DNA from: Subtercola vilae
GTDB lineage: Bacteria; Actinomycetota; Actinomycetes; Actinomycetales; Microbacteriaceae
Direction of reading: 5' to 3'
DNA length: 47,420 bases
Assembly (NCBI RefSeq): GCF_004923255.1
Contig: NZ_QYRT01000029.1
Location: 1-47,420, forward strand
Below the pieces are notes generated by a model, which had not been told where the DNA came from, ran no database searches, and saw nothing but the letters and a program-made list of their open reading frames with translations. The position numbers and the translations under genes were made by a program. Every line of letters starts with the position of its first letter. Position 1 is the stretch's first letter. This document shows positions 1 through 47,420 of this stretch, piece after piece.

Positions 1-298
1 ACGATTTTGGGGCTGGTAACGGCGAGTCTGCCCCAACTCACCGACCTGTTGTCCGAGAACGGGCGATGCTGCGGTGTCGCGGCGGCTCGCAACCCATGGG
101 TTACGAGGCGTCTCGTCGGACGGGTCGCGCGCGGGTCCAAATGGCCAAATTGAGCGTGTAACGGTGGATTGTTGCGTCAGCTGGGATGTCCGGCCTGTGT
201 CGTCGCGACCGGCGAGGTGCCCTTACGCCGATCCACGAGCGGGCATCCGCTTATCCGTGCCCGGCGATGCTGTGCCTGGTGGGACGCCGTGATCTAAT
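1..298. other. Leader region without a supported gene
   Basis: I see no convincing gene here. Short open frames exist on both strands, but none has a recognisable domain or a good ribosome binding site. The only structured feature is the 27-bp repeat at 93-119, listed separately. The sequence after that repeat (about 120-180) loosely resembles the sequence after the second repeat copy near 12020-12090, with a shared TGTTGCRTC motif. That is why I treat it as a possible transposon end rather than ordinary intergenic DNA. Confidence 0.5.
93..119 (+). repeat. 27-bp direct repeat, copy 1 of 3
   Basis: This repeat contains the core GAGGCGTCTCG and matches copies at 11993-12019 and 19318-19344, all in the same orientation. 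Copies 1 and 2 differ at only two positions, and copy 3 is slightly more diverged. The third copy lies about 57 bp beyond the 3' end of a TniB remnant, which is where a Tn552-type transposon end would be expected. A role as a transposon end is inference. Confidence 0.65.
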
Positions 299-901
299 GT
301 GCCGGTGCAGGAACGCAGAGTGGTCAAAACGGATTCACCCGATCGACCTGAGCTTGAAGCGGCGGGTTGGGTGGTCATTGCCCGCTCATGGGGTGCACGA
401 CTCGAGACCGATAACAGGAGCATCGAGCGACTGGCAATACTGATTGATCGAGTGAATGCCATCGCGACCATCCGCGAACTTGGGCCCACAGACGCCGGAG
501 CGGTCCTCGCTTTGGATCGGGAGACAGCCGACGACTACCCTGGCGACGTCGCCACGTCTCATTCCGCCTTGACTCCTGCGCAAGCATCACCGACCATCGA
601 CCATCGTGGCTGGGGTGCCTTCGCGCGCGACCGCCGTCTCGTGGCTATGACATTCGTAGAGTCCGGTAGCCACGGAGCAGAAACGCATTTCACCGTGGTC
701 CATCGAGGGTGGCGTGGCCGTGGGCTTGGGACGGCAGTCAAAGCAGCCTCCGTCATCGCGCTCGTTGATGCCGGTCATAGGATCTTCCGCACCGGCGGTT
801 CGATGGACAACCCTGCAAGCATTGCCGCGAATCGAGCAGTCGGATACGAACTGGATGAGGAATGGCTCACGTTCGCTGCCGGCCCACAAACTGCCCGCTG
901 A
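299..901 (+). CDS. GNAT family N-acetyltransferase
   Basis: A 200-residue protein that probably transfers an acetyl group from acetyl-CoA to a small-molecule amine or a protein N-terminus; the substrate cannot be told from sequence. The acetyl-CoA-binding motif A is visible near residues 140-155 as GWRGRGLGTAVKAAS, which fits the (R/Q)xxGxG/A pattern. Further on, NPASIAANRAVGYE matches the usual GNAT motif B, where an Asn-rich turn precedes the last helix. The N-terminal 60 residues (ELEAAGW...SWGARL) resemble the leading strand of actinobacterial GNATs of this length. The start is GTG at 299; a second in-frame GTG at 320 is possible. It stands alone: the next gene is on the opposite strand and ends at 1040. 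Family assignment is firm, function open. Confidence 0.85.
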   Translation: MPVQERRVVKTDSPDRPELEAAGWVVIARSWGARLETDNRSIERLAILIDRVNAIATIRELGPTDAGAVLALDRETADDYPGDVATSHSALTPAQASPTIDHRGWGAFARDRRLVAMTFVESGSHGAETHFTVVHRGWRGRGLGTAVKAASVIALVDAGHRIFRTGGSMDNPASIAANRAVGYELDEEWLTFAAGPQTAR

Positions 902-1039
902 GGGATGGTTACCGTACGTATCGACACGCCATTTAGCGGTCACAGAACGCCGCCAAAGAGCGGCAAAGTCCACAATCCCGCACAAACGAACCCGCCCATA
1001 ACGCCAGATCCTGTACCGATTCTCCTCGGACCCCGAAAA

Positions 1040-2137
1040 CTACCAGGTGCTCGGGGTGGAACCGAGCGGCACCGGTTCCGGCCTCAGGACTGTGCTGGTG
1101 ATCTCGACGACGCGGTGCTCACGCCCTGCACGAAGTACGGCATCCATGATCTCGAGCACGTGGAATGCGACGTCTCCGGATGCCCGATGTGGTCGACCGG
1201 TCTCGATCGCACGCGCCATGTCCGCCAGCCCGAATCCGCGGCCGGCGTCCGCATATCCAGCGGTGGCAGGAGCCTTGGTCCATTCCGGTTTCTCAACTGT
1301 CCAGACCTCGACCGGGTCAGAGAACCGGTTGGGGTCTGGCACCGCTATCGTGCCAGTCGTGCCAAACAGCTCGAACAGTGGAGCACGTGTGATCCACAAC
1401 TCGAAGCTCACTGTCAGGGTCGAAGTCACCCCATTTTCGTGTTCGAGAATCGCGCTGACATGCGTATCAACGTCGACTGGAATGATGCTTCCGGCCTGCC
1501 CTCCCGTAGCTACCGTGCGTTCGCGATCGGAGTGCGACAAGACTCCGGAAACTCTGACCACCGGCCCCAACAGGGTGATGAGGGCGGTGAGGTAGTACGG
1601 AGCCATATCGAACAGCGGCCCGCCACCCGGCTGATAGTAGAACTGGGGAGCGGGGTGCCAGAGCTCGTGTCCTGCCGAGCTCCAGTGGACCGCAGCAGCA
1701 ACCGGCTCACCGATGGCTCCGGAATCCAGGAGTGCACGTGCAGTCTGGATACCCGTGCCGAGCACGGTATCCGGAGCACTACCCACACGGAGGCCAAGCT
1801 GGTGCGCGAGTTCGAGCATCGGCATCGCTTCTTCGGGGTCGAGCGCTAGAGGCTTCTCTCCGTAGACGTGCTTTCCTGCTTGCAACGCGCGCGTCGCTAT
1901 ATCGACGTGAGCTGAGGGAATCGTCAGGTTCAGCACGGCGTCGATACACGGGTTGGCGAGCAGTGCGCTCACGCTGAGCGCTTCGACGTTCTGCTCTGCG
2001 GCGACCTCTGCCGCACGGGCCTCGTTGACGTCGGCGACGGCGACCAGGTTCAGGCCTTCGAGTTTGGGAAACTCCGCGAAGTACTGGGCGCTGATCGTGC
2101 CCACTCCGATGATTCCGATATTCAGCGCGCTGCCCAC
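1040..2137 (-). CDS. Gfo/Idh/MocA family oxidoreductase
   Basis: A 365-residue NAD(P)-dependent sugar or polyol dehydrogenase-like protein. The N-terminal Rossmann fold is seen in NIGIIGVGTISAQY (residues 6-19). The family lysine motif follows as GEKPLAL near residue 95, where Lys is the usual catalytic or cofactor-contacting residue. The C-terminal half is the alpha/beta substrate domain, with GGGPLFDMAPYYLTAL near residue 170. It is clearly paralogous to the protein at 8803-9915: both share the GxGxISxQY start and the PDTVLGxGIQTA segment. The GTG start at 2137 overlaps the end of the ThuA-like gene by 16 nt, so the two are probably translationally coupled. It is the last gene of the minus-strand run led by the LacI regulator. 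The exact substrate is unknown; keto-sugar or inositol-type substrates are typical for the family. Confidence 0.9.
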   Translation of the reverse strand: MGSALNIGIIGVGTISAQYFAEFPKLEGLNLVAVADVNEARAAEVAAEQNVEALSVSALLANPCIDAVLNLTIPSAHVDIATRALQAGKHVYGEKPLALDPEEAMPMLELAHQLGLRVGSAPDTVLGTGIQTARALLDSGAIGEPVAAAVHWSSAGHELWHPAPQFYYQPGGGPLFDMAPYYLTALITLLGPVVRVSGVLSHSDRERTVATGGQAGSIIPVDVDTHVSAILEHENGVTSTLTVSFELWITRAPLFELFGTTGTIAVPDPNRFSDPVEVWTVEKPEWTKAPATAGYADAGRGFGLADMARAIETGRPHRASGDVAFHVLEIMDAVLRAGREHRVVEITSTVLRPEPVPLGSTPSTW

Positions 2138-2832
2138 AGCAGGCCCCTCTCTACGATCGTGCGAACGTTCGGGTTGTCAAGAATGTCGAGACGGTGTCCG
2201 GGTGCAGAAACGAATATTCGCCCCTTTCCCCACTGCCTGGTCCAGATGGCCGGCGCTGTGACGGGGCGGTTCCATGCATCCCACGGTCGAACGGACTGCG
2301 TGGTGGTCGCGAGCACATCGTTGTACTCGTCGCTCAGCACCCAGTACTGCTCGCTCACGAGATCGAAGTCGTCTATGCCCTGAGTGATCGGATGCAAACG
2401 ACCCAGCTCCGTGATGTTGACAATGTAGGGAATGTAGTTGTCGGACTGCTCTCCGGTGCGTTCGGCCGGATCCTTGCCCGCATGATGCGCGAATTGACCG
2501 CCGACCATGTGCAGATAGTCGGCGTTGTCACGATACGAATCAGCGATTCCCCCGTGCCAACCGCCCATGCCCGTACCGTTCACAACCGCAGCCTGAAGAC
2601 CGGCGAATTCGGCCTTGGTGATCGAGGCCATGGTATTGATCTGCAGGATGAGGTCGACGGTCGTCAGGTAGTCGGTATCTGCGTAGATGCCGGTCGACTC
2701 CTCGACACGCACCGAAAATCCGTTTCTCTCGAGAAACGGAATCATCGAGTCCGTGGTCTCGACGGGCTGATGCCCATCCCAGCCGCCGCGCACGATGAGC
2801 ACTTTGCGCTCACCTGAATTTTCCGAAGTCAT
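2122..2832 (-). CDS. ThuA-like domain protein
   Basis: A 236-residue protein of the ThuA family, whose fold is glutamine amidotransferase-like (class I GATase superfamily). Members sit in trehalose and other disaccharide utilisation operons beside Gfo/Idh/MocA dehydrogenases, as thuA does with thuB in rhizobia. The N-terminal strand VLIVRGGWDGHQP (residues 10-22), the central GTGMGGWHGGIADSY segment (about residues 88-102) and the C-terminal GKGRIFVSAPGH (about 203-214) are characteristic. ATG at 2832 is a good start because AAGGAGGAG lies just upstream. It is sandwiched between two dehydrogenase genes on the same strand, with a 16-nt overlap downstream. Its biochemical activity is poorly defined in the family, so a role in keto-sugar processing is inference from context. 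Confidence 0.88.
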   Translation of the reverse strand: MTSENSGERKVLIVRGGWDGHQPVETTDSMIPFLERNGFSVRVEESTGIYADTDYLTTVDLILQINTMASITKAEFAGLQAAVVNGTGMGGWHGGIADSYRDNADYLHMVGGQFAHHAGKDPAERTGEQSDNYIPYIVNITELGRLHPITQGIDDFDLVSEQYWVLSDEYNDVLATTTQSVRPWDAWNRPVTAPAIWTRQWGKGRIFVSAPGHRLDILDNPNVRTIVERGLLWAAR

Positions 2833-2853
2833 CGACTCCTCCTTATCCGAGCC

Positions 2854-4065
2854 TTACTTCCGCTCACTGGTTCTGAACTTCAGGGCTGAACCCTGGTTGT
2901 TGACGAAAATCCACGAGCTGTTAGCCGCCGAGCTAGCCTCGACGGCACCGAGTACCCGTTGCACCTGAAGCCCGTCATCGAACGACGGTCGCGGCTGCAC
3001 GCCCGCAGTGATGTCGACAAGCATGTCGCGCACCTGGTGCGAGAACGGATGCTCGTAACCGATGCCATGCCCGGTCGGCCACCAGGCCGACATGTAGGGG
3101 TGCTCAGGCTCGGTCACGAGAATACGGCGAAACCCACGCAAGCCGACAGGGTCAGTGCTGTCGTAGAACTCGAGTTCGTTCATCCGTTCGAAATCGAATG
3201 CGATGGCGCCAAGCGAACCACTGAACTCGAGCCGAAATGCGTTCTTTCGTCCAGTCGCATATCTGGTCGCTTCGAAAGAACCGAGCACACCGCCGTCCAG
3301 GCGGCCGGTGAACAACGCCACGTCATCGACGCTCACCTGACCTCGCTCCTCTGAAGACGTGCCGCTGAGCCCAGTCGATTCTCCAAGCAGTGGTCGCTCC
3401 TTGACAAGGGTCTCTAGGATTCCGCTCACGCTCTGCACCTGACGCCCCGTCACGAACTGGACTGCATCGATTGCATGCGCCCCGATGTCGCCGAGCGATC
3501 CCGAGCCTGCGCGATCCTTGTCGAGGCGCCACGTCATCGGGCCATCAGCATCAACCAACCAGTCCTGGAGATAGAGAGCCCGCACTTGACGCAGCTCACC
3601 GATTCGGCCTTCAGCGATGAGGTCGCGGGCAAACGTGATCGCGGGCACCCGCCGATAGCTAAAGCCCACCATGGCGTAGACGCCCCTCGTGGCCGCGCGC
3701 GTCGCCGCGTCAGCCATCCGTTCGGCTTCCTCGACAGTGTTTGCCAGAGGCTTCTCGCAGAGCACGTGCTTGCCGGCTTCGAGCGCCGCAATCGCGATTT
3801 CGACGTGCGTGACCCCAGGGCTGCAGATGTCGATGAGATCGATGTCGTCGCGCTCGATGACCCGCCGCCAATCGGTCTCACTCTCGGCCCAACCGAATCG
3901 CTCGGCAGCGGCTTCGACACGGACGCGATCACGGCCCACGATCACGGCCATCTGCGGCTCGACAGGCAGATCGAAGAATCGGGGGGCCACGCGCCATGCC
4001 TGCGAATGAGCTGCGCCCATGAAACCGTAGCCGACGAGCGCCACACGCAACGGGGGTTGACTCAT
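2854..4065 (-). CDS. Gfo/Idh/MocA family oxidoreductase
   Basis: A 403-residue dehydrogenase-like protein. It starts MSQPPLRVALVGYGFMGAAH, with the Rossmann GxGxxG motif at residues 11-16. The family motif CEKPLANTVEEA lies near residue 100. The C-terminal domain contains GDIGAHAIDAVQFVTG near residue 187, the position of the conserved Asp/His of the family. I chose ATG at 4065 because AAGGAG sits nine bases upstream; the open frame continues to 4125 but has no site there. This protein is longer and differs from the pair at 1040 and 8803, resembling those labelled inositol 2-dehydrogenase-like or glucose-fructose oxidoreductase-like. It lies directly downstream of the LacI gene, with about 60 bp between, and upstream of the ThuA-like gene, so it is probably co-regulated with them. 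Confidence 0.9.
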   Translation of the reverse strand: MSQPPLRVALVGYGFMGAAHSQAWRVAPRFFDLPVEPQMAVIVGRDRVRVEAAAERFGWAESETDWRRVIERDDIDLIDICSPGVTHVEIAIAALEAGKHVLCEKPLANTVEEAERMADAATRAATRGVYAMVGFSYRRVPAITFARDLIAEGRIGELRQVRALYLQDWLVDADGPMTWRLDKDRAGSGSLGDIGAHAIDAVQFVTGRQVQSVSGILETLVKERPLLGESTGLSGTSSEERGQVSVDDVALFTGRLDGGVLGSFEATRYATGRKNAFRLEFSGSLGAIAFDFERMNELEFYDSTDPVGLRGFRRILVTEPEHPYMSAWWPTGHGIGYEHPFSHQVRDMLVDITAGVQPRPSFDDGLQVQRVLGAVEASSAANSSWIFVNNQGSALKFRTSERK

Positions 4066-4128
4066 CTGCACAGACTCCTTCATCCGCATGGCCGAATTCC
4101 GACCGTTCATACGCGTCTGTACCATAAC

Positions 4129-5217
4129 TCAGTCCATAAAGTTGGCGCAAGTTTTCTCTATCTTTCCAGAAACGTATTGTTCATTCTCGTACCTCTCTCG
4201 GCGTGGTGGTGCCGTGCTCGCCCGAACCACGAGACTGGTCGCGAGCTCGATGCGGGTGAGTCGCCGGTCAGGATCATTGCGTAATGCCATAACCAGCCGA
4301 GTCGCCTCCTCCGCCATCTCGATCAAGGGTTGATGAATGGTCGTCAGCTTGGGTGACATCCAGCCGGAACTGGGAACGTCGTCGTAGCCGACCACCGAGA
4401 TATCGTCGGGCACTGCGAGCCTGAGTAGGCGCGCCGCTTCGTAGATTCCAAAGGCCTGCATGTCGTTGCCCGCGAAGATGGCCGTCGGCCGCTCCGGCAG
4501 TGTCAGGAAGTTCGTTCCAGCGGCAACACCGTCTTCGTAGTCGAACTGTCCGGCATCGACGAGCGTCGGGTCGAACGGGATGCCAGCCTCGTCGAGCGCA
4601 GAGTGATACCCGGACAGGCGAGCTCGTGAACACATCATTTCTCTAGGCCCCGTGACCATGGCGATTCTGCGGTGCCCCAGCTCGATCAGATGCCGCGTGG
4701 CAGTGAGGCCGCCTAACCAGTTGCTCGAGCCTACCGACGAGACGTCCGCGTCAGGTTCGCCTGCGGGATCGAGTATCACATAAGGAATATTTCGTATAGC
4801 CAGCTGGCGTTTATACTCGAGAGGCAGGTTCGAGAAGAGCAAAACCACGCCAACAGGTTGACGCCGCAGAATTCCGTCGATCCATCCCGGTTCTCCGGTC
4901 GGACGACCGCCACTCTCCGTCAAGATGACATTCAGACCGTTTTCGCGGGCGACGCTCTCCACCCCACGAATGATCTGCAGCGACCACTCACTGTCGATGC
5001 TGGCGAACACCAGCTCGATCAGCCTCTCCTGGTCGACCACGGTGCCGCGCCGGCTGTACCCCGCGGTGTGAAGCAGCCCTTCGATCCGTTCGCGCACACC
5101 ATCTGAGACGCCGCTTCTACCATTGAGTACCTTCGACACAGTCGACATCGACACGGACGCATCGCGGGCGATTTCCGCGAGAGTTGCCCGTCCGGACGAA
5201 ACATTTTGTGAACTCAT
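4129..5217 (-). CDS. LacI family transcriptional regulator
   Basis: A 362-residue sugar-responsive repressor. The N-terminal LacI helix-turn-helix is ATLAEIARDASVSMSTVSKV (residues 9-28), followed by the hinge-helix region LNGRSGVSDGVRERI. The rest is a periplasmic-binding-protein-like sensor domain with ELGHRRIAMVTGP and AIFAGNDMQAFGIYEAA, and ends with the family's PDDISVVGYDD...TTIHQP block. The open frame extends upstream to 5655, but that extension is low-complexity and unlike the family, so ATG at 5217 is the likely start. It is transcribed divergently from the ABC importer at 5462 and is followed by sugar dehydrogenase genes. It very likely controls both directions from the 5218-5461 region. 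The inducer is unknown. Confidence 0.92.
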   Translation of the reverse strand: MSSQNVSSGRATLAEIARDASVSMSTVSKVLNGRSGVSDGVRERIEGLLHTAGYSRRGTVVDQERLIELVFASIDSEWSLQIIRGVESVARENGLNVILTESGGRPTGEPGWIDGILRRQPVGVVLLFSNLPLEYKRQLAIRNIPYVILDPAGEPDADVSSVGSSNWLGGLTATRHLIELGHRRIAMVTGPREMMCSRARLSGYHSALDEAGIPFDPTLVDAGQFDYEDGVAAGTNFLTLPERPTAIFAGNDMQAFGIYEAARLLRLAVPDDISVVGYDDVPSSGWMSPKLTTIHQPLIEMAEEATRLVMALRNDPDRRLTRIELATSLVVRASTAPPRRERYENEQYVSGKIEKTCANFMD

Positions 5218-5327
5218 GCGCTCATGGTAACGGCCTTCGGCGGCTTCGCTAGCTCTGTGGGGCCGACTCGGCTGTCGCTTTCTGTAGGAGCGGGGGATAC
5301 AGTCCGCTAACAACCGGCCGAGATCAG

Positions 5328-5385
5328 TTGACAACTCTCGCGAATAGTCAAATAATAATGCCGTCGCAATACGAAACATTTTCAC
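5328..5385 (+). promoter_or_regulatory. Promoter and candidate LacI operator for the ABC importer
   Basis: A near-consensus sigma-70-type promoter is visible: TTGACA at 5328-5333, a 17-nt spacer, then AATAAT at 5351-5356. Just downstream, around the expected start of transcription, lies CGAAACATTTTC (5372-5383). This imperfect palindrome is of the size and style bound by LacI-family regulators. Binding here would block transcription of the importer at 5462. The promoter is seen directly; the operator assignment is inference. Confidence 0.5.
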
Positions 5386-5461
5386 TCCCAGAGCGACACA
5401 TGCATCCAAAGAAGAATCATGGCCGCCGCCACAGGCGACGGCGGCTGGAAAGGAAAATGTC

Positions 5462-6781
5462 ATGGCGTCATTCACAGGATCTTCTTTCTCAAGGCGGGGG
5501 TTTATCGGCCTCGCGGGGGCTGCGGCGGCTACAGCCGCTCTTGCGGCGTGTTCCACCGGAGGGGGATCATCAGGCGGCTCATCAGCGGCTATCAAGTTCT
5601 GGAATATGCCGTGGGGTGGCACCGCGTTTAACCCGCTCGACGAACAGATCACCAAGGCTTACGTTCCCGCCAGTGGGCTCGGGGCGGCAACATACCAGGA
5701 AGTTCAGTGGGCGAACTTCACCCAGACGTTCTCCTCGGCCGTAGCTTCCAACACTGGTCCGGCAGTCAGCTCTGGCGGTGGAACGCAGGCGTTCCAGTTC
5801 GCCCAACAGGGCAAGATTGCGTACGCAGATAACCTGCTCTCCAGCTGGAAGAGCAACGGCATCTATGACGACTTCTTTGACGGTCTCGTCGACACGCTGA
5901 AGACGCCTGACGGCTACGCAGCAGTACCGTACAACCTGGACGTGCGTGTGTCTTGGTACAACAAGGCGCTGCTCGACGAGGCTGGCGTTCAACCGCCGAC
6001 AGACTGGAACTCGTACCACAGCGTGTGCGCGGCTCTGAAGAAGAACGGCGTGTACGGCTTCGGCCTGGGTTCCGGTGCCGGTAACTTCACCGGCAGCCAC
6101 ATTCTCGCCGCGTTCATGATCAACAACGGCGGAGGGCTCTTCGACGAGAACCAGAAGCCAGCCTGCAACACTCCCGAGAATGTCGAGGCGATGGAATTCG
6201 TTCTCGACCTCGTGAAGAGCGGCTTCAGCGACCCCGCCGCCGCCACCTACACCAGCGCGAACGTGCAGGCGCAGTGGGCAGCCAAGACATTCGGTTTCGG
6301 ATGGGATGGCGCTGGCCTCGCAGCAAGCGTGACAGGCGACGTCGTAAAAGACATGGTTGTCGGAGACCCGCTTAAGAGCAATAGCGGCAAGACCGGGGGC
6401 TTGTACCTCCCGAACAACATCATGATGTACAAGAACACGCCGAACCAGGCTAATTCTGAGGCGTTTCTGACGTACTACTACCAGAACATGAAGCAGCTGT
6501 GGACGAAGAACACGGGTATCGGCCTGCCACCGCTGAAGTCGATCGCGGCAACCCCTGAGTTCCAGGCAGACTCGAACAACGTCAAGATCGTCAAGGAATG
6601 GCAGCCGATCTTCAAGACCTGGGCCGCTCCCGGCGGAACTGGCCTGTTCTACAACATCGCGAACACCGTCGATGGAACCGCACCGATGACCACCTTTGCG
6701 CAGTCGATCCTCCTGGGGAACACGACGGCAACGGATGCTCTCAACACGCTACAGAGCTCGATCACGGGCCTTATGAAATAA
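5462..6781 (+). CDS. ABC transporter extracellular sugar-binding lipoprotein
   Basis: A 439-residue carbohydrate-binding protein of the family-1 solute-binding type, anchored outside the membrane. Residues 8-31 form a signal peptide with a twin-arginine-like SRRGFIG and a lipobox ending AALAAC, so Cys31 is the probable lipidated residue. The mature part has the two-lobed binding-protein pattern: AIKFWNMPWGG at its start, then DNLLSSWKSNGIYDDF and GYAAVPYNLDVRVSWYNKALLDEAG, the last being the hallmark segment of sugar binders. The ATG at 5462 follows a GGAAAGGAAAA purine stretch. It is the first gene of the importer operon, with two permease genes following. No ATPase gene is nearby, as is usual for actinobacterial sugar importers sharing one MsiK-type ATPase. 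The sugar is unknown. Confidence 0.93.
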   Translation: MASFTGSSFSRRGFIGLAGAAAATAALAACSTGGGSSGGSSAAIKFWNMPWGGTAFNPLDEQITKAYVPASGLGAATYQEVQWANFTQTFSSAVASNTGPAVSSGGGTQAFQFAQQGKIAYADNLLSSWKSNGIYDDFFDGLVDTLKTPDGYAAVPYNLDVRVSWYNKALLDEAGVQPPTDWNSYHSVCAALKKNGVYGFGLGSGAGNFTGSHILAAFMINNGGGLFDENQKPACNTPENVEAMEFVLDLVKSGFSDPAAATYTSANVQAQWAAKTFGFGWDGAGLAASVTGDVVKDMVVGDPLKSNSGKTGGLYLPNNIMMYKNTPNQANSEAFLTYYYQNMKQLWTKNTGIGLPPLKSIAATPEFQADSNNVKIVKEWQPIFKTWAAPGGTGLFYNIANTVDGTAPMTTFAQSILLGNTTATDALNTLQSSITGLMK

Positions 6782-6793
6782 CTCACGAATTCG

Positions 6794-6826
6794 GGGTGGG
6801 TCGGCGAAAGCCGGGCCCACCCTTTT
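6794..6826 (+). terminator. Intercistronic hairpin with T-run (attenuator)
   Basis: A strong GC-rich hairpin with a GAAA loop (GGTGGGTCGGC pairing with GCCGGGCCCACC) is followed by TTTT. It lies 12 bp after the binding-protein stop and 33 bp before the first permease gene. Such a structure in this position usually lowers permease expression relative to the abundant binding protein and stabilises the upstream message. Its effect here is inferred. Confidence 0.6.
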
Positions 6827-6858
6827 AGGCTTAGCAAAATCTTTCAAAGGAGAAACAG

Positions 6859-7815
6859 ATGACGACCGGTACGGCGATCGGAGCCCTCAAGCGGGCGCGG
6901 AGCGGCGTGGGGAATGCCGGACCTGGACGATCGGCGAATAACAGCAAGCGTCGATTTTCTCACTCACGCATATTCTTCCTCTTTCTCCTCCCGTCACTGA
7001 TCCTGGTCATCCTGCTCAACCTGTACCCCGTTATCTATGCGGGCATCCAGTCGCTGAGCAACGGAGATCTGCTGAGTGCTGGCGAATTCGTCGGACTGGC
7101 GAACTACATTGCGGTTCTGCAGAGCCCGGAGTTCTGGCACGCTGCGATCTTCACTGTCGTCTTCACGATCGTCGGTGTGTTCGGCAGCTGGATCGTGGGG
7201 ATATCACTGGCATTGTTGTTGCGTACGCGCATCCCGGCTAACGGTGTATTCAAGGTTCTGCTATTGCTTCCGTGGGTCGTTCCCATTGTCGTATCGGCAA
7301 TGTCATGGAACTGGCTCGTGGCTACCCCCCAGTCACCACTCCCGATGCTCGCCCAGGCACTTGGGTTTGGTAACGTTCTGTTCCTCGCGAACCCGTTCCT
7401 CGCGCAGATCACGGTCTGCGTCTTCAAGGTGTGGATCAGCTTTCCTTTCATGATGATGATGATGGCGTCGGCGCTGACGTCAGTAGATGTGAACGTCTAC
7501 GAGGCTTCGAAAGTCGATGGTGCAACCGCGGTACAGACGTTTACTCGAATCACGCTTCCGATGATTGCGCGCACAACGTACATCAGCTGGATCCTGATGA
7601 CGATCTTCTGCGTAAATGACTTTCCGAGTATCTTCCTGCTCACCGGTGGTGGCCCGGTCAACTCCACCCAGACACTCGTGGTGTTGGCGTACACGACGGT
7701 GTTCCAGAACTTCCAGACGGGCCCGGGTGTCGCGATCGCCTTCATGATGACCATCGTGCTTGTGATCATCTCCACGTTGCTGTACCGCCAGATCCGAAAG
7801 GTGAACATCGAATGA
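6859..7815 (+). CDS. ABC sugar permease, MalF-like
   Basis: A 318-residue inner-membrane permease that forms half of the translocation channel for the sugar importer. A basic, glycine/serine-rich N-terminus (residues 1-35) precedes the first membrane segment IFFLFLLPSLILVILLNLYP. About six membrane helices are visible. The cytoplasmic EAA loop, which docks on the ATPase, is seen as EASKVDGATAVQTFTRITLP near residue 215. ATG at 6859 is preceded by AAAGGAGAAA. Its stop overlaps the start of the second permease gene (ATGA), showing tight translational coupling. The partner ATPase is not encoded in the window. Confidence 0.93.
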   Translation: MTTGTAIGALKRARSGVGNAGPGRSANNSKRRFSHSRIFFLFLLPSLILVILLNLYPVIYAGIQSLSNGDLLSAGEFVGLANYIAVLQSPEFWHAAIFTVVFTIVGVFGSWIVGISLALLLRTRIPANGVFKVLLLLPWVVPIVVSAMSWNWLVATPQSPLPMLAQALGFGNVLFLANPFLAQITVCVFKVWISFPFMMMMMASALTSVDVNVYEASKVDGATAVQTFTRITLPMIARTTYISWILMTIFCVNDFPSIFLLTGGGPVNSTQTLVVLAYTTVFQNFQTGPGVAIAFMMTIVLVIISTLLYRQIRKVNIE

Positions 7816-8735
7816 CCGCGCAGACTAGTTCCGTAATTACCGGTCGACCCATCGCAGGCGTACGCCCGGAGGCGGGTGTACGGTCCGAGGCGAAAGCGCG
7901 ATCGATGAAGCGCCCAACGCTGACGCAGATGCAGGAGAAGGGCAAGTGGTGGCGGTTCCTTGCCATCCTGATCATCACGGTCATCGTGGTGATACCGATC
8001 GTGGCCGTTGTGTTTCTCGCCCTGTCACCCGCGCTCGGTAGCACCGCCACGGGCCTCACATTCGAGAACTTCGTCAATGTCTTCACCCAGACAGACGTAG
8101 CAACCTGGCTCAAGAACAGCCTGATAGTCACCCTCATCACCGTTGTAGTTGCGGTGATCGTTGCCGCACCCGCTGGATATGTTCTCTCCCGCGGTCGAAG
8201 TAGGGCCGTTTCCGGCTACTCGCTCATTTTGTTCGTCGTGCAGTCGCTCCCCGTCGTCACGGCAGTCATCCCGCTGTTCTTCCTATTCGCCCAAGTCGGC
8301 CTAGTCGACACCCTGGCCAGCGTCACGATCATCTATGTGGGTTCGACTATGGCGGTGGCAATCTGGATGATGGCAGCGTACTTCGACTCGATCCCGGTCA
8401 CGCTCGAAGAAGCTGCGTGGATGGACGGAGCCTCGGTTTTCGGCGGCTTCACACGAATAGTGCTGCGGAACTCCCTTCCGGGCGTGCTTTCGACCGCGAT
8501 CTTCGCGTTCCTGCTCGCATGGAACGACTATCTGGTCGCCGTCGTGTTCCTTCGTTCCAACGACAACTACACGCTTCCAATCGGTCTGCAGTCGTTCTTC
8601 CAACAGAACCAGACAAACTGGGGCCTGGTCATGGCAGTAGCCGTCATCATGATGTTGCCCCCAGTCATCCTTTTCGCACTGCTGAACAGGTACTTCAGCG
8701 TCGGAGGTATCGGCGGGTCGCTAGCCGGTCGCTAG
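7812..8735 (+). CDS. ABC sugar permease, MalG-like
   Basis: A 307-residue inner-membrane permease, the second channel half. It has an extended N-terminus of about 45 residues before the first helix FLAILIITVIVVIPIVAVVF. The EAA loop appears as EEAAWMDGASVFGGFTRIVL near residue 200, and the C-terminus ends with YFSVGGIGGSLAGR, which is typical of MalG-type proteins. It overlaps the first permease by 4 nt and ends the operon. The next gene is on the opposite strand, with a possible bidirectional hairpin terminator between them. Confidence 0.93.
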   Translation: MTAQTSSVITGRPIAGVRPEAGVRSEAKARSMKRPTLTQMQEKGKWWRFLAILIITVIVVIPIVAVVFLALSPALGSTATGLTFENFVNVFTQTDVATWLKNSLIVTLITVVVAVIVAAPAGYVLSRGRSRAVSGYSLILFVVQSLPVVTAVIPLFFLFAQVGLVDTLASVTIIYVGSTMAVAIWMMAAYFDSIPVTLEEAAWMDGASVFGGFTRIVLRNSLPGVLSTAIFAFLLAWNDYLVAVVFLRSNDNYTLPIGLQSFFQQNQTNWGLVMAVAVIMMLPPVILFALLNRYFSVGGIGGSLAGR

Positions 8736-8773
8736 CGCCTCCAGGCAAAGAAAACCCGCGGTCGCAAACGTGC

Positions 8774-8793
8774 GACAGCAGATTTCTGCTGTC
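8774..8793. terminator. Hairpin between convergent genes
   Basis: A perfect 9-bp stem (GACAGCAGA with TCTGCTGTC) lies in the 67-bp gap between the converging second permease and the dehydrogenase at 8803. It has no long T-run, so it may act as a weak bidirectional or factor-assisted terminator. The stem is visible in sequence; the function is inferred. Confidence 0.4.
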
Positions 8794-8802
8794 AGCAGCA
8801 GC

Positions 8803-9915
8803 TTAGAACGTGGCAGCGGCTGGGTCCCAACCAACAGGAAGGGGCGGAATCTCTGTCGCGCTCGACGTGATGCTCACCGCATTGCCACTCTCGGCCGCGT
8901 CACGGATGCCCAACAGCACGTCGAGTACATGCGACGCGAGTGCGCCTGCAGCACGCGACGGCTCACCTCTCCGAAGAGAACGCACCATATCGACGATTCC
9001 CGCGCCACGACCATACGTCGCACCCTCTGCTTCGATGATCGTCGGTTCGCTGTCGCCATAACGCCAGAGTTGGCTGCTTCCTTCGAAGGTATTCGGGTCG
9101 GGAAGGCTGATCGTTCCGTCGGTGCCGTTGATTTCGACGAAACCCATCCGAGGCAGTGCATGCTGGAACGAGAACGTGGATTGCGCGGATCGCCCCGGGC
9201 CGAATTCGATCAGTGCAGCATGGTGGGTGGGTACTTCGACCGGAAACTCTTCGCCGGCTCGCGTGCCCGTCGCAATCGTGCGCGTTGCGCGCGACTGCGA
9301 TGACACCGCCTGAACGCGGTTCGCAGCGCCGAAGACGTGCACCAGCGTCGTCACATAGTAGGGGCCCATGTCGAAGAGCGGCCCTGCACCGTGGGCGAAC
9401 AGAAAGTCCGGGTTGGGGTGCCACGCCTCCGGGCCCGGCACGTGGAACATCGTTGTAGCGGTCAATGGTTCACCGATATCGCCACGCGCTATCAAACGCA
9501 GGGCGGTTTGGATGCCCGCGCCGAGAACAGTGTCGGGGGCGCATCCCACCCGAACACCCGCTTCCTCAGCTGCTCGCAGTAGGTCGGCGGCAGATTCGTG
9601 ATCGAGAGCCACCGGTTTCTCGCTCCACACGTGCTTTCCCGCTTTGATGATGCGGTGGCCGACCTCCGTGTGTACCGCGGGAATGGTCAGGTTCACGACC
9701 AGTTCGATGTCGTCACGAGCCAGGAGTTCATCGACGGTTCCTGATGCAGCGATGCCGTATGTGTTCGCCTGGGTGCTCGCGCGTTCGAGGTTGAGGTCGG
9801 CGATGAACCGCACCTCGACGTCGGGGAAGCGGGTGAGATTGTCGAGATACTGCGTCGAGATGACGCCAGCACCGATGATACCGACGCCAACCACACCGGC
9901 TGAGGTCGAGGCCAT
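8803..9915 (-). CDS. Gfo/Idh/MocA family oxidoreductase
   Basis: A 370-residue NAD(P)-dependent dehydrogenase-like protein, paralogous to the one at 1040-2137. The Rossmann motif is VGIIGAGVISTQYLDNL (residues 10-26). The lysine motif is SEKPVALDHES near residue 94. The substrate domain carries APDTVLGAGIQTA and GAGPLFDMGPYYVTTL near residue 178. Its ATG at 9915 overlaps the stop of the TIM-barrel isomerase gene by one base (TAATG), so the two are translated together. The pairing of a sugar epimerase-like TIM barrel with this type of dehydrogenase is common in inositol, keto-sugar and glycoside catabolism. The actual substrate is not evident. Confidence 0.9.
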   Translation of the reverse strand: MASTSAGVVGVGIIGAGVISTQYLDNLTRFPDVEVRFIADLNLERASTQANTYGIAASGTVDELLARDDIELVVNLTIPAVHTEVGHRIIKAGKHVWSEKPVALDHESAADLLRAAEEAGVRVGCAPDTVLGAGIQTALRLIARGDIGEPLTATTMFHVPGPEAWHPNPDFLFAHGAGPLFDMGPYYVTTLVHVFGAANRVQAVSSQSRATRTIATGTRAGEEFPVEVPTHHAALIEFGPGRSAQSTFSFQHALPRMGFVEINGTDGTISLPDPNTFEGSSQLWRYGDSEPTIIEAEGATYGRGAGIVDMVRSLRRGEPSRAAGALASHVLDVLLGIRDAAESGNAVSITSSATEIPPLPVGWDPAAATF

Positions 9916-10751
9916 TACGCGGTCACCTCGGCGTCGTTCTGCTTCAGCCAGGCAAAGGACTCGGCAATTCCGGCGAAGACATCTCCCGAGTACGCATCGA
10001 ACTCGACCACTCGCAGCGCGTGAGGAGCGGCACGGAGCACTCCGATGACGTCGACATCACCTTGCCCTGCGGGTGTCTGGTTCTCGAACGCCGCCTTCAA
10101 TGCGGCAGGCACGACAAGAGCATCTTCGCTGCTCGGCAGGATGGTGGCGATGTCTTCGCTGATCTTTCCGTCTTTGATGTGCAGCGCCTGAACGCGGTCA
10201 CCGAGCTGACGCAGGAGCGCTGGAGCATCAGCGCTGCCCACCGTCGCCCAGAACGTATCGACCTCGAGAGCGACGTTGGGTGTGAGGAGGTCGAGGAATA
10301 TTTCGTATGCCGGGCGCCCGTTGATCCGGTTCACGAATTCCCACTGATGGTTGTGGTAGCCGAATTGCAGCCCCCGCTCCGCCGCCTGCTCTGCCAGAGC
10401 ATTGACGCGATCGGCGAGTGCCTGAACGCTGCTGACGCTCTGCCAGCGTTCGGTCGGGATGAACGGATCAATCACTAGGCTGATTTCAAGCTCAGCGGCC
10501 GCATCGAAGATCACGCTGGCGTCGGGTGCGTCGATCGTCGCGGCATGCCCCGACGGCGCAGTCACGCCCGCAGCGGCAAAGGCTCGCTTGTAGTCGTCGA
10601 TTCGAAGGTGGAACGCATACGGCTCAACGCTGGCGAATCCGATCTCAGCGAGGCGCTCGATTGCCCGATCAATGTTCTCGTCAACGGCGTCTCGAATCGA
10701 GTAAAGCTGTACCGATGGCTTTGTCAGGGACTGTACCGACGGCTTTGTCAT
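9915..10751 (-). CDS. Sugar phosphate isomerase/epimerase-like TIM barrel protein
   Basis: A 278-residue xylose-isomerase-like TIM barrel (AP endonuclease family 2 fold). Such proteins use a divalent metal to isomerise or epimerise keto sugars, and some cleave 3-keto-glycosides. The start SVQLYSIRDAVDENIDRAIE and the first helix IGFASVEPYAF are typical. Likely metal ligands lie in FGYHNHQWEF (about residues 130-140), LEVDTFW (about 162-168), LHIKDGK (about 190-196) and RVVEFDAYSGD near the C-terminus. ATG at 10751 follows GGAGATCTTCA. An oddity is the N-terminus, where the hexapeptide TKPSVQ occurs twice, eight residues apart. This reflects a 24-nt tandem duplication in the DNA; the second copy looks like the native start of the fold. 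It heads the operon with the dehydrogenase at 8803 and is divergent from the TetR gene. Confidence 0.88.
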   Translation of the reverse strand: MTKPSVQSLTKPSVQLYSIRDAVDENIDRAIERLAEIGFASVEPYAFHLRIDDYKRAFAAAGVTAPSGHAATIDAPDASVIFDAAAELEISLVIDPFIPTERWQSVSSVQALADRVNALAEQAAERGLQFGYHNHQWEFVNRINGRPAYEIFLDLLTPNVALEVDTFWATVGSADAPALLRQLGDRVQALHIKDGKISEDIATILPSSEDALVVPAALKAAFENQTPAGQGDVDVIGVLRAAPHALRVVEFDAYSGDVFAGIAESFAWLKQNDAEVTA

Positions 10752-10878
10752 TGAAGATCTCCTTCACGTGCACCTGTTGCGGCGAATGATCATTGGTTTA
10801 CATGGCTAATTCTACCAAAATTCTTACATTGGAAGAGTTTTGATTCGGTATCTGGTGGGAACTCCGTACCATGGCACC
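10752..10878. promoter_or_regulatory. Divergent promoter region with candidate TetR operator
   Basis: This 127-bp gap separates the divergent isomerase operon and the TetR gene. It holds a perfect 10-bp palindrome AATGATCATT (10785-10794). Next to it, two related motifs, CCATGTAAACC and CCAATGTAAG on the minus strand, surround an AT-rich core. TetR-family regulators usually bind palindromes of this kind between divergent genes, repressing both themselves and the neighbouring operon. The motifs are seen; the binding is inferred. Confidence 0.45.
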
Positions 10879-11493
10879 ATGGCAAAGCACATTCCGACGG
10901 AAGGTGGCCTCCGACGCACGAAAAGCGCCGAGCGGCGTGCCGAAATTCTCGAACACACGATCACCCTTTTCGCGGAACAGGGTACTGATGCGTCGCTTCG
11001 CGCGATCGGCGGTGCCATCGGGGTCTCGCACGCTGCGCTTCGGTATTATTTCGCGTCGCGAGACGAACTGTTGGTCGAGGTCTACCGTTCTCATGAGAAC
11101 GAACGGCGAGAGCAGCCAGCACCACGACACGCTTCAGCCGTGGCCTCAATGACGAGAAGCGCTGAACGCAATGCCAGCATTCCAGGACTCGTCGAGCTCT
11201 ACGCCACGCTGACGACGGACGCCCTCCACGCGGCCCGACATCCTGTGACCCACGAATTCATTCTGAATCGGTTTCGGCGCGTTCGTTCAGAATTGTCAGA
11301 GAAGGTTCGCGAGAGCCAGCTTTCGGGCGACCTGCCAGCCGATCTCGACTCCGAGGATGTCGCCGCGCTGGTGACGGCCGCATCCGATGGCCTGCAGCTG
11401 CAGTGGCTGGTCGATCCTGAGGCAGTGGATCCGCGTCGATCATTGGCGCTATTGGACCACCTGCTTCAGCCGAATGAAGGTCCAGTGTTGTGA
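10879..11493 (+). CDS. TetR/AcrR family transcriptional regulator
   Basis: A 204-residue ligand-responsive repressor. The N-terminal DNA-binding domain runs from RRAEILEHTITLFAEQG through ASLRAIGGAIGVSHAALRYYF (residues 17-55), a clear TetR helix-turn-helix. The C-terminal region is helical and variable, and forms the ligand pocket and dimer interface. The open frame extends 13 codons upstream to a TTG at 10840, but ATG at 10879 gives the normal family start (MAKHIPTEGG). It is divergent from the isomerase/dehydrogenase operon and is its most likely controller. Downstream it runs tail-to-tail into a GMC oxidoreductase relic at 11516. Confidence 0.88.
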   Translation: MAKHIPTEGGLRRTKSAERRAEILEHTITLFAEQGTDASLRAIGGAIGVSHAALRYYFASRDELLVEVYRSHENERREQPAPRHASAVASMTRSAERNASIPGLVELYATLTTDALHAARHPVTHEFILNRFRRVRSELSEKVRESQLSGDLPADLDSEDVAALVTAASDGLQLQWLVDPEAVDPRRSLALLDHLLQPNEGPVL

Positions 11494-11515
11494 AACCCCG
11501 CAGCTCTCGAAGGCT

Positions 11516-11695
11516 TCACCGTGGCGAGTGATCGGGCAGGTGCTCGGCGACGCGGAATGCGTTCGCCATCAGGGTTAAGGTGGGATTCACGCTTCCATTG
11601 GTGGGGTGAAGTGACCCGTCGGCGACGTAGATGCGTCGAGCGCCGTGAACCTTGCCGAAAGCGTCAGTCGCTGATGTCTCCGGGTTGGGGTCTGA
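11516..11695 (-). pseudogene. GMC oxidoreductase, C-terminal remnant
   Basis: Translating the minus strand gives about 60 residues matching the C-terminus of glucose-methanol-choline oxidoreductases (FAD-dependent sugar or alcohol dehydrogenases). They include TDAFGKVHGARRIYVADGS, then a PTNGSVNPTLTLMANAFR block, then a stop at 11516. The Asn in the NPTLT motif is at the position of the family's conserved catalytic-site Asn/His. Everything upstream is missing. Homology stops at the inverted repeat that opens at 11684, and a stop codon follows in frame, so the gene was cut by that element. It is convergent with the TetR gene and on the same strand as the sugar isomerase operon, suggesting that the locus once encoded a sugar 3-oxidase-type enzyme. 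Confidence 0.75.
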
Positions 11696-11971
11696 CCAGT
11701 AGCGGGACGGCCATTGGCGGTAAGGCTTGAACGGGGCGCGATGGCTGGTGTTCCGTGTTCAAAATCTTTGGATTGTGCGACGACCGCAGCGACGAGCCGC
11801 CTGCCCTAGGTGATGTGTCCAGAACCCATCTCGGATCCCTAGCGAGCCTGTCGCTGTTTTGATATTGGTTCTGGACACAGAGCTAGCGGTTAAGTCCTCA
11901 ATTTTGCCCACCTGAGCCACTGAGCCAGCCCTTACCGCCAACCATCGTTCCTGTACTGGTCAGACCCCAAC
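11684..11971. mobile_element. 288-bp palindromic, ORF-free element (MITE-like)
   Basis: The ends are an 18-bp perfect inverted repeat, GTTGGGGTCTGACCAGTA at 11684-11701 and its complement at 11954-11971. The repeat continues inward imperfectly to a second perfect block, TTGGCGGTAAGG, giving arms of about 42 bp. Inside is another perfect 12-bp inverted pair, GTGTCCAGAACC at 11815-11826 and its complement at 11867-11878. No coding frame is supported. This looks like a miniature inverted-repeat element or an internally deleted insertion sequence. Its left end coincides with the break in the GMC gene. No clear target duplication was seen. Confidence 0.6.
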
Positions 11972-11992
11972 GCCCCAACCCGTCTTGGATCG

Positions 11993-12019
11993 CCCATGGG
12001 TTATGAGGCGTCTCGCCGG
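11993..12019 (+). repeat. 27-bp direct repeat, copy 2 of 3
   Basis: The same sequence as copy 1 at 93-119, with two differences. It lies just upstream of the OLD nuclease/helicase pair. The following 80 bp contain motifs (TTTGCGC, TGTTGCATC) that also appear in related form after copies 1 and 3. I read it as a possible end of a mobile element carrying the defence genes. That is inference. Confidence 0.6.
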
Positions 12020-12194
12020 CTCAACAAAACCCGGCGATAATGACGATTCTTTGCGCTGAATAGCCGAATGTTGCATCGGTAACGAAACACCTGGTTGCTG
12101 ACAACGCGATGCTCTGGATCAGCGACGCGGTCGATTGATCAGTCGAGCCGGCGACGACTGGATGCGAGCATTTAACGAGGTTTGCCAATCAGCT

Positions 12195-14579
12195 ATGCCA
12201 GCATGGGGCATGCGCATCGAAGCTGTAGAGATTCGAAACTTTCGTAAATTGGCTTCCGTCCGTTTGGATTTTTCCAAACAAACGACGCTCCTCGTCGGGG
12301 CTAACAACAGCGGCAAGACGTCAGCGTTGATCGCTCTCCGTTCTTTCCTCAAGCAGGGGATCTCGGCCTTTAGTAAAAACGACTTGACGCTGTCGAGATG
12401 GCAAGAAGTCAATGACATTGGTGCAGGCTGGGCAGTGGACCCTTCGGTCACATTGCCCGGAACCTGGGCCGGCCTTTTGCCCAGCCTCGACGTTTGGCTC
12501 CATGTCGAGGACGACGAGGTTCATCGCGTAAGTCCTCTCATCCCTACCCTTGACTGGACCGGCGGCCGAGTAGGGGTTCGCTTCGCTCTAGAACCAAAGG
12601 ATGAAGAGAATCTGGCTCGCACTTTCCACGACGCCTGGACCGCGACGCAGGCACTTAAAGCGGCCTGGCGCTTACCCGCAGAAACGGCGCCTGTTATATT
12701 GTCCAGCGCATCGACCAACCATAACGTCGGACACGAGGCGGTGGACTATGGGGCGGACCACGTATCCGCTGTGCAGACCGACCAACCGCTATTGAGTGCG
12801 CCAGAACCGCGCGATTTGTCTCTCTGGCCAGATGATCTAATCGACTTTCTTTCGAAATACTTTCAGACTCACCTAGTGCTGCGGCATTACGTACTGGATC
12901 CCGAGAAGTTTCAGCCGCCGATGAAAGACTGCGCATGCGTTCAAGACCTGCCTCGAGATTCGGAACCGCTGGCGTCGAATCCTCTAGCTGACATCGTTCT
13001 TATAGACGAGATCAACGCTCAGCGAGGACTCGGCGACGCTGGAGAGCACGCGGCGGATGCGTCAACGGGTCGGATCTCCGACACGGCCAGGTTGTCTCGG
13101 CAGTTAAGCGATTACTACACCAAGCACCTCGACCCAGCCGAGAATCCTGGGCCGGAAGACCTCCATGCGCTCCAGACGATTGCCGTGGCCCAAGAGGATT
13201 TCGACGCCAGGTTGAAGCAGGCATTCAAGGTCGCCTTTGATGAGATGGCGGGTCTGAGCTATCCGGGCGTAACCGACCCCCGGATTCGAGTGGCCTCTAA
13301 ACTGAGTGCCGCAGAAAGTCTCAGGCATGAATCCGCAGTTTCCTTTGAGCTGAAAGGAACTGGTGGCCTCGCTACGAGCGAGATGTACCTGCCCGAAGGA
13401 CAGAACGGTTTGGGCTATCAGAATTTGATCTCGATGGTCTTCCGCCTCATGAGTTTCCGAGATCGATGGCTGCACGTGGGCAAGGCCGCCAAACCCATGT
13501 CGGATGCTTCGATCCAGCCCATCCATCTCGTCCTCGTAGAGGAACCGGAAGCTCACCTACACGTCCAGGTTCAGCAGGTCTTCGCGAAAAAGGCGTTCGA
13601 CGTGCTCCGCAATCACATTGATCTTCTTGACAAGTCGGAACTAACGACGCAACTCGTCATCAGTACTCACTCGAGCCACATCGCTCACGAACTACCGTAC
13701 GAGAGCCTGCGCTACTTCCGAAGACTCGAAGCTGGTGCCAATGGGGTCAACGTACCCACGTCCAATGTGATCAACGTGGACCTGGCCTACGGCACCACGC
13801 AGGACACGCAGCGCTTCGTCCAGCGTTATCTCCGCGTTCAGCACGCCGACATATTCTTCGCCGACGCATTGATCTTGGTGGAGGGCAGTGCCGAGAAGAT
13901 GCTTGTTCCGCTTTTTATCAAGCACCGTCACCCGGCCCTTTATCAGGCATACGTAACGATGCTCGAGATCGGTGGCAGCCATGCCCACCGCCTTCAGCCC
14001 TTGATCGACGCTCTCAAAATCCCCACTCTGGTCGTAACGGATCTCGATCCGAAGTTCGAGAGTGGTCCAAACGCGCCCACTCAACGGGGAGTGAAGCAAA
14101 TTAGCGGCAATCCGACACTGAAGAACTGGTCCGACCTTGATTCCGACGTGGATTCCCTTTTGGAAGCCCACACAGAGGCCAAGATCAAAAAGGGCGACGA
14201 CCAGTACGCAGTCCGGTTCGCTTATCAGACCGCCGTTACCGTCTCGCTTGATACGACCACGGAAGAAGCTCTCCCGAGCACGTTTGAAGATGCCCTTGCC
14301 TTCGAAAACGTTTCTTTCTTTCGAACGCTAGCGGGTACCGGGCTGACCAGAAAGTTCAGAGATATTCTCACTACCGAAACAGATGTCAAATCGGCGGCGG
14401 CGAAGCTTCACGCGGCCTTGACCTCCGGGAGTAAGGCGGAATTCGCCCTCGACATCATGATGTCGGTCGATTTTGAGAAGATGACGCCGCCTCGTTACAT
14501 CGACGAAGGACTTACGTGGCTGGAGGAGCGGATGCAGAAGCAGGAACTGACCGTCAACGGTGACACAGATGCCGAGTGA
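12195..14579 (+). CDS. Class 2 OLD-family ATP-dependent endonuclease (GajA-like)
   Basis: A protein of about 794 residues combining an SMC/RecF-like ABC ATPase with a C-terminal TOPRIM nuclease. The ATPase has IEAVEIRNFRKL, then Walker A VGANNSGKTSAL (about residues 34-45), a signature-like QNGLGYQNLISM near 415, and Walker B LVLVEEPEAHLH near 455. The TOPRIM domain shows the acidic DALILVEGSAEK (about 560) and IPTLVVTDLDPKF (about 615). The C-terminus has the FALDIM...YIDEGLTWLEERM ending seen in class 2 OLD proteins. Class 2 OLD nucleases pair with UvrD-like helicases, as GajA with GajB in Gabija anti-phage defence. The helicase gene here overlaps by 11 nt. GajA is usually shorter (under 600 residues), so this is a large variant with a long insert between the ATPase halves. 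Start: ATG 12195, or ATG 12210 as alternative. Confidence 0.85.
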   Translation: MPAWGMRIEAVEIRNFRKLASVRLDFSKQTTLLVGANNSGKTSALIALRSFLKQGISAFSKNDLTLSRWQEVNDIGAGWAVDPSVTLPGTWAGLLPSLDVWLHVEDDEVHRVSPLIPTLDWTGGRVGVRFALEPKDEENLARTFHDAWTATQALKAAWRLPAETAPVILSSASTNHNVGHEAVDYGADHVSAVQTDQPLLSAPEPRDLSLWPDDLIDFLSKYFQTHLVLRHYVLDPEKFQPPMKDCACVQDLPRDSEPLASNPLADIVLIDEINAQRGLGDAGEHAADASTGRISDTARLSRQLSDYYTKHLDPAENPGPEDLHALQTIAVAQEDFDARLKQAFKVAFDEMAGLSYPGVTDPRIRVASKLSAAESLRHESAVSFELKGTGGLATSEMYLPEGQNGLGYQNLISMVFRLMSFRDRWLHVGKAAKPMSDASIQPIHLVLVEEPEAHLHVQVQQVFAKKAFDVLRNHIDLLDKSELTTQLVISTHSSHIAHELPYESLRYFRRLEAGANGVNVPTSNVINVDLAYGTTQDTQRFVQRYLRVQHADIFFADALILVEGSAEKMLVPLFIKHRHPALYQAYVTMLEIGGSHAHRLQPLIDALKIPTLVVTDLDPKFESGPNAPTQRGVKQISGNPTLKNWSDLDSDVDSLLEAHTEAKIKKGDDQYAVRFAYQTAVTVSLDTTTEEALPSTFEDALAFENVSFFRTLAGTGLTRKFRDILTTETDVKSAAAKLHAALTSGSKAEFALDIMMSVDFEKMTPPRYIDEGLTWLEERMQKQELTVNGDTDAE

Positions 14580-16455
14580 CCCCTCGGTCGACGACAAGGT
14601 CGATGCTGAGATCGCTGAGTACCTCACACCCGAAGCTGCGCGGTCGTTCTTCCTTTATGCGGGTGCCGGCTCGGGCAAAACGCGATCACTCGTTTTGGCC
14701 CTCCAGGATGCAACAAGAAAGCGAGGACACGACCTGACCCTTCGGGGGCAACAGATCGCGGTTATCACTTTCACCAATGCCGCCGCCGACGAGATCTCCA
14801 GCCGCCTCGACTTCGATCCTCTGATCACCGTTTCCACAATTCACTCTTTCGCCTGGCGCCTCGTAAACGAATTCCAAGAAGACATCCGCGACTGGATGAA
14901 GCGTGAACTCCAAGCGTCAGTCGCATCGCTGCAGGCTTCCCCGAGCAAGTCCGGCACAAAGAAAGAGGCGGACCGAATCGACCGACTGGAACGGGATCTA
15001 GAGCGCACCGCGACGATCGATCGCATTCGGCGGTTTACATACAACCCAGCGGGTGAGAATCGTGAAAGAGAAGCTCTCAATCACTCTCAGGTGATCAAGC
15101 TGACAGCGCATCTGCTCGTAAGCAAACCCACACTTGCTCACATCCTCGTGACAAGGCATCCGATCCTCTTTATTGACGAGAGTCAGGACACGAACAAGAC
15201 CCTTCTGGAGGCCTTCATGCACGTGGCCGTGGAATGGGAGGGACGGTTTGTGCTGGGTCTATTCGGCGACACGATGCAGCGCATCTACAACGAGGGCAAG
15301 ACCGACATTGAAACTTCCATCCCGACGTCGTGGGCAACGCCGGCCAAAGTCATGAACCACCGCAGTCCCGAACGCATCGTCGAATTAGGCAATCGCATAC
15401 GAGCTGATGTAGATGACCACGCGCAGCAGTCACGAGAAGATCGAGGAACTGGGACCGTCAGGTTGTTCCTCGCGGCGGCTAGCTCGGACACCGTCACTGT
15501 CGAGACGGTCGCCTCCGAAATGATGGCCGAGATCACCGGCGACACCGACTGGACCATCTCCGCAACAGACGACGTTCGAACAGGCAAGAATCCGGCAGTG
15601 AAACGCCTGATTCTTGAGCACAGCATGGCCGCCCAACGATTTGGATTTGCGGAGATATTCGCCGCCCTGAGATCCGTACCAGGAGACAACACAAGCATTC
15701 TGGATGGGTCAGTACCCGAACTGCAGGTCTTCTTGAATCAGGTCGTTCCTTTGATTCAAGCCCATCAGCGTGGCGACAAATTTACCGTCGCTCGAATCGT
15801 GCGTGAGAACTCCCCGCTGATGACGAGGGAGCGCCTTAATCAAGTCTCCTCGGAAGCGGGGATCCTTCGAGCGATCCTTTCGGAGTGCCAGGCCGCAGTA
15901 GACCAGCTCACGAACCTTTGGAGTGGAAACCTGGTTCCCACACTCGGGCAGGTTGCTGGGGTTCTAGAAGCAACTCGCTTATTCCCATTGCCCACTTCCA
16001 TCAAAACGGCACTGATGGCGGCCCAAGTGGAAGGTGAGGCCGAAGCCTCAACTGCTGGCATCGAATCATGGCAACGGTGCCTAAACTCATCCTTCAGCCA
16101 AGTTGAGCGCTACGGGCGCTACTTTGCCGGTGAAACACCGTTCGCAACTCATCAGGGCGTGAAGGGTCTGGAATTCCCTCGCGTTATGGTCGTCATCAGT
16201 GATGAGGAAGCCGGTGGGTTCATGTTCAGCTACGAGAAGCTGCTGGGCGCCAAGGGACTGACGGCAACCGATATTTCGAACGCAGCCAAGGGGAAGGATT
16301 CGTCCCTGAGTCGCACCAGGCGCCTCATGTATGTCACGGCGAGCAGAGCCTCTGAAGCCCTCGCAATTGTCGCGTACACGAGCGACCCCCAAGCCGTGCG
16401 CAGATTCGCGATCGACAACGAGTGGTTCTCTGACAAGGAAATCATCACTCTCTAG
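14569..16455 (+). CDS. UvrD/Rep-type superfamily 1 helicase (GajB-like)
   Basis: A 628-residue SF1 helicase. Motif I (Walker A) is AGAGSGKTRSL near residue 34, motif Ia QIAVITFTNAAADEI near 65, and motif II ILFIDESQDTN near 200 (DESQ, a normal UvrD-type DExQ box). Motif III is FGDTMQRIY, motif IV lies around MNHRSPERIVELGNRI, motif V is HQGVKGLEFPRVMVV near 525, and motif VI is RLMYVTASRASEALAIV near 590. Its ATG overlaps the nuclease stop by 11 nt, so the two are one translational unit. In Gabija, GajB senses DNA termini and activates the GajA nuclease. Here the gene is longer than typical GajB (about 500 residues). The system is best called Gabija-like until tested. Confidence 0.87.
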   Translation: MPSDPSVDDKVDAEIAEYLTPEAARSFFLYAGAGSGKTRSLVLALQDATRKRGHDLTLRGQQIAVITFTNAAADEISSRLDFDPLITVSTIHSFAWRLVNEFQEDIRDWMKRELQASVASLQASPSKSGTKKEADRIDRLERDLERTATIDRIRRFTYNPAGENREREALNHSQVIKLTAHLLVSKPTLAHILVTRHPILFIDESQDTNKTLLEAFMHVAVEWEGRFVLGLFGDTMQRIYNEGKTDIETSIPTSWATPAKVMNHRSPERIVELGNRIRADVDDHAQQSREDRGTGTVRLFLAAASSDTVTVETVASEMMAEITGDTDWTISATDDVRTGKNPAVKRLILEHSMAAQRFGFAEIFAALRSVPGDNTSILDGSVPELQVFLNQVVPLIQAHQRGDKFTVARIVRENSPLMTRERLNQVSSEAGILRAILSECQAAVDQLTNLWSGNLVPTLGQVAGVLEATRLFPLPTSIKTALMAAQVEGEAEASTAGIESWQRCLNSSFSQVERYGRYFAGETPFATHQGVKGLEFPRVMVVISDEEAGGFMFSYEKLLGAKGLTATDISNAAKGKDSSLSRTRRLMYVTASRASEALAIVAYTSDPQAVRRFAIDNEWFSDKEIITL

Positions 16456-16815
16456 TCGGATTGCCCGATCCGGAGGTGGCGGCCAATCGCTGCTGGGTGG
16501 CCTGCCGCGGCGCTAACCAATGGTGTCGGATTACTCGTGGGTAGACCAAGGCACAGTCTGCCCTCGAGTTAGCGACGCGAAGGGCCGATGCCCACCACAC
16601 GACCTCCGAAGTCTGGGTGGTCCGATGCCTGCCAACATGAGGCTGCGGGTTTGGCTCGTCTGGTGACGATGCACAGTAAGCGGAGGGATAACGGCAACAT
16701 TGAGTATTTGCTTGTGTGGGGGCCAGTGGATATTGCCTTTGGGGGCCACGGGTATTGCCTTCGGGGGCCGGGCTGTCGCGCGGTCGGGGCCACGGTCGCC
16801 CGACCGCGCGAGCAG

Positions 16816-17568
16816 TTATGCCGTGACCCGTCCGGCGGTGTGTTCTCGCATGTTGTGGCCGCCGGTCTCGACCCAGATGGTGTTGTGCACGATGCGGTCC
16901 ATGATCGCGTCGGCGTGAACGCCGGAGCCGAGGCGTTGGTGCCAATCGCGTTGGGCGTATTGGGTGCAGAACACTGTTGATGTTTGGTCGTAGCGGCGTT
17001 CGAGGAGCTCTAGCAGCATGCTCCGGGTGGACTCGTCGGGTTCGTCGAGGAGCCATTCATCGATCACTAACAGAGTGAACGACGAGTACTTGTTCAGAAA
17101 TTTGGTCGTCCCGGAGGGCTTATCGCGGGCCAGTTGCCACGCCTCTTCGAGTTCCGGCATTCGGATGTAGTGCGCTCGTACCCGGTGCGAGCAGGCCGCT
17201 TTCGCCAACGCGCACCCCAGATATGATTTCCCCGACCCGGTGAAGCCTTGGAAGACGACATTCTGCTGCCGGTCGATGAATGAACACGTGCCGAGGCCTG
17301 CGATTATGGACCGGTCAAGGCCGCGTTCCTCGACGAGGTCCAGGCGGCGCAGGTCAGCGTTCGGGTAACGCAGGTTCGCCCGGCGGATCAGTCCCTCGAC
17401 CTTGGTTTGGGTGAAGACGGAGTGGGCGTCATCGACGGCGACTTTGAGCTTTTCCTCGAACGTCAACCCCAGCGTCAGAACATCGTCCTGGGCATCGAAC
17501 GCGTCCAACAAGGTGGCGACACCCATTTCGCGGAGTTTGCGTTTGGTCTCGATATCGATCCGGCTCAC
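16816..17568 (-). CDS. istB: IS21-family helper ATPase IstB
   Basis: A 250-residue AAA+ ATPase that helps the IS21 transposase IstA select target DNA and assemble the strand-transfer complex. Walker A is seen as FQGFTGSGKSYLGCALAKAA (about residues 105-124), and Walker B as FTLLVIDEWLLDEP near 170. The C-terminal part contains STVFCTQYAQRDWHQRLGSG and DRIVHNT, typical of IstB. Its start overlaps the end of istA (ATGA), as in other IS21 elements. Length matches the family (about 245-265 residues), and no defect is visible. Confidence 0.93.
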   Translation of the reverse strand: MSRIDIETKRKLREMGVATLLDAFDAQDDVLTLGLTFEEKLKVAVDDAHSVFTQTKVEGLIRRANLRYPNADLRRLDLVEERGLDRSIIAGLGTCSFIDRQQNVVFQGFTGSGKSYLGCALAKAACSHRVRAHYIRMPELEEAWQLARDKPSGTTKFLNKYSSFTLLVIDEWLLDEPDESTRSMLLELLERRYDQTSTVFCTQYAQRDWHQRLGSGVHADAIMDRIVHNTIWVETGGHNMREHTAGRVTA

Positions 17569-19136
17569 CGGGTACCGCCTCCGGCGTAGTAGTCGGCGCC
17601 GCGGATATAGCCGCCGGGTTCGGGTTCAGTGGGTTCGAACCGCGGCATCCTGCGGGTGCTCTTCTTGTCTTGCCCGGTCTCCAGAATCGGTTGCAGGTGC
17701 GCATACCGGGGCGAGCGGACTCGACCCTCGAGCGCGATCTGGCATGCTCTCTCCAACCTCTCAGCGGAGTATCGGCGGGACAGCCGCAGCGCGGCCAGGG
17801 CAGCGTCGAAGCCTTGCTCCTCCACCGCCACAGCCTCGTAGATCCTGTTCACCACGGTCACCATGTTCGGGCCGACCCGCTCCGCCCATACCCGAATCCG
17901 TTCTGTGTCCCATTCCCGATATTTCTCGCCCTGCGGTTGGTCGGCATCGTTCGTGCGGTATTCGTTCACGACATGCTCACCGAACAACAGGTGGCTGGTG
18001 AGCCTTTCATGGTTGCGATAGACCTCCAGCACCTGGCTGGTGACGCGCAGGTCGACGCTCTGCCCAACATGGGCGTATGGGGCGGAGTAGAAGTTCTTTC
18101 CCCAGACCACGTGCCCGTTCTTTTGTACCCGACGCCCGATAATCCACCGGCTGATCTCATACGGCGTCGCCGGCAGCGGCCGCAGTAGTGCTTTCTCCTC
18201 CGTCTCGAACACGGTAAGGCGGGAGCCGGCGCGTTTTTGGAACGGTTCCCGGTTATAGGCATCCATCCGTTCACGGATCGCGGCCCGCAGCTCAGGCAGC
18301 GTTCCGAAGCTCTGGAGACGTAAGCCGGCGATGACCCAGGTCGCGACATGAGAGACCGTATTTTCCACCGACGCCTTATCTTTCGGTGCCCGAGGTCTGC
18401 CCGGGAGCACCGCGGCCGAGTAATGCGCAGCCATCTGACGGTAGGCGTCGTTCAACACGATCTCGCCCTCGCGAGGGTGTTTGATCACCCCAGTCTTCAA
18501 GTTGTCGGGCACGATTCGGGGAACCGTTCCGCCGAACCACTCAAACATCGCCACGTTCGCGAGCAGCCACGTATCTTGCCGCATATCCAACGCCGGCTCG
18601 ACGAACGCATACCGCGAAAACGGCAGACACGCCACGAACAAATACACCCGCGACGACTCACCGGTCACCGGGTCGATGAGCTGCATCGTCGGCCCTGACC
18701 AGTCGACCTCGACCGTCCGCCCAGCCTTGTGGCCCACCCGCGACGCCGCGCCCGTGATCAACGTATGCGCGGCATACGTCTTGCAGAATCGGTCGTAACC
18801 CATCGCCGGCTGCCCCGTCATGGCGCACGCGTCGACGTACTCACCATGCAGCAGCTTCAACGTCACCCCGACCTTGGCGAGCTCGTTGTGAACCGCTTCC
18901 CAATCGGGCTGCACGAACACGCTCTCGTGATCGCCCCGGCCCGGGAACAACAACGTATACAGCTCAGCATCGCTGCGGTCTGCCAAATCGGTACCGCCGA
19001 TCCCAGCCTGGTCAGCGGCATCGAATACGGCCAGCACGCTCTTGCGCGACATGCCCTGCGCGAGTGCGATCGCGCGCCCCGTCATACCCTCGGCGCGGAG
19101 TCGAAGCACCAGTCCCGCTTGAATCCTTCGTACCAT
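17565..19136 (-). CDS. istA: IS21-family transposase IstA
   Basis: A 523-residue DDE transposase. The N-terminal helix-turn-helix LRAEGMTGRAIALAQGMSRK (residues 14-33) precedes the integrase core. The catalytic acidic residues are visible as VEVDWSGPTMQLID (first Asp, near residue 145), VPDNLKTGV (second Asp, near 210) and DKASVENTVSHV (Glu, near 260). The C-terminal half includes FYSAPYAHVG, a beta-barrel typical of IstA. ATG at 19136 is the first plausible start. Full length and intact, with istB directly following. Confidence 0.93.
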   Translation of the reverse strand: MVRRIQAGLVLRLRAEGMTGRAIALAQGMSRKSVLAVFDAADQAGIGGTDLADRSDAELYTLLFPGRGDHESVFVQPDWEAVHNELAKVGVTLKLLHGEYVDACAMTGQPAMGYDRFCKTYAAHTLITGAASRVGHKAGRTVEVDWSGPTMQLIDPVTGESSRVYLFVACLPFSRYAFVEPALDMRQDTWLLANVAMFEWFGGTVPRIVPDNLKTGVIKHPREGEIVLNDAYRQMAAHYSAAVLPGRPRAPKDKASVENTVSHVATWVIAGLRLQSFGTLPELRAAIRERMDAYNREPFQKRAGSRLTVFETEEKALLRPLPATPYEISRWIIGRRVQKNGHVVWGKNFYSAPYAHVGQSVDLRVTSQVLEVYRNHERLTSHLLFGEHVVNEYRTNDADQPQGEKYREWDTERIRVWAERVGPNMVTVVNRIYEAVAVEEQGFDAALAALRLSRRYSAERLERACQIALEGRVRSPRYAHLQPILETGQDKKSTRRMPRFEPTEPEPGGYIRGADYYAGGGTR

Positions 19137-19317
19137 TTCATTACTCCTTCTGCCGCGTGCCTCTACACACGGCAGAAGGAGCTAAGCAGATGGCCCCCAA
19201 CAGCAATATTCGGTGACCCCCAACCACGCCACCGACCGCATCGACCAGTGGCCCCCAACGTCAATAACAGTGGCCCCCAGAAGCGCTAATACTCACAACA
19301 TCATGCCTGTCTCGTAT

Positions 19318-19344
19318 CCCTACGGTTGTGAGGCGTCTCGTCGG
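19318..19344 (+). repeat. 27-bp direct repeat, copy 3 of 3
   Basis: A slightly diverged copy of the repeats at 93 and 11993, sharing GAGGCGTCTCGTCGG. It lies between the right end of the IS21 element and the 3' end of the TniB remnant (19401). In the intact transposon at 37932-37980 the terminal repeat also sits right behind tniB. By analogy this repeat is a candidate terminus of the transposon to which the remnant belonged. Confidence 0.55.
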
Positions 19345-19400
19345 TCGAAAAAACTGGTGGGTGTGAGTGGCAGCGGTAAGTGGCGTGATTTGCGCATCGT

Positions 19401-19685
19401 TTAGTGGCCGATGAGCAGGGCTTCTCGGGCGGCGTCTACGACCTCGGGTGTGAGTGCGACGAGGTTGTTTAGCGCCTGGATTCGTTCGATTTGAGTGGCC
19501 AGCCGGTCGACGAGGCGGAAGTTGCCGCCGGTGATCCGGACGATGGTAGCGATTGCTGTGGCGTGACCGATTCCGCCGTCCGTTGCCGTGTCGCTGGCGG
19601 GAAGCCGGCTGGTTAGGACGGCGGTGAGTTCGTCTGGGGTGAGGGGCCGGTATTCGTGGGCGAAGAACGGGGGTGGTGTTGACCT
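19401..19685 (-). pseudogene. TniB-like transposition ATPase, C-terminal remnant
   Basis: About 95 residues remain. They align with the C-terminus of the intact TniB-like protein at 37120-37932: EYRPLTPDELTAVL matches HYRALGREELLFVL, and ITGGNFRLVDRL matches ITRGNFRLLERL. Both then end in a helix and a short IGH/IGN tail. The Walker motifs and all of the N-terminus are missing. The fragment breaks off about 65 bp before the left inverted repeat of the 18-kb transposon. Sequence divergence shows that it came from a different, related transposon. Non-functional. Confidence 0.75.
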
Positions 19686-19749
19686 CACCTACTCTCTAAC
19701 TGTACCCCTGAGGTACCTGGCAGTACATAGGTCTCGGACACGGGCAATG

Positions 19750-19798
19750 TGTGAACTTGATCGCTTCGTGGCGGCGTTTTGTGATCGCTTTTTGTCGT
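19750..19798 (+). repeat. Left terminal inverted repeat of the 18-kb transposon
   Basis: This 49-bp sequence reads inward from TGTG and pairs with 37980-37932 on the other strand. A 24-nt core including GGCGGCGTTTTGTG is identical in both ends. TGATCGCT occurs twice, about 25 bp apart, resembling the repeated transposase-binding sites at the ends of Tn5053-like elements. Confidence 0.8.
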
Positions 19799-19819
19799 GT
19801 GGGGCTTGGTGTCTTCGTT

Positions 19820-21103
19820 TTAGGTGTTGGTGGGTTCTTGGTTGGTTGCGTGTTGGTGGCGTGCTCGTCGTCGCCAGTCTTCGGGGATGGCTGCTTCGAG
19901 GGCGTCGTCGACGGTGATGACGCCGAGGATTCGGTGGTTGCCGTCGAGGATGGGGAGGGTGAGGAGGTTGTAGTCGGCCATGATGTTGCTGATGTCAATC
20001 ATGTCGTCGCGGGGGTCGGCGTGGACTGGGTCGGGGTCGGCGATGTCTCCGAGACGGTCGTTCGGGTCTGCCTGGATGGCGCGTACGAGGCTCAGTGATC
20101 CGGTGAGTTGCAGGTCGGTGTTGGTGCTGTAGACCGTGCTGAGCGCCTCCGGTTGCACGGTTGTCGACGTCCGGACTTGATCGAGGACTTCTGCGATGGT
20201 CGCGTTCTCGCCCAGGGCGAGGTATTCAACGCCCATCAGTCCGCCGGCGCTGGATTCTTGGTATCTCATGAGCCGCATCACGTCGGCCTGTTTCAGGGTG
20301 GGGAGGGCGTCGATGACGGGTTGGCGGCGATCTTGGGGGAGGTCAATGATCGCGTCGACGGCGTCATCGGTTCTCATCCGGGTCAGGACCGCGGCGATCT
20401 CTGGGGTGCTGAGTGTTTTGAGGAGTTGGGTTTGGTGGGTGTCTTGGAGTTCTTCGAAGACGTCTGCTTCGAGGTCGGGGTGGTGGTGGAGGTGGTCGAG
20501 GAGGTCGTCGCGTTCTCTGGTGGACGCGCTTTCGATGATGTCCGCGATTTCTGCTGCCCGGAGCCCGCGGAGACGACCGAACCCGGTGCGGACTTTCACG
20601 GATGCTTCGTGCCCGATGAGAGCATCGAATTCGTTCCAGTCGCGGGGGGTGTGCTGGTCGTGTTTACTGCCCGGGAGCCAGCTACGTTTGTGTACGTCCA
20701 GTCCGGTGGCAGCCCATCCGGTTGGGGTGTTGGTGAGGGTGACGTCGTAGGCGCGGACGAGTCTGGCGTGTTCGACGTCGATGACGCGGTGTCCGAGGAC
20801 GGCTTCTTTGAGGAGGACTTCACCGTCCCGGCGTTCGAACGGGCGTAGGTCAAGTGTTTTGGTGTTCAGGATGATCCGGTCGGGAACGATACTGCTCACG
20901 ACGGTGATCGGTACGAAGACCCTATTTTGTCCGACTTTAGCGACGAGTCCGGTGAGGTGCGGGTGCCCGGTGGGGCCGAGGCGGACGATGGCATCGGCGA
21001 TGGTGCCGATTCCTTTGCCATCGACATCGACGACGGCGTCGCGGAGCATCGAGGAGAGATAGACCACAGCAGGCACGCCCGGCTGGGTAGTGATGGAAGT
21101 CAT
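19820..21103 (-). CDS. Channel-less MgtE-type Mg2+ sensor (PRC + MgtE_N + CBS)
   Basis: A 427-residue soluble protein. Residues 1 to about 110 form PRC-barrel-like beta repeats (VYLSSMLRDAVVDVDGKGIG and a second similar unit). Residues about 170-290 match the MgtE N-terminal superhelix (LRAAEIADIIESASTRERDDLL; PDLEADVFEEL; STPEIAAVLTRMRTDDAVD). Residues about 290-415 form a CBS pair starting SAGGLMGVEYLALGENATI, a usual MgtE transition, and ending GVITVDDALEAAIPEDW. In MgtE these domains bind Mg2+ and gate the channel. Here the transmembrane channel is absent: the protein ends after the CBS domains. It lies 63 bp downstream of the Nramp-type transporter gene on the same strand and is under the same M-box leader. 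A regulatory Mg2+ sensor for that transporter is the obvious hypothesis. Confidence 0.85.
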   Translation of the reverse strand: MTSITTQPGVPAVVYLSSMLRDAVVDVDGKGIGTIADAIVRLGPTGHPHLTGLVAKVGQNRVFVPITVVSSIVPDRIILNTKTLDLRPFERRDGEVLLKEAVLGHRVIDVEHARLVRAYDVTLTNTPTGWAATGLDVHKRSWLPGSKHDQHTPRDWNEFDALIGHEASVKVRTGFGRLRGLRAAEIADIIESASTRERDDLLDHLHHHPDLEADVFEELQDTHQTQLLKTLSTPEIAAVLTRMRTDDAVDAIIDLPQDRRQPVIDALPTLKQADVMRLMRYQESSAGGLMGVEYLALGENATIAEVLDQVRTSTTVQPEALSTVYSTNTDLQLTGSLSLVRAIQADPNDRLGDIADPDPVHADPRDDMIDISNIMADYNLLTLPILDGNHRILGVITVDDALEAAIPEDWRRRARHQHATNQEPTNT

Positions 21104-21166
21104 CGGAGGGCCTTTCGGAGGGGGTTACAGCACGATAAGTGGGTTTGGTGGTGAGGGTTCACGATG

Positions 21167-22819
21167 TCAGCCCGCCGGGTTCGCGGCCAACTGAATGATA
21201 CGGACAATGACGAGAATCATGGCTAGTAGTAGGTAGGTGCGAAGAACCGTGAGGCCAAGGCGCCTGCCGGCGGAAAGGTTCGGTGGTTTCAAGAGCGACA
21301 GCGGCGGCATCCGCCAGGTGGGACGTTCGCGGCGGTCGACCGTGTCCGGGGACGGGGCCGCGGGCCGGATGATGCGGTACACCGCAAAGGCGATGCCGGC
21401 CAGCAGGGAGACTCCGCCTCCGATAGCGAGGATCGCGATGATCGCGGCGGATCCGATCGAGGGGAACAAGACGCTCGCGGTGAGCACGATGGATAAGATT
21501 ACGAGGACGGCGATCACGGCGGCGGTGAAGATATTCAGTGCCCGACCGTTGACCCAGGGCCCAAGTACGGTTTTGTCGTTGCAGAGCAGCAGGAGGAATA
21601 CGGTTGCTGAGGGTAGGAGAACTCCGGCGAGGACTTGCACGCCTACGGTGATTAACCCGAGTGGGCTGCCAGGGATTAGAACGACGATGGCTGAGACCAC
21701 GAGGATCCCGGCGAACGCGGCGTAGAAGCCTTTCGCTTCGGAGACTTTCCGGTGTAAGGAGTGCTTCAGTCCGAGAACGTCACCGAGGGCGTAGGAGGTG
21801 GAGAGACCGACCGCGGCCGCACCGATAATTGACGCGTCGATGAGTGCGACGGCGAAGAGGATGCCTGCCGTTTTTCCTACGTACTGTTCTAGGCCTGTGG
21901 CTACACCGCCCGCGTCGGTGAAGTTCCCGAACAGCGGCGTACCGGTGAACGCCCCGGATGTGACGGACATCAGAGCGGCCGCGCCGACGATGACGATGGC
22001 GATTCCGATCCAGAGGTCGACTTTTTCGTAGTTCATGAACCGGGGGGTTATCCGCTTATCGATGACGTAGGACTGTTGGAAGAACAACTGCCACGGCGCG
22101 ACGGTCGTGCCGATGATCCCGATGATCAGCAAGGTCACCGTGGACAGCTCCGCACCGGGCGGGAACCCGGGAATCAGGAACCCGGCTGCGACCTCACCGA
22201 TCGGTGCGTGAACGATAATCACAAGGGGTACGAGCAGCAGCGATCCGGCGATCAGGATCATGCAAAGACGTTCGAACCGTTTGAACGACCCGGTACTGAC
22301 AGCCCCGATCACGAACAGTGCGGCGACGATGATTCCGGGGACTTTCGGAATCCCCAGATAGGTAAGTCCCAGACTGATGCCGATGAACTCCGTGATGATC
22401 GTGAGGCCGTTCAGGATGAATAGGTCGATGACGCTGAACGCGCCCCAGAACTTCCCGAACCGTTCCAGGATGAGCCTCGCGTGGCCGACCCCGGCGACAG
22501 CTCCGAGGCGGAGGACCATCTCCTGATTCACGTAAAGCACGGGGATCAGGAGCACCAGAACCCAAAGCAGGCTGGTTCCGTAGTTCTGGCCTGCCTGCGT
22601 GTAAGTACCAAACGCACCGGCGTCGTTGTCGCCGACCATCACGATCAGGCCAGGCCCAACAATCGCGACCAGGGTACGGAGCTTCGCGGACATTTTCGTG
22701 CGAGGCGCATCATCACCCAGAGCGATGGTGCCGAAGGCGCCTTCGATGTTTCCGACGTGCGCGGAGTCCAGAGCGGAGTTCGGCTGCGCGGTTGGTTCAG
22801 TGTCGATAGGTGAGCTCAT
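21167..22819 (-). CDS. Nramp-related Mg2+ transporter (NRMT-like)
   Basis: A 550-residue membrane protein of the Nramp fold with about 11 hydrophobic helices. In canonical Nramp proteins the metal site uses DPGN in helix 1 and MPH in helix 6. Here helix 1 reads VGDNDAGAFGTY (about residue 60) and helix 6 reads TTVAPWQLFFQQ (about 240), so the conserved Met is replaced by Ala. Loss of that Met is a known mark of Nramp-related magnesium transporters, which accept hard, hydrated Mg2+ instead of Mn2+ or Fe2+. The M-box Mg2+ riboswitch upstream supports the same assignment. The N-terminal 45 residues are a hydrophilic extension. ATG at 22819 is preceded by GGGAGGAAG. It is the first gene of a two-gene operon with the MgtE-like sensor. 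Confidence 0.85.
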   Translation of the reverse strand: MSSPIDTEPTAQPNSALDSAHVGNIEGAFGTIALGDDAPRTKMSAKLRTLVAIVGPGLIVMVGDNDAGAFGTYTQAGQNYGTSLLWVLVLLIPVLYVNQEMVLRLGAVAGVGHARLILERFGKFWGAFSVIDLFILNGLTIITEFIGISLGLTYLGIPKVPGIIVAALFVIGAVSTGSFKRFERLCMILIAGSLLLVPLVIIVHAPIGEVAAGFLIPGFPPGAELSTVTLLIIGIIGTTVAPWQLFFQQSYVIDKRITPRFMNYEKVDLWIGIAIVIVGAAALMSVTSGAFTGTPLFGNFTDAGGVATGLEQYVGKTAGILFAVALIDASIIGAAAVGLSTSYALGDVLGLKHSLHRKVSEAKGFYAAFAGILVVSAIVVLIPGSPLGLITVGVQVLAGVLLPSATVFLLLLCNDKTVLGPWVNGRALNIFTAAVIAVLVILSIVLTASVLFPSIGSAAIIAILAIGGGVSLLAGIAFAVYRIIRPAAPSPDTVDRRERPTWRMPPLSLLKPPNLSAGRRLGLTVLRTYLLLAMILVIVRIIQLAANPAG

Positions 22820-22828
22820 CAGAGGTCA

Positions 22829-22849
22829 CTTCCTCCCGCTGTTAGCGGG
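22829..22849 (-). promoter_or_regulatory. Shine-Dalgarno-sequestering hairpin
   Basis: On the minus strand a 6-bp GC stem (CCCGCT, loop AAC, AGCGGG) lies 15-30 bases before the transporter start. Its 3' arm runs into the ribosome binding site GGGAGGAAG. Formation of this hairpin would mask the site and could serve as the output of the M-box riboswitch upstream. The stem is visible; the coupling to the aptamer is inferred. Confidence 0.45.
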
Positions 22850-23069
22850 GTCAGAGCAAGTGTGAATCGCCGCGAAGGTTCGGTCCTATCGAGGCGCTGG
22901 GCAGCGCGAAACACTCTCACCTGGAGAAGCTAACCGCCTTGGGTGAATAGGGCGTTGACGTTGGCAGCTGGAGGGTGTTCTGCGCGCGGGACTATGGCTC
23001 GGACTCATCAGGTCCACCTCCCGCACTTTCGGCGGCACCCGACAGACCCCAACCTGTTGGCTGGTGACA

Positions 23070-23233
23070 ACCTGTCCTCGTAAGACCTTTGGCACTTCGC
23101 GGCGTCGACCCAACTTTACGGTTGGGAGCCAATCGGGGCTACCCCTTAAGCCGGGATGGCCTGTCCTGACCCGAGGCGTCTCTCGACGTTTAGGGTCGCT
23201 GGCATATTTCCGCGAAGGAGCCTCAGCTAACGA
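23070..23233 (-). promoter_or_regulatory. M-box (ykoK) Mg2+ riboswitch aptamer
   Basis: Reading the minus strand, the conserved M-box blocks appear in order: CGTTAGCTGAGGCTCCT, then GGAAATATGCC, then AAACGTCGAGAGACGCC, then GGGTCAGGACAG, and near the 3' end AGTGCCAAAGGTCTTACGAG. These match the bacterial M-box consensus (GUUAGGUGAGGCUCCU, GUC-A-AGACGCC, GGGUCAACAG, GUGCUAAAG-UCUACG). At high Mg2+ the aptamer compacts and lowers expression of Mg2+ uptake genes. It lies about 250 bp upstream of the Nramp-type transporter start. The remaining leader includes the hairpin at 22829-22849. Confidence 0.9.
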
Positions 23234-23377
23234 ACAGCACCTTGCGGCGATCACTATACGCCGTGATCGAAGCTCCCGCAAACCCGCGCAAAGGGGCACT
23301 GCCGGATGAGGATCGCCTACCCTGCCTGGCCGAGCGGACACGCATGTGCTTGTCTGAACTCGGAAGGGAAAAAGCAC

Positions 23378-23746
23378 ATGAGCACGTTCGGATACCTGCT
23401 GCTGCTGACCTCGGATGCGCTGAAAAACTCAGATCTAGGCCAGGCCGCAGGTAGATTAGCCGCTGCCATCGCCTCGAGCGGGATACAGCTTGACATAATC
23501 GTGATCGGTAACAATTCACGCGAAAGCGTCTTGGCGGACCGGACGCTTGAGAAGCTCCAAAAGCTTCCTCAGGAAATCATCGTGGACGATCGTCTAACCG
23601 ACGGTCCCACCCTCAAAGAGTTCTTCGAAGATCGCATCGTGCCAATGCTGCTGCAGCGGCAGTCGATTGTGGTCATCGCCCCAACCCGCGCCGTGATGAC
23701 CCGACTCAGCGAGATCGCTAACCCTCAGCGTGCCAACACGGGTTGA
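23378..23746 (+). CDS. Hypothetical protein (122 residues)
   Basis: I do not recognise this protein. It starts MSTFGYLLLLTSDALKNSDL at an ATG preceded by GGAAGGGAAAA. The open frame extends upstream to 23306, but that part is not protein-like. The alternating hydrophobic strands (LDIIVIGNN, QEIIVDD, QSIVVIAPT) and helices suggest a small soluble alpha/beta fold, with no signal peptide or membrane helix. It is divergent from the M-box/transporter operon and lies within the transposon cargo. About 145 bp separate it from the riboswitch, so the two transcripts may share a divergent promoter region. Confidence 0.6.
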   Translation: MSTFGYLLLLTSDALKNSDLGQAAGRLAAAIASSGIQLDIIVIGNNSRESVLADRTLEKLQKLPQEIIVDDRLTDGPTLKEFFEDRIVPMLLQRQSIVVIAPTRAVMTRLSEIANPQRANTG

Positions 23747-24159
23747 CAGGCTCCATGTTTCGCGCACGGAATCGACGTTGCCGAGATCGACTCACTGTTT
23801 GCGGTTCGCAGTCGGGGGTCTACTCCCGCACCACCGAAGCTCCTCGCCTTTTGCGCTGCATCCGGCGCTACCCCGGTCCTGCCCGGGCACCGATCGACAA
23901 CGCTCCCACGCTTTCGGCGCACATATTCGGCTCCAACAACCCCGGGAGTCGAAGACTTGCACCAGCGCTAAGCACAAGATCAGGACTCATGGGAGCGAAC
24001 GGGTCAGCTAAACCTTCCACCAACTCCCGAGCTTTATGGTGTGTCAAATTTCTGGGTCGAGCTTCAGGGCATTTCGGTTCTGACCGGGGTGATCGAGTGT
24101 TGTGAAAGCCTGACGTGACCATCGGCCGCGTGTCGACGTTGCGGCTGTCGAGTCCGGTT
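23747..24159. other. Intergenic region, no feature recognised
   Basis: These 413 bp separate the small hypothetical gene from the converging DUF1345 gene. Open frames on both strands are short, overlap each other and look non-coding. I see no tRNA, no riboswitch consensus and no clear hairpin followed by a T-run. It may hold degraded cargo sequence. Confidence 0.5.
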
Positions 24160-24813
24160 TTAGTGTGCGGTGAGTCCGGAGATGAGGTTGACGGTGGTCG
24201 CGAGGACGAGGGCGCCGAGGATGTAGGACAGCAGGGCGTGGCGGAGGATGGTTGCGCGGATGAGATGGTTTTTGATGTCGGTGTCGGAGACTTGGAATGT
24301 CATTCCGATCGTGAATGCGAGGTAGCCGAAGTCGCTGTATCGAGGCTTTTCGTTTTCGTTGAAGTCCACTCCGCTGGCCGTTTGGTAGTACTGCGCGGCG
24401 TAGCGGAGGGTGAAGAGGGTGTGGGTGATCAGCCAAGAGAGCGCGATGGTGAATAGTGCCAGGAGGATGATTCCGGCCTTGGCGATTCCGGTTGCGTTGG
24501 TGGCTTCGATCAAGAGCAGCCCGACTCCGCCGAAGCTGGCGATCGTGGCGATCAGGACGAGGAGGTGGGAGGCGAACCTGCTGGGGTCTTCGCGGGTGGC
24601 GTGCGCTGCGGTTTCTTCTGGGCCCATGGGGCGGATCGTCGCCCAGACCCAGATCAAGAACGTTATCGCCGCGGCAGACCAGCCGAGCGCCGGCGCGTAC
24701 GTCCACGACGCGAAGAATCCAACGCAGAGGCCGACAACGATCCCAGCGGCGGCCATCACCGCTATGCGAAGTCCGGCACGGTACCTGATGGTGTTGTAGG
24801 AAGGGCCGGTCAT
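24160..24813 (-). CDS. DUF1345 family membrane protein
   Basis: A 217-residue integral membrane protein with about five helices (VMAAAGIVVGLCVGFF; LGWSAAAITFLIWVWATI; LLVLIATIASFGGVGLLLIE; AGIILLALFTIALSWLITHTLFTLRYA; and a C-terminal one). The DUF1345 hallmark follows the fourth helix: HTLFTLRYAAQYY, then DFGYLAFTIGMTFQVSDTDI. No biochemical function is established for the family. The ATG at 24813 lies one base beyond the stop of the LCP gene on the same strand, so the two form an operon. The pairing with a wall-polymer ligase suggests an envelope-related role, which is inference. Confidence 0.85.
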   Translation of the reverse strand: MTGPSYNTIRYRAGLRIAVMAAAGIVVGLCVGFFASWTYAPALGWSAAAITFLIWVWATIRPMGPEETAAHATREDPSRFASHLLVLIATIASFGGVGLLLIEATNATGIAKAGIILLALFTIALSWLITHTLFTLRYAAQYYQTASGVDFNENEKPRYSDFGYLAFTIGMTFQVSDTDIKNHLIRATILRHALLSYILGALVLATTVNLISGLTAH

Positions 24814-24814
24814 A

Positions 24815-26068
24815 TTAGTTGTTTCCTTTCGTGCAGGTGACCTGGGCTGCGGTTTGCCCGGTCACTGCTGCGGGGAGCAGCGCGCCGGTCGGAGCTGGCG
24901 TTGGGGTCGCCGTCCCGGTAACGGTGGGTGCCGGCGTCCCTGCTGACGGTGTTGGGGTGTTTGTCGCGGACGGATCGAGTTGGGTTGCGACGCCGACGGA
25001 TCCGCTGAGTTGCAGGGGCTGGTCTGCTTTCAGTGCCGCATCCAAGGCGGTGACCGCAGAGTCGTTCGGCGCAACCCGGTTGGGGTCGTTCGGATCGGCG
25101 ATGGTGGGGTATTGAACGAAGACGACGTTATCCAGGCTTATATTCTTCAAAGCCAACGCGATCGCAACGAGTGTCGTGGGGTTGGTGAGGGTGTCCGAAA
25201 GGGTCATGTTCTTCGTCGCCGCGTTGGCGAGCGAGAACAAAGTGACGGGGTTGTTCAGCACGTCGCCGCTTTTGATCTTTCGAACCAAAGCGGACAGGAA
25301 CAGTTGCTGGTTGCTGATCCGGCCCAGGTCACTGCCGTCTCCGACACCGTGCCGGCTGCGCACGAACGCGAGGGCGGTGTCTCCGGAAATGGTTTGTTGC
25401 CCGGCGCTGAGGTGCAGCCCGGAGTAGTCGTCGTTGACATCGGTGGCGAGGCACACGGTGACGCCGCCGACGGCGGAGGACATGCTACTGACGCCTTGAA
25501 AACTGATCAGCGCCGCATACGGGATGCTCAGCCCGGTCAGTTTCTCTGCGGTAAGTACGATGCAAGGCAGGCCGCCTCGGGACAGCGTGGTGTTGAACAT
25601 GCCGTAGTCGGTTGCGGGGATCGTGCTTTTCCCGTCTGGGCTTGGACAGTCCGGGATCGGGGCCATCAGGTCTCTGGGGATACTGATCACGGACGCGTTG
25701 CTGTGATCGGCTGAGATGTGCAACACCATCGTGACATCGTTGCTGCCAGCCCCGGAACTGCCGGCAAGGTCAGCGGGGTCAGCGAACGCTGAACCTTGCC
25801 CGGTTCGCGTGTCGGTGCCAGCCAGGAGCAGGTTCACACCCCCTTCGATGGCACCCACGCCCGGCACGGGGGGTGCGGATTGGCCGGGCAGCAGCGCGAG
25901 GTGCACTCCTTGACCTACGTTTCCGGTGAGCTGCCACACCGCAATCCCGGCCACGCATGCCCCACTGACGACAGCAACGGTCAGAGCAAGGGCGATCAGT
26001 TTGACCACCCGCCCGACGGTGCTACCGTTCCGGGTTCGTGCGTGGCGCATGGTCGACTCAGAAGTCAT
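24815..26068 (-). CDS. LytR-CpsA-Psr (LCP) family protein
   Basis: A 417-residue membrane-anchored, extracytoplasmic enzyme. LCP proteins transfer polyprenyl-linked wall polymers (arabinogalactan, teichoic-type glycans) to peptidoglycan. A single N-terminal helix LIALALTVAVVSGACVAGIAVW (about residues 24-45) precedes the LCP domain. It shows the usual start VNLLLAGTDTR, then DVTMVLHISADHSNASVISIPRDL (Arg/Asp motif), and RSRHGVGDGSDLGRISNQQ (conserved Arg residues that bind the lipid pyrophosphate). A low-complexity Thr/Pro/Ala tail covers the last 60 residues. It is divergent from the SEDS operon at 26203 and coupled to the DUF1345 gene downstream. Confidence 0.9.
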   Translation of the reverse strand: MTSESTMRHARTRNGSTVGRVVKLIALALTVAVVSGACVAGIAVWQLTGNVGQGVHLALLPGQSAPPVPGVGAIEGGVNLLLAGTDTRTGQGSAFADPADLAGSSGAGSNDVTMVLHISADHSNASVISIPRDLMAPIPDCPSPDGKSTIPATDYGMFNTTLSRGGLPCIVLTAEKLTGLSIPYAALISFQGVSSMSSAVGGVTVCLATDVNDDYSGLHLSAGQQTISGDTALAFVRSRHGVGDGSDLGRISNQQLFLSALVRKIKSGDVLNNPVTLFSLANAATKNMTLSDTLTNPTTLVAIALALKNISLDNVVFVQYPTIADPNDPNRVAPNDSAVTALDAALKADQPLQLSGSVGVATQLDPSATNTPTPSAGTPAPTVTGTATPTPAPTGALLPAAVTGQTAAQVTCTKGNN

Positions 26069-26202
26069 TCCCGCAACCTAGCAACCGCGGCCCCGAAAGT
26101 TCATGTGAATACGGACATTATTGATCGCACTTTACTCACGGTCGATCCGCCCCTAGGCGTGGCTTCAACCGTCTGATCATTCCGCCCGTAGGGTCATGTT
26201 TC

Positions 26203-26523
26203 ATGGAACGCACTAGACCGTCCGGACGCTGGCTCTGGGCCGCCCTGACCATCGCGTACGTCCTCATGAGCGTCGATAGTGTGGCACAAATCGTACGAGC
26301 GGCTACCCCGTGGGGCGGTCTGGCCCTACTGGGCGCGAGCCTTCTGTTCGCTGCATTCTGTGCGGCCGGCTACCGGCACTACGGTCGCGTGATAGCACGT
26401 GCGGGCCATTACGCCATGTCGAGGGAGGCTGCTTCGGCAGCCGAAGACGCGGTCGTTGACGCTTTGGCGCGCGGACGAGTGCGCGCGGACGACACCGTAC
26501 CGATGGAAACAGAGAACGAATGA
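26203..26523 (+). CDS. Small two-helix membrane protein
   Basis: A 106-residue protein that I cannot assign to a named family. Two hydrophobic segments, LWAALTIAYVLMSVDSVAQI (about residues 10-29) and GLALLGASLLFAAFCAAGY (about 39-57), are followed by a charged cytoplasmic helix rich in Ala, Arg, Glu and Asp. The stop overlaps the start of the SEDS gene (ATGA at 26520), so it is translated together with it. A small partner or regulator of the SEDS protein is a reasonable guess from context only. It is divergent from the LCP gene, with a 134-bp gap. Confidence 0.65.
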   Translation: MERTRPSGRWLWAALTIAYVLMSVDSVAQIVRAATPWGGLALLGASLLFAAFCAAGYRHYGRVIARAGHYAMSREAASAAEDAVVDALARGRVRADDTVPMETENE

Positions 26524-27836
26524 ACAAAAAAGACGCGACGCTAACAAGCCGCGACCCGGTCATTAGTAGCCTCCAGCCGCGACCCCAGGCCGTCCCGTCC
26601 TCCGTATCTGTGGGTCTGCGCACAGCTCGAATCACCTTGGCGAAAGCGGCCCCGATGGTGTCGTCGAATTTCTACCTTCTTCTCGGAGTGACACTTTTCA
26701 TGGTCGCGTTCGGACTGATGATGGTGCTTTCGTCTTCCTCGGTTGGCTCCAAAATCGATGACAGCAGCTCGTTTTCGGTTTTCCTCCGCCAAGGCACGTA
26801 CGCACTTGTCGGTATTCCTCTGCTTCTGGTTGCTTCCCGGTTGCCGTCGACGTTCTGGAAACGCTCCGCATGGATCGTTCTCGCCGGCGGCTGCCTGTTA
26901 CAACTGCTTGTCATCGCCAGCCCGCTTGGTGTGACGGTGAACGGGAACCGTAACTGGCTCCAACTCGGTTCTCTTCCAGCCCTGCAACCCTCCGAACTCA
27001 TCAAAGTGGGCGTCGTGCTGTGGCTTGGGATGTTCCTGAGCAGAAAACAACACCGTATCGCCCAGTTTTCCCAAGCCCTCATGCCAACAATCCTCGTCAC
27101 AGGGACCGCTATCGTGCTCGTGGCTATCGGCGGTGACCTGGGTACCTCTGTCATCCTGATCGGAATAGTTCTAGGCGCCCTTTTCTTCGCCGGGATACCG
27201 CTCAGACACCTCGCCCTCCTCACCGCGATATCAGCAACGATCGCGATTCTTACGGCACTGTCAAGGCCGAACCGGGTCAGCCGGATCCTGGCATTCCTGC
27301 AGCCCAGCACAGCGGATTACAGCGGCACCGGCTGGCAAATCCAGAACGGTTACTTCGCGCTCGGCGACGGCGGAATCTTCGGGGTCGGTCTCGGCAACTC
27401 CAAGGCGAAATGGTCATGGCTGCCCGCGGTGGACACCGACTTCATTTTCGCCGTCATCGGCGAAGAGCTCGGGCTGATCGGTGGCTGCCTCGTGCTGATA
27501 CTGATCATCGTCCTCGGGGTCGCTTTCCTTCGCATCATCCGGGCTACACCGGACCCATTCGCGCGCGTTGTTACGGCGTCGATTTTGGTTTGGATCGTCG
27601 GGCAGGCTTTGGTCAACATCGCGGTGGTACTCGGCATGCTCCCCGTGCTGGGAGTACCGTTGCCTCTCATCTCGGCAGGCGGCACAGCACTGATCAGCTC
27701 GCTTCTCGCCATCGGGATCGTGCTCTCCCTCAGCCGTGAGACAGACACCCGCGATCCACTTCCGCGCAGGATGCCCGAGCTGCATCGACGTCGCGCTCAG
27801 CGGACCGGTCCCACATCCCGGGTGCCAGCAAAATGA
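26520..27836 (+). CDS. SEDS family peptidoglycan polymerase (FtsW/RodA-like)
   Basis: A 438-residue membrane protein with about ten helices. SEDS proteins polymerise lipid II into glycan strands. Visible hallmarks: the first helix block LLLGVTLFMVAFGLMMVLSSSSV, the conserved NGNRNWLQLG with LQPSELIKVG (about residues 142-165), TDFIFAVIGEELG near 305 (with the Asp at the catalytic position) and PLISAGGTALISSLLAIGIV near 385. The ending resembles FtsW more than RodA. A cytoplasmic N-terminus of about 55 residues is longer than usual. No class B PBP partner is encoded here. It overlaps the small gene upstream and the aquaporin gene downstream by 4 nt each. As transposon cargo it would be an extra copy beside chromosomal ftsW/rodA. 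Confidence 0.9.
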   Translation: MNKKDATLTSRDPVISSLQPRPQAVPSSVSVGLRTARITLAKAAPMVSSNFYLLLGVTLFMVAFGLMMVLSSSSVGSKIDDSSSFSVFLRQGTYALVGIPLLLVASRLPSTFWKRSAWIVLAGGCLLQLLVIASPLGVTVNGNRNWLQLGSLPALQPSELIKVGVVLWLGMFLSRKQHRIAQFSQALMPTILVTGTAIVLVAIGGDLGTSVILIGIVLGALFFAGIPLRHLALLTAISATIAILTALSRPNRVSRILAFLQPSTADYSGTGWQIQNGYFALGDGGIFGVGLGNSKAKWSWLPAVDTDFIFAVIGEELGLIGGCLVLILIIVLGVAFLRIIRATPDPFARVVTASILVWIVGQALVNIAVVLGMLPVLGVPLPLISAGGTALISSLLAIGIVLSLSRETDTRDPLPRRMPELHRRRAQRTGPTSRVPAK

Positions 27837-28651
27837 GCGCCAACGAAGCGGGAGGAGCTGACGGTGCACCTGCGTTGCGGCAAGTGCATGCGGCCTTATC
27901 GGTTCATGATCAGCGCCTGATCCGAGACTTCAACTACCCATCCCTGGAATGGCGGCGACTATTCGCGGAGGTCTTCGGAACATTTCTTCTTGTCCTCGTC
28001 GCGGCAGGTGGGGACATCGTCAACACCCTCACCCACGGCTCGGTCGGCCGGGTCGAGTCGGTCGCAGCACCCGCTTTGACCGTGATCGCGATCATCCTCT
28101 TCATGGGTGCTGTGTCTGGTGCGCATCTGAACCCTGTTGTGAGTATCGCGTTTGCGCTGCGCCGAGACTTCAGCTGGCGACGCGTTCCGGCGTATATCAT
28201 CGCCCAACTCCTCGGCGCGGCGGCCGCGTCGCTGCTGCTGCTTGGTGTGTTAGGCCAGACCGGCGGGACCGGCAGGACCCATCCCGGCACCGGTTTCACC
28301 GACCCGCAGGCATTCGTGATCGAAACCCTCCTCACGTTGGGTCTTGTCAGCACTATCCTTGGCACGGCATCTGGGGCGCAGAACGTCGGACACCTTTCCG
28401 CGTTCGCAGTCGGGGCATACATCCTCGCTGCTGGGCTTTGGGCTGGCCCGGTGAGTGGGGCATCGATGAACCCCGCCCGCACCTTCGGACCCGACCTGAT
28501 CAGCATGAACTTCGATGGGTTCTGGGTTTACACCGCCGGCCCACTGATCGGTACCGGTCTTGCCGTGGGTATCGCATACATTCTGCGCGGGCCCGGCGGC
28601 GGACGTTCCGGCCGGAAGGCAGCCCAAGGATCCCTCAGCCCACACCCTTAA
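27833..28651 (+). CDS. MIP family channel (aquaporin/glycerol facilitator)
   Basis: A 272-residue membrane channel for water or small polyols. Six helices and the two half-helix NPA boxes are visible. The first is changed to HLNPVVS (NPV instead of NPA, about residue 100), the second is the normal SMNPARTFGPDL (about 218). A changed first box occurs in several aquaporin subfamilies. The N-terminal 45 residues are a soluble extension, and the C-terminus is basic. The start overlaps the SEDS stop (ATGA), so it is translated with it. Linking a water/solute channel to a wall polymerase suggests an osmotic or turgor-related role for the cargo, which is inference. Confidence 0.88.
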   Translation: MSANEAGGADGAPALRQVHAALSVHDQRLIRDFNYPSLEWRRLFAEVFGTFLLVLVAAGGDIVNTLTHGSVGRVESVAAPALTVIAIILFMGAVSGAHLNPVVSIAFALRRDFSWRRVPAYIIAQLLGAAAASLLLLGVLGQTGGTGRTHPGTGFTDPQAFVIETLLTLGLVSTILGTASGAQNVGHLSAFAVGAYILAAGLWAGPVSGASMNPARTFGPDLISMNFDGFWVYTAGPLIGTGLAVGIAYILRGPGGGRSGRKAAQGSLSPHP

Positions 28652-28667
28652 CCCGACGAGCCTCTAT

Positions 28668-29054
28668 TTAGATTGCCGCTGCGTCATCCAAAGAGATGAT
28701 CTGAGCGGATACCGGCGTGTCCTCGCTGAGATGGTAGGAGGCACAAACCCGGTGGTAACCGTCCAGGATTTCTAACGGAACGCCCAGGAGGTTGCCGCGG
28801 AGCAGCAAAACCGGGCTGAGTTGCTTACCTTTCCGGATCCGTTTCAGATCCCTAGCCACCGACGGGTCATCGAGCGGTAAAAGACCGAGCCGGGATGCTC
28901 GCAGAAGATCTTTCGCGGGGTGAAAAACGATCGGGGTGCGCGCTAAAGCCGCGACCAACCGATCCGCGTCAACAGGGCGGCCCAACAACGTAAGATATGA
29001 GACCGCTGCCGGGTAATCGTGGGGCTGCGGATCTTTCGCCCAAACCACCTTCAT
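28668..29054 (-). CDS. ParB/sulfiredoxin-like small protein
   Basis: A 128-residue protein. The segment KGKQLSPVLLLRGNLLGVPLEILDGYHRVCASYHL (given here as two parts: the KQLSPVLLL strand, and EILDGYHRVCASYHL around residues 95-109) resembles the DGxHR motif of ParB N-terminal and sulfiredoxin-like folds, which bind and hydrolyse CTP or ATP. The rest shows no clear partner domain, and it is too short for a true partition ParB. ATG at 29054; it ends 16 bp from the convergent aquaporin gene. Function unknown; it is a candidate regulator or accessory protein of the cargo. Confidence 0.55.
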   Translation of the reverse strand: MKVVWAKDPQPHDYPAAVSYLTLLGRPVDADRLVAALARTPIVFHPAKDLLRASRLGLLPLDDPSVARDLKRIRKGKQLSPVLLLRGNLLGVPLEILDGYHRVCASYHLSEDTPVSAQIISLDDAAAI

Positions 29055-29319
29055 AGCAACCTCCCACTAGTTAGCCCAGGTTACTCGGCCGCCACCTGTG
29101 GATACCGCAGCGTGAGAGCCGAGTCATTCCCGGAGTCTTGTGGTGTTCCGGTATCTTCGGATTCCGGGAAACGCTGGCAACCCTCACCGCGAGCCACGAG
29201 CTTGTTCACCTTCTAGCCGTCTGGTGTCCACAAGGTGGCCACGAGATGCTCGGACGGACGGCAGCTCTGTTTCGTAATGTCAGGTAGGTCAGCTGCCTCC
29301 GCTACGAGATGAGAATGTC

Positions 29320-30518
<1,199 letters not shown>

Positions 30519-30522
<4 letters not shown>

Positions 30523-31316
30523 CGCGTCCACGCCGGATGAGGGGTCCGCTGGTCAACCGTGGCGTGCGGCCGAGGCGACTCGCGGTCCTCCTGTGCCTCA
30601 CCTTTTGCCTTGCGGCTGGGTCAGTCACTGGTTGCGCGGCGCAGACACCCACGTCGATAGCACCACCAACATCGATAGCAGCATCTGCTCCGAGCCCGAC
30701 ACCCAGGCCTACACTGACCCCGCAAGCATCGGTCGGGATAGCGGCGACCGCTACCGGTACGAGCGTCGATGTCTATGACACTCCCGAAGGCACCGTCACG
30801 GTGACGATGACGAACCCGGGACCCTCCGGTGCCCCCTTGAGCTACCTCGTCGAGGGCGAGAAGCCTGGGTGGTTGAAAGTGCAGCTCCCGGTCAGACCCA
30901 ACGGCAGTACCGGTTGGATCAAGTCCGATAGCGTCACCGAATCGAACCTCACCTACCGTGTCCAAGTATCCACCGAGCAGAACACGCTCACCGTTTATCA
31001 GAATGACACCGTCCTGAACACCTACCCGGTGGCGACCGGAACAGGCGGAACGCCCACCCCGCACGGGTCGTTCTACCTCCTCGAACTCCTCGCACCAACG
31101 AACAGCGGCTACGGACCGTACGCGTTCGGGCTCTCCGCGTTCTCCGATGCTCTCACCAGCTTCGGAGGCGGGCCAGGCCAAATCGGGTTGCACGGCACGG
31201 ACGATGCCTCCAGCATCGGACACGCCGTCAGCCACGGCTGCATCCGCATGAACAACACCGACATCAGCACCCTCGCCGCGCTCCTGCCCCTCGGCACCCC
31301 CATCACCATCCAATAA
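30519..31316 (+). CDS. L,D-transpeptidase (YkuD) lipoprotein
   Basis: A 265-residue cell-wall cross-linking enzyme. A lipoprotein signal ends SVTGC near residue 40, so it is anchored outside the membrane. A Pro/Thr-rich spacer is followed by an SH3-like region (SVDVYDTPEGTVTVTM to GWIKSDSVTES, about 85-145). The C-terminal YkuD domain then carries IGLHGTDDASSIGHAVSHGCIRMNN, quoted here as its two key parts: the HGTDD segment and the catalytic SHGCIRMNN (His and Cys near residues 240-245). L,D-transpeptidases make 3-3 cross-links insensitive to most beta-lactams. The TTG start at 30519 overlaps the upstream stop; ATG at 30537 is the alternative. Confidence 0.88.
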
Positions 31317-31437
31317 AACCGTCACCACTAACTCGGCCAGGGAACGAGGCCAGGAAGCGGATTATCTTTCAGGTGAAGGTTGGTAGGGTATCCGCTGATG
31401 AGCGGGCCGATCCCCGCGTCGGTGGGAGCGGCAGGGA

Positions 31438-33279
31438 ATGAGCCACAGTGCGATAGCCGCCGGTAAACATGCAGTCCACCGCCCCCAGGCCCGACGGCGT
31501 CGGACCATTGGGCGTCGGCGGGTGGTCATCGGTGTGGTCGCTCTGACTGTGCTGATCGTTGCGGCGTGGGCCGCGTTCGTGACATCCCAGGTCTTGGACG
31601 CGAAAACAGCGTTGCAGAACGCGCAAACCTCCGCTGTCGCGCTGCAAACCGCCGCAGCATCGCTGAATGCTGCAGCGGCGTCCGACGCGGCAGCCGAGTT
31701 CCAAACCGAGACCCAGCAGGCCGAGAACGACACCTCCGGGCCGCTGTTCGTCGCAGCGGAATGGATACCTTTCCTCGGCCCGAATCTGAAGGCGGTGCAA
31801 CAGGTTTCGGCGACCCTGGCCGGACTTGGAAGCGGGGCCGTATCCCCTGCTGTGACCTTCGCGAACACGCTCAGCATCAATTCGTTGCGTCCGGTGAACG
31901 GCAAACTGGACGTCGCCGTTCTGGCCAAAGCCAGCGCGACTATCACCACCGTTCAGGGCGCGCTGACCACGGCCTCAGCGAGCGTCCAGCAGATCGATAC
32001 CAGTGGCACCGTCTCAGAGATCGGTGCAGCGAAAACTCAACTCGTCAACACGCTGAGCAAAACTGGCGAGCAGCTTGGTAAAGCCCAAACAGCGATCGGT
32101 CAGGCCCAAAATATTCTCGGCGTGAATGGTCCACGGCATTACCTCCTGGGCTTTTTGAATAACGCTGAAACGACGGCCCTTGGCGGGGGTCCAGCCGCGC
32201 TGTCGATGGTGACCGTTGATGATGGGGCGGTCAGCATCACGGCTTCTGGGACGAGCGGTGATTTCCCGCTCACCGACGGTCCGGTGCGTCCGATGGATCA
32301 GAACTTGCTGAACATGTTCTCACCCGGTATCGCGTCGACCCTGAACTGGTCAACCAGCCGACCCGACTTCCCAACCGCAGCACTGACTATGAAAGCGTTC
32401 TGGGACAAATATAAAGGCGGCACCGTCGACGGTGTCATTACGGTCGACCCGATCGCACTCGCAGACATCCTGGCAGCGACCGGTCCGATGACGTTAGCCT
32501 CGGGCGACGTCCTGACCGCCCAGAACGCGGTTCCTCTCTTGCTTCATGACATCTACCTCCGCTACCCGCCAGCGGATATCGAGACCGACACCAACCCGTT
32601 CTTCACCGACACTGCCAAAACGGTCTTCACCGGCCTGACAACGACCACCGCCGACCCCAACCAGTTGCTGACCGCCGTCAACAAGAGCATCCAATCCGGT
32701 GACCTGCTGGCGTGGAGCGCGAATCCTGACGAAGAGAACCTCCTCACCGGCTCCCGGCTGCAAGGAGTGCTCCCCAACGACAACACCAAAACCACCCTGG
32801 TCGGCACATACTTCCGCGACGTATCGGTGTCTAAAACCGACTACTGGTTACACACCAGCACAACCCTGGCCACCGATGCCTGTACCAATCAACAGAACCC
32901 GAGCTTCACCGAAACGGTCACCCTGCACTCGAGCATCACCCAACAAGAAGCCGACTCGCTTCCAGACTTCGTCGTCGGCGGCAACTTTCACGGCAAGAAG
33001 TTCAGCACCGAAGTATACGTTTACGGTCCCGTCGGAGCGGTTCTCACCAATGCGACCGCTGGCACCTCCAGCGTGAACGCGGATGTCCGCTCCCCGTCAG
33101 AGGACCTCGGACGACCGGTCGCCCGATACCTCGTCGACCTCGCACCAGGCGAAACCAACACCGTCACCGCAACCTTCACCGGCATCCCAGGCGTTTACGG
33201 AACCCCCACGATCCAGGGAACACCAATGCTGAACCCGACCACCCAAACACCCAACGCCCCAGGCTGCCCAACCCGCTAG
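31438..33279 (+). CDS. DUF4012 domain protein
   Basis: A 613-residue membrane-anchored extracytoplasmic protein. A basic N-terminus (RRRRTIGRRR) and one helix VVIGVVALTVLIVAAWAAFV (about residues 28-47) are followed by a helical, Ala-rich segment to about residue 200. The DUF4012 domain then starts with GVNGPRHYLLGFLNNAETTA and continues to the end of the ORF; GTVDGVITVDPIALADILAA near residue 330 is typical. DUF4012 proteins are common in Gram-positive bacteria, often near glycan export or wall-polymer genes, with no proven activity. ATG at 31438 is clear. It follows the L,D-transpeptidase gene by 121 bp on the same strand and completes the envelope cargo. Confidence 0.85.
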   Translation: MSHSAIAAGKHAVHRPQARRRRTIGRRRVVIGVVALTVLIVAAWAAFVTSQVLDAKTALQNAQTSAVALQTAAASLNAAAASDAAAEFQTETQQAENDTSGPLFVAAEWIPFLGPNLKAVQQVSATLAGLGSGAVSPAVTFANTLSINSLRPVNGKLDVAVLAKASATITTVQGALTTASASVQQIDTSGTVSEIGAAKTQLVNTLSKTGEQLGKAQTAIGQAQNILGVNGPRHYLLGFLNNAETTALGGGPAALSMVTVDDGAVSITASGTSGDFPLTDGPVRPMDQNLLNMFSPGIASTLNWSTSRPDFPTAALTMKAFWDKYKGGTVDGVITVDPIALADILAATGPMTLASGDVLTAQNAVPLLLHDIYLRYPPADIETDTNPFFTDTAKTVFTGLTTTTADPNQLLTAVNKSIQSGDLLAWSANPDEENLLTGSRLQGVLPNDNTKTTLVGTYFRDVSVSKTDYWLHTSTTLATDACTNQQNPSFTETVTLHSSITQQEADSLPDFVVGGNFHGKKFSTEVYVYGPVGAVLTNATAGTSSVNADVRSPSEDLGRPVARYLVDLAPGETNTVTATFTGIPGVYGTPTIQGTPMLNPTTQTPNAPGCPTR

Positions 33280-33287
33280 AAGGCACC

Positions 33288-33569
33288 CGTGCCCTATGGG
33301 CGCACGCCGCTGGTTTGGAAGAGGTCGCCGCCACCTTAATCACCTGTTGCTGCGCCGCGCCGGCCGAGCGCGCGTGGTGGGGAGGAATGTGGGCCGACCG
33401 CATGCTCAACTCCGCGATCGAACACCAACTCATTGGCGCCAACCTGGCCACGCAAGCTGACCTCGAGCGGATCAGCGACGCCTGGAAGGAATGGGCCGAA
33501 GACGAAGATGGCTGGAGCTCCATCCTCCACGGCGAGATCCTCTACCGCGTGAGTTCTCCTGCCGAATGA
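33288..33569 (+). pseudogene. SAM-dependent methyltransferase, C-terminal remnant
   Basis: About 93 residues are open, with no start of their own in a normal context. The last 60 (WWGGMWADRMLNSAIEHQL, then ATQADLERISDAWKEWAEDE, then SILHGEILYR) match the C-terminal cap of class I SAM-dependent methyltransferases, where ATREDLERIAxAWREWA and VLHGEI(L/V) are typical. The SAM-binding Rossmann domain is missing. It lies between the DUF4012 gene and the resolvase res region, so it is probably a relic left by a cargo exchange. Confidence 0.6.
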
Positions 33570-33612
33570 TCACGGCTAACGGCACAAACACATCTGCAGC
33601 ACAGTCTCACTG

Positions 33613-33762
33613 ACGTCTCGGAAAACTACAGCTTTCCAAGACGCCCTAACTCTCTTCCGCCTCGGGCGGAGGAGCGGCGGATTGCCGGGGCACGGTCTGT
33701 CTCGGAAACATGTCTTACCGCGAAATGTCTTTCGCGCGGCACTTTTAGCGTTTTCTGAGACA
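33613..33762. promoter_or_regulatory. Candidate resolvase res site
   Basis: Upstream of the resolvase gene lie repeated, paired copies of TCTCGGAAA. One imperfect palindrome is at 33613-33643 (ACGTCTCGGAAA with TTTCCAAGACG). A second pair is TGTCTCGGAAA at 33699-33709 with TTTTCTGAGACA at 33751-33762. A resolvase normally binds two or three such dyads (sites I-III) next to its own gene, both to resolve cointegrates and to control itself. The repeats are seen; the role is inferred. Confidence 0.6.
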
Positions 33763-33769
33763 GAATGGG

Positions 33770-34369
33770 GTGGTGAGACATCTTGGGTATACGCGGGTCA
33801 GCACCAGAGGCCAAGACGCGAGGTTGCAGGTCGATGCTCTGGTCAAATCCGGCGTGCAGGAGCGTGATATTTTTGCCGATGTCACTTCGGGCAGTCGGAC
33901 CGCGATCTCTCGCCCCGGGATGAAGAAACTCCTCGAGTATGCCCAGCCGGGCGACACCGTAGTTGTGTGGCGGGTCGATCGACTCGGACGATCGTTGATC
34001 GATGTGCTGAACACGGTGAAGCTGCTTCAGCAGACAGACATACAGGTGAAGAGCATCTCGGATGGCATCGACCCGACGACAACATCAGGCCGACTGATGC
34101 TGAACATGCTCGCGACTCTGGCGGAATACGAACGCGAGCTGATCACGGAACGCGTAAATGCTGGGATCACGGCCGCCCGGCGAGGCGGCACGAAGTTTGG
34201 CCGGCCGCTGTCAGATCCCGTTGTGATTGCCGACAAACTCAAGCTCGTTTCCGAGGCGAGAGCGAAGGGTCGGACCGCAGAGGACGCGGCGAAGCTCGTT
34301 GGGTGGAGCCGCGCAACTCTCTACCGCCACCAGCAGGCCCTCGCAGCGCGCGAAAACGCCACCGTGTAG
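33770..34369 (+). CDS. tniR: Serine recombinase, TniR/Tn3-type resolvase
   Basis: A 199-residue site-specific recombinase that would resolve cointegrates formed during transposition. The catalytic Ser lies in YTRVSTRGQDARLQ (about residues 6-19). Other conserved parts are VTSGSRTAISRPGM, VVVWRVDRLGRSLIDVL (about 62-78, catalytic Arg and Asp region) and ATLAEYERELITERVNAGI. The C-terminal helix-turn-helix is RTAEDAAKLVGWSRATLYRHQ. Start GTG at 33770, or GTG at 33773. It stops 7 bp before the tniA start, and the candidate res site lies directly upstream. It is intact. Confidence 0.9.
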   Translation: MVRHLGYTRVSTRGQDARLQVDALVKSGVQERDIFADVTSGSRTAISRPGMKKLLEYAQPGDTVVVWRVDRLGRSLIDVLNTVKLLQQTDIQVKSISDGIDPTTTSGRLMLNMLATLAEYERELITERVNAGITAARRGGTKFGRPLSDPVVIADKLKLVSEARAKGRTAEDAAKLVGWSRATLYRHQQALAARENATV

Positions 34370-34376
34370 GTGTCTC

Positions 34377-35140
34377 GTGGACGCGGGTGAGCGGTGGCGT
34401 GTTCTTCGGCTGCATGTCGAAGACCAGATCCCGCTCGCCGTCCTTGCCCGGGAGACCGGGATCTCCGCTCGGACCCTGCAACGTTGGAACCAGCTCTACC
34501 GGGCAGGCGGCGTCGCAGCCCTGGACCCCCATGCGCGTATAGACAAAGGTGCCCGACGAACCTCAGCAGAGACGGTCGCGTTCATCGAACAACTGGCACT
34601 CAGTCGGCCGCGCCCGAGTCTCGCCACACTGCATCGTCTCGCCGTCATCGACGCGCGGGCGCGTGGACTGCCGGCGCCGAGCTATGCAACCGTGCGGCAA
34701 ATCGTCCAGGCCCTCGATCCGGCTCTTGTCACTTTGGCGCTGGAGGGTCCGGTCTCGTACCGAGACAAGCACGAGCTCGTCTTCCGGCGCCGCGCTGAAC
34801 ACCCGAACCAAACCTGGCAGTCCGACCACACCGAGCTCGACATCCTCATCGTCGGCGCTGACGGGAAACCTGACCGGCCATGGCTGACGACCGTGATGGA
34901 CGACTACGCCCGCGCCATCTGCGGATACATGGTCTTCACCGGGGCTCCCTCGGCTATCAATACCGCCCTCGCGCTTCGGCAAGCGATCTGGCGAAAGACT
35001 GACCCGACATGGGCGATGTGCGGCATTCCCGACATCCTGCACGTCGACCACGGCTCCGACTTCATCAGTCATCACCTCGAGCAGACCGCCATCGCCCTGC
35101 ACATCAGGATCATCCACTCGACCGTGGGTCGACCACAGGG
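34377..35140 (+). pseudogene. tniA: TniA-like DDE transposase, 5' part (split by IS3)
   Basis: These 254 codons encode the N-terminal part of a Mu/TniA-type transposase. A helix-turn-helix (LAVLARETGISARTLQRW, about residues 17-34) precedes the integrase core, with the first catalytic Asp in WQSDHTELDILIV (about 148) and the second in DILHVDHGSDFISHH (about 222). GTG at 34377 is the likely start, 7 bp after tniR. The frame is interrupted after GRPQG by an IS3 element, which adds about 22 foreign residues and a stop at 35207. Joined to the 3' part at 36499, minus one GGG duplication, it gives an uninterrupted 461-residue protein. Confidence 0.88.
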
Positions 35141-35156
35141 TGAACCGTCCCGGTTT

Positions 35157-36113
35157 TCATGCCGCCTTTTTGTTGGCGGCGTCACCGGTTTGGGCGCCGA
35201 TATTTGAAGCATAGTATTTCTGTTCGTGCTGCTCTGGGCTTTGGTAGTCGAGGTAGCTGTGCAGCCGGTGATTGTTGTACCAGTCGACCCAGTCGAAGGT
35301 GACTTCCTCTACCGATGCGAGGTTCTTCAGCGGCCCGGTCCGGAACGGTGATCCCTTCGCGATTGCTTCGTTCTTGTACAGCCCCATCACGGTCTCTGCG
35401 GCGGCATTATCGTAAGCATCACCGACGGATCCAATCGACGCGACGAGGCCTTCCAGCGCGACGGTGTCGGTAAACCGGATGGATGTGTATTGGGATCCTG
35501 CATCCGAGTGGTGGATCATTCCGCGATTCACGGGCCGGCCGGTGTGATCCCTCCGCCATAACGCCATCTGCAGGCACGCCTCCACGAACGGGGTGTCTTT
35601 GATCGTCGAGCACTGCCAACCGACGATCGCGCGGGAGTACAAATCGATCGCGAAAGCGACATACACGAACCCTGCCCAGGTCGGCACATAGGTGAAATCG
35701 GTCACCCAGCTGTGGTTCGGGTACGGGGCCGTGAACTCGCGGTTCAGCAGATCCCCGGCACGTTCACCGTTCTTCCCCGCGATCGTTGTGCGAGTCTTTC
35801 GGCCGCGCACCAGGCCCGTCATCCCCTCGGCACGCATCACCCGATCGACGGTGTGCTTCGAAATGCCGTCGAACCCGTTCCGGTCCAGCCACGCGGTCAT
35901 CTTTCGTCGACCGTAGAGCACCTCGGGTTTCTGGCGGCCCTTCGCGTCACGCTGCCGAAGCGTGCGCAGCTGCCCGACGAGTGTCGCGTCGCTGATGGTG
36001 CGGTGTGCGGGCGGCCTTGTCTTCCATGCTCGGTACGACCGTGGGGCGACCTGGACGCCCTGCATGCGCAGGACGTCACAGATCGACTCGACCCCGTGGC
36101 CGTACGCTCTCAT
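35157..36113 (-). CDS. IS3-family transposase OrfB (DDE catalytic domain)
   Basis: The catalytic part of the IS3 transposase, 318 residues from the first Met. A helix (ESICDVLRMQGVQVAPRSYRAWK) precedes the rve integrase core. The DDE residues are in HSWVTDFTYVP (Asp), MIHHSDAGSQYTS (Asp) and ETVMGLYKNEAI (Glu, about 35 residues later), the classic D-D-35-E pattern. The frame continues upstream of the Met into the orfA overlap (SQPRIVAFIEQM), so the real product is an OrfAB fusion made by -1 programmed frameshifting near the end of orfA. Confidence 0.92.
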   Translation of the reverse strand: MRAYGHGVESICDVLRMQGVQVAPRSYRAWKTRPPAHRTISDATLVGQLRTLRQRDAKGRQKPEVLYGRRKMTAWLDRNGFDGISKHTVDRVMRAEGMTGLVRGRKTRTTIAGKNGERAGDLLNREFTAPYPNHSWVTDFTYVPTWAGFVYVAFAIDLYSRAIVGWQCSTIKDTPFVEACLQMALWRRDHTGRPVNRGMIHHSDAGSQYTSIRFTDTVALEGLVASIGSVGDAYDNAAAETVMGLYKNEAIAKGSPFRTGPLKNLASVEEVTFDWVDWYNNHRLHSYLDYQSPEQHEQKYYASNIGAQTGDAANKKAA

Positions 36114-36130
36114 CTGCTCGATGAAAGCGA

Positions 36131-36445
36131 CTATCCGCGGTTGCGAGGGTCGAGTTCCCTCGCGAAGAAAGACGCTGCCGCCTTGAGTATCTCGTTCGTT
36201 TCGCGGAGGTCACGGTTTTCTTTCTTCAACCGTTTGATCTCTTCGAGCTCCTCAGTGCTCGGGCCGGTCTTCGTGCCCGCGTCGACCTGCGCCTGAACGA
36301 TCCATTTCCGCAAGGTCTCAGCGCCGACGTTGAGCTTGGCGCCGAGGTCCTGGCACGCAGCCCACGTCGATGGGTAATCGGTCAACCGATCAAGCACCAT
36401 CCTCGTTGCGCGCTCCCGAACCTCCGCAGGGTATTTGTTGGGCAT
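36131..36445 (-). CDS. IS3-family transposase OrfA
   Basis: A 104-residue DNA-binding part of the IS3 transposase. It starts NKYPAEVRERATRMVLDRL, with a helix-turn-helix around residues 25-50 (LGAKLNVGAETLRKWIVQA). A leucine-zipper-like coiled coil follows (EEIKRLKKENRDLRETNEIL, about residues 68-87), used for oligomerisation. It is on the minus strand just inside the right end of the element. The reading frame overlaps the upstream extension of orfB, as required for frameshifting. Confidence 0.92.
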   Translation of the reverse strand: MPNKYPAEVRERATRMVLDRLTDYPSTWAACQDLGAKLNVGAETLRKWIVQAQVDAGTKTGPSTEELEEIKRLKKENRDLRETNEILKAAASFFARELDPRNRG

Positions 36446-36495
36446 ATCCGAATCCTTCCAAAGAAAGAAAACGGCACGAAATCAGGGACGGTTCA

Positions 36496-37120
36496 GGGTC
36501 GGGGAAAAATCGAGAGGTTCTTTGGAACTGTCAATACCGAACTCTTGGCCGCGCTCCCGGGCCACCTGGGGCCTGGAAATCGGACACCGACGCCTGTCCT
36601 GGATCTCGCTGGCCTTGACCGTGCGGTCAGTGAATTCATTGGCACCTACAACGACCGAACCCACAGTGAGCTGGGAATCTCGCCCCGAGATGCGTGGGTT
36701 GGCGACGGATGGCTGCCACGGATGCCCGAGAGTCTGCAAGAACTCGACGGGCTCCTTCTCACTGTTCCGAAGCACCGGGTCGTGCAACGCGACGGCATCC
36801 ACTTCCAAGGCCAACGCTACCTCGCCCCGACCCTCGCCCCCTTCGTCGGGCACACCATCACGATCCGGTACGACCCCCGCGACGTCTCCGAGATCCGCGT
36901 CTACGACCGAGACACATTCATCTGTACTGCCATTGATGAAGCCCACCCGAACTTGCGCCTCAGTCTTCGCGACATCGAGACTGCTCGCCGGGCCAGACGC
37001 AAGCAGCTGCGACGGGCGATCAATGACCGTATCCCGACCGTTGCTACCCGCGAGGAACCCCGCACCCCAGAACCAATCAAGCGGCGGACGAAGCTCCGCA
37101 CCTATGAAGAGGACGAGTGA
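36496..37120 (+). pseudogene. tniA: TniA-like DDE transposase, 3' part
   Basis: This is the remainder of the interrupted transposase. After the duplicated GGG it reads RGKIERFFGTVNTELLA, in which the Glu is the third catalytic residue of the DDE triad. The rest is the Mu-type C-terminal beta-barrel (TVPKHRVVQRDGIHFQGQRY, about residues 330-350 of the joined protein) and a basic tail. Without the N-terminal part it lacks both catalytic Asp residues, so transposition in cis is abolished unless the IS3 element excises precisely. The TGA stop overlaps the start of tniB (TGATG). Confidence 0.85.
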
Positions 37121-37932
37121 TGAACCAGGCATTCATCGTCACCAAAGAACACCGGCGCTTTACCGAGTTCGCCAACGCCGTGCGGAAAGAAAAGACCATC
37201 GGGATCTGCCACGGCGCAGCCGGCGTCGGTAAAACGAACTCCGCCCGCCGCTACGCGAACTGGGACGCTCTCGAGCCCTACATCAACGAGTGGGGACCAA
37301 GAGGCGATCACGACGCGAAGCACTACGCCATGGCGGACCGGTCCCGCACCGTCTTCTACACACCCGAAGTCCTCTGCAGGCCGAAGGACCTCATGAACGA
37401 GCTGATGCACTGGCAGATCAAAGTTGGAATCTGCGCCGATGAGCATGTCCGCTCGCTCAGCCCCGAAGCAGCGGCCGAAAAGCAGCACGATGTGACTCGT
37501 TTTGTCGAACTGCTCATCATCGACGAAGCCGAACGACTTACCCCCACGGCCCTCGAACTCCTCCGTGACCGACACGACCGCACCCACCTCGCGATGATCC
37601 TGATCGGCATGCCCGGCATCGACGAACGATTCCGCCACTACCCCCAGCTCTACAGCAGGCTCGGGTTCTCACATCACTACCGGGCACTCGGGCGCGAAGA
37701 ACTCCTGTTTGTCCTCGACCGCCACTGGAAACGACTCGGCAAGACCCTCGACCCCGACGACTTCACCGACGCACAGGCCATCGCCGCCATCGAACGCATC
37801 ACCCGCGGCAACTTCCGTCTCCTCGAACGGCTCTTCCCCCAGATCAACCGCGTGCTCAAGATCAACCAGCTGGATACGATCACCGACGACGTCATCGAAG
37901 CCGCAGCCAGCATCCTCGTCATCGGCAACTAA
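37120..37932 (+). CDS. tniB: TniB-like transposition AAA ATPase
   Basis: A 270-residue AAA+ ATPase that helps the TniA transposase recognise target DNA, comparable to Tn552 p271, Tn5053 TniB and MuB. Walker A is CHGAAGVGKTNSARR (about residues 33-47), Walker B LLIIDEAERLT (about 128-138), and the sensor region follows as MILIGMPGIDERF. The C-terminus (ITRGNFRLLERLFPQINRVL) is also found in the remnant at 19401. The start ATG overlaps the tniA stop (TGATG), and the stop codon overlaps the right terminal repeat by one base. It is intact. Confidence 0.9.
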   Translation: MNQAFIVTKEHRRFTEFANAVRKEKTIGICHGAAGVGKTNSARRYANWDALEPYINEWGPRGDHDAKHYAMADRSRTVFYTPEVLCRPKDLMNELMHWQIKVGICADEHVRSLSPEAAAEKQHDVTRFVELLIIDEAERLTPTALELLRDRHDRTHLAMILIGMPGIDERFRHYPQLYSRLGFSHHYRALGREELLFVLDRHWKRLGKTLDPDDFTDAQAIAAIERITRGNFRLLERLFPQINRVLKINQLDTITDDVIEAAASILVIGN

Positions 37933-37980
37933 CGACACAAAGCGATCACAAAACGCCGCCACCGAGCGATCAACTCCACA
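37932..37980 (-). repeat. Right terminal inverted repeat of the 18-kb transposon
   Basis: The 49-bp partner of 19750-19798, inverted, identical at 44 of 49 positions, with two TGATCGCT sites. It begins on the last base of the tniB stop codon and ends TCCACA at 37980. The sequence beyond it belongs to the truncated winged-helix gene. Confidence 0.8.
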
Positions 37981-38253
37981 GGCTTCGGCTACGGAATCCT
38001 CGTTAGCGCTGAAGTACGTTATTGGTCCGGAACCGCGAGGATGAGTTGTTCGCCGCTCCGAAATGAGCCCCGAGTGTTGCAAGGCCTCCAGATGCCGTCG
38101 AACCCCGTTCCGGGTCATGCCGACCTCGACCATAATCGCAGTGACGCTGACCTCACGCTTTGACAAAATGAAGCGAAGTATCTCGAGCCGGGCGGCAGAT
38201 ACTCCCAGACCGGCCACGGCCAGCTCGGCGTCTGTCGCATCCAGGTTTGTCAA
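37981..38253 (-). pseudogene. Winged-helix regulator truncated by the transposon end
   Basis: Ninety-one codons survive, from a TTG start at 38253. They encode a winged-helix DNA-binding domain of the ArsR/MarR-like type: SAARLEILRFILSKREVSV, then IMVEVGMTRNGVRRHLEALQ (recognition helix), then the wing with GLISERRTTHPRGSGPITYF. The frame then runs into the right terminal repeat of the transposon, which adds foreign codons. Only the final part seems to be missing. No obvious duplicate of the target is present at the other transposon end. Confidence 0.65.
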
Positions 38254-38454
38254 GAATCACGCCTGCCAGTTCCTTCAGGGGTGGCTGGTGAATTGGTGGA
38301 ATATCCGACGTTAGTGATTGCGGTGGGGTTGGGTGTGTCTGGGTTACTGCTGGACACATGGCTTTCATGTGAGCAGCGTTCCAGCGTTGGCCAACGGCAC
38401 CATTACGGTAACGCGAAGAGAGCTTCAGGCTCGACGGCTCGATAGAGTTCTCGC

Positions 38455-39087
38455 ATGCTCAGTCCAGCCAACCCTCTTGGCATCGTTCTGTTTGGAGCCG
38501 GTGCGGGCGGGGACCCCTGCCGGTATTCCGTGCTGTTGGATGCGTTCGCGGCCGCCGGGTTTGTCGTGATAGCCCCTCCAGGAGAGCGGTTTAGTCCTCA
38601 GACGGTGACCACAACGCAACTCCAAGCCCGCGTCGATGACTTACGGAACGCTCTGGCTGATAATCCCGGTCGTGACCTGCCAGTGAGCGTGGTCGGTCAC
38701 TCCATCGGAGGGTGGGCGGCTCTTTGCCTTGCCGGTGCACACCCCTGGGGCAGAGACGGTAAACCGGTCCCTGTTACTAGCGAGCCTCGCGTCACGAGGC
38801 TGGTCTTGTTCGCCCCGAGCGTCGGCTGGTTTCAGGCTCCTGCCGCACTTGATGACATCACAGCGCCGATCACCGTGCACGTCGGCGCAGCAGACATCAT
38901 CACACCACCGGCCACGGCGGAAATTCTTCGCACGTCACCTGCCGTGACATCCATCACCGTGCACCCGAATGTCGGGCACTATGACTTCATGAGTGTTCTG
39001 CCGCCGATGATGAAACCAACACCAGGGCTTGATCACCAAACCTCCCTCGACAAACTCGCTGCTTCCACCGTGCAAGCACTGCGCTGA
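38455..39087 (+). CDS. Alpha/beta hydrolase-fold protein
   Basis: A 210-residue cytoplasmic hydrolase-like protein. The strand GIVLFGAGAGGDP near the N-terminus provides the oxyanion-type loop. The nucleophile elbow is VVGHSIGGWAAL (about residues 79-90, catalytic Ser). The likely acid is Asp in HVGAADIITPP (about 142-152), and the His is in HPNVGHYDFM (about 172-181). It resembles dienelactone-hydrolase-like or esterase proteins; the substrate is unknown. ATG at 38455. It stands alone on the plus strand after the transposon, converging on the pRiA4b-like gene with a 13-bp gap. Confidence 0.82.
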   Translation: MLSPANPLGIVLFGAGAGGDPCRYSVLLDAFAAAGFVVIAPPGERFSPQTVTTTQLQARVDDLRNALADNPGRDLPVSVVGHSIGGWAALCLAGAHPWGRDGKPVPVTSEPRVTRLVLFAPSVGWFQAPAALDDITAPITVHVGAADIITPPATAEILRTSPAVTSITVHPNVGHYDFMSVLPPMMKPTPGLDHQTSLDKLAASTVQALR

Positions 39088-39100
39088 CACGCTACGTCCG

Positions 39101-39727
39101 TTACTGCGCCGCTGGACCGGATGCGGGGAACCGTTCCCGGAGGAGCCGATTTGCTACGTCAGGGTTGAACAGCGCCGGGTTGAACTGGGATGCCGGTTGC
39201 CCCGTCATTGCTGCAACCCATTCGGCGTACTCGCCGTGTTCTTCATGGGCCGGATCAGCGAGGACCATGAGGAGCTGCTCATAACCATCGACGCCGCCAC
39301 GGTCTTCCAACGGGCACCGCCCAGCACCCCTCACCACGACCACCCGCCGTTCGGCAGGCCCTGCCGAACGGATCTCGATAACGTCCAGACGGTGGAGCCA
39401 CTGATCACCGAAGTCGTACTCGTAGAACAACGGCCGATCCACGCTCAGCACCACGCCCAGCGTGATGTTTTCTTCCAGGAGGAGATCCTCGTCATCCTCC
39501 CGGAGAAACCCCGGCCCCCATCGGCGCGGCCCCGACAGACCCGACAGACCCGACCGTACCCCCGTGTCGGGGTCGGCATCGGCGAAAGCGTGAAGATGTG
39601 TGTCCTCCCACCCCATCACGACCTGCAGTACCGCATGGACCCGATCCAACAACAAGCTCGCGTCGATCTCGACCAGCCGCCACACCTCAACACGACTGCC
39701 CACCAGACCCACACGAACACACAACAC
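39101..39727 (-). CDS. Plasmid pRiA4b ORF-3-like protein
   Basis: A 208-residue protein of the pRiA4b ORF-3 family (also annotated as IS1096 TnpR-like). The characteristic parts are RVEVWRLVEIDASLLLDRVHAVLQVVMGW, quoted here by its key residues VWR and LQVVMGWEDTHLHAF (about residues 35-49), then YEYDFGDQWLHRLDV (about 103-117) and EDRGGVDGYEQLL (about 140-152). The molecular function is unknown; members are often near mobile elements. The GTG at 39727 is the only start after an upstream stop in frame. It converges with the hydrolase gene. Confidence 0.82.
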   Translation of the reverse strand: MLCVRVGLVGSRVEVWRLVEIDASLLLDRVHAVLQVVMGWEDTHLHAFADADPDTGVRSGLSGLSGPRRWGPGFLREDDEDLLLEENITLGVVLSVDRPLFYEYDFGDQWLHRLDVIEIRSAGPAERRVVVVRGAGRCPLEDRGGVDGYEQLLMVLADPAHEEHGEYAEWVAAMTGQPASQFNPALFNPDVANRLLRERFPASGPAAQ

Positions 39728-40128
39728 CTCACCCGCACCCCCACGCTACCGCCGCAGATTTCACGAATTCACGAGCCACCCCAACGAGAACGGAACGCCG
39801 ACCGATGTGTCTGTAATGCTTCTGGATCATCATTTTTGGCCGGTTCCGGCACAATCTTCATGAGAGTGTTCACACTTGGGACGCTGGAAAGATGCGGCCT
39901 GAAAGTGACCTTTTCGACAGGTTTCTGCCGTAGTTCTGGGCATTTTTGGATCTAATTCCCAGTCCGAAGGGCCGGTCCGGTGAACCGTCTCAGAAACACG
40001 CTTTCGCCTCAGCGTCATTTGGAGGGTTCCCGGCACCCTAGATTGTGAGTTGTCCGGGGGGGACCTTCGGCTTTTCTTCTGCAGATTCTTTTGCACGGTT
40101 CGTGCGTGGGGTCAGTTGGGCTGCTCTT
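39728..40128. other. Intergenic region before the RHS gene
   Basis: This roughly 400-bp gap precedes the secreted RHS protein. The reading frame of that protein opens at a GTG at 40045, but the first 28 codons do not resemble a signal peptide, so I treat them as leader. No promoter of good quality, riboswitch or RNA gene was recognised. Confidence 0.45.
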
Positions 40129-41073
40129 ATGGTGTTCAAACACCCTTTTTCCACGGTACTTGTATCGATGATCGTGACCGCTGGTCTCGTGACAGGGATT
40201 TCGGTGCCTGCGTTCGCGGACGACATCCCAACCCCTCCGCCGGTGGTGAGTACCCCGGTCGAAGCGCCATTGGAACAATCTCCGGTCCCTGCAGCTCAAG
40301 TCGCCGCGCCTGCCACCGATGACGCCGCACCCACCACGGACTCGGGCTCTATTACGGTCCCGCCGGCGCCTGTGTCCACGGCGTCAGCTTCCGACCAGAG
40401 TGCGGATCAGACTGCGGTGCAGAACTTCGACCCTGCCGGGAAACAGGTCATCGCGTCGACTGAGTTCAGCGACACCTACGCGGGCCCGAATGGTACGAAG
40501 ATTTCCTCCGTTTCTGCGACGCCCATCAACGTCCAAGACGCTGCAGCCCCGGATGCCACGGACGGGTGGGCGCCGATCCAGACCGATCTGCAGACCACCG
40601 GGGTGTGGTCCTGGCTTGGCCAGGGAGGTGCGAAAGTTGATCAGCACCCACTGCACCCACAGTTCTCCCAATACGCAGACGACGCCAACGTTTTGCAGCT
40701 GGCGAAGAACGCCAACACGATCGGGTTCACCTTGCAGGGCGCGAGCCATTCCGTTCTCGAACGCGACCTCGCACCGTCGTCGGATACGAAGAACCACCTC
40801 GAGTACAAAAACGTGTTCGGTGGCACGGACCTGGTGTACGACGTCACCACTGCGGGCGTGAACGAGCTCCTCCGCCTGAACAGCAAACCCGACACCGCGC
40901 CCGTCTGGAGGTGGCAGGTCAACGCACCAGGACTCACCGCGGTCAAAGACGCCGACGGCGGAATCACGTTCAGCGATGCTGCTGGTGCTACCGCGTTCTC
41001 GATCCCCGCACCCACCATGTGGGACTCCGCCGGCACCGACAAGAAAGCCGACGCCGCCGCAGCAGCCGGTTGA
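40129..41073 (+). CDS. RHS/PA14 surface protein, N-terminal part (frameshifted)
   Basis: This is the N-terminus of a giant secreted protein. A Sec signal peptide is seen in [20 protein letters not shown] and the following PAFA (residues about 2-28). A Pro/Thr/Ala-rich spacer (about 30-100) precedes a domain starting [20 protein letters not shown] that is typical of the N-terminal part of actinobacterial RHS proteins. The frame ends at TGA 41071, while homologous sequence continues at once in the next frame ([20 protein letters not shown]). A one-base loss in the GC-rich GCCGCCGCAGCAG stretch just before would explain this. Start ATG 40129; GTG 40045 is the alternative. Confidence 0.7.
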
Positions 41074-44000
41074 ACCTCCTCAAAGAAGGCGACAGCTACC
41101 TCGTCTCCGTCGCCCCCGACAAAGCATGGCTCGCGGACCCGGCGCGCGTCTACCCGGTATCAGTTGACCCCAGCGTCGGACCTGACAACGACCGGGAACT
41201 GGCGTACCGCACCACCGACGGGGTGAACACGAACCTGACGAACACGAACAACCACGTGTGGGTCGGGAATTCCAACGGCAACGGTGTGTGGCGTTCGGTC
41301 GTGCACTACAACTACGAACAATTGTTCGGCAAACAAATCGTCGGGGCATACATCGCTCTTACCCGCGTTTCTGCGGAATATAGCCAAGACGCGCGTTCGG
41401 TGTCGGTCAACGCTGCGACGTGCGATGGCCCGAACTGCGCCGGAGCGGCACTTAGCAACTTCACCGTCGATAACAATTCGGGCGGCATGACCGACCCTGC
41501 AGGCACGGGAATCTCATATCAAGTTTCCGATTGGGTTCGCACGAACACAACCGGATACGGTTTCGCGTTCGGCGGCGATGAAACACCGGGGCAATACACC
41601 CTGAAAGTCTTCGACTCCCGGCTGTACATCGCATATAAGGACTACCCGACAGCTGGAGATCAGCCGACCGTCGCATCCGGCGCCTCAAACGTCATCCTCA
41701 CCCCAACCCTCGGGGTCGGCAACAGCTACGACCCCGATGGGGCGGGACTGATCAGGTGGACGCGGGTGAGCACGAACCCGAACCCCGAAATCAACCCCAT
41801 TGTTGATACCGGCTGGGTGAAAGACGGTGCGGTCACTGTTCCAAAGGCTCTCCTGCAACCCTCGACGACCTACTACTGGCGGTCCTGGGTCGCCGATGAC
41901 GCGGCGATGTACTACCCGGCCTATCCGGTGTGGCCAAACACCCCGGTGTACAGCTTCACCACCGACAGCCCGCCCAAACCAGACAAGACCACCGCCACAC
42001 CAGTAGATCATGCCGTCGTGACGACGACTCAGCCGATCCTTACTATCGGCGTACCAACCGCGCCCGATGGCCTGGCCTTTCAGTATCAGTTCAAGATCAC
42101 AACCAGCACCGATGCGATCAGCGGCCAAGTCATCGCGTCGCCCTGGCAATCAAGCAACACTTGGACCCCGGATCCGACATCGTTGCAAGACGGCGGAACC
42201 TATTCGTGGAGCGTGCTGATCAAGAACAGCGTCGATACGTACGGGCCGGTATTCGTGAACACGTTCAGCATCAACAAACGCCTCGGCACCGGTGGCCCAT
42301 CGCCCTCTGATGCGGCCGGCCCGGTGTCGGTGAACCTCGGCAACGGCAACGTGAACATGTCGTTCAGCTCGCCGACGGTCAGCACTGTGGGCGGCGCGAT
42401 GGGAATGGGGTTCACCTACAACTCAGAGGCCCCCTCGAACGCCGGGCTCAATGCGGAGTACTTCAATGGCATGCCCGCCACGCCGACGAATCCCACCGCG
42501 GACTTCGCTGGGGCGACGAAGGTGCTCTCGAGGGTCGACCCGCAGATCAACTTCAACTGGGGCGACGGCACCGGCGGCACACCCGGTTCACCGGCGCCGG
42601 GCCTCGTCGATACCGATCACTTCCTCGCCCGGTGGACAGGGTTCATCCAGAGCCCCGACGCGGCGGCGACCCAGTATCAGTTCGGGTACGCCCGCGACGA
42701 CGGCGCGCAAGTACTCGTCGGCGGTGCGACCGTCGTTGATCAGTGGAACACCGCCGCGCAGGTCAGCTGGGGCAGCGCGACTGCTCTGTCGACGACCCCG
42801 TCAGCGATCACGGTGAACTATTACGAGAACACCAGCGGCGCGACCATGGTGCTGCTCGTCAGAAAACAAGGCGACACCGGACCCGGGATGGTCGTACCCC
42901 CATCATGGTTCACCCGTACCGTGGCGACACTCCCGACGGGCTGGTCGGCGTCGACGCCGATTGCCGGGCCGGCCGGGTTCTATTCGAAGGCACAGGTCAA
43001 CGACACGTCGGTGGTTCTCACCGACGCATCCGGTGCCGTGCACACGTACGTCAGCAAGCCCGGCGGCAGCTACACGCCCCCGGCAGGCGAGGCGGGCATT
43101 CTCACCGTCGACGCCTCGAAGCAAGTCAGCCTCACCGATGAGGCCGGCACCGTGTACCTGTTCAACGCCGCCGGGGTCGTCGCCCAGATCTCATCACCGC
43201 AGGAAGTTCTGAAACCGGCAGCGCCTAAAGTCCATTTCCGGCCCGATTCAGGCTTGATGGACCTGATCGGCGACCCGCTCTCCGCGACCACTACAGGATC
43301 CGACACAACCTATGGGCGACAAGTAACTTTCGTATACACCACCGATACCGCCGCCCAAGCCGGAAAGAACGACGACATCGTGAACGGAAAGGTCTGTAAC
43401 ACAGATCCCAAAAGTTTCACGGGCACCGCAGCGTTGACGGTCGGGCCGCTGCTCTGCCGGATCATCTACCCCGGCCATCTGCCTGGTGTGCAGGACTACA
43501 CCGAGATCGAATACAACCCCAACGGGCAACTCACGAAAATCACGAATCCCGGCAACGCCCAATCGACGTTCGCGTACGACGCGCAGGGCCGGGTCAGCGT
43601 GATCAGGAACGTGCTGCAGAACGACTGGCTCACCGCGCTTCCCGCGGCCACCCCGGCGCGGACAGCGACAGCAACAAACGCGACGACAATCAGCTACGAC
43701 ACTCGAGGCCGGGCGACGAAGGTCGCACTGCCCGCCCCCGACGGCGTTACCGCGTCAGCTCAACCCACGAAGCTCTACACCTACGGCGACACCCTCAGCC
43801 CCGCAGTCGTCAACACCACGTACGTCGACAGTGTCGACAGCGCTGGCACACCGCTGCCGAACACGCGTGTCGGTACCGGGCACGCCGAAACCGTCACCTA
43901 CGACAGCGGACTTCACACCCTAACAAGTACCAGTGCAATGGGTCTCCTCACCAAAACCGAATGGAATGAAAAAGACCAAACCCAGTCTGTGACGAACGCG

Positions 44001-47000
44001 CAGGGGTTGGAAACAACCACTCTCTACAACACCAGAAACCGAGCCACCGACAGCTACGGCCCGGCAGCAACCAATTGCTTCAACCAAGACCGCACGCCCA
44101 CGACCAGTTGCGCGTCAACGACAGCGCACACGCACACCGGGTACGACGAGAACCTGCAAGCCCTGAACAGCACCTACTACGACAACCCGTCGTGGACCGG
44201 TGTTCCGAAGGCGTATTCGTTGGGTATCCCCGGCACGGCGACCGCGGGCGACGTGAACATGGACTGGAACACCAGCTCGCCGATGCCCGGGATCCCGGCC
44301 GCATCGTGGTCTGCGCGGATGACGGGCACGATCACGTTCCCCACCGCCGGCACGTACACGCTGCAAACGTTGGCTGATGATGGCACCGTACTGTGGGTCG
44401 ACAACACCCTGCTCTTCAACGACAACATCAGCTCCGGTGTTCACTGGTCACCCCTTGGAATGGTCACGATCAAGGACCCCGGCACCGTACTCCCGGTACG
44501 GCTCGACTACGCCAACCAGGCCGGCCCGGGCGCGTACCTCGCGCTGACGTGGATCATGCCCGGCAAAAGCTCCTTCGACGTCATCCCACACCAGGCGCTA
44601 AGCCCCGACTACGGCCTCGCCACCTCCAGCACCACCGACGACGCAGTACCCGCCGGAACAACCGGAGTCAGCACAACCGCCGTGACATCCCTCACGACCT
44701 CGACGACGTACGGTACGAGCCCGTGGCTCGGCATGGCCGCGACCAACACCATCGACCCCGGGGCCGGGAAACTGAACCTGACCACCACGACCACGTACGA
44801 GACAACTGCTGCGGGGTACCAGCGCCGAAACGGGAAAACCCTTCCCGCAGCGACCGCGACGGGCGCAGCCTTCGCCGCATCGACGTACAGCTACTACTCG
44901 AACACCTCCGGGTACGAGACCTCGTACAAACCCGCCCTCACAACACCCGTCTGCGGTGTCCCCTTGGGAACCACCCCGCAATACGGGATGCTGCAATCAA
45001 CCAGCACACCTTCCCCGACGACCGCGGGCGGCGGAAATACTGTCTCTTCCGTGGTTTATGACAGCTACGGCCGCATCGCGGGAAGCCAGGCATCCACCGA
45101 CAGCGGTTGGCAGTGCATCACCTACGACAGCCGAAACCGGGCCACCAAAACGGTGTATCCCGCGTACGGTGGTCAGCCCGCGCGAACGGTGACCGTCTCG
45201 TTCACCGACACCGGTGCGGCGACCGGCAACCCGCTCAAAGGTTCCGTCACCGACGACTCCATCGCCTCCACCACAACCGGAGGCAAAATCAGCACCACCA
45301 CCGACCTACTCGGCCGAACCGTGAACTACACCGACGTGTGGAACACCGTGACGACGCCGACCTACAACGCAATCGGCCAGGTCACCTCAACCTCGACCCT
45401 GGCGAACGGATCGACAAGCCCGTCGGTGCAGGCGGCGACCTATGACCCTGACGGAAAAGTCACCCAGATCACCGCTAACGGCGCCGTCATCGCGGTTCCC
45501 GCGTACGGCGACAAAACCGCAGGAATCAACGCCGGGCAGCTCACCGGCGTCAGCTACCCGGCAGGCACCGGTGCGGGCGGAAACGGATCGGCACTGGCAC
45601 TCACCCGCAACAGCGTCGGCGCATCCAGCAGCATGGCATGGACCTTCATCGCCGGGCAGCCCGGCCTCACCGACACGGTCGCCCGATCGGAGTCCGGCAG
45701 GATCCTCACCGACACCACCAAAGATGGCACCACGGCCGCGCAAACATCGGCCTATGGGTACGACGCTGCGGGCCGGCTGACCGGCGCGCAGACGGCCGGG
45801 CATACGCTCAGCTACGGGTTCGCGGCATCCGGTGGCTGCGGGGTGAACACCGCGGCCGGCATGGACGGCAACCGCACCTCGGTCACCGACACCACCACCG
45901 CCCCCTCTCTGACGACGACCACGAACTACTGTTACGACAACGCCGACATGCTCACCTCCAGCACCGTCACCAACCCCGTGACCGGCGCCGACAGCAGCAA
46001 CGCCGGCCTCCCGGCCGGCCAGCTCGCGTACGACTCCCACGGCAACACCACCACCCTCGCCGACCAGACCCTGCGCTACGACGTCGCGAATCGGCACATG
46101 AAAACCAGCCTCACCGGTGGCACCACCATCACCTACCAACGCGACTCAAGCGACCGAGTCATTTCCCGGACAACGGTCGTTCCTGGAACTGGCACCGGAA
46201 CTGGTACCTCTACCGTGTACTACCTCTACGCCGCCGGCGGCTCACCCGTCATGGTGAAAGACGGTTCGACGAGCACGCTGAGCCGGATGTTGAGCCTCCC
46301 GGGAGGCGTCAATGTCACCATCTCTGCAACCGGGCCCCAAACCTGGTCGTATCCGAACATCCATGGCGACATCATCGTCACCGCCACCCAGGCCGGCATC
46401 CGGTCGGCGCTCTACCGCTACGACCCCTACGGCCAGCCCATCAGCCCCACCGGCGTCATCGGCACCACTACCAGCGACAGCAGCGTTCCAGACAACCTCC
46501 CCGGCACCGCCGACAATGCCTGGGTCGGCGGCAGTAGCAAACTCTACGAACACCAAGGCTCGATCGCAACCATCGAAATGGGTGCCCGCCAATACGTTCC
46601 AGCTCTCGGCCGTTTCCTCAGCACCGACGCCGTCGAGGGCGGCAACTCCGACTCGTACAACTACCCCGGCGACCCCATCAACAAGTTCGACCTCACCGGC
46701 AACCGGCAAGACTGCGGATCTACTGCCTGCAATAACAACTACTACCGAAATTTTAAAACTGCAGAGCCCAATTCGCTTGGATACATCACAACACAACTTC
46801 GTTCTGGCGCCCTGACTCATATTGTTGCCGAGCATCAGGCCGACTGGCAGATGCGTTTTGTTCAAGCTCGAACCGCACGAGATCTACCCCCGGATATAAC
46901 CGATTGGGAAAGCCTCATGTATCACCAAATGGCAAAGACACTACTAGCTCCAGAGTGGAAAGACGCCCCAATGCATCCAGGTGATAAATGGGTCTACGGA

Positions 47001-47165
47001 AGCACTGCGACTATTAGTACGCATGTGTTTTGGGCAGGTTGGGATACCGGACAGGTCGTGGATAAAAACACCTATATTGTCTGCGTTGCCTGGGGAAATA
47101 ACGACCAGATTGCCACCGCCTACCCAGCTAAGCCAGGGTCCCTCGACTGCAATGACAACAATTGA
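41070..47165 (+). CDS. RHS-repeat protein with PA14 domains and C-terminal toxin-like module
   Basis: About 2030 residues, continuing the protein begun at 40129 after a frameshift. In order: the end of the N-terminal domain ([18 protein letters not shown]), a fibronectin-like stretch, a first PA14-like domain ([19 protein letters not shown], near 42450), RHS/YD repeats ([20 protein letters not shown]), a second PA14-like domain ([36 protein letters not shown], near 44160-44420) and further YD repeats. The conserved RHS shell end is [17 protein letters not shown] with INKFDLTGN. The last 155 residues (46700-47165) differ in base composition. They contain HIVAEH and a final [19 protein letters not shown], which resembles the strand pattern of BECR-type RNase toxins. 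The RHS shell encloses and delivers such toxins. No immunity gene follows; an IS3 element begins there. Confidence 0.75.
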
Positions 47166-47189
47166 CGCTGGGTCTGCCCAGGGTTTGGT

Positions 47190-47420
47190 TGTCACCTGAC
47201 CTGTGAGATTTCATTCTCGCTGGAAGGATGTCAGTCATGGCAAAGGCATATCCGAAAGAGTTCCGCGATGATGTCGTGGCGGTGGTCCGGCGAGGCCAGG
47301 GCAACGCGTCTCAGATCGCGAAGGACTTCGGGATCTCCGAGGGCACGTTATCGAACTGGTTGAAACGTGCCGATATAGAGGACGGTAACCGTCCGGGCGC
47401 TAACGACGCGGATCGTAGGG
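47190..47420 (+). mobile_element. IS3-family element, left part (cut by window edge)
   Basis: Immediately after the RHS stop comes a short non-coding stretch and then an IS3-type orfA reading to the window end. The exact left end cannot be fixed because the right end lies outside; TGACCTGTGAGATTT near 47197 is a candidate terminal sequence. This is not the same IS as the one in tniA, since OrfA differs. Confidence 0.6.
47237..47420 (+). CDS. IS3-family transposase OrfA (partial)
   Basis: The first 61 codons are present. The protein starts AKAYPKEFRDDVVAVVRRGQ, followed by a helix-turn-helix, SQIAKDFGISEGTLSNWLKR (about residues 25-44), the usual N-terminal DNA-binding unit of IS3 OrfA. ATG at 47237 is preceded by GGAAGG. 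The gene continues beyond the window. Confidence 0.85.
   Translation, partial: MAKAYPKEFRDDVVAVVRRGQGNASQIAKDFGISEGTLSNWLKRADIEDGNRPGANDADRR

Follow-up and report, generated by a model that had tools for sequence, protein, structure and literature searches.

A probable Mg2+-uptake operon of Subtercola vilae with an M-box, a leader ORF, an NrmT-like transporter and a channel-less MgtE-type sensor

An operon of Subtercola vilae, as judged from its sequence, probably functions in Mg2+ uptake and belongs to a type reported first in 2014. On the minus strand of the analyzed stretch of 47,420 nucleotides (contig NZ_QYRT01000029.1, hereafter the window), an M-box aptamer, a leader ORF, a transporter gene, and a sensor gene can be read in this order. 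With a rough probability of 0.6, we explain the locus as a whole as an actinobacterial M-box/NrmT/MgtE-fragment operon for Mg2+ uptake, in which a switched leader would be combined with feedback by the sensor. What is new here is the conserved leader ORF in actinobacterial M-box leaders beyond mycobacteria; the SD-preceded copy lying between the aptamer and the transporter gene of the window had been overlooked in the first-pass annotation. The features are as follows.

23068..23241, minus strand: M-box (ykoK) Mg2+ riboswitch aptamer (RF00380, 126.5 bits, full length)
22886..23008, minus strand: short leader ORF, 40 codons, MSPSHSPARRT... (SD GGGAGG; leader-ORF survey)
21167..22819, minus strand: NrmT-like (Nramp-related) transporter, 550 aa (Pfam Nramp; PDB 7qia; site motif)
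19820..21103, minus strand: channel-less MgtE-type sensor, 427 aa, with PRC barrel, MgtE_N, and CBS (Pfam, PDB, Mg-site alignment)
23378..23746, plus strand: divergent gene for a degenerate phosphoglycerate-mutase-like protein, 122 aa (profile against PDB; AlphaFold2, Foldseek)
16816..19136, minus strand: IS21-type transposase and IstB helper, adjoining the operon (Pfam)

M-box aptamer and surroundings of the operon

RF00380 matched the leader over all 169 model positions at 126.5 bits (gathering score 44; E 4.1e-28), and no other M-box was found in the 4.04 Mb genome. The first-pass annotation had likewise recognized an M-box in the leader, which holds for the full length of the model, and had placed its end at 23233, 8 nt short of the end at 23241. 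No intrinsic-terminator-like site was found in the window's leader, and its switching is predicted from the sequence to be Mg2+-dependent. Of the 64 loci in the transporter's clade that allowed a judgement, 26 have an M-box, lying approximately 210-450 nt ahead of the transporter gene. The nearest locus (L067), however, counts against the proposal with an aptamer of only 53.7 bits, as does a genome (G124) with a 76% identical transporter, in which neither M-box nor sensor was found on the 7 kb contig.

The adjoining IS21-type pair, in which Pfam IstB_IS21 and Mu-transpos_C_2 scored above and rve under the cut-off, is outside the operon's mechanism. As for the mutase-like protein, the profile search against PDB gave a best E of 4e-6, with the protein stopping short of the profile end, and its structure was an AlphaFold2 model compared by Foldseek. 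Three genomes of the family have the complete module; in each of them the mutase-like gene lies next to it, and near relatives of the protein were found only in these three; the protein may be a further partner of the module.

NrmT-like transporter and its metal

The transporter was assigned to the Nramp (SLC11) family on the basis of Pfam Nramp PF01566 (258.4 bits). It carries GDNDAGAFGT in TM1 and TTVAPWQLFF in TM6, and the letters confirmed the earlier observation that GDNDAG and APW stand in place of the canonical DPGN and MPH motifs. The metal-site letters are D66xxA69 and T238xxA241, and the motif alignment revealed that the Met and His residues of Mn2+ carriers are absent. The nearest solved structure was that of EleNRMT (7qia, 178 bits; the next PDB match scored 76.8), with 30.9% identity over 404 aligned columns. 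The two proteins have in common the SLC11 fold, the retained Asp, the replacement of Met by Ala, and that of the first His by Trp, whereas the site of EleNRMT is DxxG-TxxA (PMC8806188) and that of the window's transporter DxxA-TxxA. Relative to the NRMT consensus DxxG-TxxA/T, the transporter fits three of the four letters, Ala replacing Gly, and is therefore termed NrmT-like rather than NRMT proper. This Ala was present in all 82 rows of the transporter's clade. In the transporter tree, EleNRMT and the outgroup sit on very long branches with an open fork there, and their kinship with the clade is not settled.

For M-box-controlled NrmT, Mg2+ transport is supported by genetic complementation (Shin et al., 2014; PMC4072509), and we infer Mg2+ as the likely substrate of the window's transporter as well. 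It appears quite unlikely that the transporter is chiefly, or also, a Mn2+ carrier and that the MgtE-like protein responds to Mn2+ or another signal. Such a role would be in line with the A. capsulatum relative having an MgtE-like neighbour, which is reported to have rescued a Mn2+ defect in full but an Mg2+ defect only with Mg2+ in the low millimolar range, behaving like a Mn2+ carrier (PMC4072509); the DxxA of the window in place of DxxG in the published NRMT consensus and the Mn2+ transport also reported for EleNRMT (PMC8806188) point in the same direction. However, the A. capsulatum gene is described as having no M-box, in contrast to the strong M-box of the window's operon, the Met and His have given way to other residues, as in EleNRMT, and the genome has a second, separate Nramp gene in which the canonical DPGN/MPH letters are present.

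Nramp loci of approximately 33% identity (L070-L075) were considered as further modules and set aside: an M-box was found in none of the six, tblastn detected no sensor, some of the contigs being short, and their metal site reads DxxS (DxxC in L075) with Met kept.

MgtE-type sensor and its linkage to the transporter

In the second gene product, Pfam identified PRC (24.8 bits, cut-off 21.2), MgtE_N (67.4), and CBS (34.6), bearing out the first-pass description of MgtE N and CBS domains with a PRC barrel added and the channel lost; no MgtE channel domain was among these matches, and the protein was not assigned to the channels. The NCBIfam mgtE model matched at 117.1 bits over model positions 30-251 of 450, under its cut-off of 232.75. 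The best solved relatives were MgtE structures of Thermus (2yvy and 2yvx), the match extending across the N and CBS domains. Relatives show the PRC part weakly: among six linked sensors scanned, two were above the Pfam cut-off, two just under it, and two without a match. On the basis of the Mg-site list of PMC5882242, the alignment indicated that the sensor, in common with Thermus MgtE (PMC5882242; PMC5529423), keeps the acidic residues of Mg4 (D246 and D400), Mg6 (D250), and Mg7 (D214), which are also kept in 20-22 of the 23 linked sensors, the remainder being gaps. Unlike Thermus MgtE, the sensor has a PRC barrel in front and no channel, its ATP-site residues are replaced (R187 by V340, D188 by R341, and F227 by L380), and its Mg5 site is altered (MgtE D226 to N379 and D250 to E403), the last of which counts against the proposal.

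A sensor was found in the available flanks of 23 of the 82 distinct close transporter relatives (the window counted), all 23 loci lying in one mainly actinobacterial clade. Co-occurrence limited to this locus had been named in the first-pass annotation as a refutation; 22 further distinct loci were found. No sensor was present in the available flank of the other 59 relatives, some flanks being cut by contig ends, which counts against the proposal. In two other genomes, the order M-box, sensor, Nramp was observed with a more distant Nramp gene, and the sensors of these genomes group on the linked side of the sensor tree. In this tree, from which two short rows were omitted, one branch with an SH-aLRT of 100 separates 21 linked sensors from 28 housekeeping paralogues. 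A peptide-pattern search of the genome contigs confirmed no sensor homologues, which were taken instead from searches of the family's genomes. A correlation between sensor and M-box along the tree was also considered; the sign test on approximately nine independent pairs (62 labels) was not significant.

Gating of the transporter by the sensor is the least certain step of the proposal; the co-expression reported for A. capsulatum, in which the MgtE fragment gave no further rescue (PMC4072509), counts against it. The alternative, that the sensor has a different membrane protein or the stability of the transporter as its target and shares the operon through a joint need at low Mg2+, seems somewhat unlikely. 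It would accommodate the housekeeping paralogue in this genome, which adjoins DUF1003 and Mrp-type genes and no transporter of the NrmT kind, the sensor-like match in 197 of 199 family genomes as against a close NrmT in 4 of 199, and the absence of the sensor from many M-box/nrmT loci; the separation of the linked sensors from the paralogues in the tree and their occurrence, with the gene order reversed, next to a more distant Nramp gene argue against it.

Shin et al. (2014; PMC4072509) reported nrmT operons under M-box control in which a further gene encodes a homologue of the MgtE N-terminal cytoplasmic domain. These operons share with the present one the M-box leader, the Nramp-related transporter, the MgtE-N gene, and the proposed feedback, which was put forward there as speculation. 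This report refutes the first-pass statement that no system of this form had been described, while the components, the gene order, and the concept of control at both the RNA and the protein level agree with the evidence. As far as the accessible text of PMC4072509 goes, M-box/Nramp combinations occurred mostly in Clostridia and Deltaproteobacteria, whereas the present one is actinobacterial; the transporter gene precedes its companion in the window but follows it in A. capsulatum; the metal site of the window's transporter is DxxA; and no mention of a PRC barrel or a leader ORF was found.

Leader ORF and proposed mechanism

The ATG of the leader ORF lies 59 nt past the aptamer, and its stop codon 66 nt ahead of the transporter start. 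Out of 63 M-box leaders, almost all of them from actinobacteria, 58 (the window's included) contain an SD-preceded short ORF 40-115 nt past the aptamer, the criteria being SD, start codon, position, and length only; under the same criteria, shuffled leaders gave a mean of 3.7 and a maximum of 8. A motif count of 54/63 is post hoc, as the motif was drawn from the same leaders. The ORF was seen in Leifsonia, other Microbacteriaceae, Arthrobacter, Sinomonas, Streptomyces, Kitasatospora, and others, and Pro at position 7, present in the window's ORF, occurs in 21 of the 58 as a raw count. The genes on its 3' side vary, including NrmT, P-type ATPase, and MgtE_N-CBS genes as identified by profile, and PPE-like and ileS-like frames as identified by eye.

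The mycobacterial pe20/rv1535 leaders (uORF2 = Rv1805A; PMC12810186) likewise have an SD-preceded ORF with Pro 7 past the aptamer, the likeness being judged via loci with mycobacterial-looking neighbours, and the absence of an intrinsic-terminator-like site from the window's leader is a further likeness. While uORF2 was called mycobacteria-specific in that paper, the ORF occurs here in many actinobacterial genera and before other genes. Searches of an open-access library for the leader ORF and for NrmT with MgtE fragments listed no report of it outside mycobacteria, the accessible portions of PMC12810186 and PMC11109978 included.

That the ORF encodes a small protein working in trans outside the switch, as suggested for Rv1805A, is unlikely in our estimation. 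Its retention in 28 of 32 sequence clusters and a mycobacterial copy reported away from any M-box (PMC12810186) would agree with such a protein. However, the ORF precedes quite different genes and is therefore associated with the M-box, not with any single partner protein, and the pN/pS ratios of only 0.73 in the Streptomyces type (23 ORFs), 0.80 in a mixed group of 15 including the window, and 0.83 in six ORFs of mycobacterium-like loci, with the three codon positions differing alike and no third-position excess, are weak for a selected peptide; the reading as an ordinary conserved peptide was set aside, these values giving no support for selection at the peptide level. Folding indicated that the SD is mostly closed, with a mean unpaired fraction of 0.14 when the aptamer 3' strand was excluded versus 0.18 when it was free (41/58; Wilcoxon p 0.005). 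A possible thermodynamic switch via this strand was not supported by the comparison with a shuffled strand, which gave 0.19 versus 0.18 for the free one (p 0.13); the folding result counts against the proposal.

In the proposed mechanism, the M-box folded in plentiful Mg2+ would block ribosome access to the leader ORF, and transcription of the untranslated RNA would end early, probably through Rho, a mode of control published for one mycobacterial M-box. Scarcity of Mg2+ would allow the leader to be translated and the transporter and the sensor to be produced, with Mg2+ presumably imported in a partly hydrated form. As intracellular Mg2+ rises, it would be bound by the separate sensor between the N and CBS domains, and the Mg2+-bound sensor would restrain the transporter, in an MgtE-like feedback with the sensor and the transport unit on two proteins.

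A more elaborate and doubtful version is that M-box control in Actinomycetota employs two Mg2+ sensors in one leader, namely the aptamer and the conserved leader ORF. The start of this AGU-serine-rich ORF would lie in closed structure, and its acidic and proline residues near the N-terminus would make the translating ribosome prone to fall off, especially when Mg2+ is low; Rho or re-initiation might then set the downstream gene (NrmT, P-type ATPase, PPE genes, or the sensor gene). In the window, the detached MgtE domain would be a third sensor, acting on the transporter protein. Destabilization of the mgtQ type by early acidic residues depends on Mg2+. Such destabilization by early acidic residues was reported for the translation-aborting ORF mgtQ of Salmonella (PMC8092293), likewise a very short ORF with early acidic residues ahead of an Mg2+ transporter gene; no M-box is named in the accessible text of that paper, and the likeness is an analogy drawn by us.

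In the module, evolution has separated a regulator domain from its channel and given it an unrelated transporter as partner, which makes the feedback speculation of 2014 testable in a laboratory strain. If most actinobacterial M-boxes act via a translated short ORF, their control would differ from the terminator switches of Bacillus, and the mycobacterial uORF would be one case of a general device and not a genus-specific peptide.

Composition of the operon and identity of the transporter

As listed below, the M-box aptamer, the Nramp-family gene and the PRC-MgtE_N-CBS gene follow one another in this order of transcription on the minus strand. The first-pass annotation had placed these three elements together from the sequence alone, and the full-length RF00380 match and the domain matches bore this out with a slight shift of the aptamer end.

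Features of the operon and its divergent neighbour
23241-23068, minus strand: M-box aptamer (RF00380, full model, 126.5 bits against a gathering score of 44)
23008-22886, minus strand: leader ORF of 40 codons with a GGGAGG site, between the aptamer and the transporter
22819-21167, minus strand: Nramp-family gene (the transporter)
21103-19820, minus strand: sensor gene with PRC, MgtE_N and CBS domains and without the MgtE channel domain
23378-23746, plus strand: small, divergent, degenerate phosphoglycerate-mutase-like gene (PDB profile match and structure model)

The window, one entire contig, belongs to a genome of 4.04 Mb in 103 contigs with a single M-box, three Nramp genes and two MgtE_N genes. 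IS21-type transposase genes adjoin the operon here (16816-19136), and resolvase, TniB and Mu-type transposase genes adjoin it in another family genome, G155 (L068:4505-9024); the module may therefore travel on mobile DNA.

The closest solved structure to the transporter was the Mg2+ transporter EleNRMT (7qia; E 3.1e-51, 178 bits; runner-up structure, 76.8 bits), with 30.9% identity across 404 aligned columns. While the site of EleNRMT reads DxxG-TxxA, the window transporter and all 82 rows of its clade carry DxxA-TxxA, thus matching three of the four letters of the NRMT consensus DxxG-TxxA/T, as given in PMC8806188. The two other Nramp genes of the genome carry DPGN/MPH and DPSG/TTISPY, respectively. 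On these resemblances the transporter appears NrmT-like, and strict NRMT membership is not claimed because the clade tree leaves the position of EleNRMT unsettled.

Searched against the PDB, the profile of the divergent gene hit phosphoglycerate mutases (best E 4e-6), and a model built from three sequences (pLDDT 80.5) gave as its top match 3f2i (E 1.7e-4), a Nostoc protein with no stated function, followed by PGAM5 and phosphoglycerate mutases, seven matches being at E 0.001 or better. An RHG motif was found in none of the three aligned proteins. Relatives adjoin the operon in G130 (L067:6187-6738, minus), G155 (L068:452-874, minus) and Leifsonia sp. 71-9, and none was detected by profile at the other transporter loci. 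In the survey of 199 genomes of the family, only the window genome, G130 and G155 exceeded 190 bits (next, 41), and the same three have the complete module.

Co-occurrence and lineage of the sensor

A close transporter was found in four of the 199 family genomes, three of which (the window genome, G130 and G155) also have the M-box and the sensor, the aptamer of G130 scoring just 53.7 bits. The 7-kb contig of the fourth, G124 (L069, transporter at 1238-2881, 76% identical), has neither, and its 96% complete genome gave no sensor-like match anywhere. Sensor-like matches as such occurred in 197 of the 199 genomes; among the matches listed, all but the three close sensors were about 27-33% identical. 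Downstream of the housekeeping paralogue of the window genome come genes for a DUF1003 protein and an Mrp-type ATPase; a housekeeping operon of this composition (L078:4707-8471) is accompanied by a divergent YflT-domain gene.

Searching named genomes with a four-transporter alignment yielded at least 534 relatives, of which the best 80, hence the nearest only, were kept; with three family-survey loci these made 83 loci, or 82 distinct ones after discounting two repeats and adding the window. The first-pass annotation had proposed looking for the pairing in other genomes, and a sensor profile search found it at 22 further loci, so that 23 of the 82, window included, have a sensor in the available flanks, a lower bound because contig ends cut some flanks. 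In 19 of these 23 the sensor immediately follows the transporter on the same strand; it lies past a second transporter gene in L107, L115 and L145, and upstream in L117. An M-box precedes the transporter gene by about 210-450 nt in 26 of the 64 loci judged. Besides the window, L067 and L068, the other 23 positives were first mapped from coordinates and later confirmed by direct scan, and nine of the 38 negatives come from one search with stricter filters alone; outside the tally are 17 unscanned loci and L098, which gave no match on a contig beginning just 362 nt upstream.

All 23 sensor-bearing transporters fall inside one 44-row clade (SH-aLRT 99), mainly of Actinomycetota. Three MAG contigs within it (L096, L089 and L095) are labelled Proteobacteria, Novosphingobium or Sphingomonas, reflecting either binning error or transfer. 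The other 38 rows of the tree, labelled Proteobacteria, have no sensor in their available flanks (0/38), and no M-box was detected in the 21 Proteobacteria-labelled rows scanned. Sensor and M-box each underwent about 10 changes along the tree, and their correlation on independent pairs was not significant. In 12 of the 83 loci a MgtC/SapB-family gene (Pfam on one member) is found no more than four genes from the transporter, in nine as its immediate neighbour; these loci are mainly proteobacterial, with close nrmT relatives and no sensor (e.g. L148:10075-10872). An OprB-type porin gene occurs near six nrmT loci, two of them identical.

In the sensor tree, which left out L089 and L108 as too short and L088 as a repeat, one branch (SH-aLRT 100) parts 21 linked sensors, those near an nrmT-type gene, from 28 housekeeping paralogues; NrmT is accompanied by a distinct sensor lineage. 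Each of the L149 and L129 genomes, in which the available nrmT flank lacks a sensor, contains a further M-box that leads first to an MgtE_N-CBS gene and next to an Nramp gene. These Nramp genes scored 185 and 195 bits with the clade profile against at least 780 for the clade's own rows and thus belong to another group, while both sensors group on the linked side; the sensor-Nramp pairing therefore exists with two Nramp kinds and in both gene orders. At L226 and L227, the M-box and MgtE_N-CBS gene precede a more distant Nramp gene, with SPY in TM6 of L227.

In the Pfam scan the PRC domain exceeded the cut-off in the window and L104, scored under it in L067 and L101, and had no match in L068 and L092; a profile of three full-length sensors aligned from position 22 or before in 23 of 23 rows. 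The 23 linked sensors and 28 paralogues were aligned with a Thermus MgtE stretch that stops short of the Mg2/Mg3 plug residues, and the comparison covers Mg4-Mg7 and the ATP sites, as listed in PMC5882242 and PMC5529423, respectively. Asp occupies the positions of Mg4 (D246, D400), Mg6 (D250) and Mg7 (D214) in 20-22 of the 23 linked sensors, the remainder being gaps, and in all 28 paralogues. Mg5 is altered in the linked sensors (N379 in 19/23, E403 in 17/23) and the ATP-site residues are replaced, and an ATP effect as in MgtE would not be expected.

The reading frame following the M-box

We collected 64 leaders (63 unique over the first 60 nt past the aptamer) from 26 transporter loci and 38 other M-boxes, 29 in the same genomes and nine from five of 61 genomes of the order around L147; one (L096) comes from a MAG labelled Proteobacteria. 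A Shine-Dalgarno-preceded ORF, 10-75 codons long and with its start 40-115 nt past the aptamer, was present in 58 of the 63, window included, compared with a mean of 3.7 (maximum 8) in 100 rounds of dinucleotide shuffling and with two and six in two control stretches farther downstream. Clustering at <70% identity left the ORF in 28 of 32 clusters. Typical starts are MSPSHSP (window), MKESHSP, VSESHSP, MNDGHKP, MSPGDSP, MSSSDSP and MDCSSPGHSRP, with acidic residues at positions 2-8 in 55 of the 58 ORFs and proline at 2-10 in 54 (no control). AGT makes up 131 of 194 serine codons within the first 12 codons of these 58; in the transporter genes belonging to the L loci of this set, it accounts for 15 of 683. 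Within the first 36 nt every AGT triplet was in frame 0 (131/131, or 54/54 with one leader per cluster; the sequences are related and the counts not independent), while in the 100 nt past the stop, again with one leader per cluster, frames 0, 1 and 2 held 10, 13 and 3.

PMC12810186 describes an ORF of this type, uORF2 (Rv1805A), in which the proline at position 7 is conserved, together with a translational platform and Rho-dependent termination, and calls the peptide mycobacteria-specific. Six of our leaders, next to either PE/PPE-like or ileS-like sequences or an NrmT-like gene, begin MSPGDSP, VSPGDSP, MSPSDSP, MSPDDSP or MSSSDSP and share Pro 7, a likeness to the published description of Rv1805A. 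In this survey the leader ORF extends to several actinobacterial families, and its conservation reaches well beyond mycobacteria. No terminator-like site was found in the window's leader.

An NrmT-like gene (profile score >300) follows 18 of the 38 further leaders, two of these 18 being without the ORF and one dropped as a repeat; the ORF also precedes P-type ATPases (L191, L219), MgtE_N-CBS genes (L196, L205) and, as judged by eye, PPE-like or ileS-like frames. Since the ORF goes with the M-box before such varied genes, a cis role is the simpler reading. Its encoding a simple peptide is disfavoured by a pN/pS of only 0.73-0.83, and a simple switch by folding, in which the Shine-Dalgarno site was closed, yet without specific release. 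A link of the ORF to ribosome destabilisation, drawn by analogy with mgtQ (PMC8092293), would be speculative.

Among other M-boxes, those of L222 and L225, from genomes of the order around L147, stand before genes to which the NrmT profile gives 584-589 bits, and the manganese-type M-box branch of mycobacteria in PMC12810186 may therefore comprise NrmT-like transporters. Streptomyces orinoci (L229 and other contigs) has eight M-boxes, five of them in about 17 kb of a single contig and just some ahead of transporter genes, and Actinacidiphila oryziradicis has three in 3 kb (L107:3784-6679), two on one strand and one opposite.

Relation to the pair described in 2014

The first-pass annotation knew of no precedent for two-level control by RNA sensing plus gating of a foreign transporter by an MgtE-type sensor. 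The claim of novelty fails, as the same feedback hypothesis is found in Shin et al. 2014 (PMC4072509), who speculated that an MgtE-like fragment gives cytoplasmic feedback on transport; their A. capsulatum pair lacks an M-box and acted like a Mn2+ transporter, and the fragment added no further rescue. The core of the finding is therefore an actinobacterial case of an already described kind, and the leader ORF is its unexpected part. The window is confirmed to carry a Mg2+ module whose kind has been known since 2014, here as an actinobacterial variant that has a sensor lineage to itself; its transport, gating and switching are predicted from sequence.
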